Part shown: piece after piece, positions 1 to 64,000 of the stretch | Position numbering within the stretch: position 1 is the stretch's first letter | Layout: every line of letters begins with the position of its first letter | Assembly (NCBI RefSeq): GCF_006715785.1 | Contig: NZ_VFNX01000001.1 | Coordinates: 5,498,001-5,562,000 of the forward strand | Length of the DNA stretch: 64,000 bases | Direction of reading: 5' to 3' | Origin: Streptomyces puniciscabiei | GTDB lineage: Bacteria > Actinomycetota > Actinomycetes > Streptomycetales > Streptomycetaceae | Notes under the pieces: generated by a model | Told to the model about the DNA's origin: nothing | Databases searched by the model: none | What the model saw: only the letters and a program-made list of their open reading frames with translations | Translations under genes and position numbers: made by a program

Positions 1-544
1 AGTCCCAGGCGGTGGTCAGCGCACCGCCCGCCACCGGACCGAGCGCCACGGCCAGCGAACCGCCCGCCGCCCAGGTCGCCACCGCGCGGGCCCGCCGCGC
101 CGGCTCCCGGTACGCCTGCCGCACCAGCGCCAGCGTGGCCGGGAGCACCACGGCCGCCGCGACGCCCTGGACCACCCGCGCGCCGATCAGGGCCGGCAGG
201 TTCGGCGCCAGTCCGCAGGCCGCCGAGGCGAGCGTGAACACGCTGGTGCCGAGGGCGAACGCCCGGCTCGCCCCGGTCCGGTCGGAGAAGGCCCCGGTGG
301 ACAGCATCAGCGCGGCGAAGGCCAGCGTGTAGGCGTCCACCACCCACTGCAGGCCGGACATCCCGCCGCCCAGGGAGGAGCCGATCGCGGGCAGCGCCAC
401 ATTGACCACGGACGCGTCGAGGCAGATCAGCGCGAAGCCGAGCAGGGCGGCGGTGAGGGTGAGCGCGGCGGAGGACCGTGTGGGTCCCAAGTCTCCTTCC
501 GCAGGGGCGAGTTGTGCGGCCCTGGGCATCTGGTTCGTTGACAT
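1..544 (-). CDS. MFS drug:H+ antiporter, DHA2-like (partial, C-terminus outside window)
   Basis: This is the N-terminal 181 codons of a major facilitator, read on the minus strand from ATG at 544. The protein starts MSTNQMPRAAQL. A short cytoplasmic tail is followed by a first helix with the signature LDASVVNVALPAIG, then LQWVVDAYTLAFAALML, a loop-2/3 motif (GAFSDRTGASRAFALG), and antiporter motif C (LGPVAGGAL). These are typical of 14-TM DHA2 exporters, which pump drugs or other amphiphiles out across the cytoplasmic membrane using the proton gradient. It is divergent from the regulator starting at 615, 70 bp apart, so that regulator may control it (inference). The substrate cannot be read from the sequence. 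Confidence 0.88.
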   Translation of the reverse strand, partial: MSTNQMPRAAQLAPAEGDLGPTRSSAALTLTAALLGFALICLDASVVNVALPAIGSSLGGGMSGLQWVVDAYTLAFAALMLSTGAFSDRTGASRAFALGTSVFTLASAACGLAPNLPALIGARVVQGVAAAVVLPATLALVRQAYREPARRARAVATWAAGGSLAVALGPVAGGALTTAWD

Positions 545-614
545 GTCCCCATGGTGCGGAGCTCCGCCGCCGTACAGTAGTGGCCTGAATGCCATACGCC
601 CGGAGGTTCTGGCC

Positions 615-1607
615 ATGCCGCACCGTGTCGCCGTCATCGCACCCTCGCCGGTCTCGATGTTCAACCTCGCGATTCCCGAGATGCTGTTCGGCAAGGTGGA
701 GGTGGACGGCCGGCCGTGCTACGAGGTGATCGTCTGCACCGCGGACCCGGGCCCGGTCCCCACCACCGGCGGACTCGACCTGTACGTACGCCACGGGCTC
801 GACGCGGTGCGGGATGCGGACACGGTGGTCGTCGCGGGCACCGGCGCCCCGTTCGAGCCGGAGCCCCGGATCGTGGCCGCCGTCCGTGCGGCCGCCGCCG
901 ACGGCAAGCGGATCGCCTCCATCTGCACCGGCGCCTTCCAGCTCGCCGAGGCGGGCCTGCTGCACGGCCGCAGGGCCACCACGTACTGGGCGCACGCCGA
1001 CGAACTGCGCAAGCGGTACCCCCAGGTCCAGCTGCAGGGTGACGTCCTCTACGTCCAGGACGGGCCGTACGTCACCTCCTCCGGCTACGCCGCCGGCATC
1101 GACCTGTGCCTGCACCTCATCCGCACCGACTACGGCGCCGCCGTCGCCAACGAGGTCGCCCGCCTCGCCCTGGTCGCCCCGGTCCGCCCCGGCGGCCAGA
1201 CCCAGTTCGCCCACACCCCGCTGCCGCCCGAGCGCGGCACCGCCTGCGCCGACACCCGCGGCTGGGCCATGCGCCACCTCGACAAGCCGCTCACCCTCAC
1301 CGACCTGGCCCGGCACGCCGGGGTCTCGGTGCGCACACTCACCCGCCGCTTCCACGCGGAGAGCGGGGTCAGCCCCCTGCAGTGGCTCCTCCACCAGCGC
1401 ATCGAGCGCGCCAAGGAACTCCTGGAGACCACCACGCTGCCCATGGACCAGGTGGCCACCGCCTGCGGCCTCGGCACGGCCGACTCCCTGCGCGCCCACC
1501 TGGTCCGCCGCACCGGCCTCACCCCGAGTGCGTACCGGGCCCAGTTCAGCCGCCTCGGAACCGGGTCCGGAACCACGTCCGGTGCGGTCACGTCCTCCGT
1601 TGCATGA
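615..1607 (+). CDS. GlxA-type regulator: DJ-1/PfpI domain plus AraC HTH
   Basis: A 330-aa transcription factor. Residues 1 to about 170 form a DJ-1/PfpI (class I glutamine amidotransferase-like) domain with the nucleophile-elbow cysteine in SICTGAF at C104. Residues about 210-320 carry two AraC-type helix-turn-helices (LTLTDLARHAGVSVRTLTRRF and MDQVATACGLGTADSLRAHLVRRTG). ATG 615 is chosen because GGAGG lies 8 nt upstream and the protein then begins directly with the first beta strand (HRVAVIAPSP). The frame is open further upstream but encodes nothing domain-like. Proteins of this class usually activate neighbouring genes in response to an unknown small ligand. Likely targets are the divergent exporter and the overlapping acetyltransferase. 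Confidence 0.9.
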   Translation: MPHRVAVIAPSPVSMFNLAIPEMLFGKVEVDGRPCYEVIVCTADPGPVPTTGGLDLYVRHGLDAVRDADTVVVAGTGAPFEPEPRIVAAVRAAAADGKRIASICTGAFQLAEAGLLHGRRATTYWAHADELRKRYPQVQLQGDVLYVQDGPYVTSSGYAAGIDLCLHLIRTDYGAAVANEVARLALVAPVRPGGQTQFAHTPLPPERGTACADTRGWAMRHLDKPLTLTDLARHAGVSVRTLTRRFHAESGVSPLQWLLHQRIERAKELLETTTLPMDQVATACGLGTADSLRAHLVRRTGLTPSAYRAQFSRLGTGSGTTSGAVTSSVA

Positions 1608-2110
1608 TCAGTCAACGTGTCACGAGCGGCCCGGTGATCCGTACCGCCCTGCCCGCCGAGGCCGAGGTCATCGCCGAGCTTCACCTCCGGGCCCGTTCGA
1701 CGTACTACCCGGACGGTGTCCCGCAGGCCGATTTCGACTGGACCGAGGCCTGGCGGGCCTCCATCGGGCGTCCCGACGGCCAGGTGCTGTGCGCCGTCGA
1801 GCAGGGCCGGATCGTCGGCATCGCCTCCTTCCGCCCCCCGGAGGGCGCCTGCGCCGACACCGTCAAGCTCTTCCAGTTCCACGTCGACCCCGACCACTGG
1901 CGCTCCGGGATCGGTACGGCCCTGCACGCGGCCTGTGTGGAGGAGTGGCGGGTGGGTGGCAAGCGCACGGCGGTCCTCGACGTCCACGTGGACAACCGAC
2001 GGGCCCAGGCCTTCTACGACCGCCAGGGCTGGGCGCCGGACCCGGAGAACCCGCCGGCCGAGGGCGACCACCACCTCTTCCTGAGGTACGCCGTGCCACC
2101 CCGGGAATGA
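1604..2110 (+). CDS. GNAT family N-acetyltransferase
   Basis: A 168-aa single-domain GNAT protein. The acetyl-CoA binding region is visible as FQFHVDPDHWRSGIGTALH (R-x-x-G-x-G/A type loop). It is followed by AVLDVHVDNRRAQAFYDRQGW, the typical beta5-alpha4 end of the fold. The start ATG overlaps the stop of the upstream regulator (ATGA at 1604-1607), so the two are translationally coupled and probably one operon. Substrate is unknown; small amines, antibiotics or protein N-termini are all possible for this family. Confidence 0.88.
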   Translation: MISQRVTSGPVIRTALPAEAEVIAELHLRARSTYYPDGVPQADFDWTEAWRASIGRPDGQVLCAVEQGRIVGIASFRPPEGACADTVKLFQFHVDPDHWRSGIGTALHAACVEEWRVGGKRTAVLDVHVDNRRAQAFYDRQGWAPDPENPPAEGDHHLFLRYAVPPRE

Positions 2111-2185
2111 AACGCGCTGCTTGAACGTTCACGTACCAGCCGGAGAGAGCCTCCGCGCCCGTACGACCCGAAGAGAGCCGAAGAC

Positions 2186-2902
2186 ATGCGCGTCGAGATC
2201 TGGAGCGACATCGCCTGCCCCTGGTGCTATGTGGGCAAGGCCCGCTTCGAGAAGGCGCTGGCTGCCTTCCCGCACCGCGAGGACGTCGAGGTCGTGCACC
2301 GCTCCTTCGAGCTGGACCCGGGCCGCGCCAAGGGCGACGTCCAGCCGGTGATCACCATGCTGACCAGGAAGTACGGCATGAGCGAGGCCCAGGCCGAGGC
2401 CGGCGAGGACAACCTCGGTGCCCAGGCCGCCGCCGAGGGCCTGGACTACCGCACCCGGGGCCGCGACCACGGCAACACCTTCGACATGCACCGCCTGCTG
2501 CACTTCGCCAAGGAGCAGGGCAGGCAGGACGAGCTGATCCAGATCCTGTACCGGGCCAACTTCGCCGAGGAGCGGTCCGTCTTCACCGAGGGCGACGAGC
2601 GGCTCGTCGAACTCGCCGTGGAGGCCGGTCTCGACGCCGAGGCCGCCCGCGCGGTGCTCGCCGACCCCTCCCGCTACGCCGAGGAGGTCCGCGCCGACGA
2701 GCGCGAGGCCGCCCAGCTCGGCGCGAACGGCGTGCCCTTCTTCGTCCTCGACCGCACGTACGGCGTCTCCGGCGCCCAGCCCGCCGAGGTCTTCACCCGG
2801 GCGCTGACCCAGGCCTGGGGCGAGCGCTCCCCGCTGAAGCTGGTCGAGCAGACCGGTGCCGACGCCTGCGGCCCGGACGGGTGCGCGGTGCCGCAGCACT
2901 GA
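2186..2902 (+). CDS. DsbA family oxidoreductase (FrnE-like)
   Basis: A 238-aa cytoplasmic thioredoxin-fold protein with no signal peptide. The redox motif C-P-W-C is at residues 11-14 (IWSDIACPWCYVGK). An alpha-helical insertion follows, then the cis-Pro region NGVPFFVLDRTYGVSGAQ near residue 190. A second pair of cysteines sits at the C-terminus (DACGPDGC). This layout matches the FrnE/DSBA-like group of polyketide and oxidative-stress associated oxidoreductases. It is on the same strand as the acetyltransferase, 75 bp downstream, and probably has its own RBS (AGAGCCGAAG). Its partner is unknown. Confidence 0.9.
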   Translation: MRVEIWSDIACPWCYVGKARFEKALAAFPHREDVEVVHRSFELDPGRAKGDVQPVITMLTRKYGMSEAQAEAGEDNLGAQAAAEGLDYRTRGRDHGNTFDMHRLLHFAKEQGRQDELIQILYRANFAEERSVFTEGDERLVELAVEAGLDAEAARAVLADPSRYAEEVRADEREAAQLGANGVPFFVLDRTYGVSGAQPAEVFTRALTQAWGERSPLKLVEQTGADACGPDGCAVPQH

Positions 2903-2925
2903 GAAACCGCAGGTCGGCCCGGACG

Positions 2926-2962
2926 TATAAGGCTTCCTAAGCGGATCCACGTAAAAATCCGC
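2926..2962 (+). promoter_or_regulatory. Possible -10 box and small inverted repeat before the class V gene
   Basis: A TATAAG hexamer at 2926-2931 is followed by a 6-bp inverted repeat, GCGGAT (2941-2946) and ATCCGC (2957-2962), lying just before ATG 2964. No good Shine-Dalgarno sequence is visible, so the hairpin could influence initiation. No clear -35 is seen. This is tentative. Confidence 0.3.
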
Positions 2963-2963
2963 A

Positions 2964-4061
2964 ATGGACTACGACTTCACGGGGCCGCACAGTGGTCCCA
3001 TGGAGACCACGGAGACGTTCGACAGCCGCGTCCGCGCCGAGTTCGCCCCCAAGAGCACCTATCTCAACACCGCCAGCAACAGCCTGCTGCCCGCCCGCAC
3101 CGTCGCCGCCCTGCACGAGGCGGCGCTGCTGCGGGCCGAGGGCCGGCCGCTGATCCCGCTGCACGAGGACGTGGAGGCCTGCCGGGCCGGATACGGCCGG
3201 CTCGCCGGCGTCCCCGCCACCCGGGTGGCCGCGGGCGCCTCGGTCGCGGCGCACACCGGGGTGATCGCCGCCTCGCTGCCCGCCGGCGCGGAGGTCCTCA
3301 CCGCCGAGGACGACTTCACCTCCGTACTGAACCCGTTCCACGTCCGCGGTGACCTCAAGGTCCGCACGGTCCCGCTGGAGCGGATCGCCGAGTCGGTCCG
3401 CCCCGGCACCGCGCTGGTCGCGGTCAGCGCCGCCCAGTCCGCCGACGGGCGCCTCGCCGGCCTGGCCGCCCTCAGGGAGGCCGCCCGCGCGCACGGGGCA
3501 CGCACCTACGTCGACTTCTCCCAGGCCGCCGGCTGGCTGCCGATGGACGCGGACGCCTACGACTTCACCGCCACGGTCTCCTTCAAGTGGCTGCTCGGCC
3601 CGCACGGCGCGGCCTTCCTCACGGTCCCCGAGGACTTCGGCGGGCTGAGCCCGGTGCTCGCCGGCTGGGTCGCGGCCGAGCAGCCGTGGGACAGCTGTTA
3701 CGGCCCGGTCGCCGAACTCGCCCACTCCGCACGGCGATTCGATCTCACCCACGCCCTGTTCACCTTCGCGGGCCTGCGTCGCTCGCTGGAGCTGATCGAG
3801 GAACTGGGCGTCGCCGCCGTGCACGCCCACGACGTCGCCCTCGCCGACCGGTTCCGGGCGGGGCTGGCCGCCCTCGGCCACGAGCCGGTGCCCGCCCCGG
3901 GCTCGGCGATCGTCTCGGTGCCGGAACTCGGCTCCCGGCAGCCCGAGTTGAGCGAGGCGGGCATCGAGGTCTCCAACCGCGCGGGCAACCTCCGCGCGTC
4001 CTTCCACCTCTTCAACACCCCCGCCGACGTCGACCGTCTGCTGGACGCGCTGGCCGGCTGA
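2964..4061 (+). CDS. Class V aminotransferase-fold PLP enzyme
   Basis: A 365-aa fold-type I PLP protein. The N-terminus TYLNTASNSLLPARTVAALHEA is the class V opening. The Schiff-base lysine is expected in TATVSFKWLLGPHG (about residue 208), and the small domain ends IEVSNRAGNLRASFHLFNTPADVDRLLDAL. The overall shape is close to the EgtE/cysteine-desulfurase-like group, so a C-S lyase or transaminase activity is plausible. No ergothioneine genes are adjacent, so the name stays general. ATG 2964 gives the longest form. ATG 3000 (METTETFDSRVRAEF) is an equally credible start because the first 12 residues look unstructured. It converges on ectD across a strong terminator. Confidence 0.82.
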   Translation: MDYDFTGPHSGPMETTETFDSRVRAEFAPKSTYLNTASNSLLPARTVAALHEAALLRAEGRPLIPLHEDVEACRAGYGRLAGVPATRVAAGASVAAHTGVIAASLPAGAEVLTAEDDFTSVLNPFHVRGDLKVRTVPLERIAESVRPGTALVAVSAAQSADGRLAGLAALREAARAHGARTYVDFSQAAGWLPMDADAYDFTATVSFKWLLGPHGAAFLTVPEDFGGLSPVLAGWVAAEQPWDSCYGPVAELAHSARRFDLTHALFTFAGLRRSLELIEELGVAAVHAHDVALADRFRAGLAALGHEPVPAPGSAIVSVPELGSRQPELSEAGIEVSNRAGNLRASFHLFNTPADVDRLLDALAG

Positions 4062-4065
4062 CCCG

Positions 4066-4110
4066 ACCGGGCCGGGGCGTCCCGTCCCACACAGGAGGCC
4101 CCGGCCCGGT
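4066..4110. terminator. Bidirectional terminator between class V gene and ectD
   Basis: A perfect 13-bp inverted repeat, ACCGGGCCGGGGC at 4066-4078 and its complement at 4098-4110, has a 19-nt loop and is followed by TGCTTTC. It sits in the 62-bp gap between convergent genes and can serve both strands. Confidence 0.75.
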
Positions 4111-4123
4111 TGCTTTCGAGCGG

Positions 4124-5029
4124 TTACCGCACCGGAGTGAAGTCCCGGGCGCCGATGAACTCAGGTCGCCGCACGGGCGCCGCGAACGGCTCCACCGCAG
4201 CGTTCTCCACGCTGTTGAACACGATGAAGACGTTGCTGCGCGGGAACGGCGTGATGTTGTCGCCCGAGCCGTGCATGCAGTTGCAGTCGAACCAGGTCGC
4301 CGAGCCGGCCCTGCCGGTGAACAGCCGGATGCCGTGCTCGCCCGCCAGCGCGGTCAGCGCCTCGTCCGAGGGCGTGCCCGCGTCCTGCATCTGCAGCGAC
4401 TTCTTGTAGTTGTCCTTGGGCGTGGCGCCGGCGCAGCCCAGGAACGTCCGGTGCGAACCCGGCATGATCATCAGGCCGCCGTTGGTGTCGAAGTTCTCGG
4501 TCAGCGCGATCGAGACGGACACCGTGCGCATGTTCGGCAGACCGTCCTCGGCGTGCCAGGTCTCGAAGTCCGAGTGCCAGTAGAAGCCGCTCGCGCCGAA
4601 GCCGGGCTTGACGTTGATCCGGGACTGGTGGACGTACACGTCCGAGCCGAGGATCTGCCGGGCGCGCCCGACGACCCGCGGATCGCGCACCAGGTTCGCG
4701 AACACCTCGCTGATCCGGTGCACCTCGAAGACCGAGCGGATCTCCTTGGACTTCGGCTCGACGATGGAGCGCTCGTCGGCGCGGATCGCCGGGTCGGTGA
4801 CCAGCCGGTCCAGCTCGCGCTTGTAGACCTCGACCTCGTCCGGGGTGATCAGCTCGTCGATGGCGAGGAAGCCGTCATGCTCGTACGCCTGCAGGTCGGC
4901 CGTGGTGATCGGGCCCGGGGTGTCCGGGGAGCCCCAGACGACCGGGTCCTGGCGCGGGACGGTCACCTCGGTGGTGCCGCGGGTCGGGTAGAGATCCTTC
5001 ACGGGGGCGGTGTTCGTGGCAGTGGTCAT
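4124..5029 (-). CDS. ectD: Ectoine hydroxylase EctD
   Basis: A 301-aa non-heme Fe(II)/2-oxoglutarate dioxygenase that converts ectoine to 5-hydroxyectoine in the cytoplasm. The iron triad is visible: H152-S-D154 in FYWHSDFETWH and H253 in NCMHGSGDN. The region between (DGLPNMRTVSVSIALTENFDTNGGLMIMPGSH, in part) carries the family signature for ligand binding. Length matches the usual ~300 aa. ATG 5029 lies just 5 bp after the ectC stop. An upstream extension of the frame runs through ectC and is rejected. It is the last gene of ectABCD, so the strain can probably make both compatible solutes. Confidence 0.96.
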   Translation of the reverse strand: MTTATNTAPVKDLYPTRGTTEVTVPRQDPVVWGSPDTPGPITTADLQAYEHDGFLAIDELITPDEVEVYKRELDRLVTDPAIRADERSIVEPKSKEIRSVFEVHRISEVFANLVRDPRVVGRARQILGSDVYVHQSRINVKPGFGASGFYWHSDFETWHAEDGLPNMRTVSVSIALTENFDTNGGLMIMPGSHRTFLGCAGATPKDNYKKSLQMQDAGTPSDEALTALAGEHGIRLFTGRAGSATWFDCNCMHGSGDNITPFPRSNVFIVFNSVENAAVEPFAAPVRRPEFIGARDFTPVR

Positions 5030-5034
5030 GGTTC

Positions 5035-5439
5035 TCACACCTCCTCGGGCTCGGTGAGCAGCGGGTAGACGCCGTTCTCGTCGTGGTCCTCCCGTCCGGT
5101 CACCGGCGGGTTGAACACGCAGATGCAGTGGAAGTCCTCCTTGACGCGCAGCGTGTGCCGCTCGTGCCCGTCGAGGAGGTACATGGTGCCGGGCGTGATG
5201 GTGTACGTCGTCCCGGCCTCGTGGTCGGTCAGTTCGGCCTCGCCCTTGGTGCAGACGACGGCCTCGATGTGGTTGGCGTACCACATCGACGTCTCGGTCC
5301 CGGCGTACAGGACGGTCTCGTGCAGGGAGAAGCCGACCCGCTCCTTGGCGAGGACGATCCGCTTGCTCTCCCAGGTACCGGACTTCGCCCTGACGTGCCG
5401 GTCGGTGCCTTCGATCTCCTTGAAGGATCGGACGATCAC
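5035..5439 (-). CDS. ectC: L-ectoine synthase EctC
   Basis: A 134-aa cupin enzyme that cyclises N-gamma-acetyl-2,4-diaminobutyrate to ectoine. It begins [20 protein letters not shown] and contains the family's [20 protein letters not shown] and [17 protein letters not shown] cupin strands. The GTG at 5439 is chosen because EctC proteins start with this (M/V)IVRSF sequence and AGGAG lies about 10 nt upstream. An in-frame ATG further upstream adds 15 poor residues. It sits between ectB (22-bp gap) and ectD. Confidence 0.96.
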
Positions 5440-5461
5440 AGTGGTGCAACTCCTAGTCGGA

Positions 5462-6733
5462 TCAGGCGGTTTCGCGGACGGCACGGGCGAGCACGCTCAG
5501 GCCCTCGTCCAGCTCGTCGGGGGTGACGGTGAGGGCGGGCAGCAGCTTGACGACCTCGCCCTCGGGGCCGGACGTCTCGATGAGCAGCCCGAGCTCGAAG
5601 GCCCGCCGCGCGATGCGGGACGCCCGGCCCTTGTCGTGGAACTCCATGCCCCACACCAGGCCGCGCCCGCGGTACTCCTTCACGTCGGCGAGGTTCTCCT
5701 CGGTGATGGCGATCAGCGCCTGCTCGACCTGCTCACCACGGGCCCGGGTCTGCTTCTCCATCGCCGAGCCGTCGGTCCAGTACGTCTCCAGCGCCGCGGT
5801 GGCGGTGACGAACGCGGGGTTGTTGCCGCGGAAGGTGCCGTTGTGTTCACCCGGCTCCCAGACGTCCAGTTCCGGCTTGAACAGGCACAGCGACATCGGC
5901 AGCCCGTAGCCGCTGATGGACTTGGAGACGGTGACGATGTCGGGCGTGATCCCGGCCTCCTCGAACGAGAAGAAGGCACCCGTCCGCCCGCACCCCATCT
6001 GGATGTCGTCGACGATCAGCAGCATGTCCTGCCGCTCGCACAGCTCCTTCAGCGCGCGCAGCCACTCGGGCCGGGCCACGTTGATGCCGCCCTCGCCCTG
6101 CACGGTCTCCACGATCACCGCGGCGGGCTTGTTGAGGCCGGAACCCTGGTCCTCCAGCAGCCGCTCGAACCACAGGAAGTCCGGCACGGTGCCGTCGAAG
6201 TAGTTGTCGAACGGCATCGGCGTGCCGTGCACCAGCGGGATCCCGGCGCCGGCCCGCTTGAAGGCGTTGCCGGTGACGGCGAGCGAGCCGAGCGACATAC
6301 CGTGGAAGGCGTTCGTGAAGGACACGATGGCCTCGCGCCCCTTCACCTTCCGCGCCAGTTTCAGCGCCGACTCCACGGCGTTGGTGCCGGTCGGCCCCGG
6401 GAACATGACCTTGTACGGCAGATCGCGCGGGCGCAGCACCAGATCCTGGAAGGTCTGCAGGAAGGACCGCTTGGCCGTGGTCGACATGTCGAGCCCGTGG
6501 GTCACCCCGTCACGCGCCAGATAGTCGATCAACGCCCGTTTGAGTACGGGATTGTTGTGGCCGTAGTTGAGTGAGCCGGCCCCGGCGAAGAAGTCGAGGT
6601 AGACATGACCGTCCTCGTCGAACATCCGGCTGCCCTGCGCGCGGTCGAAGACCGTGGGCCAGCCGCGGCAGTAGCTGCGCACCTCGGACTCGAGTGTCTC
6701 GAAGACGCTGAGGTCGGGCTGGGTGATGGTCAC
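5462..6733 (-). CDS. ectB: Diaminobutyrate--2-oxoglutarate transaminase EctB
   Basis: A 423-aa class III PLP aminotransferase that makes L-2,4-diaminobutyrate from aspartate semialdehyde and glutamate, the first committed step of ectoine synthesis. Clear signatures are [15 protein letters not shown] near the N-terminus, the [16 protein letters not shown] phosphate-binding segment, the aspartate of [15 protein letters not shown], and the PLP lysine in [16 protein letters not shown]. Full family length. The start is GTG 6733, 24 bp downstream of the ectA stop, so it is in the same operon. Confidence 0.97.
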
Positions 6734-6757
6734 GGTGAATCGCTCCTCAGTGGGCTT

Positions 6758-7276
6758 TCAGTGGGGGGTGGCGTCGGTCAACGGGCCGATGCGGTAGAGG
6801 ACTTCGGGGTCGTGCGGGCCGTCCGGGAACAGCTCGGCGGGGAACAGCACCTCGCGCTCCAGGCGGGCGCCGTGGCGGGCGGCGAACGAGGTGAACAGCC
6901 GCTCGGAGGCGGTGTTGCCGGGCGTGATGGTGGTCTCCACGTCGGTGATGCCGCGCTCGGCGGCGAGCCGTGCGGTCAGCCCGTCCAGCAGCCGGGCGGC
7001 GATGCCGTGCCCCCGGTACGCCGCGTCGACGGCGACCTGCCACACGAGCAGCGTGCGGGGGCGCTCCGGCCGCACATAGCCGGTGACGAAGCCGACCGGC
7101 TCCCCGTCCGCACCGCGCGCCACCGCCGAGGTGCCGGCGAAGTCCCGGCACCACAGCAGATAGCTGTACGAGGAGTTCAGGTCGAGGGTTTTCGAGTCCT
7201 TGGCGAGACGCCAGAGCGAGGCTCCGTCCGTCACCGCCGGCTGGTCGACGATCAGGTCTGCGGGTGCGGCAGTCAT
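6758..7276 (-). CDS. ectA: Diaminobutyrate acetyltransferase EctA
   Basis: A 172-aa GNAT enzyme that acetylates L-2,4-diaminobutyrate at the gamma nitrogen. The substrate-binding stretch LDLNSSYSYLLWCRDFAGTS is diagnostic for EctA. The acetyl-CoA loop is WQVAVDAAYRGHGIAARLLD, and ETTITPGNTASERLF follows. It is the first gene of ectABCD. The minus-strand promoter must lie in the AT-richer 7277-7531 interval. Ectoine operons are generally induced by osmotic or heat stress; that control is inferred from the family. Confidence 0.96.
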   Translation of the reverse strand: MTAAPADLIVDQPAVTDGASLWRLAKDSKTLDLNSSYSYLLWCRDFAGTSAVARGADGEPVGFVTGYVRPERPRTLLVWQVAVDAAYRGHGIAARLLDGLTARLAAERGITDVETTITPGNTASERLFTSFAARHGARLEREVLFPAELFPDGPHDPEVLYRIGPLTDATPH

Positions 7277-7531
7277 GCGGCACGAATTTAGCGAGGCGAA
7301 TTAGGAAATGCACGGGCGTCGTCGCTGTGCCGCACAGAGGGCATGCCGAAATGCCAGGATTGACCCGCATGAAATCGGGACAAAGCCACCGCGCTGTGGA
7401 GTGTGTCACACCACGGAAACCGTCAGAAAACCGCTAGGAAACTTCCCTGTTTAGCCTTGCAAAAAGCGGGCAGAAGAAGATGGGAAGCTGCCGCCCGGGA
7501 AATTCGCGGGAATTGTGAAACTAAATTGAAT
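7277..7531. promoter_or_regulatory. ectA upstream region
   Basis: This 255-bp non-coding interval contains the promoter of the ectABCD operon (minus strand) and the 3' end region of the DinB gene. It is strikingly AT-richer than its surroundings, especially 7410-7530, where short A/T runs (gaaaactt, caaaaag, ctaaattgaattc) occur. I could not assign a confident -10/-35 pair or an operator. No RNA gene is visible. Confidence 0.5.
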
Positions 7532-8071
7532 TCATGCTCCGGTGACCCCGTCGATTCGTTCACGCAGAATGTCGGCATGTCCGTTGTGCCGGGCGTACTC
7601 CTCGATGAGGTGGATCAGCACCCAGCGCACGCTGACCTCGGTGCCGGCCAGCGGCTCGTCGACGATCCGTCCGGTGTCCTCCAGGGACCGCCCGGCGAGC
7701 AGCTCCCGCCCGCGCGCGACCTCCCACCGCCAGGCGTCCAGCGCCTCCTCCAGCCCCCGCTCCGGATCGAGGGCGTACCCCGTCCCCTCCTCGAACACCG
7801 GCGGCACGTCCAGCCCGGCCAGCACCCGCTGGAACCAGTTCCGCTCGACCTCGGCCAGGTGCTGCACCAGTCCGAGCAGCGTCAACTCCGACGGCTCCGC
7901 CGAGGCCTGCCGCACCTGTGCGTCGTCCAGCCCCCGGCACTTGAGCTCCAGCGTGGCGCGATGGAAGTCCAGCCAGCCCTCCAGCATGGGGCGCTCCGGC
8001 CCGGTCAGCGAGGGGATGGGCCGGCCGTCGGGGAGGGTGTGCGGGGCCTGGGGCGTCTGGTCCGTGGTCAT
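7532..8071 (-). CDS. DinB family protein (DUF664-type)
   Basis: A 179-aa four-helix DinB/YfiT-like metalloenzyme. The helix-bundle histidines appear as [20 protein letters not shown] and [25 protein letters not shown], the usual H...HxxxH arrangement of this superfamily. Members include mycothiol-dependent transferases and detoxification enzymes in actinobacteria, so a thiol-transfer role is possible but not shown. It lies between ectA and an aminotransferase with 81 bp upstream, and may be monocistronic. Confidence 0.85.
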
Positions 8072-8152
8072 GCGGGCAGGGTGACACGGGCCACTGACAT
8101 CGAAACCCGGCCGAGCCGGAGGGACGGCCCTTTCCGGCCGACCGGGCCGGCG

Positions 8153-9196
8153 TCACACGCCGAGTGCCGCCCCCAGTGCCGTCAGGCACCTCTCCACCGT
8201 CTCCGGCGAGGCGTCCGCCCCGTAGTGGTTGACCCGGATCATCTCCTTGGCCAGCGCACCCCCGCCCGCGGCCAGCGGCACCGCGGGGTCGCTCTCCAGC
8301 GCCCGGGCCACCACCTCCGACGCCACCACCCCCGGGGGCACCCGAAGCGTCGTAGCCACCGGCGCCGCGTCCTTCTCGTCGTACACGTACGGCTCGAGTC
8401 CCCCGCCCAGGGCGACCGCCCCCGACCGCGTCGCCAGCGCAGCGCGCCGGTGCCGCGCCATCACCTCGTCGAGCCCCACCGACTCGATCCGCTCCAGACA
8501 CGCCTGGAGCGCCAGCATCTCCAGCTGCGCCGGAGCATGCGGCAGCGCGGCGCGGCCGGCGTCGATCCAGCGCTCCTTCCAGTCCAGCAGGGACAGATAG
8601 GAGCGGCGCGGCGCGTTCGGGTTGGCCGCCATCCGGGCCCAGGCCCGCTCGCTCACCGAGATCGCCGACACCCCCGCCGGACCGCCCATCGCCTTCTGCG
8701 CACCGATCACGCACAGGTCCACGCCCCACGCGTCCGGCAGCACGGGCTCCGCGCCCACGGAGGCGACCGCGTCCAGGTAGAAGAGCGCGCCCTGTTCCCG
8801 TACCGCCTCGCCGATCTCCGCGACCGGGTTGGTGTTGCCGGTCGCCGCCTCCGCGTGCACCAGCGACACGAAGTCGATCTCCGGGTGCTCGGCGAACGCC
8901 TCCCGGACCTGGTCGGCGGTCACCGCCGTGTGGAAGGGCACGGAGAGGTCGTGCACGGTCGCCCCCGCGTCCCGGAGCCAGTTGCCGAAGGTCTGCCCGT
9001 ACGGGCCCGTGATCACGTTCAGGGCCACCGTGCCCGGACCGGCCGCCGCACGGATCGCGCCCTCCAGCGGCAGCAACGCCTCGCCCTGGGTGATCAGCAC
9101 GTCCTGGCGGGTGTCCAGCAGCCTGGCGACCCCGTCCTCGATGGCGGCGAAGCGCTCGGCACTCAGCGGGGGCAGGTCGAGGAAGGGGTGGGTCAC
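8153..9196 (-). CDS. Alanine-glyoxylate/serine-type PLP aminotransferase
   Basis: A 347-aa class V aminotransferase. It shows GEALLPLEGAIRAAAGPG (cofactor region), VHAEAATGNTNPVAEIGEAV, the aspartate of LFYLDAVASVGAEPV, and the PLP lysine in CVIGAQKAMGGPAGVSAISV. The C-terminal domain ends AKEMIRVNHYGADASPETVERCLTALG. GTG 9196 is chosen because the protein then starts VTHPFLDLPPLS like its relatives. The in-frame ATG at 9274 adds a low-complexity leader and intrudes on the divergent promoter. The divergent neighbour is an amino-acid ABC transporter, suggesting linked import and transamination of an amino acid (inference). Confidence 0.86.
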   Translation of the reverse strand: MTHPFLDLPPLSAERFAAIEDGVARLLDTRQDVLITQGEALLPLEGAIRAAAGPGTVALNVITGPYGQTFGNWLRDAGATVHDLSVPFHTAVTADQVREAFAEHPEIDFVSLVHAEAATGNTNPVAEIGEAVREQGALFYLDAVASVGAEPVLPDAWGVDLCVIGAQKAMGGPAGVSAISVSERAWARMAANPNAPRRSYLSLLDWKERWIDAGRAALPHAPAQLEMLALQACLERIESVGLDEVMARHRRAALATRSGAVALGGGLEPYVYDEKDAAPVATTLRVPPGVVASEVVARALESDPAVPLAAGGGALAKEMIRVNHYGADASPETVERCLTALGAALGV

Positions 9197-9282
9197 GGCG
9201 GCGCTCTCTTCGTTCTCTGGGTCGGTGTCCGGGGTCAACTCCACCGATCTTAGGTCCAAAGGCCTCGTAACCATCGGTTTGA

Positions 9283-9311
9283 TTTGAGAGACTCAAACTC
9301 TTCCTTATAAT
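9283..9311 (+). promoter_or_regulatory. Promoter with palindromic operator for the amino-acid ABC operon
   Basis: A consensus -10 TATAAT at 9306-9311 is preceded by TTGAGA at 9284-9289, a 16-bp spacer. Overlapping the -35 is a perfect inverted repeat TTTGAG-AGA-CTCAAA at 9283-9297. A repressor bound there would block RNA polymerase, and because the aminotransferase is divergent it could affect both sides. The regulator is not in the window. Confidence 0.6.
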
Positions 9312-9347
9312 CGGAACCCACAGTTCCCCCACAGAGAAGATCCCCCC

Positions 9348-10199
9348 ATGAAAACGCTCCTCGGACGCCGGAACCGCCTCCTGGCTGCCACCACCGCGAC
9401 CGCCGGGCTGGCCCTCGTCGTGGCCGGCTGCTCCTCGAACGGCAACGGGGGGAGCGGCGGTGCCACCGTCAAGGGGGTCCACGTCGTCAAGGCCGGTCAG
9501 CTGACCACCTGCACCCACCTGCCGTACCCGCCCTTCCAGTCGGAGATCAACGGCGAGGTGCAGGGCTTCGACGTCTCCCTCATCGACCTCGTCGCCAAGA
9601 ACCTCGGCGTCAAACAGAGAATCGTCGACACGCCCTTCGAGAACTTCAAGACCGGCGCCTTCCTGAACTCCGGCCAGTGCGACCTGGCCGCCGCCGGCAT
9701 GACGATCACGCCCGAGCGCAAGAAGAACGTCGACTTCTCCGACCCGTACTTCGAGGCCACCCAGGCCGTGCTCGTCGCCAAGAACAGCGGCATCAACTCC
9801 CTCGCCGACGTCAAGGCCAAGGGCAAGAAGCTCGGCGCCCAGGCGCAGACCACCGGCGAGGACTACGTCAAGGGCAAGGGCTACGACCCGATCTCCTTCG
9901 AGTCCTCCGACGCGGTCCTCAACGGCCTGCGCACCGGCCAGGTGCAGGCCGTCGTCATCGACTACCCGGTGGTCCAGGGCTGGCTGAAGGACAAGGCCAA
10001 CGCGGACAAGTTCAAGGTCGTCGACAACCTCAAGACCGGCGAGCAGTACGGCTTCACGGTCAAGAAGGGCAACACGGCGCTGCGCGAGGCCATCAACAAG
10101 GCTCTGAAGGACGCCAAGGCCGACGGCACCTACAAGAAGCTCTACGAGCAGTGGATCGGCCCGTACAACCCCTCCGTGGCCTCTCCCGCCGCCTCATGA
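9348..10199 (+). CDS. Amino-acid ABC transporter substrate-binding lipoprotein
   Basis: A 283-aa family 3 solute-binding protein. The signal peptide ends in the lipobox LVVAGC with the lipidated cysteine at C28, followed by a Gly/Ser linker, so it is membrane-anchored outside the cell. The mature part has the family opening [33 protein letters not shown], then [29 protein letters not shown]. It starts a three-gene operon in which both following genes overlap by 4 nt. Family 3 proteins bind polar amino acids such as glutamate, glutamine or cystine; the exact ligand is not determinable here. Confidence 0.93.
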
Positions 10200-11025
10200 C
10201 CGACACGGACACAGAACTCCGGCCGAGGAAGAAGGGGCTGACGCGGCGTCAGAGGCGTCGGCTGTCCCGCGGCGTGCAGTACGTCGTCTTCGTCGCCGCC
10301 GTGATCGCGATCGCGGTCACGGCGGACTGGGGCCGGCTGCAGAACCAGTTCGCGCAGGGCGGCATCGCCAAGCAGATGTGGCCGGACGTCATCACGCTGG
10401 CGCTGAAGAACACCGTGCTGTACACGGTGTCCGGCTTTGTCCTCGGACTGGTGCTCGGCCTGGTCATCGCGCTGATGCGGCTGTCCTCCGTCGGGCCGTA
10501 CCGCTGGGTGGCCGGCATCTACATCGAGGTCTTCCGCGGGCTGCCCGCCCTGCTGATCTTCGTCTTCATCGCCGTGGCCGTACCGCTGGCCTTCCCCGGC
10601 ACCGAGATTCCGGGCGGCACCTACGGCAAGGGCGCCCTCGGCCTGGGCCTCATCGGCGCCGCCTACATGGCGGAGACCTTCCGCGCCGGTATCCAGGCGG
10701 TGCCCAGGGGGCAGATGGAGGCGGCCCGTTCCCTGGGCTTCTCGCCCGCCAGGGCCATGATCTCCATCATCATCCCGCAGGCCTTCCGGATCATCCTGCC
10801 GCCGCTCACCAACGAGCTGATCATGCTCTTCAAGGACTCCTCGCTGGTGCTGCTGCTCGGCGTGACCCTGGAGGAGCGGGAACTGTCCAAGTACGGCCGG
10901 GACCTGGCCAGTACGACCGCCAACTCCACGCCGATCCTGGTCGCGGGCCTGTGCTACCTGCTGGTCACCATCCCGCTCGGCTTCGTCGCCCGCCGGCTCG
11001 AGGCCAGGGCCCAGGAGGAGATCAA

Positions 11026-11029
<4 letters not shown>
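10196..11029 (+). CDS. Amino-acid ABC transporter permease
   Basis: A 277-aa integral membrane permease of the HisM/GlnP type. After a basic cytoplasmic N-terminus ([18 protein letters not shown]) come about five membrane segments. The EAA loop that docks on the ATPase is visible as [39 protein letters not shown] 10196 overlaps the previous stop (ATGA), so translation is coupled. It pairs with the lipoprotein and ATPase on either side as a complete importer, with the permease probably homodimeric. Confidence 0.93.
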
Positions 11030-11820
<791 letters not shown>

Positions 11821-11853
11821 GTCGTCCGGCCGTGGGCCGTTAGGGTGCGAGGC

Positions 11854-12945
11854 ATGAGCGATGGCGCCGTGCTGCACGTGAAGGGGCGGGTCCTCGTCGG
11901 GCCCGAGGACGTCCGCGACGAGCTGTGGGTGGTCGGCGGCAGGGTGTCGTACGACCGCCCCGCCGGGGCCCGTGACGTCCGCACCGTCGAGGGCTGGGCG
12001 CTGCCCGGACTGGTCGACGCCCACTGCCACGTCGGCCTGGGCCCGCACGGCCCGGTCGAGAAGGACGTGGCCGAGAAGCAGGCCCTCACCGACCGGGAGG
12101 CGGGCACCCTGCTGATCCGCGACGCCGGGTCCCCCTCCGACACCCGCTGGATCGACGACCGCGAGGACCTGCCGAAGATCATCCGGGCCGGCCGGCACAT
12201 CGCCCGCACCCGCCGCTACATCCGCGACTTCGCCTGGGAGATCGAACCGGAGGACCTCGTCGCCTACGTCGCCCAGGAGGCCCGGCGCGGCGACGGCTGG
12301 GTCAAGCTGGTCGGCGACTGGATCGACCGCGACCTCGGCGACCTCGCCCCCTGCTGGCCGCGCGAGGCGATCGAGGCGGCCATCGCCGAGGCCCACCGGC
12401 TCGGCGCCCGCGTCACCGCGCACTGCTTCGCCGAGAGCTCCCTGCGCGACCTGGTCGAGGCGGGCATCGACTGCATCGAGCACGCGACGGGGCTGACCGA
12501 CGACCTGATCCCGCTCTTCGCCGAGCGCGGGGTCGCGATCGTCCCCACCCTCGTCAACATCGCCACCTTCCCGCGGCTCGCGGCCGGCGGTGACGCCAGG
12601 TTCCCGCGCTGGTCGGCGCACATGCGCAGGCTCCACGGGCGCCGCTACGACACCGTGCGCGGCGCCTACGACGCCGGGATCCCGGTGTTCGTCGGCACGG
12701 ACGCCGGCGGCTCGCTGGCCCACGGCCTGGTCGCGGCCGAGGTGGCCGAGCTGGTCACCGCGGGCATCCCCGCCGTGGCCGCCGTGTCCGCGACGAGCTG
12801 GGGCGCCCGTGCCTGGCTCGGCCGCCCCGGCCTTGAGGAGGGCGCGCCGGCCGACCTGGTGGTGTACGAGGGCGACCCGCGCGCCGACGTACGGGTGCTG
12901 GCGGCACCGCGCCGGGTGGTGCTGAACGGGCTCGTGGTCGAGTAG
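11854..12945 (+). CDS. Amidohydrolase family protein
   Basis: A 363-aa metal-dependent hydrolase of the imidazolonepropionase/prolidase-like amidohydrolase group. The beta1 metal motif is WALPGLVDAHCHVGLG (H-x-H). Further metal/substrate histidines are in ARVTAHCFAESS and DCIEHATGLTDD, and the final aspartate is in VFVGTDAGGSLAHGL. The C-terminal small beta domain ends ADVRVLAAPRRVVLNGLVVE. ATG 11854 (MSDGAVLH) is preferred over an in-frame GTG nine bases upstream. It lies 33 bp after the ABC operon and may be co-transcribed; the substrate is unknown. Confidence 0.88.
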   Translation: MSDGAVLHVKGRVLVGPEDVRDELWVVGGRVSYDRPAGARDVRTVEGWALPGLVDAHCHVGLGPHGPVEKDVAEKQALTDREAGTLLIRDAGSPSDTRWIDDREDLPKIIRAGRHIARTRRYIRDFAWEIEPEDLVAYVAQEARRGDGWVKLVGDWIDRDLGDLAPCWPREAIEAAIAEAHRLGARVTAHCFAESSLRDLVEAGIDCIEHATGLTDDLIPLFAERGVAIVPTLVNIATFPRLAAGGDARFPRWSAHMRRLHGRRYDTVRGAYDAGIPVFVGTDAGGSLAHGLVAAEVAELVTAGIPAVAAVSATSWGARAWLGRPGLEEGAPADLVVYEGDPRADVRVLAAPRRVVLNGLVVE

Positions 12946-13113
12946 CAGCGCAGAGGCGCAGGGAGCGCACGGGAACGGCTGTGCCCGGTGATCCGAATCG
13001 GTGTGCGAGAAATCCACGTTTGAGTGAAGTGACCCTGGATAGCTGACCGTTCACCCACAGTGGGTACAAGGTTGACGGGTCCCAAGCATGTTCCCACTGG
13101 GGGTCCCACCGCC

Positions 13114-14040
13114 TTGAACAGCAACAACTTCCGCATGCCCGCACGCCGTCTCGCCACCGTCGCGACGGTCACCGCCCTGGCCGCCGGTCCCGCGGCCCTG
13201 GGCGCGGGCGCCGCGCACGCGACCACCGACCACGGTCGCGCCACCGCCGTCGTCCTGCGCACCGGCCTCGACGTCTCCCTCCTGAACAAGACCGTCGACG
13301 TCCCGCTCGCGGTCTCCCTCAACGAGGTCCAGGCACCGAGCAGCGCCGACAGGACCGCGTTGTCCGCCCGGCTCGACGGCGTGGCGGGCGGCAAGCCGTT
13401 CGCGGTCCTCGGCGCCGACGTCGCCTCGGCGAAGGCCACGGTGACCGCCGGGCGCGCCGAGGGCTCGGTCCGGCTCGTCGACGCCAGGCTGCACGTCCCC
13501 GGCCTGCCCCTGCTGTCCCTCATCGAGGTCGGCACGGTCACCGCCAGGGCGACCTGCGAGGCGGGCAGGGCGCCCGTGGCCGACGCGAACGTCCTCGGCG
13601 CCGTCACGGTCCTCGGCAAGCGCGTCACCCTCACCGCCGGCGGCCCGACCGAGGTCAGGGTGCCCGGCGTCGGCGAGGTCCGTCTCGACCTCGCCCAGCG
13701 GCGCACCACGACCCGTACGGCCGCCGCCACCGCCCTCGAACTCAAGGTCTCCGTCAACCCTCCCCCAGACTCCGTCCGGGGGTACCCCCAGCTCAACGTC
13801 GCCGACGTGGAGGGCACGGTCACCCTGGCGAAGGCCACCTGCGAGTCCCCGGCGGCCGCGCCCACCGGCCACCCGGTGCCGAGCCACGACCCAGCCGCCG
13901 GCGTGAAGCCGCAGGGCGCCCGGAACGACCTCGCGGAGACCGGCGGCAGCTCCGCGACCCCGTACATCGCGGGCGGCGCGCTGGCGCTGGTGCTGCTCGG
14001 CGGGGGAGCGGTGACGGTGGCCCGGCGCCGCAAGGGCTGA
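13114..14040 (+). CDS. LAETGG-anchored secreted surface protein (SCO1860-like)
   Basis: A 308-aa surface protein: a signal peptide (about residues 1-45, ending GAGAAHA), a beta-rich extracellular part, then a sortase signal LAETGG near residue 276. A membrane helix (TPYIAGGALALVLLGGGAVTV) and a basic tail RRRKG follow. It should be covalently fixed to the cell wall by a class E-type sortase. The TTG at 13114 has a purine-rich GGGGG upstream; ATG 13135 is the alternative. It is unusual in that a GC-rich dispersed palindrome is inserted in frame at 13760-13790, encoding a P-rich loop, and the stop-codon region is tandemly duplicated. The ligand is unknown. Confidence 0.85.
   Translation: MNSNNFRMPARRLATVATVTALAAGPAALGAGAAHATTDHGRATAVVLRTGLDVSLLNKTVDVPLAVSLNEVQAPSSADRTALSARLDGVAGGKPFAVLGADVASAKATVTAGRAEGSVRLVDARLHVPGLPLLSLIEVGTVTARATCEAGRAPVADANVLGAVTVLGKRVTLTAGGPTEVRVPGVGEVRLDLAQRRTTTRTAAATALELKVSVNPPPDSVRGYPQLNVADVEGTVTLAKATCESPAAAPTGHPVPSHDPAAGVKPQGARNDLAETGGSSATPYIAGGALALVLLGGGAVTVARRRKG
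13760..13790. repeat. Dispersed GC-rich palindromic (REP-like) element inside a gene
   Basis: A 31-bp stretch built as CTCCCCCAGACTCC followed by GTCCGGGGGTACCCCCA. It contains the complementary runs CCCCC/GGGGG and the palindrome GGGGGTACCCCC. I recognise this as a repeat scattered widely in Streptomyces intergenic regions. Here it lies inside an open reading frame without breaking it and encodes part of NPPPDSVRGYPQ. Confidence 0.7.
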
Positions 14041-14078
14041 CTCCACCCGGTGTCGCAAGGGCTGACTCCACCCGGTGT
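14029..14078 (+). repeat. 25-bp perfect tandem duplication spanning a stop codon
   Basis: The 25 bases at 14029-14053 are repeated exactly at 14054-14078. The unit begins CGCAAGGGCTGACTCC and includes the last codons and the TGA stop (14038-14040) of the LAETGG protein gene. The second copy is non-coding. It looks like a recent slippage or duplication event. Confidence 0.9.
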
Positions 14079-14111
14079 CGCTCCTCGCCCGGCCGTCGGA
14101 CGGGCCCGCCG

Positions 14112-14711
14112 TCACGCCGGGTAGGGAGCGGCCTCCCGGCCCGACCGGAGCGTGGCCGCCCACCAGGACAGCTGGTCCAACAGGATCTTGGCGTAGCCGG
14201 GGGCCTGCTCGTCCAGCGGGCGGCCGTCCTGCCAGGAGGTGAAGTAGTTCGGGAAGGCGAGACCCTCCCGGATGGTCACCGCGTGCAGCTCGGTCAGCAC
14301 GTTCTCCAGGTGCAGCACGGCATGCCGTCCGCCCGCCGCCCCGCCGTAGCTGACGAACGCGACCGGCTTGGCCGTCCACTGCGTGAAGTGCCAGTCGATC
14401 GCGGCCTTCAGCGAGGCGGGATAGCTGTGGTTGTACTCGGGCGTGACGACGACGAACGCGTCGGCCTCCTCCAGCGCCGAGGTCAGCCGGGCCATCCCCG
14501 CCGGACGCGGATAGGCGTCCCCGGCGAACCTGGGCGACTCGGCGGGCAGCGCCAACGGGATCTCGATGTCCGCCAGATCGACGACGTCGACCTCGAACCC
14601 GCCGTGCTGCCGGGCCTGTTCGGCCACCCACGACCCGACGACCGGTCCGAACCGGCCCTCCCGCACGCTTCCGACGACGACCAGCAACCTGTGTGTGTTC
14701 GTGTTCTCCAT
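14112..14711 (-). CDS. NADPH-dependent FMN reductase (flavodoxin-like)
   Basis: A 199-aa flavodoxin-fold oxidoreductase. The FMN phosphate loop is VVVGSVREGRFGPVVG. The second flavin contact is VTPEYNHSYPASLKAAIDW, the hallmark of the NADPH-dependent FMN/quinone/azo reductase family, followed by PVAFVSYGGAAGGRHAV. ATG 14711 (MENTNTHR) is chosen over an in-frame GTG 9 bases upstream, which lengthens the protein by three residues. It is divergent from the XRE regulator at 14826, which may control it (inference). Confidence 0.9.
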   Translation of the reverse strand: MENTNTHRLLVVVGSVREGRFGPVVGSWVAEQARQHGGFEVDVVDLADIEIPLALPAESPRFAGDAYPRPAGMARLTSALEEADAFVVVTPEYNHSYPASLKAAIDWHFTQWTAKPVAFVSYGGAAGGRHAVLHLENVLTELHAVTIREGLAFPNYFTSWQDGRPLDEQAPGYAKILLDQLSWWAATLRSGREAAPYPA

Positions 14712-14825
14712 GCCCACCACGATCGGACGCCCGGCACCGCACAGCCAGGCCGGGCGCAGGCTGGCCCCCGCAGGGCCACCCTGAGCACTCGGCGACCGTC
14801 GGCCCGCCGACCTACCCTTCCCCCC

Positions 14826-15662
14826 ATGGGCACACCACTGGGGGACTTCGTCCGGGCCAAGCGTGACAGCATCCAGCCGGAGACACTGGGCCTGCCGGAA
14901 CGCGGCCGCCGCCGGTCACCGGGCCTGCGCCGGCTGGACCTCGCCGCACGGGCCGGCATCAGCGTCGAGTATCTGACCCGCATCGAACAGGGCCGCGACC
15001 GCAACCCCTCGGTGTCCGTGGTCAACGCCCTCGCCGACGCGCTCAGCCTCGACCCCGCCGAGCGCAACCACCTGCGCTACCTCGCGAAGATCACCGGCGG
15101 CGCCCGCACCGCCCACCGCCGCCCGGCCCCGCCCCGCCGGGACGTCCGCCCCGCGCTGCGCCGGACGCTGGGCCTGCTGGAACCGGGCATCGCCGTCGTG
15201 ACCAACCGCCTCGGCGACATCCTCGCCCGCACCAGCGGCTACGAGCTGGTGACCGCCGGCACCGGGCTGCTCGACGGCGACACCCCCAACCTCACCCGGT
15301 ACGTCTTCACCGACCCCCGCGCACGCGCCTTCTTCGCCGACTGGGACGAGGTCGCCGACGAGCAGGCCTTCGACCTGTGGCTCGGTCCGACCGCCGAGAC
15401 CTCCGAATGGCTCAGCGCGGAACTGGCCCCCGTCGCGGGCCCGGAGTTCACCCGCCGCATGAACCGCCACGTGGTGCCACAGCGCGGCGCCCTCCGCCTC
15501 AACCACCCCACGGGGCCCGAACTCCGGTTCACCCGAGAGACCCTGGACGCCTCCGCCGACGCCCAGCAGCTGGTGGTGTACCTGCCGGCGGACGAGGAGA
15601 CGACGGAGGCGCTGGCCGGACTCCGGGCACATACGAGGGTCAGGCTGAGGGCGATCTCGTAA
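14826..15662 (+). CDS. XRE-family regulator with MmyB-like ligand domain
   Basis: A 278-aa regulator. Residues about 8-85 form a lambda-repressor-like HTH (DLAARAGISVEYLTRIEQGRDRNPSVSVVNALADAL). Residues about 110-270 match the MmyB-like (PAS-like) domain found fused to it throughout actinobacteria (LEPGIAVVTNRLGDILARTSGYELV, NLTRYVFTDPRARAFFADW). This class typically represses a divergent oxidoreductase or dehydrogenase gene, and the divergent FMN reductase fits. ATG 14826 directly follows a C-rich stretch with no clear RBS, so translation may be weak or leaderless. Confidence 0.9.
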   Translation: MGTPLGDFVRAKRDSIQPETLGLPERGRRRSPGLRRLDLAARAGISVEYLTRIEQGRDRNPSVSVVNALADALSLDPAERNHLRYLAKITGGARTAHRRPAPPRRDVRPALRRTLGLLEPGIAVVTNRLGDILARTSGYELVTAGTGLLDGDTPNLTRYVFTDPRARAFFADWDEVADEQAFDLWLGPTAETSEWLSAELAPVAGPEFTRRMNRHVVPQRGALRLNHPTGPELRFTRETLDASADAQQLVVYLPADEETTEALAGLRAHTRVRLRAIS

Positions 15663-15742
15663 CAGCGCCTCTCAGCCGACCGAGTCGAGGCTCGTGGGTG
15701 CCTTTCCACCGCGTCGGGCGGTGGGTGGGCGAGGACGGGGGG

Positions 15743-15784
15743 CCAGGGGGCGGAGCCCCCTGGCGGGGTCTGGGGCGGAGCCCC
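15743..15784. terminator. Double GC hairpin between convergent genes (dispersed Streptomyces repeat)
   Basis: Two adjacent palindromes share the loop GGA: CCAGGGGGC-GGA-GCCCCCTGG at 15743-15763 and GGGGC-GGA-GCCCC at 15772-15784. This GGGGCGGAGCCCC theme is a very common Streptomyces intergenic repeat and probably terminates both the regulator (plus) and the cobalamin operon (minus). Confidence 0.7.
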
Positions 15785-15786
15785 GG

Positions 15787-16842
15787 TTACGGAAGCACAG
15801 CCGACAGCGCCTTCAGGAACCCGTTCACTGTCCCACGGTCCCGCACAGCCACCCGCACCCACTCCTCGCCGAGCCCCGGAAACGTGTCCCCCCGCCGCAC
15901 CGCATAGCCAAGGTCACGCAACCGGTGTCGTACACCGGCGGCCCCCGGCATACGGACCAGCACGAACGGCCCCTCCGCGGGCTGCACCACCCGAACGCCC
16001 CGCGAGGCGAACACCGACAACCCCTCCACGAGATGCGCCCGGTCCGCCGCGACGCGATGCGCCGCATGCCCCGCCTCGGCCAACGCCCTCGGCGCCACAC
16101 ACGCCTGGGCCGCGGCGAGGGCCGGCGTCGAGACCGGCCACAGCGGCTGCGCCCGCTCCAGTTCGGCGACGAGCTCCGCCGGAGCCAGCACGTACCCGAT
16201 CCGCAGCCCGGCCAGCCCCCACGTCTTGGTGAGACTGCGCAGCACGACCAGCCCCGGCACATCGGTCCGCCCGGCCAGCGCCTCCCGCTCACCCGGCACC
16301 GCGTCCATGAACGCCTCGTCGACCACCAACACCCGCCCGGGCCGGGCGAGTCGAGCGATCGCTCCCGCCGGATGCAGCACCGACGTCGGATTGGTCGGAT
16401 TGCCGATCACCACCAGGTCGGCGTCCTCCGGCACCGCCACCGGATCCAGCCGGAACCCGTCCTCCTCCCGCAGCAGCACCCGCTCCACGGTGTGCCCCGC
16501 GTCCCTGAGCGCCGCCTCCGGCTCGGTGAACTGCGGGTGGACGACGACCGGCCGCCGTACCTTCAGCGCGCGGGCGAGCAGCACGAACGCCTCCGCCGCC
16601 CCCGCCGTCAGCAGTACCCGCTCCACCGGCAGCCCGTGCCGCGCCGCCACCGCCGCCCGCGCGAGCCGCCCGTCCGGGTAGGCCGCCAGGGACGACAGCG
16701 AGCCGGCGATCTCCTCCCGCAGCCACGAAGGGGGCGTGTCGGCGCGGACGTTGACGGCGAGGTCGACCAGTGCCGCCCCGTCGTCCCGCACCTCGGCGTC
16801 CCCGTGATGACGCAGATCCGGTCCCGTGCCCTCAGTGCGCAT
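15787..16842 (-). CDS. cobC: PLP-dependent CobC (threonine-phosphate decarboxylase-like)
   Basis: A 351-aa class I/II aminotransferase-fold enzyme. In cobalamin synthesis this family makes (R)-1-amino-2-propanol phosphate for the nucleotide-loop linker. Visible features are LLTAGAAEAFVLLARAL (phosphate cup), VVIGNPTNPTSVLHPAG, the aspartate in VLVVDEAFMDAVPGE, and the PLP lysine in VVLRSLTKTWGLAGLRIGYVLA. ATG 16842 overlaps the cbiX stop by 11 nt, so it is coupled. It is the last gene of the cobM operon. Actinobacterial members are often called Rv2231c-like CobC; the exact amino-acid substrate is not proven. Confidence 0.88.
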   Translation of the reverse strand: MRTEGTGPDLRHHGDAEVRDDGAALVDLAVNVRADTPPSWLREEIAGSLSSLAAYPDGRLARAAVAARHGLPVERVLLTAGAAEAFVLLARALKVRRPVVVHPQFTEPEAALRDAGHTVERVLLREEDGFRLDPVAVPEDADLVVIGNPTNPTSVLHPAGAIARLARPGRVLVVDEAFMDAVPGEREALAGRTDVPGLVVLRSLTKTWGLAGLRIGYVLAPAELVAELERAQPLWPVSTPALAAAQACVAPRALAEAGHAAHRVAADRAHLVEGLSVFASRGVRVVQPAEGPFVLVRMPGAAGVRHRLRDLGYAVRRGDTFPGLGEEWVRVAVRDRGTVNGFLKALSAVLP

Positions 16843-17773
16843 GGCTGTGCGAGTGCCCCCCGTGATGGTGATGCCCGTGCCCGTGTCCATGGCCGTGGTG
16901 GCCCTCGTCGTCGGGGTGGAAGTGCGGCTGCTGAGGCAGCCCCACCTTGTCCTCGAAGCCCGGCAGCGCGATCCGGTACACGCACGAGTCGCAGTTCATG
17001 CGCAGGTCGCCCTCGACGGCCTCCTGGTACCGCTCCATCACCAGGTCCAGCAGCTCCGGCTCGGGCCCGATGACATCGGCCGACCGCACCTCGATCTCCG
17101 GGTGCGCGGCCGCCCACCCCTCGGTCTGCTGCCGCACCCGGTCCGGCAGGAGCCCGGTGAACAGGAAGTAGGGGAGTACGACGATCCTGCGCGCCCCCAG
17201 CGCCTTGCACCGGTCGAGCCCGCTCGGCACGTCCGGCGCCGCCAGCGACACGAACGCCGTCTCCACCCCGGCGTACCCGCGGCCCTCCCACAGCAGCCGG
17301 GCGGCCTTGTACACCTCGGCGTTGGCGTCGGGGTCCGTCGAGCCACGGCCCACCAGCAGCACCGTCACATCGGCCCGGTCCCGAGGCGTCCGGGCGGTCC
17401 CGTCGAGCGCGTCGTCCAGCCGCCGCTCCAGCACGCTCAGCAGTGCCGGGTGCGGGCCCAGCGGACGGCCGTAGGTGTACGAGATGCCCGGGTGCCGTTC
17501 CTTCTCGCGGGCCAGCGCGGCCGGGATGTCGCCCTTGGCGTGCCCGGCGGACACCAGCATCAGCGGCACGGCCGCGAACCGCCGTACCCCCCGCTCCACC
17601 AGCTCGGTGACGGCCTCGCCCAGCGGCGGCGGGGACAGCTCGATGAAGCCGCCCGCGACGGGCAGCTCGGGGTGGCGGCGCCCCAGCTCCCGGACGAAGT
17701 CGCGGAACGCCTCGGCTCCGGCGTCGTCACGGGTGCCGTGGCCGGCGATGAGCAGGGCGGGCGGGGTGGTCAC
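16832..17773 (-). CDS. cbiX: Sirohydrochlorin chelatase CbiX-like with His-rich tail
   Basis: A 313-aa two-domain chelatase (CbiX_L type). The first half starts LLIAGHGTRDDAGAEAF and has VSAGHAKGDIPAALA, the metal-inserting histidines. The second half repeats the fold from VLLVGRGSTDPDANAEVY. A C-terminal NCDSCVYRIALPGFEDK segment is followed by a roughly 30-residue tail that is about half histidine (GHGHGHGHHHHGGHSHSHAH), probably a Co2+ or Ni2+ store. It inserts cobalt (or iron) into sirohydrochlorin. The GTG start overlaps the cobH stop (GTGA). Confidence 0.9.
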   Translation of the reverse strand: MTTPPALLIAGHGTRDDAGAEAFRDFVRELGRRHPELPVAGGFIELSPPPLGEAVTELVERGVRRFAAVPLMLVSAGHAKGDIPAALAREKERHPGISYTYGRPLGPHPALLSVLERRLDDALDGTARTPRDRADVTVLLVGRGSTDPDANAEVYKAARLLWEGRGYAGVETAFVSLAAPDVPSGLDRCKALGARRIVVLPYFLFTGLLPDRVRQQTEGWAAAHPEIEVRSADVIGPEPELLDLVMERYQEAVEGDLRMNCDSCVYRIALPGFEDKVGLPQQPHFHPDDEGHHGHGHGHGHHHHGGHSHSHAH

Positions 17774-18357
17774 AGGGTCTCCTCAGGTGAAACGGGGTGG
17801 TACAGCAGGGCGTTGAGCGCGGCGGCGGCGACCGCCGACCCGCCCTTCTCGGACACGTTGCTCACGGCGGGCAGCCCGCTCGTCCGCAACGCGGCCTTGG
17901 ACTCGGCCGCGCCGACGAAACCGACGGGCAGGCCGATGACGAGTGCGGGGGAGGCGTCCAGGGTGAGCAGCTCCTCCAGGGCGGTCGGCGCACAGCCGAT
18001 CACCCACAGGGCCCCCGGACCGACCTCCTCGTACGCGAGCCGCACGGCACGGGCCGAACGGGTCAGTCCCGGGCCGGACTTGGCGTCCCTGAGCCGGCAG
18101 ACGGTCTCCCGCCGGGTGATGCCGGCCGCGACCATCTCCACGTCCACGACGACGGGCGCCCCGGCGTGCAGCGCCGCGTGCGCCTTCACCAGGTCGTCCT
18201 CGGCCATGACGAGATCGGTCGCGTACTCCAGGTCGGCGGCCGAGTGGATGACCCGCTCCACCACTGCCCGGGTCAGCGGCGGGAAGTGCGAGGTGTCCAG
18301 ACGTGCGCGCAGCCGCCGGAAGGACTCCTGCTCGATGGGGTGGACCACGCGATTCAC
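17770..18357 (-). CDS. cobH: Precorrin-8X methylmutase CobH/CbiC
   Basis: A 195-aa enzyme that moves the C-11 methyl group to C-12 to give hydrogenobyrinate (or the cobalt form). The catalytic histidine lies in RVIHSAADLEYATDLV, the substrate loops are PVVVDVEMVAAGITR and ALVIGLPVGFVGAAESK, and the C-terminus SNVSEKGGSAVAAAALNALLYH is typical. GTG 18357 is used because it forms a GTGA overlap with the upstream stop and gives the expected N-terminus (VHPIEQESFRRL). Longer frames read antisense through cobJ. Confidence 0.94.
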   Translation of the reverse strand: MNRVVHPIEQESFRRLRARLDTSHFPPLTRAVVERVIHSAADLEYATDLVMAEDDLVKAHAALHAGAPVVVDVEMVAAGITRRETVCRLRDAKSGPGLTRSARAVRLAYEEVGPGALWVIGCAPTALEELLTLDASPALVIGLPVGFVGAAESKAALRTSGLPAVSNVSEKGGSAVAAAALNALLYHPVSPEETL

Positions 18358-20036
18358 TTCGGCTCCTCCTGCCAGCGGTAGCCGCGCGGGGTCACCATCC
18401 GCCCGGCGATGATCCGGGTGGCGGTGTTGCCCACGGTCACGACCGTCATCATGTCGACCGTCGCCGGGTCGAGTTCGGCCAGCACCGTGACGCGGCTCGA
18501 CTCGTCCGGCCGGGACGCGTTGCGGACGACACCCACCGGCGTCGTCGGCTCCCGGTGCTCGGCGAGGATGCCGAGCGCCTTCGGCAGCTGCCAGTCCCGG
18601 CCCCGGGAGCGCGGGTTGTAGAAGGTCACGACGATGTCCGCCTCCGCCGCCGCCCGCACCCGCCGCTCGATGACCTCCCACGGCGTGTGCAGGTCGGACA
18701 GGCTGATGGACACGTGGTCGTGGCCCAGCGGCGCGCCCAGGACCGCACCGGCGGCCAGCGCGGCCGTCACCCCGGGCACCCCGATGACGTCGATGTCGTC
18801 CGAGGCCTCGGCGAGCGCGGGGGAGGCCATGGCGTACACGCCCGCGTCCCCGCTGCCGATCAGCGCGACCGCATGCCCCTTGCGGGCCTCGGCGACCGCC
18901 GTACGCGCCCGCTCCTCCTCGGCGCCGAGCCCCGACTCCAGCACCCGGGTGCCGGGCCGCAGCAGATCGCGGATCTGGTCCACGTACTGGTCGAGCCCGA
19001 CGAGCACCGAGGCCCGGCGCAGCTCGGCGGCCGCGCGCGGGGTCAGCAGGTCCCGGGCACCCGGTCCGAGCCCGACCACCGCGAGCCGCCCGCGCCCCGG
19101 CCGGCGTACGACGGCACAGGTCGCCATCGCGGGCCGAGCGCTCGACTTCCGCTTGGGTACGAGCAGTTCACCGCCGCGCACCAGGGCCGCCGCCTCGGCG
19201 ACCGACGGGGTGCCGACGGCGGCGAGCGGCGCGTCGGACGGGTTGGGCACCTCCACGGCGGCCAGTTCCTCGGCGGAGTACGTCACCAGCGGCACCCCCA
19301 GCCGCTCGGCGGCGGCCACGATGCCCGGTTCCCCCGCCTTGGCGTCCACGGTGGCGAGTTCGGCCACGGATTTCGGCGAGAGCCCCGCCTCGCGCAGCGC
19401 CCCCTCGACCAGCCCGAGGACCTCCTCCACCGGGGCACCCTTGGACGCGCCGACCCCGACCACCAGCGACGGCGGCCTCAGCAGCACCTCGCGCTCGCCC
19501 GGTGCGACGTCCCGGTCGGTGAGCCGGATGGTGTACGCCCCGTGCGGCACGGTCGGCAGCGGCGGCAGCGGCCACGTCGACTCGGCCTCCAACGCGACCG
19601 GTTCGCCGTCCAGCAGGGCGCGGGACACGGTCGCGACCGAGCCCTCGTACGGCAGCCCCAGCGTGTCCAGGCCCGCCAGCCCGACCGAGTCCGTCGCGGT
19701 CGTCACCACCGGCTCGGCACCCAGCAACTCGCCGACCTCCCGGGCGAGTTCGTTGGCGCCGCCGCCGTGCCCCCCGAGCAGCGACACCGCGAACCGGCCG
19801 CCCTCGTCCACGCACACCACACCGGGGTCGGCCGTCTTGTCGCCGAGCAGCGGCGCGAGCAGCCGTACCACCGCACCCGTCGCCAGGAAGCACACCAGCT
19901 GCTCGCACTCGGCGAACGCGGCCCGCACCGCCTCCCCGACGGGACCCTCGTACACCCGCGTCCGGTCCGGCCAGGCCGCCGCCAGCCGGTCCCGCGCCGC
20001 CGCCCCCGCCGCGGTGGCGGAAATCAGGCCGATCAC
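18354..20036 (-). CDS. cobJ: CbiG-CobJ fusion: lactone opening plus precorrin-3B C17-methyltransferase
   Basis: A 560-aa fusion. Residues about 1-310 resemble CbiG (FLATGAVVRLLAPLLGDKTADPGVVCVDEGG in part, GGHGGGANELAREV, VVGVGASKGAPVEEVLGLV), which opens the ring-A delta-lactone in the anaerobic route. Residues about 320-560 are a SAM methyltransferase (GLGPGARDLLTPRAAAEL, LIGSGDAGVYAMASPAL, VTFYNPRSRGRDWQL) that methylates C17 with ring contraction. GTG 20036 overlaps the cobL stop (GTGA). Fusing these two sequential steps is seen in actinobacteria. Confidence 0.92.
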   Translation of the reverse strand: MIGLISATAAGAAARDRLAAAWPDRTRVYEGPVGEAVRAAFAECEQLVCFLATGAVVRLLAPLLGDKTADPGVVCVDEGGRFAVSLLGGHGGGANELAREVGELLGAEPVVTTATDSVGLAGLDTLGLPYEGSVATVSRALLDGEPVALEAESTWPLPPLPTVPHGAYTIRLTDRDVAPGEREVLLRPPSLVVGVGASKGAPVEEVLGLVEGALREAGLSPKSVAELATVDAKAGEPGIVAAAERLGVPLVTYSAEELAAVEVPNPSDAPLAAVGTPSVAEAAALVRGGELLVPKRKSSARPAMATCAVVRRPGRGRLAVVGLGPGARDLLTPRAAAELRRASVLVGLDQYVDQIRDLLRPGTRVLESGLGAEEERARTAVAEARKGHAVALIGSGDAGVYAMASPALAEASDDIDVIGVPGVTAALAAGAVLGAPLGHDHVSISLSDLHTPWEVIERRVRAAAEADIVVTFYNPRSRGRDWQLPKALGILAEHREPTTPVGVVRNASRPDESSRVTVLAELDPATVDMMTVVTVGNTATRIIAGRMVTPRGYRWQEEPK

Positions 20037-21286
20037 TGAGCAACTCCTTCACTGGATGCCGGGGTTCTGACACCCCAGAGCAGAAACACGGGATTGGTCG
20101 CCGCGAGCCGGGTCACGTCCCCGGGGAGCGGCGCCAGGCGCGAGGACTGCAGCAGCACCCCGTCGCAGGTGAACCCGGCGGCCGTGAGCGCCTCGCGCAC
20201 GGCCGGCACCCGGTCCAGCGCGGCCATGGAGACCACGACCGTCCGCCGGGCGCGCCGCGCGCACGCGGCGACGATGCCGGGCAGCTCGCGCCCGCCGCCC
20301 CCGACGAACACGGCGTCCGGATCGTCGGCCAGCCCGTCCAGGGCGTCCGGTGCCGAGCCGTGCACCACGGCCACGTCCACACCGTGGGCGTGCGCGTTGG
20401 CGCGGATCCGCTCCACCCCGTCCGCCGCCTTCTCCACGGCGACGACGGCCGCGCCGAGCCGCGCGCACTCCACCGCCACCGAGCCCGAGCCGGCGCCGAC
20501 GTCCCACACCAGGTCGCCGAGACCAGGCCCCAGCCGGGCCAGCGCCAGCGCCCGTACCTCGAACTTGGTGATCATCGAGTCGCGGTGGGCGAACTCGCCC
20601 TCGGCCAGGGCCCACCGATCGGGCCGCGCGGGAACCCCGGCGACCGTACGCACCCCGCCCAGCGCCCGTGCCTCGTCCAGACACAGCACCACGCTCACCG
20701 CCGCACCCCAGTCACGGGCGGCGGCCTCGGCGGGCGTGACCCGTTCGACGCGCTCGTCCGCGGAGCCGAGGGCGGTGACGACGACGAGGACCCGCCCCGG
20801 CACGCACGCGTCGCCCTGCAGCGCCGCACCCAGCTCCGCCGGACCCGCGCCCGGCCCCGTCAGCACCGCCACCTTCGGCCGTGCCCGGCACACGTTGACC
20901 GCCGTACGCAGCTCCCTGCCGTGCGCGCTGACGACCACGGCGTCGTCCCACGGCAGCCCCACGCGCGCGAACGCGGCCGCGACGGACGAGACCCCGGGCC
21001 GCACGTCCAGCCGGTGCGCGCCGAACCGCTCGGCCAGCGCCCGCACGATCCCGAAGAACCCCGGGTCGCCGGAGGCCAGCACCAGCACCGGAAGCTCTTT
21101 GCCGACGTACTCGGCGATCGTGTCCAGGGCCGGTGCCAGCGGCCCGAGCACGACCCGCTCGGCACCCCCGGGCAGCCGTACCGCGTCCAGGTGCCGACGA
21201 CCGCCGACCACCAGCGCGGCCCCCGCGAGGACGTCCTCGGCGACCGGCGCGCCCGTACCCGTCCCCGTGCCGACGACCGTGATCAA
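20033..21286 (-). CDS. cobL: Precorrin-6Y C5,15-methyltransferase/decarboxylase CobL (CbiE-CbiT)
   Basis: A 417-aa bifunctional enzyme. The N-terminal half is CbiE-like SAM methyltransferase (VVGTGTGTGAPVAEDVLAGAALVVGG, LVLASGDPGFFGIVRAL), and the C-terminal half is CbiT-like (TKFEVRALALARLGPGLGDLVWDVGAGSGSVAVE in part, DAVFVGGGGRELPGIV). It methylates C5 and C15 and decarboxylates the ring-C acetate. The start appears to be TTG 21286, giving LITVVGTGTG with a 4-nt TTGA overlap on the cobM stop. No ATG or GTG nearby fits. Confidence 0.92.
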   Translation of the reverse strand: MITVVGTGTGTGAPVAEDVLAGAALVVGGRRHLDAVRLPGGAERVVLGPLAPALDTIAEYVGKELPVLVLASGDPGFFGIVRALAERFGAHRLDVRPGVSSVAAAFARVGLPWDDAVVVSAHGRELRTAVNVCRARPKVAVLTGPGAGPAELGAALQGDACVPGRVLVVVTALGSADERVERVTPAEAAARDWGAAVSVVLCLDEARALGGVRTVAGVPARPDRWALAEGEFAHRDSMITKFEVRALALARLGPGLGDLVWDVGAGSGSVAVECARLGAAVVAVEKAADGVERIRANAHAHGVDVAVVHGSAPDALDGLADDPDAVFVGGGGRELPGIVAACARRARRTVVVSMAALDRVPAVREALTAAGFTCDGVLLQSSRLAPLPGDVTRLAATNPVFLLWGVRTPASSEGVAQ

Positions 21287-22101
21287 CTCTTCGCCCGCTG
21301 CTCGCGCAGGGCCCGCCGGGCCTCCGGGTCGGCCTTGCGGTAGCCGTGGAAGTGCCCCGGGTGGTACAGGTGCGAGCGGGTGCCGTGCGCATCCAGTGCC
21401 GGGCCGACCAGGAACAGCGTGTGCTTCCAGAGCTTGTGCTCCTTGACCGTCTCCTCCAGCGTGCCGACCGTGCACCTCACGACCAGCTCTTCCGGCCAGG
21501 TCGCCTGGTAGGCGACGACCACGGGGGTGTCCGTCGGGTAGCCGCCCTCCAGCAGCTCGCGCACCAGCTGCCCGCTGCGCGCCGCCGACAGGAAGATCGC
21601 CATGGTGGTGCCGTGCCGGGCGAACTCGCGGACCTCCTCGCCGGGCGGCATCGGCGTCTTGCCGCCGCCCAGCCGGGTGAGGACGACGGACTGCGCGACC
21701 TCGGGGATGGTCAGCTCCCGCTGGGCGAGAGCCGCGACGGCCGAGAAGGCGGAGACCCCCGGTACGACCTCGGTCGCGATCCCGATCTCCGCGCACCGGT
21801 CCAGCTGCTCCTGGGTGCCGCCCCACAGCGCGGGGTCGCCGGAGTGGATCCGGGCCACCTTCAGCCCCTCGGCGTGGGCGCGCCGGTAGACGGCGACGAC
21901 CTCCTCCAGGGGCATGGTCGCCGAGTCCAGGACCTCCGCGTCCGCGCGCGCGTGCTCCAGGACCTCCGCCTGGACCAGGCTCGCCGCCCAGATCACCACG
22001 TCCGCCTCCGCGATGGCGCGCGCGGCGCGGAACGTCAGCAGGTCGGCGGCGCCGGGGCCGGCACCGACGAACGTCACCTTGCCGGTGGGGGCATCGGCCA
22101 T
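21283..22101 (-). CDS. cobM: Precorrin-4 C11-methyltransferase CobM
   Basis: A 272-aa SAM-dependent methyltransferase. The family motifs are FVGAGPGAADLLTFRAARAI, VARIHSGDPALWGGTQEQLD, and VVPGVSAFSAVAALAQRELT. It methylates C11 of precorrin-4. ATG 22101 is preceded by GAGAGGA and starts the second cobalamin operon (cobM-cobL-cobJ-cobH-cbiX-cobC). The 118-bp gap to the divergent ZIP gene must hold its promoter; I see no B12 box there. Confidence 0.94.
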   Translation of the reverse strand: MADAPTGKVTFVGAGPGAADLLTFRAARAIAEADVVIWAASLVQAEVLEHARADAEVLDSATMPLEEVVAVYRRAHAEGLKVARIHSGDPALWGGTQEQLDRCAEIGIATEVVPGVSAFSAVAALAQRELTIPEVAQSVVLTRLGGGKTPMPPGEEVREFARHGTTMAIFLSAARSGQLVRELLEGGYPTDTPVVVAYQATWPEELVVRCTVGTLEETVKEHKLWKHTLFLVGPALDAHGTRSHLYHPGHFHGYRKADPEARRALREQRAKS

Positions 22102-22219
22102 GGGAGGGGTCCTCTCGTACGGGATCACGAAGTGAAAAGCGGGGGAAATATCAGGTTCTGCGCCGATGTGGGCGTGGCCGGATGTGCGCGAGGGCACCTC
22201 CATCGGATAGCAAGGGCCT
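22102..22219. promoter_or_regulatory. Divergent promoter region cobM / ZIP transporter
   Basis: A 118-bp gap between divergent starts. An AT-rich patch (gtgaaaagcgggggaaatatc, in part, around 22126-22150) is the most likely core promoter for cobM. No B12-box (GCCACTG) on either strand and no convincing palindrome was found, so regulation here seems different from the riboswitch-controlled cobD operon. Confidence 0.4.
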
Positions 22220-22954
22220 ATGGCGGTCTTCGTCGCGCTCGGCGCGTTCCTGATGACGCTGGCCGGCGGCTGGACGGCACAGCGCGTGACCGACCGTCGG
22301 CACCTGGTCCTGGGCCTGGCCGGCGGTCTGATGCTCGGCGTGGTCGGCCTGGATCTGCTGCCGGAGGCGCTGCACGCCGCCGACCGCGAGATCTTCGGCG
22401 TACCCGCCGCACTGCTGCTGTTCGTGGCCGGATTCCTGCTGGCCCATCTGGTGGAGCGCACGCTGGCCGCACGGCAGGCGGCCCACGGCGGTGCAGAAGG
22501 GCACGACCACCGGGCGCCCGAGGTGGGCCTGACGGCCGCCGCCGCGATGGTCGGCCACAGCGCCATGGACGGCGTGGCCATCGGCGCGGCCTTCCAGGTG
22601 GGCGGCGGCATGGGCACGGCCGTGGCGCTCGCCGTGATCGCGCACGACTTCGCCGACGGCTTCAACACCTTCACCATCACGAGCCTGTACGGCAACGCCC
22701 GCCGCCGGGCGATCGGCATGCTGGTCGCCGACGCCTGCGCGCCCCTGCTCGGCGCCCTGTCGACCGCCTTCTTCCACATCCCCGAGCCGGTGCTCGGCGG
22801 CTACCTGGGCCTCTTCGGCGGCGTCCTGCTCTACCTCGCCGCCGCCGAGATCCTGCCCGAGGCCCACCACGAGCACCCCGCGCGGTCCACCCTGCTGTGC
22901 ACGGTGGCGGGCGCGGCCTTCATCTGGCTGGTGGTGGGTCTGTCCGGCGGCTGA
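22220..22954 (+). CDS. ZIP family metal transporter
   Basis: A 244-aa polytopic membrane protein of the ZIP family. The paired metal-binding helices are AAAMVGHSAMDGVAIGAAFQVG (H-x3-D/E pattern) and VIAHDFADGFNTFTI, and a short histidine-containing cytoplasmic loop (GAEGHDHRAPEVG) precedes them. ZIP proteins import divalent metals (Zn2+, Fe2+, Mn2+, sometimes Co2+). It sits alone on the plus strand between the two cobalamin operons, which makes cobalt a reasonable but unproven substrate. Confidence 0.87.
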   Translation: MAVFVALGAFLMTLAGGWTAQRVTDRRHLVLGLAGGLMLGVVGLDLLPEALHAADREIFGVPAALLLFVAGFLLAHLVERTLAARQAAHGGAEGHDHRAPEVGLTAAAAMVGHSAMDGVAIGAAFQVGGGMGTAVALAVIAHDFADGFNTFTITSLYGNARRRAIGMLVADACAPLLGALSTAFFHIPEPVLGGYLGLFGGVLLYLAAAEILPEAHHEHPARSTLLCTVAGAAFIWLVVGLSGG

Positions 22955-22977
22955 CCGTGCGGCGGGACAGCGGGTGC

Positions 22978-23709
22978 TCACAGCTTCCCGCCCCGTCCGC
23001 CGTCCCGCCGCGGGGGTGCGATCAGCGTCGACAGATACGGCAGCGGCGTCCCGTCCAGCTCGGCGGCCGGCCGCACCGACTCCTCCGGCAGGCCCAGCGC
23101 CGATCCCCACACCGCGTCCGCCAGCCGCCCGTTCTCCTTCAGCGCCTCGGCGACCTCGGCGGCCTGCCGCCCGAACTTGTACGCGACGACGGTCCCCGGC
23201 CCGGCCAGCGCCTCCTTGAGCACGGCGGACCCGGCGGTCACCGGCACCAGCGTCAGCGGCTCGGTGCCCTCGGTCAGCACCGCGCCGGACCGGGCCGCCA
23301 GATCCTGCATGGCGGTGATCCCGGGCACGGTCTCCACGACCACGTCCGGCATCAGCTCCGTGATGGTCTGGGCGAGATAGGTGAACGTGGAGTACACGTT
23401 GGGATCGCCGATGGTGGCGAAGGCGACGGATCCGTGCGCTGCGAGAAGCGCGGCGACCCGCCCGCCCGCCGCGTCCCAGGCGGCCTCGCGGCGCGCCCGG
23501 TCGGTCCGCTCGTTCAGCGCGAACACCACCCGGACGACCTTGTCCTCGGGCACGTAGTGCAACACGGTCGCCTCGGCCCGCCCGCGCTCCCCGGTGTCCA
23601 TCACGGGTACGACGACGACATCGGCGGCCCGCAGGGCGTTGACCCCCTTGACGGTCACCAGCTCCGGGTCACCGGGACCGACCCCGACTCCGACCAGCCT
23701 GCTGCTCAT
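22978..23709 (-). CDS. cobI: Precorrin-2 C20-methyltransferase CobI
   Basis: A 243-aa SAM-dependent methyltransferase that adds the C20 methyl to precorrin-2. The motifs are VGVGPGDPELVTVKGVNALR, VAFATIGDPNVYSTFTYLAQ, and VETVPGITAMQDLAARSG. ATG 23709 (MSSRLVGVG) forms an ATGA overlap with the cobB stop, so the four-residue longer frame is not chosen. It closes the cobD operon and is not fused to CobJ as in many actinobacteria, because CobJ here is fused to CbiG instead. Confidence 0.94.
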   Translation of the reverse strand: MSSRLVGVGVGPGDPELVTVKGVNALRAADVVVVPVMDTGERGRAEATVLHYVPEDKVVRVVFALNERTDRARREAAWDAAGGRVAALLAAHGSVAFATIGDPNVYSTFTYLAQTITELMPDVVVETVPGITAMQDLAARSGAVLTEGTEPLTLVPVTAGSAVLKEALAGPGTVVAYKFGRQAAEVAEALKENGRLADAVWGSALGLPEESVRPAAELDGTPLPYLSTLIAPPRRDGGRGGKL

Positions 23710-25055
23710 GACGTCCGGCACCTCTCCACGAACCGACGGGCGACACCGGGCTCGGACGCCCAGTGCGTGTGCAGATAACTCGCGTGCACGCCCCGCTGCA
23801 CGAAACCTTCGACCCGCCGGACGGGCGCCCGCACGCCCCAGGCGGGAGCCTCACCGACGCCGGGCTCGACGACCGTGCGATGGAACTCGTGCCCCCGCAT
23901 CCGGGTCCCGGCGACGGCCAGCACACTGTCCCCGACGGCCACGGCGTCCCGGTAGCCGAGGGTCAGCCGTTCCGTCATGCGCGCGGTGGCGTCCAGGACG
24001 CCGCACATCGGCTGCCCGTCCAGCTGGCGGCACAGGTAGAGCAGCCCGGCGCATTCGGCGGCGACGGGAGCACCGGCGAGGGCCAGTTCGGCGACGGCCT
24101 TCCGCAGCGGCTCGTTGGCGGACAGCTCGGCGGCGTACACCTCGGGGAAACCGCCGCCGATGACCAACCCGGCGGCGCCGTCGGGCAGTTGCTCGTCCCG
24201 GAGCGGATCGAAGGTGACGACCTCGGCACCGGCGGCGGTGAGCAGCTCGGTGTGCTCGGCGTAGGAGAAGGTGAACGCGGAACCACCGGCGACGGCGACC
24301 ACCTCACGCTTCCGCGTTGGGGTGACGGGCGGTTCCCACGGGGCGCAGGACAGGTCTCCCGCACTGCGCGCCAGTCCCAGCAGGGCCTGGAGATCGCAAC
24401 CGCGCTCCACCTGGGCGGCCATCGCCGCCACCGCGTCCGTCGCGCCGGACCGTCGCTCGGCCACCGGTACCAGTCCCAGATGGCGGGACGGCGTGTCCGC
24501 CTGAGGAACCCGCCGCAGCACCCCCAGCACGGGCACCCCTGACTGATCCAGCGCCTCCCGCAGCAACTCCTCATGCCGGTCGGACGCGACCTTGTTCAGG
24601 ATCACGCCCCCGACCCGCACCTCCGGATCCCAGGAAGCGAACCCGTGCACCAGCGCCGCCACCGACCGCGACTGCGACGACGCGTCGACGACGAGCACCA
24701 CCGGCGCCCGCAGCAGCTTGGCGACATGGGCGGTGGACGCCAGTTCACCCTCCCCGGCCGCCCCGTCGTACAGCCCCATCACGCCCTCGACCACGGCCAG
24801 GTCACAGCCCCGCGCCCCGTGCAGGAACAGCGGAGCGACCAGCTCCGGCCCGCACAGGTACGCGTCGAGGTTGCGCCCCACCCGCCCGGTCGCGAGGGCG
24901 TGGTACCCGGGGTCGATGTAGTCCGGCCCGACCTTGTGCGGGGACACGGCGAGCCCCCGCGCGGTGAACGCGGCCATCAGCCCCGTGGCGACGGTGGTCT
25001 TGCCGCTGCCCGACGAAGGCGCGGCGATGACCAGCCGAGGCACCGACGACGTCAC
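23706..25055 (-). CDS. cobB: Cobyrinic/hydrogenobyrinic acid a,c-diamide synthase CobB/CbiA
   Basis: A 449-aa ATP- and glutamine-dependent amidotransferase acting on the a and c carboxylates. The dethiobiotin-synthase-like N-terminal domain has the P-loop APSSGSGKTTVATGL and KVGPDYIDPGYH. The C-terminal class I glutaminase has the nucleophile cysteine in VAAECAGLLYLC and the histidine in VHASYLHTHW. GTG 25055 overlaps the cobO stop (GTGA); a second GTG lies one codon upstream. With late-insertion CobN next door, the substrate would be hydrogenobyrinate. Confidence 0.95.
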   Translation of the reverse strand: MTSSVPRLVIAAPSSGSGKTTVATGLMAAFTARGLAVSPHKVGPDYIDPGYHALATGRVGRNLDAYLCGPELVAPLFLHGARGCDLAVVEGVMGLYDGAAGEGELASTAHVAKLLRAPVVLVVDASSQSRSVAALVHGFASWDPEVRVGGVILNKVASDRHEELLREALDQSGVPVLGVLRRVPQADTPSRHLGLVPVAERRSGATDAVAAMAAQVERGCDLQALLGLARSAGDLSCAPWEPPVTPTRKREVVAVAGGSAFTFSYAEHTELLTAAGAEVVTFDPLRDEQLPDGAAGLVIGGGFPEVYAAELSANEPLRKAVAELALAGAPVAAECAGLLYLCRQLDGQPMCGVLDATARMTERLTLGYRDAVAVGDSVLAVAGTRMRGHEFHRTVVEPGVGEAPAWGVRAPVRRVEGFVQRGVHASYLHTHWASEPGVARRFVERCRTS

Positions 25056-25660
25056 CACTCGATGCCCTTCTGGCCCTTCTGCCCCACGTCCATGGGGTGC
25101 TTGACCTTGGACATGTCGGTGACGAGGTCGGCGAAGTCCACCAGCTTCTCCGGCGCGTTCCGCCCGGTGATCACCACATGCTGGGTACCGGGCCGGTTCC
25201 GCAGCACGTCCACGACCTCGTCGGTGTCCACCCACCCCCAGTGCATGGGGTAGGCGAACTCGTCCAGCACGTACAGCCGGTAGGTCTCGGCGGCCAGGTC
25301 CCGCTTGACCTGCTCCCAGCCCTCCCGGGCCTTCTCCTCGTTGGTCGCGTTGTCACCCTGGATGTCCCGCTGGACCCACGACCAGCCCTCGCCCATCTTG
25401 TGCCAGTCGACGGTGCCGCCCTCGCCGGAGGCGCCGAGCACCCGCAGGGCGTTCTCCTCGCCGACCTTCCACTTCGCGGACTTGACGAACTGGAACACCC
25501 CGATCGGCCACCCCTGGTTCCAGGCCCGCAGCGCGAGCCCGAACGCGGCGGTGGACTTGCCCTTGCCGACACCGGTGTGCACGACGACCAGCGGACGGTT
25601 GCGCCGCTGACGAGTCGTCAAGCCGTCATCGGGTACGACACTCGGCTGCCCCTGAGGCAT
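25052..25660 (-). CDS. cobO: Cob(I)yrinic acid a,c-diamide adenosyltransferase CobO
   Basis: A 202-aa CobA/CobO/BtuR-type enzyme that attaches the 5'-deoxyadenosyl group to Co(I). The P-loop is VVHTGVGKGKSTAAFGLALR. Other family segments are GVFQFVKSAKWKVGEE, LYVLDEFAYPMHWGWVD and HVVITGRNAPEKLVDFADLV. ATG 25660 shares one base with the chelatase stop (TAATG). It follows the metal-chelatase gene and precedes cobB, matching the order of the pathway. Confidence 0.95.
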   Translation of the reverse strand: MPQGQPSVVPDDGLTTRQRRNRPLVVVHTGVGKGKSTAAFGLALRAWNQGWPIGVFQFVKSAKWKVGEENALRVLGASGEGGTVDWHKMGEGWSWVQRDIQGDNATNEEKAREGWEQVKRDLAAETYRLYVLDEFAYPMHWGWVDTDEVVDVLRNRPGTQHVVITGRNAPEKLVDFADLVTDMSKVKHPMDVGQKGQKGIEW

Positions 25661-27660
25661 TACGCGGCCCTCCTGCTGCTGTTGCCCTGCACATCTCTGA
25701 CGAGACCGGCGATCGAGTCGGCCCGCAGCTCGTCCAGCGTGACGGCCGTACCGCCCAGCTCACCCGCGAGCTGCCCGGCGAGCCCGAGCCGCACCGGACC
25801 CGACTCGCAGTCCACGACCACCGACGCGACCCCCTCGGCCGCGAACAGCCGCGCCGCACGTCCGGCCAGCGCCACCGGCTCCGGACCACCCGTGGCCCGC
25901 CCGTCGGTCACCACCACGACCAGCGCCCGCCGCGCCGGATCCCGCAGCCGCTCCACCCGCAGCACCTCGTGCGCCCTGAGCAGCCCCGCCGCGAGCGGGG
26001 TACGGCCCCCGGTCGGCAGCGACCGGAGCCGGGCCGCCGCCGCGTCCACGGAGGAGGTCGGCGGCAGCGCGACCTCCGCCGAGGCACCCCGGAAGGTCAC
26101 CAGACCCACCTTGTCCCGCCGCTGATAGGCGTCCAGCAGCAGCGACAGCACAGCACCCTTGACCGCGCTCATCCGCTGCCGCGCCGCCATCGACCCGGAG
26201 GCGTCCACGACGAACAGCACGAGGTTGCCCTCGCGTCCCTCCCGCGTCGCCTGCCGCAGATCGTCCCGGCGGATCACCAGTCCCGGCCCGGACCGGCCGC
26301 GCGCCCGCTGGTGCGGGGCCGCGGCCTGCACGGTGGCGGCCAGATGCAGCTTGGTCAGCGCCCCCTGGGGACGGCGGGACCCGGTCGTCCGCCCGTGCTC
26401 GGTCCGCGCGCGCGAGCGCCGCCCGGCGGCACCCTCCCCGATCCCGGGCACGCTCAGCACCTTGGTCCGGAACGGCTCGGAGGCTTGTGCGGGAGCCTGC
26501 TCACCGGCACCGGCAGCCTGCGGTTCCCCGCCCTCACCGGCCTCGGGCCGCGCGGCGCCGTCCCCGCCGCCCTGTGGCCCCGAGTCGGGCCGCGGCCGAC
26601 CGCCGCCGGGACCGTCCGGGTCCGGATCGTCCTCACCGCTCCCGTCGTCCCCGGAGAACTGCTCCAGCGTCTCGTCCAGCTTGTCCTCGTCCAGCCCCGG
26701 CGCGTCGAAGGGGTTACGCCGCCTGCGGTGCGGCAGCGCCAGCAGCGCCGCCTGCCGCACGTCCTCGGCGAGGACGTCGGTCCGCCCGGCCCACGCGGCC
26801 AGCGCGGTCGCCGTACGCGCCATCACGATGTCGGCGCGCATGCCGTCCACCTCGAAGGCCGCGCAGGTCGCCGCGATCTGCCGCAGCGCACCGTCGCCCA
26901 GCCGCACCTGCGGCAGCAACTGCCGTGCCGCGACGATCCGTTGGCGTACGGAGGCCTCCTCCTCGGCCCACCGCGCGGCGAAACCGGCCGGGTCGTCGTC
27001 GTACGCCAGCCGGCGCCGTACCACCTCGACCCGCTGCTCCGGCTCCCGCGAGGCCGCGACCTCCACGGTCAGCCCGAACCGGTCCAGCAGCTGCGGGCGC
27101 AGCTCGCCCTCTTCGGGGTTCATGGTGCCGACCAGCAGGAAGCGGGCCGCGTGCCGCACGGAGACGCCCTCGCGCTCCACGTACGAGGCACCCATCGCCG
27201 CCGCGTCGAGCAGCAGGTCCACCAGGTGGTCGTGGAGGAGGTTGACCTCGTCGACGTAGAGGATCCCGCGGTGCGCGTCGGCCAGCAGGCCCGGCTGATA
27301 CGCCTTCACGCCCTCGGCGAGCGCCCGCTCGATGTCCAGGGCCCCGACCAGCCGGTCCTCGGAGGCGCCGACCGGCAGTTCGACCATCCGCGCGGGCCGC
27401 CGGGCACCGCCGCCCGGCTCGTGGGGGCCGTCCGGGCAGGACGGGTCCGGTGCCGCCGGGTCGCAGGAGAAGCGGCAGCCGGGCACCACGGCCACCTCCG
27501 GCAGCAGCACGGAAAGGGCCCGTACCGCCGTCGACTTGGCCGTGCCCTTCTCGCCGCGCACCAGCACACCGCCGACCGCCGGGGAGACGGCGTTCAGCAG
27601 CAGCGCGAGCCGCAGGTCGTCCTGACCGACAACGGCCGTGAAGGGGAAGGGGGTGGTCAC
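25660..27660 (-). CDS. Putative cobaltochelatase AAA/VWA subunit (ChlI-ChlD-like fusion)
   Basis: A 666-aa fusion of an AAA+ ATPase and a von Willebrand A domain, the partner of CobN. The AAA part (about 1-340) has Walker A RGEKGTAKSTAVRAL, Walker B GILYVDEVNLLHDHL and GTMNPEEGELRPQLLDRFGL. A low-complexity acidic/Pro-Gly linker follows (about 345-430). The VWA domain (about 480-660) carries the MIDAS motif LFVVDASGSMAARQRM. It powers cobalt insertion by CobN, replacing separate CobS and CobT. The GTG start overlaps the cobN stop (GTGA). Magnesium chelatase is unlikely given the context. Confidence 0.92.
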   Translation of the reverse strand: MTTPFPFTAVVGQDDLRLALLLNAVSPAVGGVLVRGEKGTAKSTAVRALSVLLPEVAVVPGCRFSCDPAAPDPSCPDGPHEPGGGARRPARMVELPVGASEDRLVGALDIERALAEGVKAYQPGLLADAHRGILYVDEVNLLHDHLVDLLLDAAAMGASYVEREGVSVRHAARFLLVGTMNPEEGELRPQLLDRFGLTVEVAASREPEQRVEVVRRRLAYDDDPAGFAARWAEEEASVRQRIVAARQLLPQVRLGDGALRQIAATCAAFEVDGMRADIVMARTATALAAWAGRTDVLAEDVRQAALLALPHRRRRNPFDAPGLDEDKLDETLEQFSGDDGSGEDDPDPDGPGGGRPRPDSGPQGGGDGAARPEAGEGGEPQAAGAGEQAPAQASEPFRTKVLSVPGIGEGAAGRRSRARTEHGRTTGSRRPQGALTKLHLAATVQAAAPHQRARGRSGPGLVIRRDDLRQATREGREGNLVLFVVDASGSMAARQRMSAVKGAVLSLLLDAYQRRDKVGLVTFRGASAEVALPPTSSVDAAAARLRSLPTGGRTPLAAGLLRAHEVLRVERLRDPARRALVVVVTDGRATGGPEPVALAGRAARLFAAEGVASVVVDCESGPVRLGLAGQLAGELGGTAVTLDELRADSIAGLVRDVQGNSSRRAA

Positions 27661-30600
27661 TGGTCGTCGCCCTCCAAGTCGCCTTCGAGCTCCAGGTAGG
27701 TGGCCCGCAGCCGCTCCAGCGTGTCCGCGTCCGGCTCGGCCCACAGGCCCCGGTCCGCCGCCTCCAGCAGCCGCTCGGTGATGCCGCGCAGCGCCCACGG
27801 GTTGGACTTCCTCATGAAGTCCCGGTTCTCCGGGTCGAAGACGTACTCCGCGCTGAGCTTCTCGTACATCCAGTCGTCGACCACGCCGGCGGTGGCGTCG
27901 TAGCCGAACAGGTAGTCCACCGTCGCCGCCATCTCGAAGGCGCCCTTGTAGCCGTGCCGGCGCATGGCCGCCATCCAGCGCGGGTTGACCACCCGGGCCC
28001 GGAAGACCCGGTGGGTCTCCTCGCCGAGCGTGCGGGTCCTCACCTGGTCGGGTACGGCGGAATCGCCCACGTACGCCTCGGGGTTGGCGCCGGTCAGGTG
28101 CCGCACCATGGCCACCATGCCGCCGTGGTACTGGAAGTAGTCGTCGGCGTCGACCAGGTCGTGCTCGCGCGTGTCGACGTTCTTGGCCGCCACCGCGATC
28201 CGCCTGAACGCCGTCTCCATGTCCCCGCGCGCCGCCCGCCCGTCGAGCCCGCGCCCGTAGGCGTAGCCGCCCCAGACGGCGTACACCTCGGCGAGGTCGG
28301 CGTCCGAGCGCCAGTTCCGGGCGTCGATCAGCGGCAGCAGACCCGCGCCGTACGCCCCCGGCTTGGAGCCGAAGATCCGGGCCGTCGCGCGCCGCCGGTC
28401 GCCGTGCCCGGCGGCGTCCTCGTCGGCGTGGGCCTTCACGAAGTTGCTCCCGGCGGGCTCGTCCAGCTCGGCCACGGCCCGTACGGCGTCGTCGATCAGG
28501 CCGACGACGTGCGGGAACGCGTCCCGGAAGAACCCGGAGATACGGACCGTGACGTCGATGCGCGGCCGGCCCAGCTCCTGGAGCGGGACCACCTCGAAGC
28601 CCGTGACCCGGCGCGAGGCGTCGTCCCACACCGGACGGCAGCCCAGCAGCGCCAGGATCTCGGCGATGTCGTCGCCCTGGGTGCGCATCGCCGACGTGCC
28701 CCAGACGGTCAGGCCCACCGACTTCGGGTACTCGCCCGTGTCCTGCAGGTACCTCTGCACCAGGGAGTCGGCCAGCGACTGACCGACCTCCCAGCTCAGC
28801 CGTGACGGAATGGCCTTGGGGTCCACCGAGTAGAAGTTCCGGCCGGTCGGCAGCACGTTCACCAGGCCACGGGTCGGCGAACCCGACGGGCCGGCCGGGA
28901 CGTAGCCGCCGTCCAGGGCCCGCAGGATGTGCCCGATCTCGTCGGTGGTGCGCGCGAGGCGGGGGACGACCTCGTCGCAGGCGAACTCCAGCACCGCGAC
29001 GGCGTCCGGGAGTTCGGTGCGGAGCACGTCACCGAGGACGGCGGGTACGGCCGCGCGGTCCCAGGCCCGCTCCTCCATGCCCTCCGCGATCCGCCGGCAC
29101 AGCTGCTCCAGCAGGTCGATCGCGTCGGAGGCGGTACGCGCCGGCCCCTCCACCAGGTCGGTCAGCTCCACCGGCACCTTCACCGGGGCACCGGGCTCGG
29201 CCAGCAGCTCCTTCTCCACCAGCCCGAAGTGGGCGGCGAGGGATGCCCTGAGCCCCGGCAGCGCGTTCGCCTGCCCGCCCCACACCTGCGAGGCGCGCAG
29301 CACGGCCAGCACCAGGTTCACCCGGGGCTCACCGACCGGGCCGCCGCCCAGGATGTGCAGGCCGTCGCGGATCTGCACGTCCTTGATCTCGCACAGATAG
29401 CCGTCGATGTGCATGACGAACTCGTCGAACTCGGCGTCGTCCGGCTGCTCGTCCACATGCAGGTCGTGGTGCAGCTCGGCCGCCTTGACCAGCGTCCAGA
29501 TCTGGGCGCGGACGGCCGGGGCCTTCGCCGGGTCCAGGTCGGAGACGAGCGCGTACTCGTCCAGCAGCTGCTCCAGCTTGGCCAGGTCGCCGTAGGTGTC
29601 GGCCCGGGCCATCGGCGGCACGAGGTGGTCCACCACCGTGGCGTGCCCGCGCCGCTTGGCCTGGGTGCCCTCACCGGGGTCGTTGACGATGAACGGGTAG
29701 ATCAGCGGCAGGTCGCCGAGGACGGCGTCCGGAGCGCACCCCCGCGACAGACCCAGCCCCTTGCCGGGCAGCCACTCCATCGTGCCGTGCTTGCCCATGT
29801 GCACGATCGCGTCGGCACCGAACGAGTTCTCCAGCCACCGGTACGCCGCCATGTAGTGGTGCGAGGGCGGCATGTCCGGGTCGTGGTAGATCGCGATCGG
29901 GTTCTCGCCGAAGCCGCGCGGCGGCTGGATCGTGACCACGACGTTCCCGAACTGGAGGGACGCCAGCACGATGTCGTCGCCGTCGACGTACAGGCTGCCC
30001 GGCGGCTCGCCCCACGCCTCGGTCATGGCTTCCTTGAGGTCCGGGTCGAGCCTGTCGAACCACGCCCGGTAGTCCGCCAGCGGCACCCGCGCGGGCGCCG
30101 CCGCCAGCTGCTCCTCGGTCAGCCACTCGACGTCGTGGCCGCCGGCCTCGATCAGCCGGTGGATCAACTCGTCGCCCCCGGAGGGGTATTCGGTCAGCGA
30201 GTAACCGGCGTCCCGGAGCGCGTCCAGCACCCGCACCGCCGAGGCGGGCGTGTCCAGACCGACCGCGTTGCCGACCCGGGAGTGCTTGGTCGGGTACGCG
30301 GTGAAGACCAGCGCGACCTTCTTCTCGGCGTTCGGCTTGTGCTTCAACCGCGCGTGCCGCAGGGCGATTCCCGCCACCCGCGCGGCCCGCTCGGGATCGG
30401 CGACGTACACCGGGACCTCGTCGGGACCCTGCTCCTTGAAGGAGAACGGCACGGTGATCAGCCGGCCGTCGAACTCCGGGATCGCGACCTGCATCGCCGC
30501 GTCCATGGGGGAGAGGGCGGCGTCCGACTCCTCCCACGCGGACCGCGAGGAGGTGAGGCAGAGTCCTTGCAGCACAGGGATGTCGAGATCGGCGAGCGCG

Positions 30601-31310
30601 CCGATGTCCCAGGCCTCCTCGTCACCGCCCGCCGAGGCCTGCGAGGCGTGCGTGCCGCCTGCCGCCAGCACGGTCGCGATCAGCGCGTCCGCCTTCCCCA
30701 GCAGCTCGTACAGCCCGGCGTCCGCGCCGCGCAGCGAACCGCAGTAGAGGGGCAGCGCGTTGGCGCCCGCCGCCTCGATCGCCTCGCACAGGGTGTCCAC
30801 GAAGGCGGTGTTGCCGCTGAGCTCGTGCGCCCGGTAGAAGAGCACGCCCACGGTCGGACGGCCCTCCCGCAGCTCGTAGCAGCCGTGGACGCCGTACTCC
30901 GGCATCTTCCGCGGTTCCTCGAAGCCCTCACCGGTCAGCAGCACGGTGTCCGACAGGAACCGGGACAGCTCCAGCAGGTTCGCGGGACCGCCCTCGACCA
31001 GGTACTTCAGGGCCTCCGCCACCACACCGGCCGGCACGCTCGACTCGGCCATCAGCTCCGCGTCCGGCACGGCCTCGCCGCCCAGCAGCACGGTCGGGAT
31101 CCCTGCCGCCCTCAGCGCCGCGAGCCCGTCCTCCCAGGCCCGCTTGCCGCCCAGCAGCCGTACGACGGCGAGGTCCGCGCCCGCCAGCAGCCCCGGCAGC
31201 TCCTGCTCGACGTCCACCCGCGTCGGGTTGCCGATCCGGTAGTCCGCGCCCGAGGCCCGGGCCGCCAGCAGATCCGTGTCGGCGGTCGACAACAACAACA
31301 CTGTGCTCAT
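27657..31310 (-). CDS. cobN: Cobaltochelatase large subunit CobN
   Basis: A 1217-aa CobN/BchH-family protein that binds hydrogenobyrinate a,c-diamide and inserts Co2+. The highly conserved core is IVHMGKHGTMEWLPGKGLGLS near residue 500, with YPFIVNDPGEGTQAKRRGH just after and NVLPTGRNFYSVDPKAIPS further on. Length agrees with the family. ATG 31310 (MSTVLLLSTADTDLLAA) forms an ATGA overlap with cobQ. The longer frame upstream is an out-of-frame reading of cobQ. It is the largest gene in the window. Confidence 0.96.
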   Translation of the reverse strand: MSTVLLLSTADTDLLAARASGADYRIGNPTRVDVEQELPGLLAGADLAVVRLLGGKRAWEDGLAALRAAGIPTVLLGGEAVPDAELMAESSVPAGVVAEALKYLVEGGPANLLELSRFLSDTVLLTGEGFEEPRKMPEYGVHGCYELREGRPTVGVLFYRAHELSGNTAFVDTLCEAIEAAGANALPLYCGSLRGADAGLYELLGKADALIATVLAAGGTHASQASAGGDEEAWDIGALADLDIPVLQGLCLTSSRSAWEESDAALSPMDAAMQVAIPEFDGRLITVPFSFKEQGPDEVPVYVADPERAARVAGIALRHARLKHKPNAEKKVALVFTAYPTKHSRVGNAVGLDTPASAVRVLDALRDAGYSLTEYPSGGDELIHRLIEAGGHDVEWLTEEQLAAAPARVPLADYRAWFDRLDPDLKEAMTEAWGEPPGSLYVDGDDIVLASLQFGNVVVTIQPPRGFGENPIAIYHDPDMPPSHHYMAAYRWLENSFGADAIVHMGKHGTMEWLPGKGLGLSRGCAPDAVLGDLPLIYPFIVNDPGEGTQAKRRGHATVVDHLVPPMARADTYGDLAKLEQLLDEYALVSDLDPAKAPAVRAQIWTLVKAAELHHDLHVDEQPDDAEFDEFVMHIDGYLCEIKDVQIRDGLHILGGGPVGEPRVNLVLAVLRASQVWGGQANALPGLRASLAAHFGLVEKELLAEPGAPVKVPVELTDLVEGPARTASDAIDLLEQLCRRIAEGMEERAWDRAAVPAVLGDVLRTELPDAVAVLEFACDEVVPRLARTTDEIGHILRALDGGYVPAGPSGSPTRGLVNVLPTGRNFYSVDPKAIPSRLSWEVGQSLADSLVQRYLQDTGEYPKSVGLTVWGTSAMRTQGDDIAEILALLGCRPVWDDASRRVTGFEVVPLQELGRPRIDVTVRISGFFRDAFPHVVGLIDDAVRAVAELDEPAGSNFVKAHADEDAAGHGDRRRATARIFGSKPGAYGAGLLPLIDARNWRSDADLAEVYAVWGGYAYGRGLDGRAARGDMETAFRRIAVAAKNVDTREHDLVDADDYFQYHGGMVAMVRHLTGANPEAYVGDSAVPDQVRTRTLGEETHRVFRARVVNPRWMAAMRRHGYKGAFEMAATVDYLFGYDATAGVVDDWMYEKLSAEYVFDPENRDFMRKSNPWALRGITERLLEAADRGLWAEPDADTLERLRATYLELEGDLEGDDQ

Positions 31311-32815
31311 GCAGGCGCTCCCGGTGGGATGAAAGGCAGTCCTTGCGGCGCGCCCGACTCGATGAGCCGCCACAGCGCGTCCGTGTCCGCGTGCTGTTCG
31401 ATCAGGTCGCCGAGCCGGTCGAGCTGCTCCTCGCGCAGCGCGGCGAAGGAGGTGTCCGGCGCGGGCACGAAGCGGCGGCCCGCGGCGGCGGCCACCTCGC
31501 GCAGGAAGGCCCGCCGGAAGCCGTCCGACTCCAGGGAACCGTGCCAGTGGGTGCCCCAGGCCTGGCCGACCCGGCAGCCGTCCAGGAAGGGCTCCCCGCC
31601 CAGGACTTCGGCCACTCCGTGGTGGATCTCGTACCCCTCGACCCGCTCGCCGAGGGCCTCTCCGGACGGCCGGGTGAGGGTCTTCTCGCGGGCGAACCGC
31701 ACCCGCACGGGCAGCACGCCGAGCCCGTCGACCGCGCCGGCCCGCGACTCGACCTCGTCCTCGATGTGCTCGCCGAGGATCTGGAAGCCGCCGCAGACGC
31801 CGAGGACCGGGCGCCCTTCGGCGGCCCTTCGGACGAGGGCGTCCGCGAGCCCGCGCTCGCGCAGCCACTCCAGCGCCCGCACGGTTCCGCGCGTGCCCGG
31901 GATGACGACCAGGTCCGCGTCCGCCAGCTCCTCCGGCCGGTCCACGAACCGCACCACCACACCCGGTTCGGCGGCCAGCGCGTCCACGTCGGTGAAGTTG
32001 GACATGAGCGGAATCGCGCACACGGCGACCCGCAGCACGTCCTCCCCGACGGGGGGAGCCACGGTGGACTCCCGGACGGTTCCGCGCAGGGAGACCCTCA
32101 GCCCGTCCTCCTCGTCGATGCCGAGCCCGTGCCGGAACGGCAGCACGCCGTACTTGCGCCGCCCGGTGAGGCCGTACAGCATCTCCAGTCCGGGCTCCAG
32201 CAGGGAGACATCCCCCCGGAACTTGTTCACCAGGAACCCGGCGACCAGCTCCTGGTCCTCCGGCGACAGCAGGGCCACGGTCCCGAAGAAGGACGCGAAG
32301 ACGCCCCCGCGGTCGATGTCGCCGACGATGAGCACGGGCAGCCGCGCACCCCGGGCGATCCCCATGTTCACGATGTCCGTCCGGCGCAGATTGATCTCCG
32401 CCGGGGAGCCCGCGCCCTCACAGATCACCGCGTCATACGTGCCCCGCAACTCGGCCAGGCAGTCCAGCACGGTGCCGAGGAGCTTCTGCTGCCGCCCGCC
32501 GTGGTACCCGCGCGCGCTCAGCTCGCCCACCGGCTTGCCCAGCAGCACCACCTGGCTGCTCTGTTCGCCGCCCGGCTTGAGCAGCACCGGGTTCATCAGC
32601 GCGGTCGGCTCGATCCGGCACGCCTGCGCCTGCATCGCCTGTGCCCGCCCGATCTCGGCGCCCTCGCGGGTCACGAAGGAGTTGAGCGACATGTTCTGCG
32701 CCTTGAACGGCGCGACCTTCACACCCTGACGCACCAGCCACCGGCAGATCCCGGCCGTCACGACGCTCTTGCCGGCGTCGGAGGTGGTGCCGGCGACGAG
32801 GAGTCCCCCGTTCAC
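31307..32815 (-). CDS. cobQ: Cobyric acid synthase CobQ/CbiP
   Basis: A 502-aa amidotransferase that amidates carboxylates b, d, e and g of adenosylcobyrinate a,c-diamide. The N-terminal synthetase domain starts GLLVAGTTSDAGKSVVTAGI and continues KVAPFKAQNMSLNS and VICEGAGSPAEINL. The C-terminal glutaminase has the nucleophile cysteine in VLGVCGGFQILGEH and the histidine in GTHWHGSLE. GTG 32815 overlaps the cobD stop (GTGA). Confidence 0.96.
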   Translation of the reverse strand: MNGGLLVAGTTSDAGKSVVTAGICRWLVRQGVKVAPFKAQNMSLNSFVTREGAEIGRAQAMQAQACRIEPTALMNPVLLKPGGEQSSQVVLLGKPVGELSARGYHGGRQQKLLGTVLDCLAELRGTYDAVICEGAGSPAEINLRRTDIVNMGIARGARLPVLIVGDIDRGGVFASFFGTVALLSPEDQELVAGFLVNKFRGDVSLLEPGLEMLYGLTGRRKYGVLPFRHGLGIDEEDGLRVSLRGTVRESTVAPPVGEDVLRVAVCAIPLMSNFTDVDALAAEPGVVVRFVDRPEELADADLVVIPGTRGTVRALEWLRERGLADALVRRAAEGRPVLGVCGGFQILGEHIEDEVESRAGAVDGLGVLPVRVRFAREKTLTRPSGEALGERVEGYEIHHGVAEVLGGEPFLDGCRVGQAWGTHWHGSLESDGFRRAFLREVAAAAGRRFVPAPDTSFAALREEQLDRLGDLIEQHADTDALWRLIESGAPQGLPFIPPGAPA

Positions 32816-33783
32816 TTCCCACGTCCCTTCGGGCTCTTGAGGCTCTTGACGCCGCTGACGAGGAGGCGCGCGGCGACCGTGGTGCCGAGCGCGAGCAGGC
32901 CGACGCGGCGGGAGAGCCGTACGGCCCGGTCGATGTCGGTGACCCGAACGGCCCGGCCGGTGTCCCCGTTGAGCACGGGCCGGTGCTCGACGCGGCCGCC
33001 GTAGGAGAGGGTGCCGCCGAGCCGCACACCGAGCGCGCCCGCGAAGGAGGCTTCCACGGGCCCGGCGTTGGGGCTCGGGTGCTTGGGGGCGTCGGCCTTC
33101 CAGGCGCGCAGGGCACCGAGCGGGTCGGGTCCGGCCGCGGCGGCGAGTACGGCGGTCAGCCGGGCCCCCGGCCAGCCGGCCAGGTCGTCCAGCCGGGCCG
33201 AGGCCCAGCCGTAGCGGCGGTAGCGGGGGGACTTGTGACCGACCATCGCGTCCAGGGTGTTGACGGCCCGGAAGCCCAGCAGTCCCGGCACCCCGGCGAC
33301 GGCCCCCCACACCAGGGCGCCCACGACGGCGTCCGAGGTGTTCTCCGCGACCGACTCGACGACGGCCCGGGCGATCCCGTCGGCGTCCAGCGCCTGCGGG
33401 TCCCGGCCGCACAGATGCGGCAGCCGCGCCCGCGCCGCATCGACGTCCCCGGACTCCAGGGCGCGCCCGATCGTGCGGGCCTCCCGGGCGAGCGACGTAC
33501 CGCCCACCACTGCCCAGGTGGCCGCGGCGGTCAGCGCGACGGAGGCGGCGGGGGAGGGGCGCACGGCGCGTGCGGCCAGCGTGCCGAGTGCGACGGCGCC
33601 ACCGGCGCACACGGCGGTGTGCGCGGCGCCCCAGCCGCGGTGGTCGTGCCACAACGCGCGGTCCACGGCAGCGGCCGCACGCCCGAACGCGGCGACCGGA
33701 TGTCCCCGGCGCGGGTCGCCGAGAAGCAGGTCACCGAGAAGGCCGGCGGCGGCGCCGTACGCGTACGTGCGATCGGCACCCAT
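32812..33783 (-). CDS. cobD: Adenosylcobinamide-phosphate synthase CobD/CbiB
   Basis: A 323-aa membrane protein that attaches aminopropanol (phosphate) to adenosylcobyric acid. The family segments are LLLGDPRRGHPVAAFGRA, RAVVESVAENTSDAVVGAL, FRAVNTLDAMVGHKSPRY and KHPSPNAGPVEASFAGALGV, with several hydrophobic helices. It is the first gene of the riboswitch-controlled operon. About 100 nt of untranslated leader separate it from the riboswitch core. Confidence 0.95.
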   Translation of the reverse strand: MGADRTYAYGAAAGLLGDLLLGDPRRGHPVAAFGRAAAAVDRALWHDHRGWGAAHTAVCAGGAVALGTLAARAVRPSPAASVALTAAATWAVVGGTSLAREARTIGRALESGDVDAARARLPHLCGRDPQALDADGIARAVVESVAENTSDAVVGALVWGAVAGVPGLLGFRAVNTLDAMVGHKSPRYRRYGWASARLDDLAGWPGARLTAVLAAAAGPDPLGALRAWKADAPKHPSPNAGPVEASFAGALGVRLGGTLSYGGRVEHRPVLNGDTGRAVRVTDIDRAVRLSRRVGLLALGTTVAARLLVSGVKSLKSPKGRGK

Positions 33784-33884
33784 CGGCTCAGTCGGCCGCG
33801 GGGTGAAGAGCGGGCCTGGTAGCGGTCCTTGTCCTTCGGCAGCCGGGCATGGCGATCGATGTCCTCACTCAGGGTGTCCGCGCC

Positions 33885-34055
33885 CTGGTTCGACGAGATT
33901 CGGCGGTGAGAGTTCCTGGCTCCCGAGGGGTTCTTCCCCGGTGACAGTGGCGGGACCGCGCCGGATTCGCACCGGCTTCCTCTCCTTGCCGCCGTACATG
34001 GCCTGGGCAGTCCACCACGCCCCCGGAACGGCCGTCAACTTGCCGTTGACCTGCG
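33885..34055 (-). promoter_or_regulatory. Cobalamin (B12) riboswitch upstream of cobD operon
   Basis: On the minus strand the core runs GAAGCCGGTGCGAATCCGGC, then GCGGTCCC, then the B12 box GCCACTG (33951-33945); the conserved core is 33945-33979. A GGGGAAGAACCCC stem-loop and the GAGCCAGGAACTC closing strand (33902-33922) follow. This is the consensus of the AdoCbl-sensing riboswitch. It should switch off the cobD-cobI operon when the coenzyme is abundant, probably by hiding the RBS or by termination in the following 100 nt. Outer limits are approximate. Confidence 0.92.
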
Positions 34056-34110
34056 AGGGGAGAGTGTGCCGATCCCCACATCGCGGGACACCCGTGACCT
34101 CCGGGCATGG

Positions 34111-34149
34111 CGAAGGCTCCCCTCCGTCCTGGACGGAGAGGAGCCTTCG
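34111..34149. terminator. Strong hairpin terminator downstream of the pit operon
   Basis: CGAAGGCTCC (34111-34120) pairs with GGAGCCTTCG (34140-34149), and the inner CTCCGT pairs with ACGGAG, with one C-A mismatch and a 5-nt loop. It lies between the small membrane protein stop (34174, minus) and the cobalamin riboswitch, insulating the two operons. Confidence 0.8.
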
Positions 34150-34173
34150 TGACGCCCGATTCGTGTGGCTCGG

Positions 34174-34401
34174 TCAGGACTTGGACACGATGAGGAAGAT
34201 GCCGTACGCCACCGCCGCCGCGCACGCGGCGAAGCAGACGTACGCGCCGGTCACCGCGAGGGGGGCGGAACCGCCCTGCGCCGCGGCCTTCTCGCGCCGC
34301 GCCAGACCGCCCACGCCGAGGGTGAACAGGGCCACCAGGCCCACGGTGAACACGAGGCTGGCGCCGAAGACGGAGCCGAGGGCCGACCAGTCGATCTTCA
34401 T
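34174..34401 (-). CDS. Small two-helix membrane protein next to pit
   Basis: A 75-aa hypothetical protein: MKIDWSALGSVFGASLVFTV leads into one helix (to about residue 33), then a short basic/Gly loop (ARREKAAAQGGSA), then a second helix (AVTGAYVCFAACAAAVAYGIFLIV). ATG 34401 has AAGGAAG 8-9 nt upstream. It follows the phosphate transporter by 33 bp and is therefore probably co-transcribed. A similar small gene accompanies pit in other Streptomyces as I recall. An accessory or stabilising role is inferred. Confidence 0.75.
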   Translation of the reverse strand: MKIDWSALGSVFGASLVFTVGLVALFTLGVGGLARREKAAAQGGSAPLAVTGAYVCFAACAAAVAYGIFLIVSKS

Positions 34402-34434
34402 GGGGTTGCTTCCTTGGGTACCGGTGTGCCGGGG

Positions 34435-35685
34435 TCAGACGGTCGCGGCCGGCGGGGCGGCCTCGGGCGCGGGCTCGGTGGCGGCCGGCGAGGGGATCGT
34501 GGCCGTCAGGTTCTCGCTGATCGTGCCCGCCGGGGGCGGGGTCACCGCGGCGATGGCGGCGGTCACCACACCGGCCGGCTCCTCGGGCCCGTCGACGACG
34601 TTGGTGTGGTCGACGACCTCGCGGCGGGAGATCTTCCAGATCGCGGCGCTCGCGGCGACCAGGAAGACGGCGACCAGCGCGGTGCCCCAGCCACCGAGAC
34701 CCGTGACGGACTCGGCGCCCGCGCCGACCAGCGCGGCGGCCGGGAGGGTGAGCACCCAGGCGATCGCCATGCGGCTGGCGGTGGACCAGCGGACCACCCC
34801 GCCCTTGCGGCCGAGGCCCGCGCCCATCACCGAGCCGGAGACGACGTGCGTGGTGGAGAGGGAGAAGCCCAGGTGCGAGGAGGCCAGGATGGCGGTCGCG
34901 GCGCTGGTCTGGGCGGCGAAGCCCTGGCGCGGCTCCAGGTCGGTCAGGCCCTTGCCCATGGTGCGGATGATCCGCCAGCCGCCGATGTAGGTGCCGAGCG
35001 CGATGGCCAGGCCGGCGGAGAGGATGACCCAGGTGGGAGGGTTCGAGCCCGGGGCGATGGCACCGCCCGCGATCAGCGCGAGGGTGATGATGCCCATCGT
35101 CTTCTGGGCGTCGTTGGTGCCGTGGGCGAGGGAGACCAGGCCGGCGGAGGCGATCTGGCCGGCGCGGTAGCCCTTGCGGGTGGCCTCGCCCTCGGCCTTG
35201 CCGCCGATGCCGTAGGAGAACCGGGTGGCCAGCATCGAGGCGACGCCCGCCACGATCGGCGCGGCGACCGCGGGGAGCAGCACCTTGGTGACCAGGACGT
35301 CACCGTGCACGGCGCCGAAGCCGGCGGAGGCGACGGTGGCACCGATCAGGCCGCCCATCAGGGCGTGCGAGGAGCTCGAGGGGAGGCCCACCAGCCAGGT
35401 CAGCAGGTTCCAGAGGATCGCGCCGACCAGGGCGGCGAAGATGACCTCGGGACGGATGCCGGTCTCGTCGACGAGACCCTTGGAGATCGTGTTGGCGACC
35501 TCCACGGAGAGGAAGGCGCCCACCAGGTTGAGCGCGGCGGACATGGTCACCGCGATCTTGGGCTTCAGCGCGCCTGTGGAGATGGTGGTGGCCATCGCGT
35601 TGGCGGTGTCGTGGAAACCGTTCGTGAAATCGAACGCGAGCGCGGTTACCACCACTATCGCGAGGATCAGCGAGAAGCTTTCCAT
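34435..35685 (-). CDS. pit: Low-affinity inorganic phosphate transporter (Pit family)
   Basis: A 416-aa permease with about ten membrane helices and the two PiT signatures. The N-terminal copy is TALAFDFTNGFHDTANAMATTISTGAL (GFHD-x-AN) and the internal copy is LVSLAHGTNDAQKTMGII (GTNDAQK). It imports metal-phosphate with protons. ATG 35685 lies just after an in-frame-adjacent TAA and has only a weak RBS. The 42-70 nt upstream hold a PHO-box-like repeat, so PhoP control is likely; in Streptomyces one Pit system is known to be PhoP-regulated. Confidence 0.93.
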   Translation of the reverse strand: MESFSLILAIVVVTALAFDFTNGFHDTANAMATTISTGALKPKIAVTMSAALNLVGAFLSVEVANTISKGLVDETGIRPEVIFAALVGAILWNLLTWLVGLPSSSSHALMGGLIGATVASAGFGAVHGDVLVTKVLLPAVAAPIVAGVASMLATRFSYGIGGKAEGEATRKGYRAGQIASAGLVSLAHGTNDAQKTMGIITLALIAGGAIAPGSNPPTWVILSAGLAIALGTYIGGWRIIRTMGKGLTDLEPRQGFAAQTSAATAILASSHLGFSLSTTHVVSGSVMGAGLGRKGGVVRWSTASRMAIAWVLTLPAAALVGAGAESVTGLGGWGTALVAVFLVAASAAIWKISRREVVDHTNVVDGPEEPAGVVTAAIAAVTPPPAGTISENLTATIPSPAATEPAPEAAPPAATV

Positions 35686-35726
35686 TTACCCAGGCAATCG
35701 TTCGAGGTCATTGGCTGGACGACCGT

Positions 35727-35754
35727 AGGCAACCTGGGTGAACGGAAGATGAAC
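35727..35754 (-). promoter_or_regulatory. PHO box (PhoP direct repeats) before pit
   Basis: On the minus strand GTTCATC (35754-35748) and GTTCACC (35743-35737) are direct repeats 11 bp apart, and a degenerate third unit GTTGCCT follows at 35733-35727. This matches the Streptomyces PhoP binding unit (GTTCACC, 11-bp spacing). It is 42-69 bp upstream of the pit start. Confidence 0.8.
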
Positions 35755-35828
35755 TGGGACAGGCGTCGGGGTGTCGGTAGAGGGGTGTTGGGGTTCCGCT
35801 TGACCTCGGCGGCCCAGGCGCCCCTTGG

Positions 35829-36584
35829 CTACCGGCCCCGCGCGAAGGCCCGCAGCCGGCTCGGGGAGCCGTTGAAGAGATTCTGGTCACCCGGCAGCCG
35901 CCCCCTGCTGCCGTACTGCCAGAACGTCCAGTACCGCCACCCGCCTGGGAGCTTCCCCGGCCGCGAGGTGCCGTGCCGGGCGATCCACAGGGCGTGGCTC
36001 CTGGCGAAGGCGCGGCTGTTGCCGGTGCACGTCCGCCACCACTGGGCCGTCGTGTAGATGACCGGGCGGCGGCCGGTCTCCCGCTTGACCTCGTTGCTGA
36101 AGGACCGGATCCAGCGGACCATCCGCTTCCAGCCCAGCCCGTAGCACTTGTGCTTCTTGTTGTACGGGTTGTATTCGATGTCGAGCGCGGGCGGCAGCGT
36201 CCGGCCGTCCGCCCGCCAGTCCCCGCCGTGCCGCACGAAGTACGAGGCCTGCCGGGCGCCGGAGGACCTGTCCGGCCGGGCGAAGTGGTACGCGCCCCGG
36301 TACAGGCCCGCCTCGCGCGCACCGTTGTACTGCTGCGAGAAGTAGGGGTTGCGGTAGTCCGTGGACTCGGTCGCCTTGACGTAGACGAACCGCGCGCCCC
36401 GGGACCGGGCGGCCGCCCAGTCGACGCGCTTCTGGTGGGACGAGACGTCGTGCCCCCGGGGCAGGCCCGAGGCGCGTGCCTCGGGCGCGGCGGCCACGGC
36501 CGAGGTGCCCATGAGGGCGAGCACCGCGGTGGCCGCTGCGAGGACACCGGCGCGGTGACGGAGAGGGGTGCGTTCGCTGGCCAT
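35829..36584 (-). CDS. Secreted GH25 lysozyme
   Basis: A 251-aa muramidase. A signal peptide (about residues 1-39, ending AVAAAPEARA) is followed by a GH25 barrel. The fold opens GHDVSSHQKRVDWAAARSRG, the catalytic acid pair lies in LPPALDIEYNPYNKK (D-x-E), and it continues VIYTTAQWWRTCTGN and YWTFWQYGSRGRLPGDQNLFNG. It cleaves beta-1,4 bonds of peptidoglycan outside the cell, for cell-wall turnover or predation. GGGGAG lies 6 nt before ATG 36584. The promoter lies between 36585 and 36773. Confidence 0.93.
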   Translation of the reverse strand: MASERTPLRHRAGVLAAATAVLALMGTSAVAAAPEARASGLPRGHDVSSHQKRVDWAAARSRGARFVYVKATESTDYRNPYFSQQYNGAREAGLYRGAYHFARPDRSSGARQASYFVRHGGDWRADGRTLPPALDIEYNPYNKKHKCYGLGWKRMVRWIRSFSNEVKRETGRRPVIYTTAQWWRTCTGNSRAFARSHALWIARHGTSRPGKLPGGWRYWTFWQYGSRGRLPGDQNLFNGSPSRLRAFARGR

Positions 36585-36773
36585 GTGTCTCCCCGGGTCG
36601 GCGGACGAGGGATCGCCCGGCGGGCAAGAGTGACCATTGAAGGTCCGGTGATCACCGCAGCAGCGGCTTTTTGCGGCGATTCACCCCGACTTTCGCCCAT
36701 TCGGGGGTGCGTGCTTGCGGCCGGAAGCGACCGTCCACCCCCTCCCCCCGGGCGCGGCTGGCAGGATCGCGGC

Positions 36774-37436
36774 ATGGCTGAGCAGCGGCGGGACGCGGAA
36801 CGGGACCGGATCTGGGCGGAGCTGGTCGGGACGGCACGGCGGACCGTAGCGGACGGGCTGGTGGTCGGCACCTCGGGGAACGTCTCGGCCCGCGTCGGCG
36901 ACCTGGTGCTCGTCACCCCGTCCGGCGTGCCGTACGACCGGCTCGGCCCGGACGACATCACCGGCGTCGACCTCACCGGACACCAGGTGCTCGGCACGCT
37001 GGTGCCGACCAGCGAGCTGCCCATGCACCTCGCCGTCTACCGCACCACCGACGCCCGGGCGGTCGTCCACACCCACGCCGTGCACGCGACGGCGGTCTCC
37101 ACGCTCGTGCCCGAGCTGCCGCTGGTCCACTACATGGCCGCCGCCCTCGGCGGCCCGGTGCGCGTCGCCCCCTACGCCACGTACGGCACCGACGAGCTCG
37201 CCGAGCACATGCTCCGCGCCCTGGCCGGCCGCTCCGGCTGCCTCCTGCAGAACCACGGCACGATCACCTACGGCGCCGGCCTCGACCAGGCCTACGACCG
37301 CACCGCCCAGCTGGAGTGGATGTGCCGTCTCTGGCTGACGGCGTCCTCGGTACCGGGCCTGACCCCGTCCCTGTTGACAGAGGCACAACTGGCCGAGGTC
37401 GGGGAACGCTTGAAGGGGTACGGCCAACGGAGGTGA
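36774..37436 (+). CDS. Class II aldolase/adducin family protein
   Basis: A 220-aa zinc aldolase of the FucA/AraD type. Visible features are VVGTSGNVSARVGD (phosphate loop), the zinc histidines in VVHTHAVHATAVS and LLQNHGTITYGAG, and the acidic catalytic residue in TSELPMHLAVYR. It probably cleaves a sugar-1-phosphate such as L-fuculose-1-phosphate, or acts as a related epimerase/dehydratase. ATG 36774 begins MAEQRRDAERDRIW. The next gene starts about 150 bp downstream. Confidence 0.9.
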   Translation: MAEQRRDAERDRIWAELVGTARRTVADGLVVGTSGNVSARVGDLVLVTPSGVPYDRLGPDDITGVDLTGHQVLGTLVPTSELPMHLAVYRTTDARAVVHTHAVHATAVSTLVPELPLVHYMAAALGGPVRVAPYATYGTDELAEHMLRALAGRSGCLLQNHGTITYGAGLDQAYDRTAQLEWMCRLWLTASSVPGLTPSLLTEAQLAEVGERLKGYGQRR

Positions 37437-37584
37437 CCCCGTGCTGCCCAGCCCTTCGCCCCGACGCCTTCTCGACCGCCTCGCCCACCTTGCCGCGCCC
37501 GCTCCTCGCCGATCGGTTCCGGCGGCTTCACCTGGTCCCGTCCTTCGGCTGGCCGGTGACGACGGCCCCCACGACACTGGACCC

Positions 37585-38712
37585 GTGCGCACCGTCAAAG
37601 CCGCCGCCCTCACCACGGCCATAGCCGCCGGCATGGCAGTGGCGTCCGTCGCCGCCGGCCGCATCGCCAGCGACGCCGCGCTGAAGGCGCCCGCGGGCCG
37701 CCCCCTGCCCACCGAACCCCGCCTCACCGTGCACGGCACCGCCGCCGGCCAGATCACCCTCACCCGCGACCTGGCCTCGCTGCGCCCCGGCACCTACGGT
37801 CTCGCCGGCGACGGCTCCCACGCGGTCGTCGGCCCGGTCCTGGACGCGGCCCCGCACGCGGCCGACACCGTCGTACGCCGCCTGGAGGGCGTCACCCACG
37901 GCACCCTCGCCCCCGGCGACCCGGTGTGGCTCACCCCGAACCTGTACGTCGGCAACCCCGGCACCGCCCTCGGCCTCGACCACGCCGACATCGACGTGCC
38001 CGGCGAACTCGGCGAGCTGCCCGCCTGGTTCGTGCCCGGGGCCCGGGGCACCTGGGTCATCGCCGTGCACGGCCTCGGCACCACCCGGGAACAGGCCATG
38101 AACCTCATGGCCCCCCTGCACGGCCGCCGGGTGCCGGTCCTCGCGCTCGCCTACCGCGGCGACCTCGGCGCCCCGCGCCCTGCGGACGGCCTGAACCACC
38201 TCGGCGAGACCGAGTGGCGCGACCTGGACGCGGCGATCCGCTACGCCGTGCGCCACGGCGCCCGCCGGGTCGTCCTGCTCGGCTGGTCCACCGGCGCCAC
38301 CATGGCCCTGCGCGCCGCCGAGCACTCCGCGGTGCGCGAGCGCATCGCCGGACTGGTCCTCGACTCCCCGGTGCTCAGCTGGGAGGCCACGCTGCGGGCC
38401 CTCGCCCGGGCCCGCCGCACCCCGCAGCCGCTGCTGCCGCTCGCGGTGCGCGCCGCCCAGGGCCGGACCGGCCTGTACGCCGACCGGATCCCCGAGCTCA
38501 CCGACCCGGACCTGCTGACCGTGCCGACCCTGATCTTCCACGGGCCCGGGGACCAGGTGGCCCCCTGGGAGTTCTCCCGCCGGCTCGCCCGCCGCCGCCC
38601 GGACCTGGTCGCCCTGCACACCGTCCCCGAGGCCCCGCACGCGGCGATGTGGAACGCCGACCCCAAGGAGTACGAGGAGCGGCTGCGCCGCTTCCTGACC
38701 CCGCTGCTCTGA
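37585..38712 (+). CDS. Alpha/beta hydrolase with N-terminal membrane anchor
   Basis: A 375-aa protein. The first ~25 residues (VRTVKAAALTTAIAAGMAVASVAAGR) look like a signal anchor, and a roughly 110-residue accessory region follows. The hydrolase core has the oxyanion strand WVIAVHGLGTTREQ, the nucleophile elbow VLLGWSTGAT (G-x-S-x-G), the acid in LIFHGPGDQVAPWEF, and the histidine in EAPHAAMWNA. It may act at the membrane on an ester or peptide. GTG 37585 is preferred; a GTG at 37441 adds 48 low-complexity residues. Confidence 0.82.
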   Translation: MRTVKAAALTTAIAAGMAVASVAAGRIASDAALKAPAGRPLPTEPRLTVHGTAAGQITLTRDLASLRPGTYGLAGDGSHAVVGPVLDAAPHAADTVVRRLEGVTHGTLAPGDPVWLTPNLYVGNPGTALGLDHADIDVPGELGELPAWFVPGARGTWVIAVHGLGTTREQAMNLMAPLHGRRVPVLALAYRGDLGAPRPADGLNHLGETEWRDLDAAIRYAVRHGARRVVLLGWSTGATMALRAAEHSAVRERIAGLVLDSPVLSWEATLRALARARRTPQPLLPLAVRAAQGRTGLYADRIPELTDPDLLTVPTLIFHGPGDQVAPWEFSRRLARRRPDLVALHTVPEAPHAAMWNADPKEYEERLRRFLTPLL

Positions 38713-38892
38713 GGACCCTCCCAGCCCTCCGGCGGGCGCCGAGGGCCCGGTGCCGAGCATTCCGTTTAAGGCCGTACGACTGGCCTGATCACCCCTCCTC
38801 GCCCCGCCCCCGACACCGTGCCTTGGCCAGTCCCGTCGCCCGCCGTGACATTCCGTTTGGGTTTTCGGACCGTCAACCGGAAGACTGCACCC

Positions 38893-40335
38893 GTGACGTC
38901 CCGTATCCCGCGCGACTCCAGGCTCCGACTCGTCCGACCGCGACCCCTGGCCGCCGCCCCCAGAGCTGTGAACCAGCGGCGTCCGCGCCGCCTCGCACCC
39001 CGGCCGCCGGAGGGCACCCCGGCCCCCGCGGAACTGGCCGGAATGGCCCGCAAGGGGCTGGCCGGCCCGGTGCGCGTGGCTCGCTGGGCCGACGCCGCTC
39101 TCGGCCCCGGCAGCGACGGCGCCACCGCCGACGGAAAGGCCACCCTCTCCGACGCCACCGCCCGGCGCGCCGCCGCCGATCTCGGCCTGAGCGTCGCTCA
39201 GGTCCGCACCGACTGGGACACCGCCCGCCTCGCCGGACTCGTCGAGGTGCACGGCGACAGCGCGCGCCCCGGCTGGCGGCTGCGCGCCTGGGACCGCGAC
39301 GACAGCGCCGTACTGCGCGGCTGGGTCGCCCTCTTCGACGCCTGGTCGCTCGCCTCCCCGGAACCCGAGGAGCACGAGCCGGCCGCCGTCGCCGAGGTCG
39401 TCTCGGCCATGCCCCAGGTGCTCTCCTTCCTCCAGCTGTCCGCCGGGCCCGTCCCGGTCGAGCAGCTCCTGGACCTGCTCCAGCAGCGGGTCACCGAACT
39501 GCGCACCGAGCGCTGTGAGGTGCCCTACGAGCCCGGCACCGCCCAGCCCGCCGAGTCCCCGAGCCCGGCCGATCTCACGGTCGCCGTGCCGGAAGACCCC
39601 GCGCCCACCGGCGACACCGCGCTCGGACCCCTCCTCGACTGGGCGCTGCGGGCCCTCGCCACGGTCGGCGCGCTGACCTACGGCGACGGCCAGGCCACGC
39701 TCACCCCGCTGGGCAGCTGGGCGGTGTGGGTCAAGCTGGAGCAGATCTGCGTGGCCGCGCAGAGCCCGGCCGGCAACATCGAGCAGTCCGCCGAGGACAT
39801 GCTCCGCGGCTGCGCCCAGCTCCGCCCGAACGCCGCCCGCGCCGAATACCGCGCCTGGCTCGCCGCCCGCACCGTCGGCGACGCCGTCACCGAGCTGATC
39901 CACGCCGCGCGCGGCGAGGACGCCCTGCTGCGCGGCCTGGCCTTCGAGGCGCTGCGCGTCGTCGGCGCCCCCGCCGAGCCGGACGTGCGCGCCGTCGTCG
40001 ACGAGCCCGCCCTGCGGCCGTACGCCCTGCTGTGGCTCGCCGAGCACGACGGGATCGACCCCGAGGACGCCCACGAGGTCCTCACCCGCCAGGAGGCCAC
40101 CTGGCTGTGGGTGGACACCGCCGCCGCCGTCGCCGACCACGGCGAGTCGCCGATGCTGGTCCGGCATCTGGAGTCCGCGGTGCAGTCCACGGTCCCCCAG
40201 CTGCTCGACGAGGTCCGCGCCGTCGGGCACCCGCGCACCGTGCAGGTCCTGGTCGCGCTCGCCGCCGCACATCCCGACCCGGCCCTGGCCAAGGCCGTGC
40301 GCCGGGCCGCCTTCCAGGTGCACACCGGAGGATGA
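38893..40335 (+). CDS. Hypothetical winged-helix-like regulatory protein
   Basis: A ~480-aa protein of unknown function. The N-terminal 50 residues are very basic (RPRRLAPRPPEG region). About residues 90-150 resemble a DNA-binding helical domain (DATARRAAADLGLSVAQVRTDWDTARLAGLVEV). Two further segments look like winged helices (LSFLQLSAGPVPVEQLLDLLQQRV and LRALATVGALTYGDGQATLTPLG). The C-terminus contains HEAT-like helical repeats. No catalytic motif is seen. GTG 38893 with GGAAG upstream is a reasonable start; a GTG at 38818 is also possible. Confidence 0.6.
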   Translation: MTSRIPRDSRLRLVRPRPLAAAPRAVNQRRPRRLAPRPPEGTPAPAELAGMARKGLAGPVRVARWADAALGPGSDGATADGKATLSDATARRAAADLGLSVAQVRTDWDTARLAGLVEVHGDSARPGWRLRAWDRDDSAVLRGWVALFDAWSLASPEPEEHEPAAVAEVVSAMPQVLSFLQLSAGPVPVEQLLDLLQQRVTELRTERCEVPYEPGTAQPAESPSPADLTVAVPEDPAPTGDTALGPLLDWALRALATVGALTYGDGQATLTPLGSWAVWVKLEQICVAAQSPAGNIEQSAEDMLRGCAQLRPNAARAEYRAWLAARTVGDAVTELIHAARGEDALLRGLAFEALRVVGAPAEPDVRAVVDEPALRPYALLWLAEHDGIDPEDAHEVLTRQEATWLWVDTAAAVADHGESPMLVRHLESAVQSTVPQLLDEVRAVGHPRTVQVLVALAAAHPDPALAKAVRRAAFQVHTGG

Positions 40336-40351
40336 GCGGCGCGGGGGCCGC

Positions 40352-40765
40352 TCAGGCGCCGATCTCGGGGGCGTACGTCCCGAAGCTCCAGATGTTGCCC
40401 TCGGCGTCCCGGGCCATGTAGTCGCGCGAGCCGTAGTCCTGGTCCGTCGGGGGCATCAGGATCTCCACGCCGTGCTCCAGGGCCCGCTGGTGGTGGGCGT
40501 CCACGTCGTCCACGACGATGTACACCCCGGCGGGCCCGGCGTCCTTCATCGCCGTGTCGAACAGGCCGCCCCGGCCCTTGGAACCGATCATCACCGCGCC
40601 GTTGCCCTGGACCAGCTCGGCGTGCATCACCTTGCCGTCCTCCGTCTCGTACACCGACAGCTCGGTGAAGCCCAGGGCCTCCGTGAGCTGCTTGATCGCC
40701 GCCTGCGCGTCCGCGTACAGCAGCGTGGGGTAGAGACTCGGCCGTCCGCCGCCCGTGCCTGCCAT
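40352..40765 (-). CDS. VOC family protein (glyoxalase/bleomycin-resistance fold)
   Basis: A 137-aa protein built of two beta-alpha-beta-beta-beta modules (YPTLLYADAQAAIKQLTEALGFTE and VYIVVDDVDAHHQRALEHGVE). The usual ending SRDYMARDAEGNIWSFGTY matches PhnB/glyoxalase-like members. It may bind a metal or an antibiotic; the function is open. ATG 40765 is chosen because AAGGAG lies 8 nt upstream. The in-frame GTG at 40774 has the RBS immediately against it. Confidence 0.85.
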   Translation of the reverse strand: MAGTGGGRPSLYPTLLYADAQAAIKQLTEALGFTELSVYETEDGKVMHAELVQGNGAVMIGSKGRGGLFDTAMKDAGPAGVYIVVDDVDAHHQRALEHGVEILMPPTDQDYGSRDYMARDAEGNIWSFGTYAPEIGA

Positions 40766-40926
40766 GCCGATCACTCCTTCGTGCGTCGGTCCTCCGGCGT
40801 CCCGTTCAGTCTGGCAGCCGCCACTGACAACGCCTCACGCGACGAGCAGAGCCCGGCGCCCTCAGGGCAGTGGGGGACGTCACGGACCGAACGCGGGGAC
40901 GCGGAAAACCGCTTGCATGCCCCCGT

Positions 40927-40932
40927 TAGACT
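40927..40932 (+). promoter_or_regulatory. -10 element for a leaderless leader-peptide transcript
   Basis: TAGACT at 40927-40932 ends 7 nt before ATG 40940, the expected distance to a transcription start at or next to the ATG. No strong -35 is seen (GGAAAA at 40903 at best). It would make the mini-ORF leaderless. Confidence 0.45.
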
Positions 40933-40939
40933 TCTCCCC

Positions 40940-40963
40940 ATGGCCATTCTCCTCGCGCATTAG
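40940..40963 (+). CDS. Putative 7-aa leader peptide (MAILLAH) before the ABC-F gene
   Basis: A complete short reading frame ATG-GCC-ATT-CTC-CTC-GCG-CAT-TAG encodes MAILLAH. It begins 7 nt after a -10-like TAGACT, so it may be translated from a leaderless transcript. The ABC-F gene starts 60 nt further on. ABC-F genes are often controlled by ribosome stalling on such leaders. No strong attenuator hairpin is visible in the 60-nt gap, only GGCGG/CCGCC at 40966-40987, so the regulatory role is an inference. Confidence 0.4.
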   Translation: MAILLAH

Positions 40964-41023
40964 ACGGCGGGAACGTCCTCAGCCGCCCACCCGTCAATTT
41001 CCTGTACGCCCTGGAGTCTGTCC

Positions 41024-42622
41024 GTGATCTCCGCCTCCGGTATCGAGCTGCGCGCCGGTGCGCGCGTCCTCATCGAGAACGCCACCTTCCGTGTCGCCAA
41101 GGGCGACCGCATCGGCCTCGTCGGCCGCAACGGCGCCGGAAAGACCACCCTCACCAAGTGCCTGGCCGGCGAGGGCATCCCGGCCGCCGGGCAGATCACC
41201 CGCTCCGGCGAGGTCGGCTACCTCCCGCAGGACCCCCGCACCGGCGACCTCGACGTCCTCGCCCGCGACCGCATCCTCTCCGCGCGCGGCCTCGACGTAC
41301 TGATCCGCAAGATGCGCGAGAACGAGCAGCGCATCGCGAACGGCAAGGGCGCCACCCGCGATAAGGCGATGAAGCAGTACGAGCGCCAGGAGACCGAGTT
41401 CCTCACCAAGGGCGGGTACGCCGCCGAGGCCGAGGCCGCCACCATCGCCGCCGCGCTGAACCTGCCCGACCGCGTCCTCGGGCAGCCGCTGCACACCCTC
41501 TCCGGCGGTCAGCGCCGCCGTATCGAGCTGGCCCGCATCCTGTTCTCCGACGCGGACACCCTCCTGCTCGACGAGCCGACCAACCACCTCGACGCGGACT
41601 CGATCATCTGGCTGCGGGACTACCTGAAGACCTACCGCGGCGGATTCATCGTCATCAGCCACGACGTCGACCTCGTCGACACCGTGGTCAACAAGGTGTT
41701 CTACCTGGACGCCAACCGGTCCGCGATCGACATCTACAACATGGGCTGGAAGCTCTACCAGCAGCAGCGCGAGGCCGACGAGAAGCGCCGCAAGCGGGAG
41801 CGGGCCAACGCCGAGAAGAAGGCCGCCGCCCTCAACGCCCAGGCCGACAAGATGCGCGCCAAGGCCACCAAGACGGTCGCCGCGCAGAACATGGCCCGCC
41901 GCGCCGAGAAGCTGCTCTCCGGCCTCGAAGCGGTCCGGATGTCCGACAAGGTCGCCAAGCTGCGCTTCCCGGAGCCCGCGCCCTGCGGCAAGACCCCGCT
42001 GATGGCCGAGGGCCTGTCGAAGTCGTACGGCTCGCTGGAGATCTTCACCGACGTCGACCTCGCCATCGACAAGGGCTCCAGGGTCGTCATCCTCGGGCTC
42101 AACGGCGCGGGCAAGACCACGCTGCTGCGCCTGCTCGCCGGCGTCGAGCAGCCGGACACGGGCCAGGTCGTCCCCGGCCACGGCCTCAAGCTCGGCTACT
42201 ACGCCCAGGAGCACGAGACCCTGGACGCCGACCGCACGGTCCTGGAGAACATGCGCTCGGCCGCCCCCGACATGGACCTGGTCGAGGTCCGCAAGGTGCT
42301 GGGCTCGTTCCTGTTCTCCGGCGACGACGTCGACAAGCCGGCGGGTGTCCTGTCCGGCGGTGAGAAGACCCGGCTCGCCCTGGCGACCCTGGTCGTCTCC
42401 TCGGCCAACGTGCTCCTGCTCGACGAGCCGACCAACAACCTCGACCCCGCCAGCCGCGAGGAGATCCTCGGCGCCCTGCGCACCTACAAGGGCGCGGTCG
42501 TCCTCGTCACGCACGACGAGGGCGCCGTCGAGGCGCTCCAGCCGGAGCGGATCATCCTGCTGCCGGACGGCGTCGAGGACCTGTGGGGCTCCGACTACGC
42601 GGATCTCGTCGCCCTGGCGTGA
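41024..42622 (+). CDS. ABC-F family ATPase
   Basis: A 532-aa soluble protein with two ABC cassettes and no membrane part. Cassette 1 has GLVGRNGAGKTTLTK, LSGGQRRRIELARIL and LLLDEPTNHLDADS. Cassette 2 has ILGLNGAGKTTLLRL, LSGGEKTRLALATL and LLLDEPTNNLDPAS. The linker between them (about residues 240-310) is highly charged (EADEKRRKRERANAEKKAAA), the part that reaches into the ribosome. ABC-F proteins relieve stalled or antibiotic-bound ribosomes. The GTG start at 41024 has GGAG upstream. Confidence 0.94.
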   Translation: MISASGIELRAGARVLIENATFRVAKGDRIGLVGRNGAGKTTLTKCLAGEGIPAAGQITRSGEVGYLPQDPRTGDLDVLARDRILSARGLDVLIRKMRENEQRIANGKGATRDKAMKQYERQETEFLTKGGYAAEAEAATIAAALNLPDRVLGQPLHTLSGGQRRRIELARILFSDADTLLLDEPTNHLDADSIIWLRDYLKTYRGGFIVISHDVDLVDTVVNKVFYLDANRSAIDIYNMGWKLYQQQREADEKRRKRERANAEKKAAALNAQADKMRAKATKTVAAQNMARRAEKLLSGLEAVRMSDKVAKLRFPEPAPCGKTPLMAEGLSKSYGSLEIFTDVDLAIDKGSRVVILGLNGAGKTTLLRLLAGVEQPDTGQVVPGHGLKLGYYAQEHETLDADRTVLENMRSAAPDMDLVEVRKVLGSFLFSGDDVDKPAGVLSGGEKTRLALATLVVSSANVLLLDEPTNNLDPASREEILGALRTYKGAVVLVTHDEGAVEALQPERIILLPDGVEDLWGSDYADLVALA

Positions 42623-42945
42623 TCCACTGCGTATGGATCATTCGGCTCATCGGTGATCCATCATCTGTGTGAGATCTCCTCGTATCGAGGTGTGTCGTAC
42701 ACGGATTTCGTGGCCGATCCCTTTATTGCCAAGGGATCGGCCACCTCGCGTCTCTGACCTGGTACTTCGCGAATCCACCCGTTCGGCCCCGTGGGCGGGA
42801 TCCCTTGGAACCTCGTCTTCCGCTTGTGCGGATCCACTCCTGTCGTCACAACGATGTCTCACGGACCTTGCCGAATGGGTGGCCATCACGCCCAGGAGGG
42901 GTGATCATGAGGAGACCAGAGCGCACTTCCCATGAGGAGGCACGG
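42623..42945. promoter_or_regulatory. GATC-rich intergenic region before gbn
   Basis: A 323-bp non-coding stretch with nine GATC tetramers (at 42636, 42655, 42673, 42716, 42735, 42799, 42831, 42903, and 42621 straddling the ABC-F stop); a tenth at 42602 is in the end of the ABC-F gene. By base composition less than one would be expected. It must contain the gbn promoter. No other gene or RNA is seen. Confidence 0.7.
42712..42742. repeat. Perfect 12-bp inverted repeat with a GATC in each arm
   Basis: GGCCGATCCCTT (42712-42723) and its complement AAGGGATCGGCC (42731-42742) are separated by 7 nt. It could terminate the ABC-F transcript, about 90 nt downstream of its stop, but there is no T run. 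Each arm contains a GATC, so it may be a binding site for Gbn. Confidence 0.65.
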
Positions 42946-43167
42946 GTGGCCGAGACTCTGAAGAAGGGCAGCCGGGTGACCGGCGCCGCGCGCGACAAGC
43001 TCGCGGCAGACCTGAAGAAGAAGTACGACTCCGGTGCGAGCATCCGGGCGCTGGCCGAGGAGACCGGCCGCTCGTATGGCTTCGTACACCGGATGCTCAG
43101 TGAGTCGGGCGTCACGCTTCGTGGGCGTGGCGGAGCGACCCGGGGCAAGAAGGCCGCATCGTCCTGA
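42946..43167 (+). CDS. gbn: GATC-binding nucleoid-associated protein Gbn (SCO1839-like)
   Basis: A 73-aa basic protein with a single helix-turn-helix (ALAEETGRSYGFVHRMLSESG, in part), a charged N-terminus (AETLKKGSRVTGAARDKLAADLKKKYDSG region) and a basic tail RGRGGATRGKKAASS. I recognise it as the small Streptomyces nucleoid-associated protein named Gbn for binding GATC motifs (SCO1839 in S. coelicolor, also 73 aa as I remember). GTG 42946 is chosen because GAGGAGG lies 6-7 nt upstream and the sequence then matches. Longer frames have no RBS. The upstream region is full of GATC, suggesting autoregulation. Confidence 0.88.
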   Translation: MAETLKKGSRVTGAARDKLAADLKKKYDSGASIRALAEETGRSYGFVHRMLSESGVTLRGRGGATRGKKAASS

Positions 43168-43197
43168 CTCCGGGCGGCCATCGGCTTCGATGGGTGG

Positions 43198-43229
43198 CCA
43201 CCCGGTCGGCGGTCTGACCGGCCGGGTGG
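43198..43229 (+). terminator. Hairpin downstream of gbn
   Basis: CCACCCGG (43198-43205) pairs with CCGGGTGG (43222-43229), with additional inner pairing CGGT/ACCG, followed by TTACT. It lies about 30 nt after the gbn stop and probably terminates its transcript. Confidence 0.65.
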
Positions 43230-43296
43230 TTACTGTGCAGTCACTTAGCATGCCGTAACGGCACTGCGTGATGACCGCACCCATCGGAGGCGCCCC

Positions 43297-44100
43297 ATGG
43301 CTACGCCCGAACAGGACCTCGCTCCTGTACTCGACAAGGACGGCGTACGGCTCACCGTCGACGACGCGCTCGCCACGGTGACGCTGACCAACCCGGCCAA
43401 GCGCAACGCGCAGAGCCCCGCCCTGTGGCGGGCGCTCACCGAGGCCGGCCGGCTGCTGCCGGGCTCCGTCCGTGTCGTCGTGCTGCGCGGCGAGGGCAGG
43501 TCCTTCTCCGCCGGTCTCGACCGGCAGATGTTCACGCCGGAGGGGATCCCGGGCGAGCCGAACTTCATCGAACTCGCGCGCCGTGACGACGCCGGGCTCG
43601 ACGCGACCATCGCCGAGTTCCAGGAGGCGTTCACCTGGTGGCGGCGCAGTGACATCGTGTCCATCGCCGCCGTCCAGGGGCATGCCATCGGGGCCGGCTT
43701 CCAGCTCGCGCTCGCGTGCGATCTGCGGGTGGTCGCGGACGACGTGCAGTTCGCCATGCGCGAGACCAGCCTGGGCCTCGTCCCCGACCTGACCGGCACA
43801 CACCCGCTGGTCGGTCTCGTGGGCTACGCCCGCGCGCTCGAGATCTGCGCGACCGGACGGTTCGTCGGCGCGGCGGAGTCGGTGGCGTCCGGGCTGGCCA
43901 ACGTCAGCGTGCCGGAGGCGGAACTCGACGCGGCCGTACGGGACTTGGCCGCGGCGCTGCTGGCTGCGCCCCGGGACGCGGTCGTGGAGACCAAGGCGTT
44001 GCTGCGGGGTGCGGTGGATCGGACGTACGACGAGCAGCGGGCGGCCGAGCGGGCTGCCCAGGCACGCCGGCTCCGGGACCTGGCAGGCCTCGGCGAGTGA
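43297..44100 (+). CDS. Enoyl-CoA hydratase/isomerase family protein
   Basis: A 267-aa crotonase-fold enzyme. The oxyanion-hole segments are VVVLRGEGRSFSAGLDRQMF and AAVQGHAIGAGFQLALACDLRVVADDVQFAM (in parts). The active-site region ETSLGLVPDLTGTHPL has aspartate where the second catalytic Glu often is, so isomerase or hydrolase activity is possible. It probably acts in acyl-CoA breakdown. Starts at ATG 43297 with GGAGG 8 nt upstream. Confidence 0.9.
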   Translation: MATPEQDLAPVLDKDGVRLTVDDALATVTLTNPAKRNAQSPALWRALTEAGRLLPGSVRVVVLRGEGRSFSAGLDRQMFTPEGIPGEPNFIELARRDDAGLDATIAEFQEAFTWWRRSDIVSIAAVQGHAIGAGFQLALACDLRVVADDVQFAMRETSLGLVPDLTGTHPLVGLVGYARALEICATGRFVGAAESVASGLANVSVPEAELDAAVRDLAAALLAAPRDAVVETKALLRGAVDRTYDEQRAAERAAQARRLRDLAGLGE

Positions 44101-44137
44101 ACGCGGCGGCGGAGCCGCACCTTGCTCCACCGCGCCC

Positions 44138-44872
44138 CTAGAGGGACGCGTCACCGACGGCCGTGATCAACACCGCCACCGTCGGCCGGTCCTCCAGCGC
44201 GGCCCGCACCGCCGTACGCACCCGCCGGGCCACCTCGACCGCCCGGTGGTCCGCGCCGGTCGTCAGCTCCACGCGCACGTGCCGGTGCGGCAGGGCGGCG
44301 CCGGCCGTGCGCTCCTCCAGGTGCGCCGCCCGGCCGAGGCCGCCGAGGGACCCCGTCAACCCGGTCACTCCGGGGACGGACAGCGCGGCCGCGGCCACCC
44401 GGGACTCGTCGGGACCGGTGGGCTCGCGCGCGGGCACCGGCCGCGGCGCCCGCACCCGCGCGCCCGGCTCCGTCGCGTCCAGCAGGCCGGTGACCCGCAG
44501 GTCCGCCTCCGCCACCGCGAGTCCGAGCCGCTCCGTCGCGGCCGTCACCAGGGTCAGCCGCAGCCGGGACGCCACCGTCGGCAGCGGCTCGGCGGCCGTC
44601 GCGGCGAAGTCCGCCGTCAGCCGCAGCGGCCCTGGCGGCAGCGCGCTCGGTGGAGCCGGTACGACGGGCTCGGGCGCCTCGTCCGGATCGGCGAGTGCGA
44701 GCCGCAGCGCGCCGAGCCGCACCTCGGGCATCGCGTCCGCCACCGCGCGTTCGAGTACAGCAGTGGCCGCGCTCTCCGCGATCCAGGCGCCGTCGCGTGG
44801 TCCGCCGAGCGGCAGCAGCCTGCCCAGCCCCACCTGGCGCCGCACTACCTCGGTCCACCTGTCCGCCGTCAT
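44138..44872 (-). CDS. Hypothetical Asp23-associated protein ('P10-like')
   Basis: A 244-aa cytosolic protein rich in Ala, Arg and Pro. Streptomyces annotation pipelines often label such proteins 'nucleopolyhedrovirus P10 family', which is not informative. The C-terminal half VRVELTTGADHRAVEVARRVRTAVRAALEDR (in part) and VAVLITAVGDASL follows the helix-strand pattern of Asp23 domains. The central LPTVASRLRLTLVTAATERLGLAVAEADLRV looks like a second copy. It is divergent from the Asp23 operon 93 bp away. Role unknown. Confidence 0.65.
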   Translation of the reverse strand: MTADRWTEVVRRQVGLGRLLPLGGPRDGAWIAESAATAVLERAVADAMPEVRLGALRLALADPDEAPEPVVPAPPSALPPGPLRLTADFAATAAEPLPTVASRLRLTLVTAATERLGLAVAEADLRVTGLLDATEPGARVRAPRPVPAREPTGPDESRVAAAALSVPGVTGLTGSLGGLGRAAHLEERTAGAALPHRHVRVELTTGADHRAVEVARRVRTAVRAALEDRPTVAVLITAVGDASL

Positions 44873-44965
44873 TCCTCCAGCCTGCCGTATCGGCGGCGCG
44901 CGACCGGGGAACCATGCTTACGGTGGACGCAGGACGATCGAAGCCACCGAAAGGGACGTACGGCG

Positions 44966-45439
44966 ATGACCGACATGACGACGACCCCCGAGGGCGACCA
45001 GGAGCCACAGGTTTCGACCCACAGGACGACCCGGCGCGGCGGCGGCGATCCGGCCACCCGCGGACGGACGACCATCGCCGACGGTGTCGTGGTGAAGATC
45101 GCCGGTCTCGCGGCTCGGGACGTGGTCGGCGTGCACGCCCTGGGCGGCGGCCTGGCCCGCACCTTCGGCGCCGTGCGCGACCGGGTGCCCGGCGGCTCCA
45201 AGTCCATCACCCGAGGGGTTAAAGCCGAGGTCGGCGAGGTGCAGACCGCGCTCGACCTGGAGATCGTCGTGGACTACGGCGTCTCGATCACCGATGTCGC
45301 CCGTGCGGTGCGGGAGAACGTGATCGCCGCCGTGGAACGCATGACCGGACTCGAGGTGGTCGAGGTCAACATCGCCGTCGGCGACGTCAAGTTGCCCGAG
45401 GAGGAGGAAGAGGAGCCCGAGCCGCCCCGGATCCAGTGA
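44966..45439 (+). CDS. Asp23/Gls24 family envelope stress protein (first copy)
   Basis: A 157-aa protein. Residues about 35-140 form the alkaline-shock domain: RTTIADGVVVKIAGLAARDVVGVHALGGG, TRGVKAEVGEVQTALDLEIVVDYGVSI and ARAVRENVIAAVERMTGLEVVEVNIAVGDVKL are all diagnostic. A basic unstructured N-terminus and an acidic tail (EEEEEEPEPP) flank it. In Firmicutes Asp23 coats the inner membrane face through the anchor AmaP, and an AmaP-like gene closes this operon. ATG 44966 has AAAGGGA upstream. Confidence 0.92.
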   Translation: MTDMTTTPEGDQEPQVSTHRTTRRGGGDPATRGRTTIADGVVVKIAGLAARDVVGVHALGGGLARTFGAVRDRVPGGSKSITRGVKAEVGEVQTALDLEIVVDYGVSITDVARAVRENVIAAVERMTGLEVVEVNIAVGDVKLPEEEEEEPEPPRIQ

Positions 45440-45487
45440 GGCACCGGCGGCCCGAGACCGTACACCCGAGGAGTGGAGGAGCGAGGC

Positions 45488-45682
45488 ATGAGCATGGCCA
45501 TGGTCGGCATGATCGCCGGAATGGCGCTGGGCTTCGCCGGGTACTTCGGCGGCTTCGGTGCGTTTCTGCTGGTGGCGGCCCTGGGTGCGGTCGGGTTCGT
45601 CGTCGGCCGGTTGGCGGAGGGCGACCTGGAACCGGGTGACTTCTTCCGCATCCGCGGCGACCGGCGCGAACGGCGGCGGTGA
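45488..45682 (+). CDS. Small Asp23-operon membrane protein (DUF2273-like)
   Basis: A 64-aa protein: a Met/Gly-rich first helix (MVGMIAGMALGFAGYFGGFGAF) and a second helix (LLVAALGAVGFVVGRLA), then a basic tail FFRIRGDRRERRR. Small two-helix proteins of this type sit inside Asp23/AmaP operons elsewhere. ATG 45488 with GGAGCGAGG upstream is preferred over GTG 45473. Confidence 0.8.
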   Translation: MSMAMVGMIAGMALGFAGYFGGFGAFLLVAALGAVGFVVGRLAEGDLEPGDFFRIRGDRRERRR

Positions 45683-45689
45683 CGGCGGG

Positions 45690-46046
45690 GTGAGCGCCGA
45701 GACCGGCGTGGCGCGCCCGCCGTCGGCCCTCGTGCCACCGGGGGAGCGCGGCGCCACCCGGATCGCCGACCGGGTCGTGGCGAAGATCGCCGCGCAGGCG
45801 GCCCGCGAGGCGCTGCCCTCGCCGCCCGCCGACGCGACCGCCCCGCACGCCACGGTCGTCGTGCACCAGCAGGCGGCCCGCGTCCGCGTCCACCTCGAAC
45901 TCGGCTACCCCTGCGACATCGGCGCCCACTGCGCCGCCGTGCGTCGCCATGTCGCCGAGCGGGTAGGCGCGTTGGTGGACATGGCGGTGCCCGAGGTCGC
46001 CGTCCACGTCGAACGGCTGCACCCGGAACCGCACGGGAGGGCGTGA
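45690..46046 (+). CDS. Asp23/Gls24-like protein (second, divergent copy)
   Basis: A 118-aa protein with the same fold pattern as the first copy: GERGATRIADRVVAKIAAQAAREAL, then VVVHQQAARVRVHLELGYPCDIGAHCAAVRRHVAERVGALVDM (in parts), then VPEVAVHVERL. The middle glycine-rich loop (VHALGGG in copy one) is missing, so it is shorter and divergent. GTG 45690 lies 7 nt after the previous stop; an upstream extension would overlap the neighbour in another frame. Confidence 0.8.
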   Translation: MSAETGVARPPSALVPPGERGATRIADRVVAKIAAQAAREALPSPPADATAPHATVVVHQQAARVRVHLELGYPCDIGAHCAAVRRHVAERVGALVDMAVPEVAVHVERLHPEPHGRA

Positions 46047-46666
46047 TGAGCGAGCCACAGCTGGCCACCCCGACCCTCGACAAGGACCCCGGCAGCACCC
46101 CGTCGGAGGCGGCCCCCGCCGAGGGCAGCGGCCGCTTCTGGTCGCCGCGCCGCGTCCCGGCCGCCGTCGTCGCGCTCCTGCTGCTGGCCGGCGCCGGCCT
46201 GCTGCTGTACGACATCGCCGCCGTACGCGCCCACCATCCCGCGATGCGCTGGCGCCGCGCCCTCGCCCGGCAACTGGCGCAGCGGCCCCTGGACGACACC
46301 TGGGTGCTGACCGGCGCCGCCGTCGCCGTCGCCGTCGGCCTGTGGCTGATCGCCCTCGCGGTCACGCCCGGCCTGCGCGCACTGCTGCCCATGGTGCGCC
46401 CGCACCCCGATGTCCGCGCCGCACTCCGGCGCGACGCGGCGGCGCTCCTGCTGCGCGACCGGGCCATGGACATCTCCGGGGTCCGGTCGGTCCGGGTGCG
46501 GATGCGCCGCACGAAGGCCGACGTCCGGGCCCTCGCGCACTTCCGTGACCTGGACGACGTACGCGCCGACCTGGACGCGGTGCTCACGGACGCGATCCGG
46601 GGCCTCGGCCTGGCCCGGCCGCTCACGCTGTCGCTGCGTGTGTCCCGGCCCGGACGGAAGGGGTGA
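46046..46666 (+). CDS. DUF6286-type membrane protein of the Asp23 operon
   Basis: A 206-aa protein: a disordered N-terminus, a first membrane helix (VPAAVVALLLLAGAGLLLYDIAAVRA, in part), a short external loop, a second helix (WVLTGAAVAVAVGLWLIALAV), then a cytoplasmic domain. That domain (DVRAALRRDAAALLLRDRAMDISGVRSVRV onward, ending LTLSLRVSRP) follows the Asp23 strand-helix pattern. It resembles the DUF6286 family. The stop of the previous gene and ATG 46046 share one base. Confidence 0.78.
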   Translation: MSEPQLATPTLDKDPGSTPSEAAPAEGSGRFWSPRRVPAAVVALLLLAGAGLLLYDIAAVRAHHPAMRWRRALARQLAQRPLDDTWVLTGAAVAVAVGLWLIALAVTPGLRALLPMVRPHPDVRAALRRDAAALLLRDRAMDISGVRSVRVRMRRTKADVRALAHFRDLDDVRADLDAVLTDAIRGLGLARPLTLSLRVSRPGRKG

Positions 46667-46671
46667 GGACG

Positions 46672-47253
46672 ATGCGTACCGGCGGCCTCAACCGGGTCCT
46701 GCTGGCCCTGGCCGGCCTGCTCCTGCTCGCGCTCGGCGGTGCGGTGCTGGCCGTCGGTCTGGGCGCGCCGCCGCCGTCCTGGTGGATCCACGGCGGCCCG
46801 CACGACGTGCTGCTCACGAGGGCGGAGCGGACCCACTGGCGGGCCGCCGGCTGGTGGTGGCCGGCGGTCATCGCCGGGCTCGTCCTCGTCGTCGTGCTCA
46901 GCCTGTGGTGGCTCACGTCGGTCCTGCGCCGCCGCCGGCTGACCGAGATCCTGATCGACACCGGCGACGACGAGTCCGCCCTGTTGCGCGCCAGGGCCCT
47001 GGAGTCGGCCCTGGCCGAGGACGCCGTGCGACAGCAGGGCGTGGCGCACGCGGAGATCCTCCTGCGGGGCCGCCGTACGGCACCCACGGCGAGGGCGTGG
47101 CTCCAACTCGAACCGCACGTGGACCCGGCGACGGCCCTGAACGAGTTCACGGCCGAGGCCCTGGCCCACGCCCGCCGTTCGGCCCGCCTGCCCTCTCTTC
47201 CGGCAGAGGTACGCCTGCGGACGGTCAGGCACCGTGCGGAAAGGGTCACTTGA
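46672..47253 (+). CDS. AmaP-like alkaline-shock membrane anchor
   Basis: A 193-aa protein with two N-terminal membrane helices (VLLALAGLLLLALGGAVLAVGLG and VIAGLVLVVVLSLWWLTSVL). A cytoplasmic domain follows (ARALESALAEDAVRQQGVAHAEILLRG, WLQLEPHVDPATALNEFTAEAL). The layout is that of AmaP, which recruits Asp23 to the membrane. ATG 46672 has GAGG upstream; GTG 46663 is in frame and overlaps the previous stop, so it is an alternative. Last gene of the module. Confidence 0.85.
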   Translation: MRTGGLNRVLLALAGLLLLALGGAVLAVGLGAPPPSWWIHGGPHDVLLTRAERTHWRAAGWWWPAVIAGLVLVVVLSLWWLTSVLRRRRLTEILIDTGDDESALLRARALESALAEDAVRQQGVAHAEILLRGRRTAPTARAWLQLEPHVDPATALNEFTAEALAHARRSARLPSLPAEVRLRTVRHRAERVT

Positions 47254-47267
47254 CCCCGGCCCGCACT

Positions 47268-48023
47268 CTAGAACCCGTGGCGCATGCCCCCGTCCACCGG
47301 CAACATGATCCCACTCAGATAGGAGGCCGCCGGAGACAGCAGGAACGCCGCGACCCGGCCGAACTCCTCCGGCGTCCCGTACCTCCGCAACGGAATCCGG
47401 GACTCGTTCGCGGCCCGGGTGGCCTCGGGATCGGCGGACAGCGCGTCCAGCTCGCGCACGCGATCCGTGTCGATGCGCGACGGCAACAGCCCCAGTACCC
47501 GGATCCCGCGCGGACCGAGCTCGTCGGCGAGCGACTTGGCGAACCCGGCGAGGCCGGGCCGCAGCCCGTTGGAGATGGTCAGGCCAGGAATCGGCTCGTG
47601 CACCGACGCGGACAGCACGAACCCGATGACGCCGCCCTCCGCCAGTTCGGCGGCCGCCGCCCGCGCGAGCCGCACCGCACCGAGGAACACCGACTCGAAC
47701 GCGTCGCGCCACTGCTCGTCGGTGTTGTCCGCCACGAAACCCGGCGCCGGCCCGCCCACGCTCACCAGCACGCCGTGGAACGCGCCGAACGTGTCACGGG
47801 CGGCCGCGATCAGCCGCGCCGGCGCCTCCGGGTCGGCGTTGTCCACGCCCACGCCCACCGCGTTCGGGCCCAGTTCGGCGGCGGCGTCGGCCACCCGCTT
47901 CTCGTCCCGGCCGCTGATCACGACCTTCGCCCCGTCGGCGACGAGTTCCCGCGCGGCGGCGTTGCCCAGTCCGCGGGTCGCCCCGGTGACGACGTACACC
48001 CGGTCCTTCAGTCCAAGATCCAT
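47268..48023 (-). CDS. SDR-family protein with degenerate active site
   Basis: A 251-aa Rossmann protein. The cofactor loop VVTGATRGLGNAAAREL (TGxxxGxG) is intact and the length is standard. However, the catalytic Y-x3-K is replaced: aligned positions are S151 and R155 in GLTISNGLRPGLAG, and the NNAG motif reads LVSVGGPAPG. The helix-4 serine (S138) remains. It may be a binding or scaffold protein, or use unusual chemistry. It ends close to the AmaP gene (14-bp gap, convergent). Confidence 0.85.
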   Translation of the reverse strand: MDLGLKDRVYVVTGATRGLGNAAARELVADGAKVVISGRDEKRVADAAAELGPNAVGVGVDNADPEAPARLIAAARDTFGAFHGVLVSVGGPAPGFVADNTDEQWRDAFESVFLGAVRLARAAAAELAEGGVIGFVLSASVHEPIPGLTISNGLRPGLAGFAKSLADELGPRGIRVLGLLPSRIDTDRVRELDALSADPEATRAANESRIPLRRYGTPEEFGRVAAFLLSPAASYLSGIMLPVDGGMRHGF

Positions 48024-48028
48024 GGCCC

Positions 48029-49813
48029 CTATCCTGCCTGGTCGTCCCCGAACAGTGTGAGGGCGGTGTTCACCAGCCCGATGTGACTGAAGGCCTGCGG
48101 GAAGTTGCCCAGGTGGCGGCCGTCGACGGGGTCGTACTCCTCGGCCAGCAGCCCCACGTCGTTGGCCAGGCCCACCAGCCGGTCGAACAGCTCCCGTGCC
48201 TCGTCCTTCCGGCCGGTCAGGTACAGGGCGTCGGCCAGCCAGAACGAGCAGGCCAGGAAGGCGCCCTCGCCGCTCGGCAGCCCGTCGACCACCGAGTCCT
48301 CGGTGTCGTAGCGGCGCAGGAAGCCGCCGTGCCCGAGGTCGTCGCGGATCGCGTCGACCGTGCCGACCACCCGCGGGTCGTCGGGCGGAAGGAAGCCGAC
48401 GCGCGGGATGAGCAGCAGCGCCGCGTCGAGTTCACGGGAGCCGTAGTACTGGGTGAAGGTGTTGCGCTCGGGGTCGTAGCCCTTCTCGCACACCTCCTGG
48501 TGGACCTCGTCGCGGAGTCTGCGCCAGCCCTCCAGGTCGCCCTCGAGGTCCTTGTACCGCTCCAGCGTCCGCACGGCCCGGTCGGCGGCCACCCACACCA
48601 TCACCTTGGAGTGCACGAACTGCTGCCGGCCGCCGCGCACCTCCCACAGGCCTTCGTCCGGCTGCCGCCACGCCGACTCCAGGAAGCCCATCAGGGCGCG
48701 CTGCATCGCCCACATGTGCGGCCGCGGGGACAGGCCCGAGCTACGGGCCAGGGCGAGCGAGTCCATCACCTCGCCGTACACGTCGAGCTGGAGCTGCTCG
48801 ACCGCGCCGTTGCCGATGCGCACGGGGGCGGAGTCGGCGAAGCCGGGCAGCCAGGACAGCTCCATCTCCGGCAGCCGCCGCTCGCCCGCGACGCCGTACA
48901 TGATCTGCAGGTCGGCCGGGTCGCCGGCGACCGCGCGCAGCAGCCAGTCGCGCCAGGCCGAGGCCTCGTCGTGATAGCCGGCCTGGAGCAGCGCGCCGAG
49001 GGTGAGGGTGGAGTCGCGCAGCCAGCAGTAGCGGTAGTCCCAGTTGCGCACCCCGCCCGGCTGCTCCGGCAGCGAGGTGGTCGCCGCGGCGACGATCCCG
49101 CCGGTCGGGATGTAGGTGAGGGCCTTGAGGGTGATCAGGGAGCGCACGACCATGTCCCGGTAGGGGCCCCGGTAACGGCACTGCCGGGCCCAGCGCTGCC
49201 AGTCGGCGACGCTGGACTCCAGGGCCTCGCAGGGGTCGTTGAGCGGTGGGCGGCGTTCGTGCGAGGGGTGCCAGGTGAGAACGAACGCGACCCGCTCGCC
49301 CCCGGCGACGGTGAACGCGGAGTGGGTGCCGAAGTCCTCGCCCCAGGTGTGCACGGCCGGCTCGGAGCGCAGCCAGGCCGAGTCCGGTCCCGCGACGGCC
49401 ACCCGGTGCCCGTCCGCGCGGCGCACCCACGGCATGATCGACCCGTAGTCGAAGCGCAGGCGGAGGGTGCTGCGGACGGTGACCCGGCCGCTGAGCCCCT
49501 CGACGATCCGTACGACGTCGGGGGCGCGGTCGCGCTGCGGCATCAGGTCGGTGACCCGGACCGTGCCGTCCGGGGTCTCCCACTCGGTGTCGAGGACGAG
49601 CGTGTCGGGCCGGTAGGCGCGGCGCGTGCAGGCGTCCGCGCCCTCGGGGGCGATCCGCCAGTAGCCGTGGTCCTCGCCGCCCAGCAGCCGGGCGAAGCAC
49701 GCGCCGGAGTCGAAGCGGGGCAGGCACAGCCAGTCGATCGAGCCGTCCTTGCCGACCAGCGCCGCGGTCTGCTCGTCACCGATGAGTGCGTAGTCCTCGA
49801 TGCGCGCGTTCAC
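48029..49813 (-). CDS. Glycoside hydrolase family 15 protein (glucoamylase/trehalase-like)
   Basis: A 594-aa cytoplasmic GH15 enzyme. The N-terminal beta domain opens IEDYALIGDEQTAALVGKDGSIDWLCLPRFDSGACFARLLG (in part), and the alpha/alpha barrel includes GGVRNWDYRYCWLRDSTLTLGALLQAGYHDEA (in part), where the catalytic acid region starts. ELSWLPGFADSAPVRIGNGAVEQLQLDVYGEV and LLAEEYDPVDGRHLGNFPQAFSHIGLVNTA (in parts) are the other conserved blocks. Actinobacterial members hydrolyse trehalose or glucose oligomers. GTG 49813 (VNARIEDYALIG) is favoured over a TTG upstream. Confidence 0.92.
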   Translation of the reverse strand: MNARIEDYALIGDEQTAALVGKDGSIDWLCLPRFDSGACFARLLGGEDHGYWRIAPEGADACTRRAYRPDTLVLDTEWETPDGTVRVTDLMPQRDRAPDVVRIVEGLSGRVTVRSTLRLRFDYGSIMPWVRRADGHRVAVAGPDSAWLRSEPAVHTWGEDFGTHSAFTVAGGERVAFVLTWHPSHERRPPLNDPCEALESSVADWQRWARQCRYRGPYRDMVVRSLITLKALTYIPTGGIVAAATTSLPEQPGGVRNWDYRYCWLRDSTLTLGALLQAGYHDEASAWRDWLLRAVAGDPADLQIMYGVAGERRLPEMELSWLPGFADSAPVRIGNGAVEQLQLDVYGEVMDSLALARSSGLSPRPHMWAMQRALMGFLESAWRQPDEGLWEVRGGRQQFVHSKVMVWVAADRAVRTLERYKDLEGDLEGWRRLRDEVHQEVCEKGYDPERNTFTQYYGSRELDAALLLIPRVGFLPPDDPRVVGTVDAIRDDLGHGGFLRRYDTEDSVVDGLPSGEGAFLACSFWLADALYLTGRKDEARELFDRLVGLANDVGLLAEEYDPVDGRHLGNFPQAFSHIGLVNTALTLFGDDQAG

Positions 49814-49898
49814 GGCATCCGGTTTCCCGGCGGACCAGAGGGCCAATCAGGTGGTGCGCCGGGGGAGTGACGTCACCGCGCGGGAGCACGCGCGGGGC

Positions 49899-50693
49899 TC
49901 ACACGGCGGCCGGTGCGCTCTCCGCCGGCTGCGCCTGCGCCGCCTCCTCCTCCTGGTCCCGGATCTCCCGGCGGACCAGGAACCACCAGCCGACCGGGAC
50001 GCCCGCGGCGAACAGCCACCACTGGATCATGTAGGCGTAGTTGAGCGGGGCGTCCTCGCTGCCGGGGTCGGAGATCTGCTCCGGGCCGTCCTTGGGTGTG
50101 GGCGCCGTCTGCTCGACATAGCCGCCGAGCACCCGGGCGCCGAGCCGGTGCGCCTCCTCGGTGCTGTTGATCAGCATGATCTGGCGGTCGGGGAGGCCCT
50201 TGACGTTCTTGATGCCGCTCGCCGCGGTCGTCTCGTCGGCCATCAGCCGCCCGGTGACGGTGGTGCGGCCGGACGGCGGGGCGGGGATCTTCGGGAAGGC
50301 GGTCTGGACGCCGTTCGCGGGGATCCAGCCGCGGTTGACGAGGAGGATCCTGCCGTCGTCCAGGACGAAGGGGGTGAGCACGTGGAAGCCCACCTCGCCG
50401 TCGGAGTTGGTCCGGCGCCGGACCACGACCTCCCTGGCGGTGTCGAAGGTGCCGGTCGCGGTGACCGTGCGGTACTTCTCGGTGCGGGTCACGGCATGCC
50501 CGGGGGAGGTCAGCCGCTCGACCGGGACCGGCTTGGCGTGCAGTGCCGAGGAGACCAGGTTGTTGCGCGCGGTGCGCTCCTGGTAGCGGTGCTGCTGCCA
50601 GAAGCCCAGCCTGATCATCGTCGGGATCAGCGCGATCGCGACGATGGTGAGGATCACCCACTGGCGGGACAACAGGAAGCGGTAGCGGTGCAC
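49899..50693 (-). CDS. SURF1 family protein
   Basis: A 264-aa protein of the SURF1 family, which assists cytochrome c oxidase assembly at the membrane. There is one N-terminal helix (WVILTIVAIALIPTMIRLGFWQ), the conserved GFWQQHRYQER, VTATGTFDTAREVVVRRR, FVLDDGRILLVNRGWIP, and a C-terminal helix (YAYMIQWWLFAAGVPVGWWFLVRRE, in part). GTG 50693 (VHRYRFLLSRQW) is chosen. Longer frames start in unrelated basic sequence. Confidence 0.92.
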   Translation of the reverse strand: MHRYRFLLSRQWVILTIVAIALIPTMIRLGFWQQHRYQERTARNNLVSSALHAKPVPVERLTSPGHAVTRTEKYRTVTATGTFDTAREVVVRRRTNSDGEVGFHVLTPFVLDDGRILLVNRGWIPANGVQTAFPKIPAPPSGRTTVTGRLMADETTAASGIKNVKGLPDRQIMLINSTEEAHRLGARVLGGYVEQTAPTPKDGPEQISDPGSEDAPLNYAYMIQWWLFAAGVPVGWWFLVRREIRDQEEEAAQAQPAESAPAAV

Positions 50694-50742
50694 CCCACGA
50701 CGGTACCTCCGAGCCGTGGGGTGCATTCAGGCGGGTACCGGG

Positions 50743-50976
50743 TCACACCCGGTCGACGATGCCCACCTTTCCCTCCGCGCGGGCGCAGTGGGCCCCACAG
50801 TAGAACCGGCCGTCGGCCTCCACGCCCTGGCCGATGATCTGCACCCGGCAGTGCTCGCAGATGGGGGCCATCCGGTGGATCGCGCAGGAGAAGCAGTCGA
50901 AGACGTGCACCGCGCCCTGTGCGTGGACCTCGAAGGTCATCCCGTAGTCATTGCCGCAAACTTCGCATTTCGCCAT
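50743..50976 (-). CDS. Small zinc-ribbon protein
   Basis: A 77-aa protein with nine cysteines in pairs: CEVCG, CFSC, CEHC and CGAHC, plus histidines, so one or two zinc sites. No enzymatic motif is seen. It is short enough to be a metal-binding adaptor or anti-regulator. ATG 50976 begins MAKCEVCGNDYG. It is in the same direction as the SURF1 gene and 49 bp upstream of it. Confidence 0.78.
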   Translation of the reverse strand: MAKCEVCGNDYGMTFEVHAQGAVHVFDCFSCAIHRMAPICEHCRVQIIGQGVEADGRFYCGAHCARAEGKVGIVDRV

Positions 50977-51089
50977 GCGCCACAGGGTGGGCCGTCACCC
51001 GGCGCACGGGCGAGCGGGCGCCGGGTGAGTCGTACGGCAACCACCCGTTCGTACGATTTCCTGCTGGTTCGTCATGTCGTTCCGTGCCG

Positions 51090-52091
51090 TCACGCGTCGG
51101 CGGGCTCGACATCCCGCAGCAGTTGCCCGAATGCGGCCTCGTCGACGATCGGCGTGCCGAACTGCCGCGCCCTGGCCACCTTGGACGTGCCCGAGTCGGG
51201 GTCGTTGGTCACCAGCAGGCTGGTCAGCCGGGAGATGCTGGACGCCACATGCAGACCGGCCTCGGTGGCCCGGTCCTCCAGCAGTTCGCGGTCGACGGAG
51301 GTGTCCCCGGAGAACGCCACCCTCATGCCCTGTTTGAGTGGTTTGCCGTCTTCATAGCGGCCGGGGTTGGGATAGGGGCATGCGGGCCTTTTGCGGGAGG
51401 GGCGCCATGTGGTCTGCCGGTAGCCGCCGTAGTCCCCGTACCCACCGCCGGACGACTGCCGGGGCACCGGGCGGTCCGACCACTCCGTCAGTGGCCGGCA
51501 CTCCAGCAGCGGCAGCCGCACGCCGCCCGCCGCCGCGGCCCGAAGGCTCGGCCGGAACGCCTCCGCCAGCACACGCGCGTCGTCCAGCGCGTGGTGCGCC
51601 CGCTGCTGTACGACGCCGTAGTGCGCCGCCAGCGACTCCAGTTTGAAGTTCGGCAGCGGCAGCCCCAGCTCCTTCGACAGCGCGATGGTGCACAGCCGCT
51701 GACGGACCGGCGCCTCGCGCTTCGCGCGCGCGTACTCCCGCGCGATCATCTGCCAGTCGAAGACGGCGTTGTGCGCGACCAGCACCCTGCCGTCCAGGCG
51801 GGCCGCGAACTCCTCGGCGATGTCCGCGAAGAGCGGCGCCCCTTCGAGCACCTCGCTCGTCAGACCGTGTATCCACACCGGTCCGGGGTCGCGCTCCGGG
51901 TTGACCAGCGTGTACCAGTGGTCCTCGACCTCGCCGCGCCCGTCCAGCCGGTAGACGGCCGCCGAGATGATCCGGTCGTCCCGGGCCAGGCCGGTGGTCT
52001 CCACGTCAACGACCGCGTATCCCTTCGGATACGCGGCCGGCCACTGGGTGGGGGAGGACACTGCGGTCGCACGGTCTTCGAGCATGGTCAT
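51090..52091 (-). CDS. DEDDh 3'-5' exonuclease with C-terminal BRCT-like domain
   Basis: A 333-aa protein. The exonuclease domain (about 20-190) has Exo I AVVDVETTGLARDDRII, Exo II VLVAHNAVFDWQMIAREY and Exo III RAHHALDDARVLAEAF, the DEDDh set of DnaQ/epsilon proteins. After a Gly/Tyr/Arg-rich linker the C-terminus (about 255-333: KQGMRVAFSGDTSVDRELLEDRATEAGLHVASSISRLTSLLVTND, in part) is a BRCT-type domain. It may proofread or trim DNA in repair. ATG 52091; ATG 52085 is close by. Confidence 0.9.
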   Translation of the reverse strand: MTMLEDRATAVSSPTQWPAAYPKGYAVVDVETTGLARDDRIISAAVYRLDGRGEVEDHWYTLVNPERDPGPVWIHGLTSEVLEGAPLFADIAEEFAARLDGRVLVAHNAVFDWQMIAREYARAKREAPVRQRLCTIALSKELGLPLPNFKLESLAAHYGVVQQRAHHALDDARVLAEAFRPSLRAAAAGGVRLPLLECRPLTEWSDRPVPRQSSGGGYGDYGGYRQTTWRPSRKRPACPYPNPGRYEDGKPLKQGMRVAFSGDTSVDRELLEDRATEAGLHVASSISRLTSLLVTNDPDSGTSKVARARQFGTPIVDEAAFGQLLRDVEPADA

Positions 52092-52397
52092 TGAGGATAC
52101 GGGCCACGACTGACAGCGGGGTCCGGCAGGTGCGCTCGGCTCCGCCGGTTCGCCGCTCGCCCGCTCGACCGCCGCACAGGTGTGCGCTGTCCTCTGCCCG
52201 CCCACCGGTCCCGGTCAGCCGGCAGGCGCAGGGCGAGGGCTCGGCCGAACCAAGTGGGCAAGGCCTCGGCCGGCCTGCGAGCCCGCCCGCCGGGTGCGTG
52301 ACGAGCGGCGGCATGCGTCGCACGCGCGGGTGGAGCGGTGGCACGCCGGTGCGTGCCGGGAAAACGCTGCCACGCGTGCGTGCTCGTTCTGCGCCTC
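52092..52397. other. 306-bp intergenic region without visible feature
   Basis: Between the exonuclease start and the TetR stop. Apart from high GC content and a few short repeats of gccggc-type sequence I see no gene, RNA, palindrome or terminator. It must contain the exonuclease promoter. Confidence 0.4.
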
Positions 52398-53057
52398 TCA
52401 GCCGGCCGAGTCGGATGGGCGGGTGGGCAGGGTCGGGGTCAACAGCGACCGCACCAGCGCACGTACGGCCGTCACGAACAGCCGCTCGGTGTCCACCGGC
52501 CGGGCCAGCGCACGCGCCAGTGCGGGGTCGTCTTCGGCGTTCTGGGAACTCCACAGCTCCCGCTCGCCGGGGTGCTGCACCGGGGCGCGCTCGCGGTTGC
52601 GCTCCACCAGCACATGCCCGACGACCTGGAACTGCACGGCCCGCACGAACTCGGCCGCCCGCGCGCCGCGCAGCCCGGCGGCGTGCGCCTCGCGCACCAG
52701 GACCCGCTGGGCGGGCAGGAACATCCGCTCGGTCAGCCCGCGCTCGTGCACCAGGGCCACCAGATGCGGATGGTCGCGCAGTTGCCGGCGCAGGTCGCGG
52801 GCGACCCCGACCACGCGCTGCTCGGGTGTCCGCCCGGAGGGCCGGATCTCGCCGAGCTCGGCCACGGTCCGCTCCACGAGGGCGTCGAGCAGGGCCTCGC
52901 GGCCGCCGACGTGCCAGTAGATCGACGTCACGGCGGTGCCCAGATCTGCGGCCAGCGCCCGCATGGTGAGCGCGTCCGGCCCGTGCCGCCGCACCAGGGC
53001 GGCGGCGGCCTCCAGCACCGCCTCCCGGGTCAGCGCACTCCTCGTCCCGCCGGCCAT
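52398..53057 (-). CDS. TetR family regulator of the divergent catabolic-looking operon
   Basis: A 219-aa repressor. The N-terminal HTH (LTREAVLEAAAALVRRHGPDALTMRALAADLGTAVTSIYWHVGG, in part) is a clear TetR_N, and the C-terminal ~140 residues are a ligand domain ending ALVRSLLTPTLPTRPSDSAG. It is divergent from the acetoacetate decarboxylase-like gene, with a perfect palindrome in the gap. The likely scheme is repression of both genes, relieved by an operon substrate. Confidence 0.92.
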   Translation of the reverse strand: MAGGTRSALTREAVLEAAAALVRRHGPDALTMRALAADLGTAVTSIYWHVGGREALLDALVERTVAELGEIRPSGRTPEQRVVGVARDLRRQLRDHPHLVALVHERGLTERMFLPAQRVLVREAHAAGLRGARAAEFVRAVQFQVVGHVLVERNRERAPVQHPGERELWSSQNAEDDPALARALARPVDTERLFVTAVRALVRSLLTPTLPTRPSDSAG

Positions 53058-53085
53058 GATCCCCCAACTTCCGTCCGTACGCGTG

Positions 53086-53124
53086 TCTTTACCCGGCGCG
53101 GAGTCTGCTGTAACTGTGTTACAG
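53086..53124. promoter_or_regulatory. TetR operator and divergent promoters
   Basis: The perfect palindrome CTGTAAC-TGT-GTTACAG (53108-53124) lies midway between the divergent starts. On the minus strand its first hexamer (TTACAG, 53113-53108) would act as -35 with TAAAGA (53091-53086) as -10, spacer 16 bp, leading to the tetR gene. Binding would repress tetR and the operon. Confidence 0.75.
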
Positions 53125-53171
53125 GTGACGATCCGTCAGAAGCTTCCGTCGGAAGAAGGGCGGTACGGCCC

Positions 53172-53990
53172 ATGGCACGCGCACGCGTACGGTACGGCGC
53201 ACGGACCGGGCGGGAGATCGCCGCGACGCGCACCGCGAGCGCGCGGCTTCCCGATATCTGGTCCACCGGTGTGGTGGCCGTCTGGGAGACCGACCCGGAC
53301 GCGCTCGCCGCGGTCCTGCCCCCACCGCTGAAACCCACCGGCAGCCCGCTCGTCCGGGTGAACATCAGCGAGGTCGACCTGCCCGGGTACCCGCTCGGCG
53401 CGGGCTCCGTCGCGGTCGCCGCCGCGCACGGCACGGTGGACGGCTGGTACCCGCTGGTCATGCCGATGACCCAGGAGCGCGCCCTGACCGGCGGGCGCGA
53501 GGTCTTCGGCGAGCCCAAGAAGCTCGGCGAGGTGACGGTCGAGCGCGACGGTTCCGCCGTGCGCGCGTCGATGAGCCGGCACGGCATCGCGTTCGTCGAG
53601 GTGCATGGCACGGCCGGCGCCGGGCTGCCGGTGCCGGAGCCGAGCCGCAGGACCGACTTCTACTTCAAGTTCCTTCCCGCCGTGGACGGTTCCGGCTTCG
53701 ACGCCGATCCGGTCCTGGTGCACTGCGTGCGTCACGAGCGCGTGCGCAGGCTGGAGCGGGTCACCGGCGAGGTCGTGCTGCGCGAGTCGGCGTACGACCC
53801 CGTGGCCGACCTTCCGGTGCTGCGCCTGCGCGAGATCACCGTCGGCGAGAAGACCAGCGACCAGAGCGGCCGGGTCGTCGAACGGGTCGACGCCCAGGCC
53901 CTGTTGCCGTACATCCACCAACGCTACGACGACCCGCTGCAGATCCTCGACGGACCACCGGAGTCCGCCTCGTCCGGGGGGAGCGCCTGA
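53172..53990 (+). CDS. Acetoacetate decarboxylase family protein
   Basis: A 272-aa protein of the ADC superfamily. The Schiff-base lysine pair is in REVFGEPKKLGEVTVER, and other family segments are VRVNISEVDLPGYPLGAGSV, YPLVMPMTQERAL and FYFKFLPAVDG. Related enzymes act as decarboxylases or as aldol/hydratase-type enzymes on keto acids, so decarboxylation of a specific beta-keto acid is only one possibility. First gene of a coupled operon, ATG 53172. Confidence 0.88.
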   Translation: MARARVRYGARTGREIAATRTASARLPDIWSTGVVAVWETDPDALAAVLPPPLKPTGSPLVRVNISEVDLPGYPLGAGSVAVAAAHGTVDGWYPLVMPMTQERALTGGREVFGEPKKLGEVTVERDGSAVRASMSRHGIAFVEVHGTAGAGLPVPEPSRRTDFYFKFLPAVDGSGFDADPVLVHCVRHERVRRLERVTGEVVLRESAYDPVADLPVLRLREITVGEKTSDQSGRVVERVDAQALLPYIHQRYDDPLQILDGPPESASSGGSA

Positions 53991-54874
53991 TGGACCTCGA
54001 AGCCGGGCAGGTCGCCGTCGTCACCGGGGCGGCGAGCGGGATCGGGCTCGCCCTGGCCCGGCGGTTCGCCGCCGAGGGCCTGAAGGTGGTCCTCGCCGAC
54101 GTGGAGGAGGCCGCCCTGGACAAGGCCGCCGCGGACCTGCGGGCCGAGGGCGCCGAGGTGCACGCGCGCGTGGCAGACGTCGGCGAGCGCGCCCAGGTCA
54201 TGGAGCTGGCGGAGGCGGCGTACGACACCTATGGCGCCGTGCACGTCCTGTGCAACAACGCGGGCGTCGGCTCGGGTGCCGAGGGCCGGATGTGGGAGCA
54301 CGACCCCAACGACTGGCGGTGGGCCTTCGCCGTCAATGTGTGGGGTGTCTTCCATGGCGTCCAGGCGTTCGTACCCAGGATGATCAAGTCGGGTCAACCC
54401 GGTCATGTGGTCAATACATCCTCAGGCGACGGCGGCATCGCACCCCTCCCGACCGCCTCCGTCTACGCGGTCACCAAGGCTGCCGTCGTCACCCTGACGG
54501 AGTCCCTGTACGCGCACCTGAAGGCCGAGCACGCGCGCGTGGGCGCCTCGGTGCTCTTCCCGGGCCCGCACATGCTGCGCACCGGCCTGTGGGAGTCGCA
54601 CCGCAACCGCCCCGCACGCTACGCCAAACAGCGCCCGCGCAGGACCCCGTACCGCAGCCTCGACCAGTGGGAGGCGGCGATGCGCGCGGCCGGCAAGGAG
54701 GTCCGCTTCACGCCCGTCGAGGAGGTCGCCGGCCTCGTCGTGGCCGGCATCCGCGAGGACCGCTTCTGGCTGCTGCCGGCGAGCGAGCACAGCGACGCGC
54801 AGATCCGCGCCCGGGCCCGGTCGATGCTGGACCGGACGAACCCGTCGTACCTCGAAAGCTTCGTCCTGGACTGA
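53990..54874 (+). CDS. SDR-family NAD(P)-dependent oxidoreductase
   Basis: A 294-aa short-chain dehydrogenase. The cofactor site is VVTGAASGIGLALARRF, with VLCNNAGVGSG and the intact catalytic residues SS...Y-A-V-T-K in NTSSGDGGIAPLPTASVYAVTKAAVV. The acidic end of strand 2 (VVLADVEEA) suggests NAD rather than NADP. A C-terminal extension (QRPRRTPYRSLDQWEAAMRAAGKEV) is longer than usual. It overlaps the previous stop by one base (TGATG). Confidence 0.93.
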   Translation: MDLEAGQVAVVTGAASGIGLALARRFAAEGLKVVLADVEEAALDKAAADLRAEGAEVHARVADVGERAQVMELAEAAYDTYGAVHVLCNNAGVGSGAEGRMWEHDPNDWRWAFAVNVWGVFHGVQAFVPRMIKSGQPGHVVNTSSGDGGIAPLPTASVYAVTKAAVVTLTESLYAHLKAEHARVGASVLFPGPHMLRTGLWESHRNRPARYAKQRPRRTPYRSLDQWEAAMRAAGKEVRFTPVEEVAGLVVAGIREDRFWLLPASEHSDAQIRARARSMLDRTNPSYLESFVLD

Positions 54875-54891
54875 ACCGAGAGGAGGCTCTG

Positions 54892-56178
54892 GTGAGCGCA
54901 TACGACGACCCGTACCTGATCATCTCCTCCGACTGCCACGCCGGACTGCCCACCGAGGAGTACCGGCCGTACCTGGAGTCCCGTTTCCACCGGGACTTCG
55001 ACGAGTTCCTCGCGGGCCAGGGCCGGCGCCGCGAGGAGATGACCCGGCTCGGCATCCGCAACGAGACCTTCGCCGACCGGTGGTTCCGGGACAACGAGGA
55101 AGGCCTGCGCGGCGGCTGGGACACCGCGCAGCGCCTGAAGGAGCTCGACGGGGACGGCGTGGCCGCCGAGGTCGTCTTCCCGGACGCCGACGCCGTCGAC
55201 AGCCGCACCGCCGCCCCCTTCGGCGTGGGCCTCGGCCTGTCCGGCGACCACGACCCCGAACTGGGCATGGCGGGCGCCCGGGCCCACAACCGATGGCTCG
55301 CGGACTTCGTCTCCGAGCACCCCGAACGGCACTGCGGGGTCGCCCTGTTGCCCGTCACGGCCCCCGTGGACCAGGTCGTCGCCGAGATCCACCGGGCCCG
55401 GGAGTCCGGCCTCGGCGCCCTGATGATCCCGGCCATGTGGGCGGACAGGGAGCCGTACCACGACCGCCGTTACGACCCCGTGTGGGCGGCCGCCGCCGAG
55501 TGCGGCATGCCGGTGCTCACCCACTCCGGCGCCGCCCCCCGCGAGGAGTACGGCGACCACCTCGGCATCTATGTGAGCGAGGTGACCTGGTGGCCGGCCC
55601 GGCCGCTGTGGTTCCTGCTCTGGTCCGGCGTCTTCGAACGCCACCCTGGGCTGCGTTTCGGCGTCGCCGAGTCCGGCTGCTGGTGGCTGCCGAACCTGCT
55701 GTGGTTCATGGACCGCCTCTACCTCGGCGCGCACGGCGGCAAGAAGCTCTCCCCGTTCGAGGAGCTGAAGCGCCCGCCGCACGAGTACCTGGACCGGCAG
55801 GTCTTCGTCTGCGCCACCAACACCAAGCGGCGTGAGCTGGCCCAGCGCTACGAGATCGGCGTCGACAACATCCTCTGGGGCAGCGACTTCCCGCACCCCG
55901 AGGGCACCTGGCCGGACACGCGCGCGTGGCTGCGCCGTACCTTCCACGACATCCCGGTGAGCGAGACCCGCCGGATGCTCGGACTGGCGGCGGCGGAGGT
56001 CTTCGGCTTCGACATCGGGAAGCTGACCCCGCTCGCCCGCCGCATCGGCCCGGCCCCCGCCGACCTCGGCCAGCCGGCCGACCAGGCGGCCGTGGAGGCG
56101 TCCTGGGCGCGCTCGCGCGAGACGGGCCGGCACTGGCTGACCGGCCAGGACTTCCCGGCGCTGGGGGTGACACGGTGA
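54892..56178 (+). CDS. Amidohydrolase family protein (first of pair)
   Basis: A 428-aa TIM-barrel amidohydrolase-2 protein. The metal D-x-H motif is LIISSDCHAGLPTEEYRPYL, barrel histidines are in MPVLTHSGAAPR, and the final aspartate is in NILWGSDFPHPEGTWPDTR. Family members hydrolyse C-C or C-N bonds in aromatic or lactone substrates. GTG 54892 has AGAGGAGG upstream. The following gene overlaps (GTGA). About the same domain layout as the next gene, suggesting a heteromeric or successive pair. Confidence 0.9.
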   Translation: MSAYDDPYLIISSDCHAGLPTEEYRPYLESRFHRDFDEFLAGQGRRREEMTRLGIRNETFADRWFRDNEEGLRGGWDTAQRLKELDGDGVAAEVVFPDADAVDSRTAAPFGVGLGLSGDHDPELGMAGARAHNRWLADFVSEHPERHCGVALLPVTAPVDQVVAEIHRARESGLGALMIPAMWADREPYHDRRYDPVWAAAAECGMPVLTHSGAAPREEYGDHLGIYVSEVTWWPARPLWFLLWSGVFERHPGLRFGVAESGCWWLPNLLWFMDRLYLGAHGGKKLSPFEELKRPPHEYLDRQVFVCATNTKRRELAQRYEIGVDNILWGSDFPHPEGTWPDTRAWLRRTFHDIPVSETRRMLGLAAAEVFGFDIGKLTPLARRIGPAPADLGQPADQAAVEASWARSRETGRHWLTGQDFPALGVTR

Positions 56179-57401
56179 ACGACCGGTACACGGTGATCTC
56201 CGCCGACTGCCATGCGGGAGCCGATCTCCTGGACTACAGGCCGTACCTGGAGAAGCGCTACCACGACGACTTCGACGTGTGGGCCGCCACCTACGTCAAC
56301 CCCTACGAGGACCTGCTCGCCGACTCGGCCGACCGCAACTGGAACTCCGAACGGCGCCTCGCGGAGCTGGAGGCGGACGGGATCGTCGCGGAGGTGATCT
56401 TCCCGAACACCATCCCGCCGTTCTTCCCGTCCGGCTCGCTCATGGCCCCGCCGCCGACCGCTGCGGACTTCGAGCGGCGCTGGGCGGGCCTGCGCGCCCA
56501 CAACCGCTGGCTCGCGGACTTCTGCGCCGCCGCGCCGGGCCGCCGGGCGGGTGTCTTCCAGATCCTGCTCGGGGACGTCGAGGAGGCCGTCAAGGAGATC
56601 CGGTGGGCCGCCTCGGCGGGCCTGAAGGGCGGCCTCATGCTGCCCGGCACCCCGCCCGGCTCCGGCCTGCCCGAGCTGTACTCGCGGACGTACGACCCGA
56701 TCTGGGCCACGTGCGAGGAGCTCGGCGTCCCCGTCAACCACCACGCCGGCTCGGCCTCCCCGCCGCTCGGCGAGGAACCGGCCGCCCGCGCGGTGTTCAT
56801 GGTGGAGACGACCTGGTTCTCCCACCGCGCCCTGTGGCACCTGGTGTTCGGCGGCGCCTTCCGCCGGCATCCCGAGCTGAGGCTGGTCCTGACCGAACAG
56901 GGCTCCGGCTGGATCCCCGGGGTGCTCGGCATGCTGGACTACTACCACGCCCGCCTGGTCGCGGCGGCCACGAAGGCCGGCACCGCCGAGGCCAAGTTCG
57001 GTGCCGGACTGGCCGACGGCATGGGTGCGGCGCCCTCGCAGGTGTGGCGGGACAACTGCTTCGTCGGCGCCAGCTTCATGCGCCCGCACGAGGTGCCGCT
57101 GCGGGACCGCATCGGCGTCGACAAGATCATGTGGGGCAGCGACTACCCGCACGACGAGGGCACCCATCCCTACACCCGCGAGGCCCTGCGGTTCGCCTAC
57201 GCGGGCGTGCCGCGCGCGGAGGTCGCGGCGATGCTGGGCGGCAACGCGGCCCGCGTCTACGGCTTCGACCTCGCGCTCCTCGACCCCCTCGCGGCGAAGG
57301 TGGGCCCCACGGTGGCCGAGGTGGCCGAGCCCCTGACGGACCCTCCGGCGGACGCGACCAGCCCGGTGTTCGCCCGCGGGGCGTCGGTCCGGGTGTGGTG
57401 A
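56175..57401 (+). CDS. Amidohydrolase family protein (second of pair)
   Basis: A 408-aa TIM-barrel amidohydrolase-2 protein. The N-terminus VNDRYTVISADCHAGADLLDYRPYL carries D-x-H, NHHAGSASPPLG carries a barrel histidine, and KIMWGSDYPHDEGTHPYTRE the late aspartate. It is clearly related to the preceding protein throughout its length, so the two arose by duplication. GTG 56175 overlaps the upstream stop (GTGA). The substrate is unknown; see the operon finding. Confidence 0.9.
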   Translation: MNDRYTVISADCHAGADLLDYRPYLEKRYHDDFDVWAATYVNPYEDLLADSADRNWNSERRLAELEADGIVAEVIFPNTIPPFFPSGSLMAPPPTAADFERRWAGLRAHNRWLADFCAAAPGRRAGVFQILLGDVEEAVKEIRWAASAGLKGGLMLPGTPPGSGLPELYSRTYDPIWATCEELGVPVNHHAGSASPPLGEEPAARAVFMVETTWFSHRALWHLVFGGAFRRHPELRLVLTEQGSGWIPGVLGMLDYYHARLVAAATKAGTAEAKFGAGLADGMGAAPSQVWRDNCFVGASFMRPHEVPLRDRIGVDKIMWGSDYPHDEGTHPYTREALRFAYAGVPRAEVAAMLGGNAARVYGFDLALLDPLAAKVGPTVAEVAEPLTDPPADATSPVFARGASVRVW

Positions 57402-57456
57402 GGAACGAGGTGCGTCGTACGGGTCCGGCGGCCCGGAAGGTGCCATCCTCGGTCCT

Positions 57457-58167
57457 GTGACCGAGCCAACCCACGAAGAGGCCCACGGGGGCGCGCTCGG
57501 CTCGCGGCTGAACTGGCTGCGGGCCGCCGTGCTCGGCGCGAACGACGGCATCGTCTCCACCGCGGGCATCGTCGTCGGCGTGGCCGGCGCGACCCAGAGC
57601 CGGGCCGCCCTGCTCACCGCCGGACTGGCCGGCCTGCTCGCCGGGTCGATGTCCATGGCGGCCGGCGAGTACGTCTCCGTGTCCACCCAGCGCGACTCCG
57701 AGAGGGCCGCGCTGGCCATGGAGAAACGGGAACTGCGGGAGCAGCCGGAGGCCGAGCTGCAGGAGCTGACCACGCTGCTGGAGGAACGCGGGCTGTCCCG
57801 GGACGTGGCCCGGGAGGCCGCCGAACAGCTCACCGCGCGGGACCCGCTCAAGGCGCACGCACGCGTGGAGCTCGGCATCGACCCGGACGAACTGACCAAC
57901 CCGTGGAACGCGGCCTGGGCGAGCTTTCTGTCGTTCACCGTGGGCGCGCTGCTGCCGCTGCTGGCCATCGTGCTGCCGCCGGCCGGCTGGCGGCTCCCGG
58001 TGACCGTGCTCTCCGTGCTGGCCGCGCTCGTGCTGACCGGGTGGAGCAGCGCCCGTCTGGGCGCGGCCGACCCGAAGCCCGCGGTCCTGCGAAACGTGGC
58101 GGGCGGGGCGCTGGCGATGGGAGTCACCTACGCGGCGGGCCGTCTGCTGGGCGCGGCGGGGGTCTGA
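57457..58167 (+). CDS. VIT1/CCC1-family transporter (iron/manganese)
   Basis: A 236-aa membrane protein. The first helix motif LNWLRAAVLGANDGIVSTAGIVVGVAGA is diagnostic, followed by LAGSMSMAAGEYVSVSTQRDSERAAL. A cytoplasmic charged region (MEKRELREQPEAELQELTTLLEERG) binds the metal in relatives, and GVELGIDP-like plus C-terminal helices follow. It exports or sequesters Fe2+/Mn2+. GTG 57457. The final codons and stop lie in the first unit of a tandem repeat. Confidence 0.9.
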   Translation: MTEPTHEEAHGGALGSRLNWLRAAVLGANDGIVSTAGIVVGVAGATQSRAALLTAGLAGLLAGSMSMAAGEYVSVSTQRDSERAALAMEKRELREQPEAELQELTTLLEERGLSRDVAREAAEQLTARDPLKAHARVELGIDPDELTNPWNAAWASFLSFTVGALLPLLAIVLPPAGWRLPVTVLSVLAALVLTGWSSARLGAADPKPAVLRNVAGGALAMGVTYAAGRLLGAAGV

Positions 58168-58351
58168 CGTGCGGGCTGGGGCTGTGGGTGCGGTGGGGGT
58201 CTGACGTGCGGGCTGGGGGCTGTGGGTGCGGTGGGGGTCTGGCATGCGGGCTGGGGGTCCTGGGTGCGGCGGGGGTCTGGCATGCGGGCCTTGGGCCGTG
58301 GGTGCGGCGGGGGTCTGACACGCGGGCCGGGGGCCCTGGGCGCGCGGGCCC
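58152..58351. repeat. Tandem 37-38 bp minisatellite covering a stop codon
   Basis: Five imperfect units, with the core GGGGGTCTG at 58158, 58195, 58233, 58271 and 58309. The spacings are 37, 38, 38 and 38 bp. Each unit continues with an RCGTGCGGGC-like stretch and a GTGGGTGC-like end. Unit 1 contains the last codons and TGA stop of the VIT gene. The repeat fills most of the gap before the alcohol dehydrogenase. Confidence 0.9.
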
Positions 58352-58431
58352 GGCCGGCGACGGCGTACCGTGAGGTGCGCTCGACCACCCCCTGAGCACC
58401 CGCACCGATCCGCACGAGAAGGACCCTCGCC

Positions 58432-59481
58432 ATGCGCGCCACCACCATCCACGCCCCGTACGACATGCGCGTGGAGGACGTCCCCGAGCCCGTGGTGCAG
58501 CTGCCCACCGACGCCGTGGTGCGGGTGCTGCGCGCCTGCATCTGCGGCAGCGACCTGTGGGCCTACCGGGGCGAGGCGGCCCGGCAGCCGGGCCAGCGCA
58601 TCGGGCACGAGTTCCTCGGTGTCGTGGAGGAGACCGGCTCCGAGGTGAGCACGGTCCGGCGCGGTGACCTGGTGGTCGCGCCGTTCATGTGGTCCGACGG
58701 CGTCTGCGACTACTGCCGCGAGGGCCTGACGACGTCCTGCGAGCACGGCGGCTTCTGGGGCTCCGTCGGCTACGACGGCGGCCAGGGCGAGGCCGTGCGC
58801 GTGCCGTTCGCCGACGGCACCCTCGTCCAGCTCCCCAAGGACGCGGCCTCCGACGACCACCTGCTGTCCGCCCTGCTGACCCTCTCCGACGTCCTCGGCA
58901 CCGGCCACCACGCCGCCCTCGGCGCGGGCGCCCGCCCCGGCGCCACGGTCGCCGTCGTCGGGGACGGCGCGGTCGGCCTGTGCGCGGTACTGGCCGCCAA
59001 GCGGCTGGGCGCCGAGCGGATCATCGCGCTCGGCCGGCACGAGGTCCGCACCGACATCGCGCGCCGCTTCGGCGCCACCGACGTCGTCGCCGAGCGCGGG
59101 GACGCGGCCGTCGAGGCCGTCCGCGAGCTCACCCGCGGCCAGGGCGCGCACGCCGTCGTCGAGGCCGTCGGCACCGAGCAGTCCATGCGGACGGCCGTCA
59201 ACATCACCCGCGACGGCGGCGCCATCGGCTTCGTCGGCGTGCCGCACGGCAGCGGCACCGGCCTCGACCTCGGCGTCATGTTCGACCGGAACATCGCCCT
59301 GCGCGGCGGCGTGGCCCCGGTCCGCGCCTACATCCCGGACCTCCTCCCCGACGTCCTCGACGGCACGATCGACCCCTCGCCGGTGTTCGACATGACCGTG
59401 GACATCGAGGGCGTGCCCGGGGGCTACAAGGCGATGGACGAGCGCACCGCCCTCAAGGTCCTGGTCACGGGCGACCGGTGA
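58432..59481 (+). CDS. Zinc-dependent alcohol dehydrogenase family protein
   Basis: A 349-aa MDR protein. The catalytic zinc is bound by RACICGSDLWAYRG and RIGHEFLGVVEE. The structural zinc loop is FMWSDGVCDYCREGLTTSCEHGG. The NAD(P) site is VAVVGDGAVGLCAVLAAKRLGAERI. ATG 58432 has GAAGGA upstream. It may be dependent on the VIT transcript or on a promoter within the tandem repeat. Confidence 0.93.
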   Translation: MRATTIHAPYDMRVEDVPEPVVQLPTDAVVRVLRACICGSDLWAYRGEAARQPGQRIGHEFLGVVEETGSEVSTVRRGDLVVAPFMWSDGVCDYCREGLTTSCEHGGFWGSVGYDGGQGEAVRVPFADGTLVQLPKDAASDDHLLSALLTLSDVLGTGHHAALGAGARPGATVAVVGDGAVGLCAVLAAKRLGAERIIALGRHEVRTDIARRFGATDVVAERGDAAVEAVRELTRGQGAHAVVEAVGTEQSMRTAVNITRDGGAIGFVGVPHGSGTGLDLGVMFDRNIALRGGVAPVRAYIPDLLPDVLDGTIDPSPVFDMTVDIEGVPGGYKAMDERTALKVLVTGDR

Positions 59482-59485
59482 CCAG

Positions 59486-60496
59486 CTAGCTCCAGCGGAT
59501 CGGCAGCGGCAGTGCGGTGAGCAGACCCGAGACCGCGACGACCGCGCCCAGGGCGATAACCTCGGCCCGCGCGGGCGCGTACGCGGTCAGCGGGTCGCGG
59601 GCGCGGCGCAGCCGGATCCGCGCCCACAGGGCGAGCAGGGCGACGGCGGCGACCAGGATCACCTTGGCCAGCAGGGTGCGTCCGTAGGCCGTCGCCGTCA
59701 GCTGGTCCACGATCGTGCCCGACGGCATGCGGCGCAGCGAACTGCACACGCCCGTCGCGGTGATGGCGGCGAGCAGGAGGGCCGCCACGCGCGCGTAGCG
59801 GCCGAGCAGCGCGGCCCCGGCCGGATCGCCGTGCCACCGCCCGATCAGCCGCAGGGCGTGCAGGAGGCCACCGGCCCACAGCGCCGCGCACGTCAGGTGC
59901 ACCAGCGTCAGGCCCGAGCCCACCAGCGGGCTCTGCTCGGTCGTGGGGTGGGCGCGCAGCGCCTCCGCGACCACCACCGCGGTCAGCGGCCACACCTGGG
60001 ACGCCGGGCGGCGCAGATACGCGCACAGGGCCGCCAGCAGAAAGGCGTTGACCTCCAGCAGGGCCAGCCGGCCGTCGCGGGAGCCGTACAGGCCGCCGAC
60101 GTCGATCTGGCCGGGGGAGTGCGGGATCAGATTGCCGGCGGACACCACCGAGGCGAGCGCCAGCGCGGCGACGAAACCGGCGGTGGTGGCGGGCGGAGCC
60201 CAGCTGCGCGGCCGTTCGGGCGGAGCACCCGGAAGGCGCCGGGCGAGCCGGTGCACGAACAGCTCGCCCAGCGGCACGCTCAGGGCGGCGAACAGCACCG
60301 CGCGCAGCAGCCCGATGCCGCCCACCCCCGGTGCGGCGGCCTCCCCGGTGCCGTGCAGCGCCGCCGACGGGCCGAGCAGGGGGATCAGGGCGCCCAGCAC
60401 CCCCAGGGCCAGGACGGCGACGGCCCGGCCGGTGCCGGAGCGCCGGGGGCGGACCGCCGCGTCGGTCGCCTCGCCGGTCGGTCGTATCGAGCTCAC
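59486..60496 (-). CDS. CopD-like copper-resistance membrane protein
   Basis: A 336-aa polytopic membrane protein with about eight helices. The C-terminal half matches the CopD domain: LTLVHLTCAALWAGGLLHALRLIGRW, TATGVCSSLRRM and GRTLLAKVILVAAVALLALW. Conserved histidines are H in LVHL and others in the loops. It may take up or export copper. GTG 60496 (VSSIRPTGE) is chosen as the first plausible start. Confidence 0.85.
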   Translation of the reverse strand: MSSIRPTGEATDAAVRPRRSGTGRAVAVLALGVLGALIPLLGPSAALHGTGEAAAPGVGGIGLLRAVLFAALSVPLGELFVHRLARRLPGAPPERPRSWAPPATTAGFVAALALASVVSAGNLIPHSPGQIDVGGLYGSRDGRLALLEVNAFLLAALCAYLRRPASQVWPLTAVVVAEALRAHPTTEQSPLVGSGLTLVHLTCAALWAGGLLHALRLIGRWHGDPAGAALLGRYARVAALLLAAITATGVCSSLRRMPSGTIVDQLTATAYGRTLLAKVILVAAVALLALWARIRLRRARDPLTAYAPARAEVIALGAVVAVSGLLTALPLPIRWS

Positions 60497-60596
60497 CCCA
60501 TGATCTTCGCCAGTCGTCGCAGAACCGGGCAAGTCCCGGAAAACAACGGGCAGTACGGCATTCCCTGCATACGTACATTTCCGGCCGCCCGCGCGC

Positions 60597-61976
60597 TCAC
60601 CGCCAGCGGGCGCCGTCCGACCCCCACGGCACCGGAGGCCGCGCCCAGTCGGCGGGACCGCCCGCCAAGGACACCGGCGGCAGGGCGTGCCGCAGCCGGC
60701 CGAGCGGGCTGTCCGTCTCGGCCAGCCAGGTGTCCGGGCCCTGGTATGGCGCACCCGTGGCCGCGGCCGGCCGGATCCCGTCGGTCAGCCAGTGCGCGGT
60801 CCGGGCCAGCGCCAGCCGCACCAGTCGGCCGCCCCCGTCGTACGACTGCTCGGTCAGCGCCCGCAGTACGGCCGCCGCCAGCAGGTAGCCGGTGCCGTGG
60901 TCCAGTGCCTGCGCCGGCAGCGCGCCGGGCTCCGTCCCCGAGCCCTCGGTCACGGCGATGCCCGTCGCGACCTGCACCAGGCTGTCGAAGCCGCGCCGCC
61001 CGCCCCAGGGGCCGTACGCGCCCCATGCCGAGACCTGCGCCACCACCAGGCCGGGCCGGCGTGCGCACAGCGCCTTCGGCGAGAGCCCGAACCGGTCGAG
61101 GGCGCCCGGCCGGTAGCCGGTGACGACCACGTCGGCCGTGGCCAGCAGCTCCTCGAGGGTGTCGCCGCCGGTGGCGAGGTCGAGCGTCGCCGACCGCTTC
61201 CCAAAGCCCGTGTCGGCGTGCTGGTCGGGGAGCTCGGGCAGCCAGGGGGCGTCCACGCGGAGCACGTCCGCGCCGAGCAGGGCGAGGGTGCGGGTGGCGA
61301 CCGGGCCGGCCAGCACCCGGGTCAGGTCCAGCACGCGCACTCCAGCGGCGGGGAGCAGGGGAGTGGTGGCGGGATCGAGCGGGGCGAGCACGCGTGCGGG
61401 CGCGGAGTCGAGGCGCTCGAGCTCGACCAGCGGGCGTGCGGTCACCTCGGCGGCCTGCTCGGTGACCGCCCACTCCTTCGGGGTGCGCAGGGCCACGGCG
61501 AGGCCGCCGGCGCCGCACACCGCCTCCTCGACCTCCACCGCGGACCGCTCGGCGAGCAGACCGGCCACCGCCTCCGGCGAGGCGTCCGCCGGCAGGCCCA
61601 GCGCGCCGAGCAACCGGGTTCGGTGGTGCGGGTAGTTGGCGTGGGTGCGCACCCAGCCGTCGGCCGTCCGCCAGAACCGCGACAGCGGCGCAAAGGAGAC
61701 CGGTGCGCGCCCGTCGACCAGCAGGTTCCGTTCACTGTGGAAGGCGGCCGCCACGGCGCCGTCGTCGACCCGGACGCCGGGCACCTCGGTGAGCCCGGCG
61801 CGCCGGGCCGCCAGTTCCGCGGCTGCCAGCGCGCAGACGCCGACGCACGCGCGCGCCAGCTGCCGTACGGGAAGCCGCGCCGGAAGAGCGCCGGGGCGCT
61901 CTTCCGGCGTCACGCGGGAGACGAGGGCGGGGTCGCCGCCCAGTGCGGTCCATGCCACCTCGATGTCAGCAGTCAT
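60597..61976 (-). CDS. CaiB/BaiF-type CoA transferase with permuted lobes
   Basis: A 459-aa family III CoA transferase. The usual N-terminal motif VRVLDLTRVLAGPVATRTLALLGADVLRVDAPW occurs only at residues 213-245. The N-terminal ~195 residues instead carry segments that normally close the protein (DGWVRTHANYPHHRTRLLGALGL, ALRTPKEWAVTEQ). The chain ends with the tail WLAETDSPLGRLRHALPPVS. So the lobes are in the order C-then-N. It probably moves CoA between acids. ATG 61976. Confidence 0.85.
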   Translation of the reverse strand: MTADIEVAWTALGGDPALVSRVTPEERPGALPARLPVRQLARACVGVCALAAAELAARRAGLTEVPGVRVDDGAVAAAFHSERNLLVDGRAPVSFAPLSRFWRTADGWVRTHANYPHHRTRLLGALGLPADASPEAVAGLLAERSAVEVEEAVCGAGGLAVALRTPKEWAVTEQAAEVTARPLVELERLDSAPARVLAPLDPATTPLLPAAGVRVLDLTRVLAGPVATRTLALLGADVLRVDAPWLPELPDQHADTGFGKRSATLDLATGGDTLEELLATADVVVTGYRPGALDRFGLSPKALCARRPGLVVAQVSAWGAYGPWGGRRGFDSLVQVATGIAVTEGSGTEPGALPAQALDHGTGYLLAAAVLRALTEQSYDGGGRLVRLALARTAHWLTDGIRPAAATGAPYQGPDTWLAETDSPLGRLRHALPPVSLAGGPADWARPPVPWGSDGARWR

Positions 61977-61997
61977 GACTACACTATGCATCATTGA

Positions 61998-62020
61998 TTG
62001 ATCAATATTGATTGAATCAA
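61998..62020. promoter_or_regulatory. AT-rich pair of palindromes before the CoA transferase
   Basis: TTGATCAA (61998-62005) and TTGATT-G-AATCAA (62008-62020), both perfect palindromes, lie 22-44 nt upstream of ATG 61976, in the only AT-rich patch of this area. They are likely an operator overlapping the -10 region. Confidence 0.65.
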
Positions 62021-62074
62021 CCTCGATGCTGGACGGGTGCCGAGTGCCCCTACTCGGTCATTGACTTGACCGGC

Positions 62075-63601
62075 CTACTCGACGGCGCGCAGCGCGTTGA
62101 CGACGCCGAAGCCGTAGAAACCGTTGACGCGCTTGCCGCCGACGCACGTCGCGTCCACGACCCCGTCGCCGTCGCCGTCGTAAGGACCGCTCGGGCAGCC
62201 CGGGTTGTCCGCCTCGGCCTTCAGCAGGGCCTGCAGCTGGGCGGGAGTGGCGTGCGGATGGGCGGACTTCAGCAGCGCGGCCACCGCGGCCACGTGCGGG
62301 GAGGCCATCGAGGTGCCCTGGAGGAAGCCGTACTGGCCGTTCGGCAGCGTGGACAGGATGCGGCCGTTCTTCGACGGCGTGTCCGGGATCTGGTACTTGT
62401 CGCCGCCCGGCCCCGCCACGTCGATCACGCCCTGGCCGTAGCTGGAGTAGTACGACTTGGCGCCCTTCACGCCCACCGCGCTCACGGTCACCACACCGGG
62501 CAGCTGGGTCGGCACGTCGAAGCACTCATGAGGGTCGACCGTGCGGGTCGTGGCCGTCGAGTCGTCGGGACTGGAGTCGTCCACGAGCGCGTGCGCGTCC
62601 AGGTCGTCGTTGGAGTTGCCCGCGGATGCCACATTGAGCGTGCCCTTGCGCTGTGCATACAGCTGGGCCCTGTTGACCGCGTCAACGATGGCGCGTTGAT
62701 CCGGATCGTCCATGCAGTTGTACAGCCACGGATCAACGTAGTAGCTGTTGTTGGTGATCTGTATGCCGTGGTCGGCGGCGAAGACGAAGGCGCAGACCAC
62801 GCTCTCCGGGTAGAACAGCTGCGTCGAGTCGGGCTGGGCCACCGTGATGCTCGCGACCTTCACGCCCGGCGCCACACCGGCCACGCCCATGCCGTTGCGA
62901 GCCGCGGCTATCTCGCCGGCCACATGGGTGCCGTGGTAGTGGCCTGCGTCCGCCGGGCGCCAGGCGCCGTACGTCGTGTCCGCCCTGCCGCTCACACAGT
63001 TCGCCGACTGCGAGGCGGAGAAGTTCGGGGCGATGTCCGGGTGGGTGTCGTCCACGCCCGTGTCGATGACACCGACGGTCACACTGCGGCTGCCCGGGTC
63101 GATCCGTGCGGCCCGGTCGGCGCCGATCGCCCGCAGGTCCCACTGGTCCGCCTCGAGCGGCTCCTCGCCCGGCGCGGCGCTCCTGGCGAGCTGCGCGGCC
63201 TCCGCCTTCGACAGGACCTGCACCGCGCCCTCGTCGGTCGTCCCCGCGGCACTCAGCGGCGCCGTGCGCGTGGCGCCCGCCGAGTCCACCCCGCGCACCG
63301 CGCGCATCCGCGCGGCGAAGTCCGCCTGCGCCGAGTGGACGACGATCACACCGATCGTGTCGTAACTGGCCACGATCGAGCCGCCGTTGCGGACGATCTC
63401 CCGCTGCACGGACTCGATCGTGCGGTGATCCGTACGGGTGTTGACCACGTACGCGAGGTTCGGTCCGTCCGCCGCCCGCACCGCGCCGGCCGCAGCGGGG
63501 GCGGCCGTGGCAGCCGTCGGCAGGAAGCCGAGCGAGGCGGTCAGGGAGAGCACGACGGGCACGGCGAGCGCGAGCCGGCGTCTGGAACGCAGATGAACCA
63601 T
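62075..63601 (-). CDS. Secreted S8 subtilisin-like protease
   Basis: A 508-aa protease. A signal peptide (about 1-34, ending AATAAPAAA) is followed by an inhibitor-type propeptide, then the catalytic domain with D180 in GVIDTGVDDTHPD, H226 in HGTHVAGEIAA, and S431 in FLQGTSMASPHVAA. The triad is complete. Cysteines in the domain may form disulfides. It degrades extracellular protein. ATG 63601 has GTGGAG 5-6 nt upstream. Confidence 0.94.
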   Translation of the reverse strand: MVHLRSRRRLALAVPVVLSLTASLGFLPTAATAAPAAAGAVRAADGPNLAYVVNTRTDHRTIESVQREIVRNGGSIVASYDTIGVIVVHSAQADFAARMRAVRGVDSAGATRTAPLSAAGTTDEGAVQVLSKAEAAQLARSAAPGEEPLEADQWDLRAIGADRAARIDPGSRSVTVGVIDTGVDDTHPDIAPNFSASQSANCVSGRADTTYGAWRPADAGHYHGTHVAGEIAAARNGMGVAGVAPGVKVASITVAQPDSTQLFYPESVVCAFVFAADHGIQITNNSYYVDPWLYNCMDDPDQRAIVDAVNRAQLYAQRKGTLNVASAGNSNDDLDAHALVDDSSPDDSTATTRTVDPHECFDVPTQLPGVVTVSAVGVKGAKSYYSSYGQGVIDVAGPGGDKYQIPDTPSKNGRILSTLPNGQYGFLQGTSMASPHVAAVAALLKSAHPHATPAQLQALLKAEADNPGCPSGPYDGDGDGVVDATCVGGKRVNGFYGFGVVNALRAVE

Positions 63602-63717
63602 GGGGTCTCCACTTCATCCGGATACGAAACCGCCCGAGACACAGATGGTGCCCGGGCAGGTACATGACGCGTGGTGCAGGCAGAAGCTAACCCCATGGCC
63701 CCACCTCTCAGCAATGA

Positions 63718-63737
63718 CTTGGCAATGGCTTGCCAAG
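63718..63737. promoter_or_regulatory. Palindrome CTTGGCAA-N4-TTGCCAAG in the divergent gap
   Basis: A perfect 8-bp inverted repeat with spacer TGGC at 63718-63737, lying in the 261-bp gap between the divergent protease and DUF485 genes. It is operator-like and could control either or both. Confidence 0.65.
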
Positions 63738-63862
63738 ACCGCTTGCGAAACAACTCATAGGACTTGAACCGGTCCTCGCGTGGCGCCGTGGACCTTGGGC
63801 AGGGAGCGCCAGCACGATCGAGCTCCCCCTTCGTCATCGCATCCGCAACGCGAGGAGACTCC

Positions 63863-64000
63863 GTGGCCACCGAGACACCGCCCCCCGCCACACCGGGGGC
63901 CCCACTTCCCTCCACCGAGGAGTTCGCCGAGGTGCAGCAGAGCGCGGAGTTCGGTGAACTGCGCCGCGCCCACCGATCGTTCGCCTTCCCGCTGGCCGTC
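63863..64000 (+). CDS. DUF485 domain protein (partial, cut by window end)
   Basis: The first 46 codons of a gene that begins VATETPPPATPGAPLPSTEEFAE and then QQSAEFGELRRAHRSFAFPLAV. The last segment is characteristic of DUF485 proteins, small membrane proteins that lie before acetate/solute symporters such as ActP. GTG 63863 has GAGGAG 5 nt upstream. The rest lies outside the window. Confidence 0.8.
   Translation, partial: MATETPPPATPGAPLPSTEEFAEVQQSAEFGELRRAHRSFAFPLAV

Follow-up and report, generated by a model that had tools for sequence, protein, structure and literature searches.

Several chromosome-associated proteins offer a frame for interpreting the region upstream of gbn. Fis of Escherichia coli, a protein that coats the chromosome and represses its own gene, has several sites in its own promoter, one or more of which overlap the core promoter. 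Clusters of GATC recognized by a chromosome-bound protein are familiar from the SeqA/Dam system of enterobacteria. The gbn region analyzed here, within a 64,000-nucleotide stretch of the Streptomyces puniciscabiei genome (the window), recalls both: like SeqA/Dam it combines clustered GATC with a chromosome-bound protein, and like Fis, Gbn as proposed below would use sites in its own promoter for feedback on its own level. Unlike Fis, however, Gbn is a small protein with a single helix-turn-helix, is specific for GATCWT and hardly deforms DNA, and the hexamer that it recognizes would itself be the -10 element of its promoter. Methylation logic of the SeqA/Dam kind is not expected at gbn, because S. 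coelicolor has no Dam methylation and methylated GATC is bound less well by Gbn (PMC9239103).

The closest described system is the promoter of gbn (SCO1839) in S. coelicolor, where Du et al. (2022; PMC9239103) defined the Gbn site as GATCWT. Their ChIP enrichment at gbn's own promoter (67.75/58.18-fold) was the highest in Table 1 of that study, with the summit at -326/-324, and an EMSA was performed on a gbn-promoter fragment carrying eight GATCs (-561 to -239). In a tethered-particle assay on the same promoter, Gbn hardly altered the conformation of DNA, and the nucleation centre suggested in an earlier note on this DNA is not supported. Regions covered by Gbn number more than 2,800, and low-GC DNA accounts for half of the strong ones. 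Of the genes that Gbn binds strongly at the promoter, 9.5% changed in the mutant compared to 6.9% overall, so that Gbn binding often leaves transcription unchanged, while promoter binding is accompanied by slightly lower expression overall. The gbn row of Table 1 carries no fold change, gbn expression goes up during development, and a promoter swap in the same study replaced -157 to +4. Terms for autoregulation of gbn are absent from the main text of PMC9239103 and from the passages of PMC11272600. The link between Gbn and its own upstream region, which the earlier note considered not described in detail, is thus largely published as far as binding is concerned (PMC9239103), and that view still holds for conservation and mechanism. 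To the binding reported in S. coelicolor we add a conserved array, a proximal GATCAT as putative -10, a class-wide comparison and a feedback model. The two promoters belong to the same gene and were compared at the same place from the start codon, the counterpart being matched by that position, gene length, start, helix-turn-helix and neighborhood: the bases corresponding to -561 to -239 (42385-42707) hold seven GATCs here and eight in S. coelicolor, and -326/-324, counted from the GTG, falls on 42620-42622, at the start of the array described below.

The gene for a 73-aa protein adjoining the cluster is present as claimed, an open reading frame running from the GTG at 42946 to a stop codon at 43165-43167. 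HTH_58 spans residues 5-66 of its product, which is small, with a single helix-turn-helix, as in the Gbn family of actinobacterial nucleoid proteins (about 73 aa, basic). We take this protein to be the counterpart of Gbn/SCO1839 from its length, start, helix-turn-helix and neighborhood. A Gbn match was present in 199 of 199 genomes of the genus, 150 of 150 in the family and 188 of 296 in the class. The protein encoded at 42946-43164 also has a hit to the NCBIfam model for Cbp1, which binds CRISPR repeats (1.5e-8; 34.6 of 140 bits, far below cut-off), and a distant helix-turn-helix kinship of Gbn with Cbp1 is possible. Two paralogues of gbn occur in the same genome (L267, G000 C1:4452591; L268, G000 C2:110947), and the latter, the third gbn copy, has GATCs at -33 and -7.

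Features of the gbn region, in positions of the window
Feature	Position	Strand	Basis
Upstream gene for an ABC-F-type ATPase	41024..42622	+	ORF; Pfam ABC_tran 5e-54, two stretches
Variable GATC within the ABC-F gene	42602..42605		Column kept in 41/91 rows
Distal conserved array, four GATCs (42621, 42636 as GATCAT, 42655, 42673)	42621..42676		ABC-F stop to hairpin
Terminator-like hairpin with a 14-bp stem and a 7-nt loop, lacking a T run	42710..42744	+	Fold z -3.44
GATCs 42799 and 42831, particular to this lineage	42799..42834		Kept in 1/91 and 9/91 rows
Imperfect palindrome GGAA-N7-TTCC, candidate AtrA site	42807..42821		GGAA in 85/91, TTCC in 88/91 rows
-35-like hexamer TGGCCA	42880..42885	+	T(G/A)GC at this offset in 178/179 family loci and 13/18 families with a site
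17-bp spacer, sequence differs between families	42886..42902	+	Aligned rows, length check
Proposed -10 hexamer and proximal operator GATCAT, a Gbn consensus site	42903..42908	+	179/179 family loci
Predicted transcription start, +/-2 bases	42915..42915	+	Inference from the -10 alone
Ribosome-binding site GAGGAGG	42934..42940	+	GAGG at 42934 and 42937 in 91/91 rows
gbn, 73 aa, single helix-turn-helix, GTG start	42946..43167	+	ORF; Pfam HTH_58 PF19575, 2.2e-33

All ten GATC positions listed in the earlier note (42602, 42621, 42636, 42655, 42673, 42716, 42735, 42799, 42831 and 42903) are exact. Eight are strictly intergenic, 42602 lying within the ABC-F gene and 42621 overlapping its TGA (42620-42622), and just two of the ten, 42636 and 42903, match the published consensus GATCWT in full. 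Within the 64-kb window, GATC density per 305 bp peaks at 42602..42906, and across the window GATC is over-represented (362 compared to 235.6 in shuffles). Its composition had been misjudged: the GC content is 59% rather than about 72%, and the genome mean is 1.69 GATC per 305 bp rather than fewer than one, as estimated from 20 sampled 20-kb stretches of the same genome (400 kb, 2,500 bases of them N). In that sample, at least ten GATC per 305 bp were found at 283 of 393,920 positions, in two places and in 2 of the 20 stretches, and 305-bp segments with 55-63% GC (n = 12,259) held at most eight, a maximum reached once. GATC density by itself is moderately surprising. As proof of a special cluster it is ruled out by the two other places, which hold 10 and 15 GATC per 305 bp (L251, L263). 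Dense clusters were seen at L263 1086-1390, at L251 5345-5649 and at 4438-4850 of the window; that of L251 sits in a 355-aa ORF on the minus strand, presumably Ku-like. When GATC counts near gbn were set against counts elsewhere, a comparison that the earlier note had proposed and that did not refute its claim, the 400 bp upstream of gbn held 3.89 and the sequence further up 2.04, with the excess seen in 17 of 24 families (238 loci). GATC was also the most frequent of the four-letter words tested upstream of gbn. Because several other four-letter words of the same bases are higher near gbn as well (16 to 18 of 24 families), the upstream count alone is weak and no proof of selection, and it is position that matters.

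Each site was followed by position across 91 aligned upstream regions of Streptomyces, all distinct, drawn from 111 loci after setting aside 16 on the opposite strand and 4 duplicates. These rows lean towards near relatives, most having been taken from the 80 closest Gbn matches; more distant loci enter through wider comparisons (246 loci recovered by tblastn, of which 239 distinct ones were used for element counts). The ten sites counted in the earlier note fall apart in this alignment. Five are conserved, namely 42903, kept in all 91 rows, and the four GATCs of the array (42621 in 73, 42636 in 90, 42655 in 89 and 42673 in 64 rows). The two in the arms of the hairpin vary (42716 kept in 24 rows and 42735 in 14), and the pair between the hairpin and the putative promoter is nearly private to this lineage. 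The array also recurs with its spacing: GATCWT-N13-GATC was found in 147 of 159 loci of the genus and in none of 1,422 control windows, and the interval from -365 to -260 holds 4.40 GATC in the same 159 loci compared to 0.48 in 2,527 control windows. The pair is present in 5 of 20 loci from other genera of the family, and on this comparison the distal array is a genus feature of Streptomyces. By the depth of its conservation, the greatest among the ten, 42903 is the old site, and it had not been singled out in the earlier note.

Within the family of the window, the proximal GATCAT lies 40-44 bases 5' of the start codon (179 loci: 127 at -43, 44 at -42, five at -41, two at -44 and one at -40). 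An ATG at 42907, inside GTGATCATG, follows a good ribosome site and is in frame here; that Gbn would generally begin there and be longer was rejected, since the distance from GATC to GTG varies over this range of -40 to -44 and so breaks the frame. Outside the family, 60 distinct loci from 23 families were compared, hand-chosen to spread across families. A forward GATCWT within -110 to -15 was found in every one of the 179 family loci, in 44 of these 60 loci (17 of the 23 other families) and in 26 of 641 control windows (28 with the other window edge). Reversed GATCWT in the same region occurred in 19 of the 60 compared to 20 of 641 controls, and the preponderance of forward sites fits a directional -10. 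When T(G/A)GC is required ahead of the site, as T(G/A)GC-N19-GATCWT, matches come from 178 of the 179 loci within the family, 25 of the 60 beyond it and none of 472 control windows. An offset of exactly 23 bases between T(G/A)GC and the GATC that follows is seen in 13 of the 18 families with a site, whereas any other offset from 8 to 44 occurs in at most two; with one locus taken per family, a mean of 10.7 of 18 carry the spaced pair, compared to 0.19 (maximum 3) in 20,000 shuffles. The spacer thus measures 17 bp in 13 of 18 families while its sequence differs between them, and a constant length with a drifting sequence suggests promoter geometry. A spacing of 17 bp is canonical for sigma70 promoters. 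Each hexamer of TGGCCA-N17-GATCAT matches four of six consensus positions, and the putative -10 retains the key A (position 2) and the key T (position 6).

The region upstream of gbn is a real, conserved control region that has already been partly described. What is new suggests that the GATC closest to gbn is the ancient one among the ten and that it falls in the likely promoter. The best reading of this comparative evidence is an ancestral feedback operator in the -10, together with an upstream array in Streptomyces. We consider it on balance probable that gbn has an autoregulatory control region, composed of a proximal operator in the -10 and the distal array, in which negative feedback would operate by occlusion. 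The proximal module would be a sigma70-like promoter, TGGCCA-N17-GATCAT, 66 to 38 bases 5' of the start codon, with a -10 hexamer that also matches the Gbn consensus. Accumulated Gbn would cover the -10 and exclude RNA polymerase, and in this way Gbn probably turns down its own production. The distal module, four or five GATCs including one GATCAT, 230-280 bp upstream of the proximal module, would be the main loading place in vivo, most likely acting as a local reservoir that would set the Gbn level needed before the promoter is covered. While sequence, conservation and spacing are read directly from the loci compared, and others established in S. coelicolor that Gbn binds, with the summit of enrichment at the array, we infer that TGGCCA and GATCAT act as a promoter with a start at about 42915 and that Gbn occupies 42903 in the cell, where it would repress. 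The earlier proposal of an autoregulatory loading site is partly supported: a control region that Gbn binds is upheld (ChIP-seq and EMSA in S. coelicolor, PMC9239103), but ten equivalent sites are not supported. More tentatively, we suggest that in no fewer than 13 of the 24 sampled families of the class a Gbn site serves at the same time as the -10 box of the gbn promoter (TRGCnn-N17-GATCWT), an element also found before a paralogue, so that the level of Gbn would be set by direct competition with RNA polymerase in an arrangement older than the families, the Streptomyces array being a later sink that tunes the set point.

Several observations favor the feedback model. The paralogue L267, 77% identical to Gbn over residues 11-67, is preceded by TAGCCG-N17-GATCAT with its GATC at -43. 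Families f7 and f33 lack the pair and have a canonical-looking -10 in that region (TAGAAT, TACCGT or TAGCAT, identified by eye), with a GATC nearby in three of four loci. The highest enrichment in the published Table 1 is at gbn, and Gbn at promoters accompanies slightly lower expression (PMC9239103). Against the model, TGGCCA-N17-GATCAT scores 8 of 12 in a promoter scan with a limit of 9, one short, and the scan lists no promoter there. The published summit lies at the array rather than at -43 (PMC9239103). No forward GATCWT was found near gbn in 16 of the 60 loci (6 of the 23 other families), T(G/A)GC at 17 bp is absent from 5 of the 18 families with a site (f13, f14, f16, f18 and f33), and the full element is absent from 11 of 24 families. 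The enrichment of reversed GATCWT also counts against it. Genome-wide, GATCWT showed no enrichment 18-19 bases after TTGAC relative to 23-24 bases in 21 genomes, and its use as a common -10 partner of TTGAC is not supported. The element is not unique either, as this genome has 47 matches to the pattern, and its form with GATCAT has 15 to 32 matches in each of 20 further genomes among the matches listed. Finally, feedback alone does not account for the developmental rise of gbn expression (PMC9239103). The published own-promoter peak lies about 280 bp from 42903, the most deeply conserved site, and the EMSA fragment, which ends at -239, excludes -43 and with it this site (PMC9239103). As the comparison singles out one six-base site and one array, feedback control of gbn becomes directly testable.

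Gbn might also bind its own region without regulatory purpose, a low-GC intergenic stretch rich in sites being coated like thousands of others. This fits the more than 2,800 Gbn regions and the share of strong ones, one half, in low-GC DNA, as well as the few bound genes that change in the mutant (PMC9239103), and other spots in the genome are equally dense in GATC. Passive richness does not, however, explain why position, spacing and orientation of the proximal site are kept across families and the array across a genus, and we regard purposeless coating as unlikely.

A second alternative hypothesis is that a particular sigma factor reads the proximal element as a promoter with an atypical -10, that its likeness to a Gbn site is secondary and that any autoregulation runs via the array alone. 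In line with this, the ChIP summit is at the array (PMC9239103), the T(G/A)GC half lies outside the Gbn motif, and the conserved leader downstream has constraints of its own. In families f7 and f33, however, where the apparent -10 is canonical, a GATC still stands at it or within 4 bases of it in three of four loci (by eye), and the enrichment of reversed GATCWT points to Gbn binding. A sigma factor-specific promoter of this kind seems rather unlikely.

The array could instead be part of the ABC-F gene's 3' end, with a role in transcript ending, termination or read-through control, and have no part in the regulation of gbn. It begins at the ABC-F stop codon, precedes the terminator-like hairpin and lies 230-280 bp from the proposed gbn promoter, and the weak effect of Gbn on DNA conformation speaks against looping to that promoter (PMC9239103). 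The perfect inverted repeat with two GATCs in its arms that had been described as 12 bp is real, with a stem of 14 bp, and the best stem at this place has a median of 13 pairs (range 6-19) in loci of the genus compared to 7 (5-11) in coding controls. A scan for terminator-like sites with a T run found none at the hairpin. Since the structure is mostly kept while the sequence changes, the hairpin probably terminates transcription without a T run, and the two GATCs in it would be passengers. It is ruled out as a Gbn element, the stem being mostly kept and the arm GATCs not. Yet the protein that binds the array is encoded next door, and a GATCWT is retained there in 14 of the 20 loci from other genera of the family, making an ABC-F function of the array improbable. 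That chance, together with codon and GC composition, explains the whole cluster is very improbable, for although dinucleotide shuffles of the 305-bp stretch (mean 4.58 GATC) reach at least ten in 12 of 5,000 cases and those of the intergenic part alone reach at least eight in 183 of 5,000, the columns of five sites keep GATC in between 64 and 91 of the 91 rows, which refutes chance for these five, and only 42602, 42716, 42735, 42799 and 42831 are likely to have arisen that way.

Other conserved features surround the putative feedback operator. Positions 42864-42945 are nearly invariant in the genus, the presumed untranslated leader included, and this constancy, which exceeds what a promoter and a ribosome site need, may point to translational control. 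A search of 41000-45000 for known RNA families gave a single match, with an E value of 0.83, far under the gathering score and outside the region. A conserved block around CTGACCTGG (42754-42764), with four-letter words kept in 85 to 91 of 91 rows, lies between the hairpin and the gbn promoter. An AtrA site was predicted in the gbn promoter by Du et al. (PMC9239103); the palindrome at 42807-42821 is a candidate for this site. In some species (L093, L054) the array is lengthened by further GATCs, about 310 to 400 bp before gbn and with a usual spacing of 12 bp (such as -396, -384, -372, -360 and -348), as if a short tandem repeat had enlarged the array.
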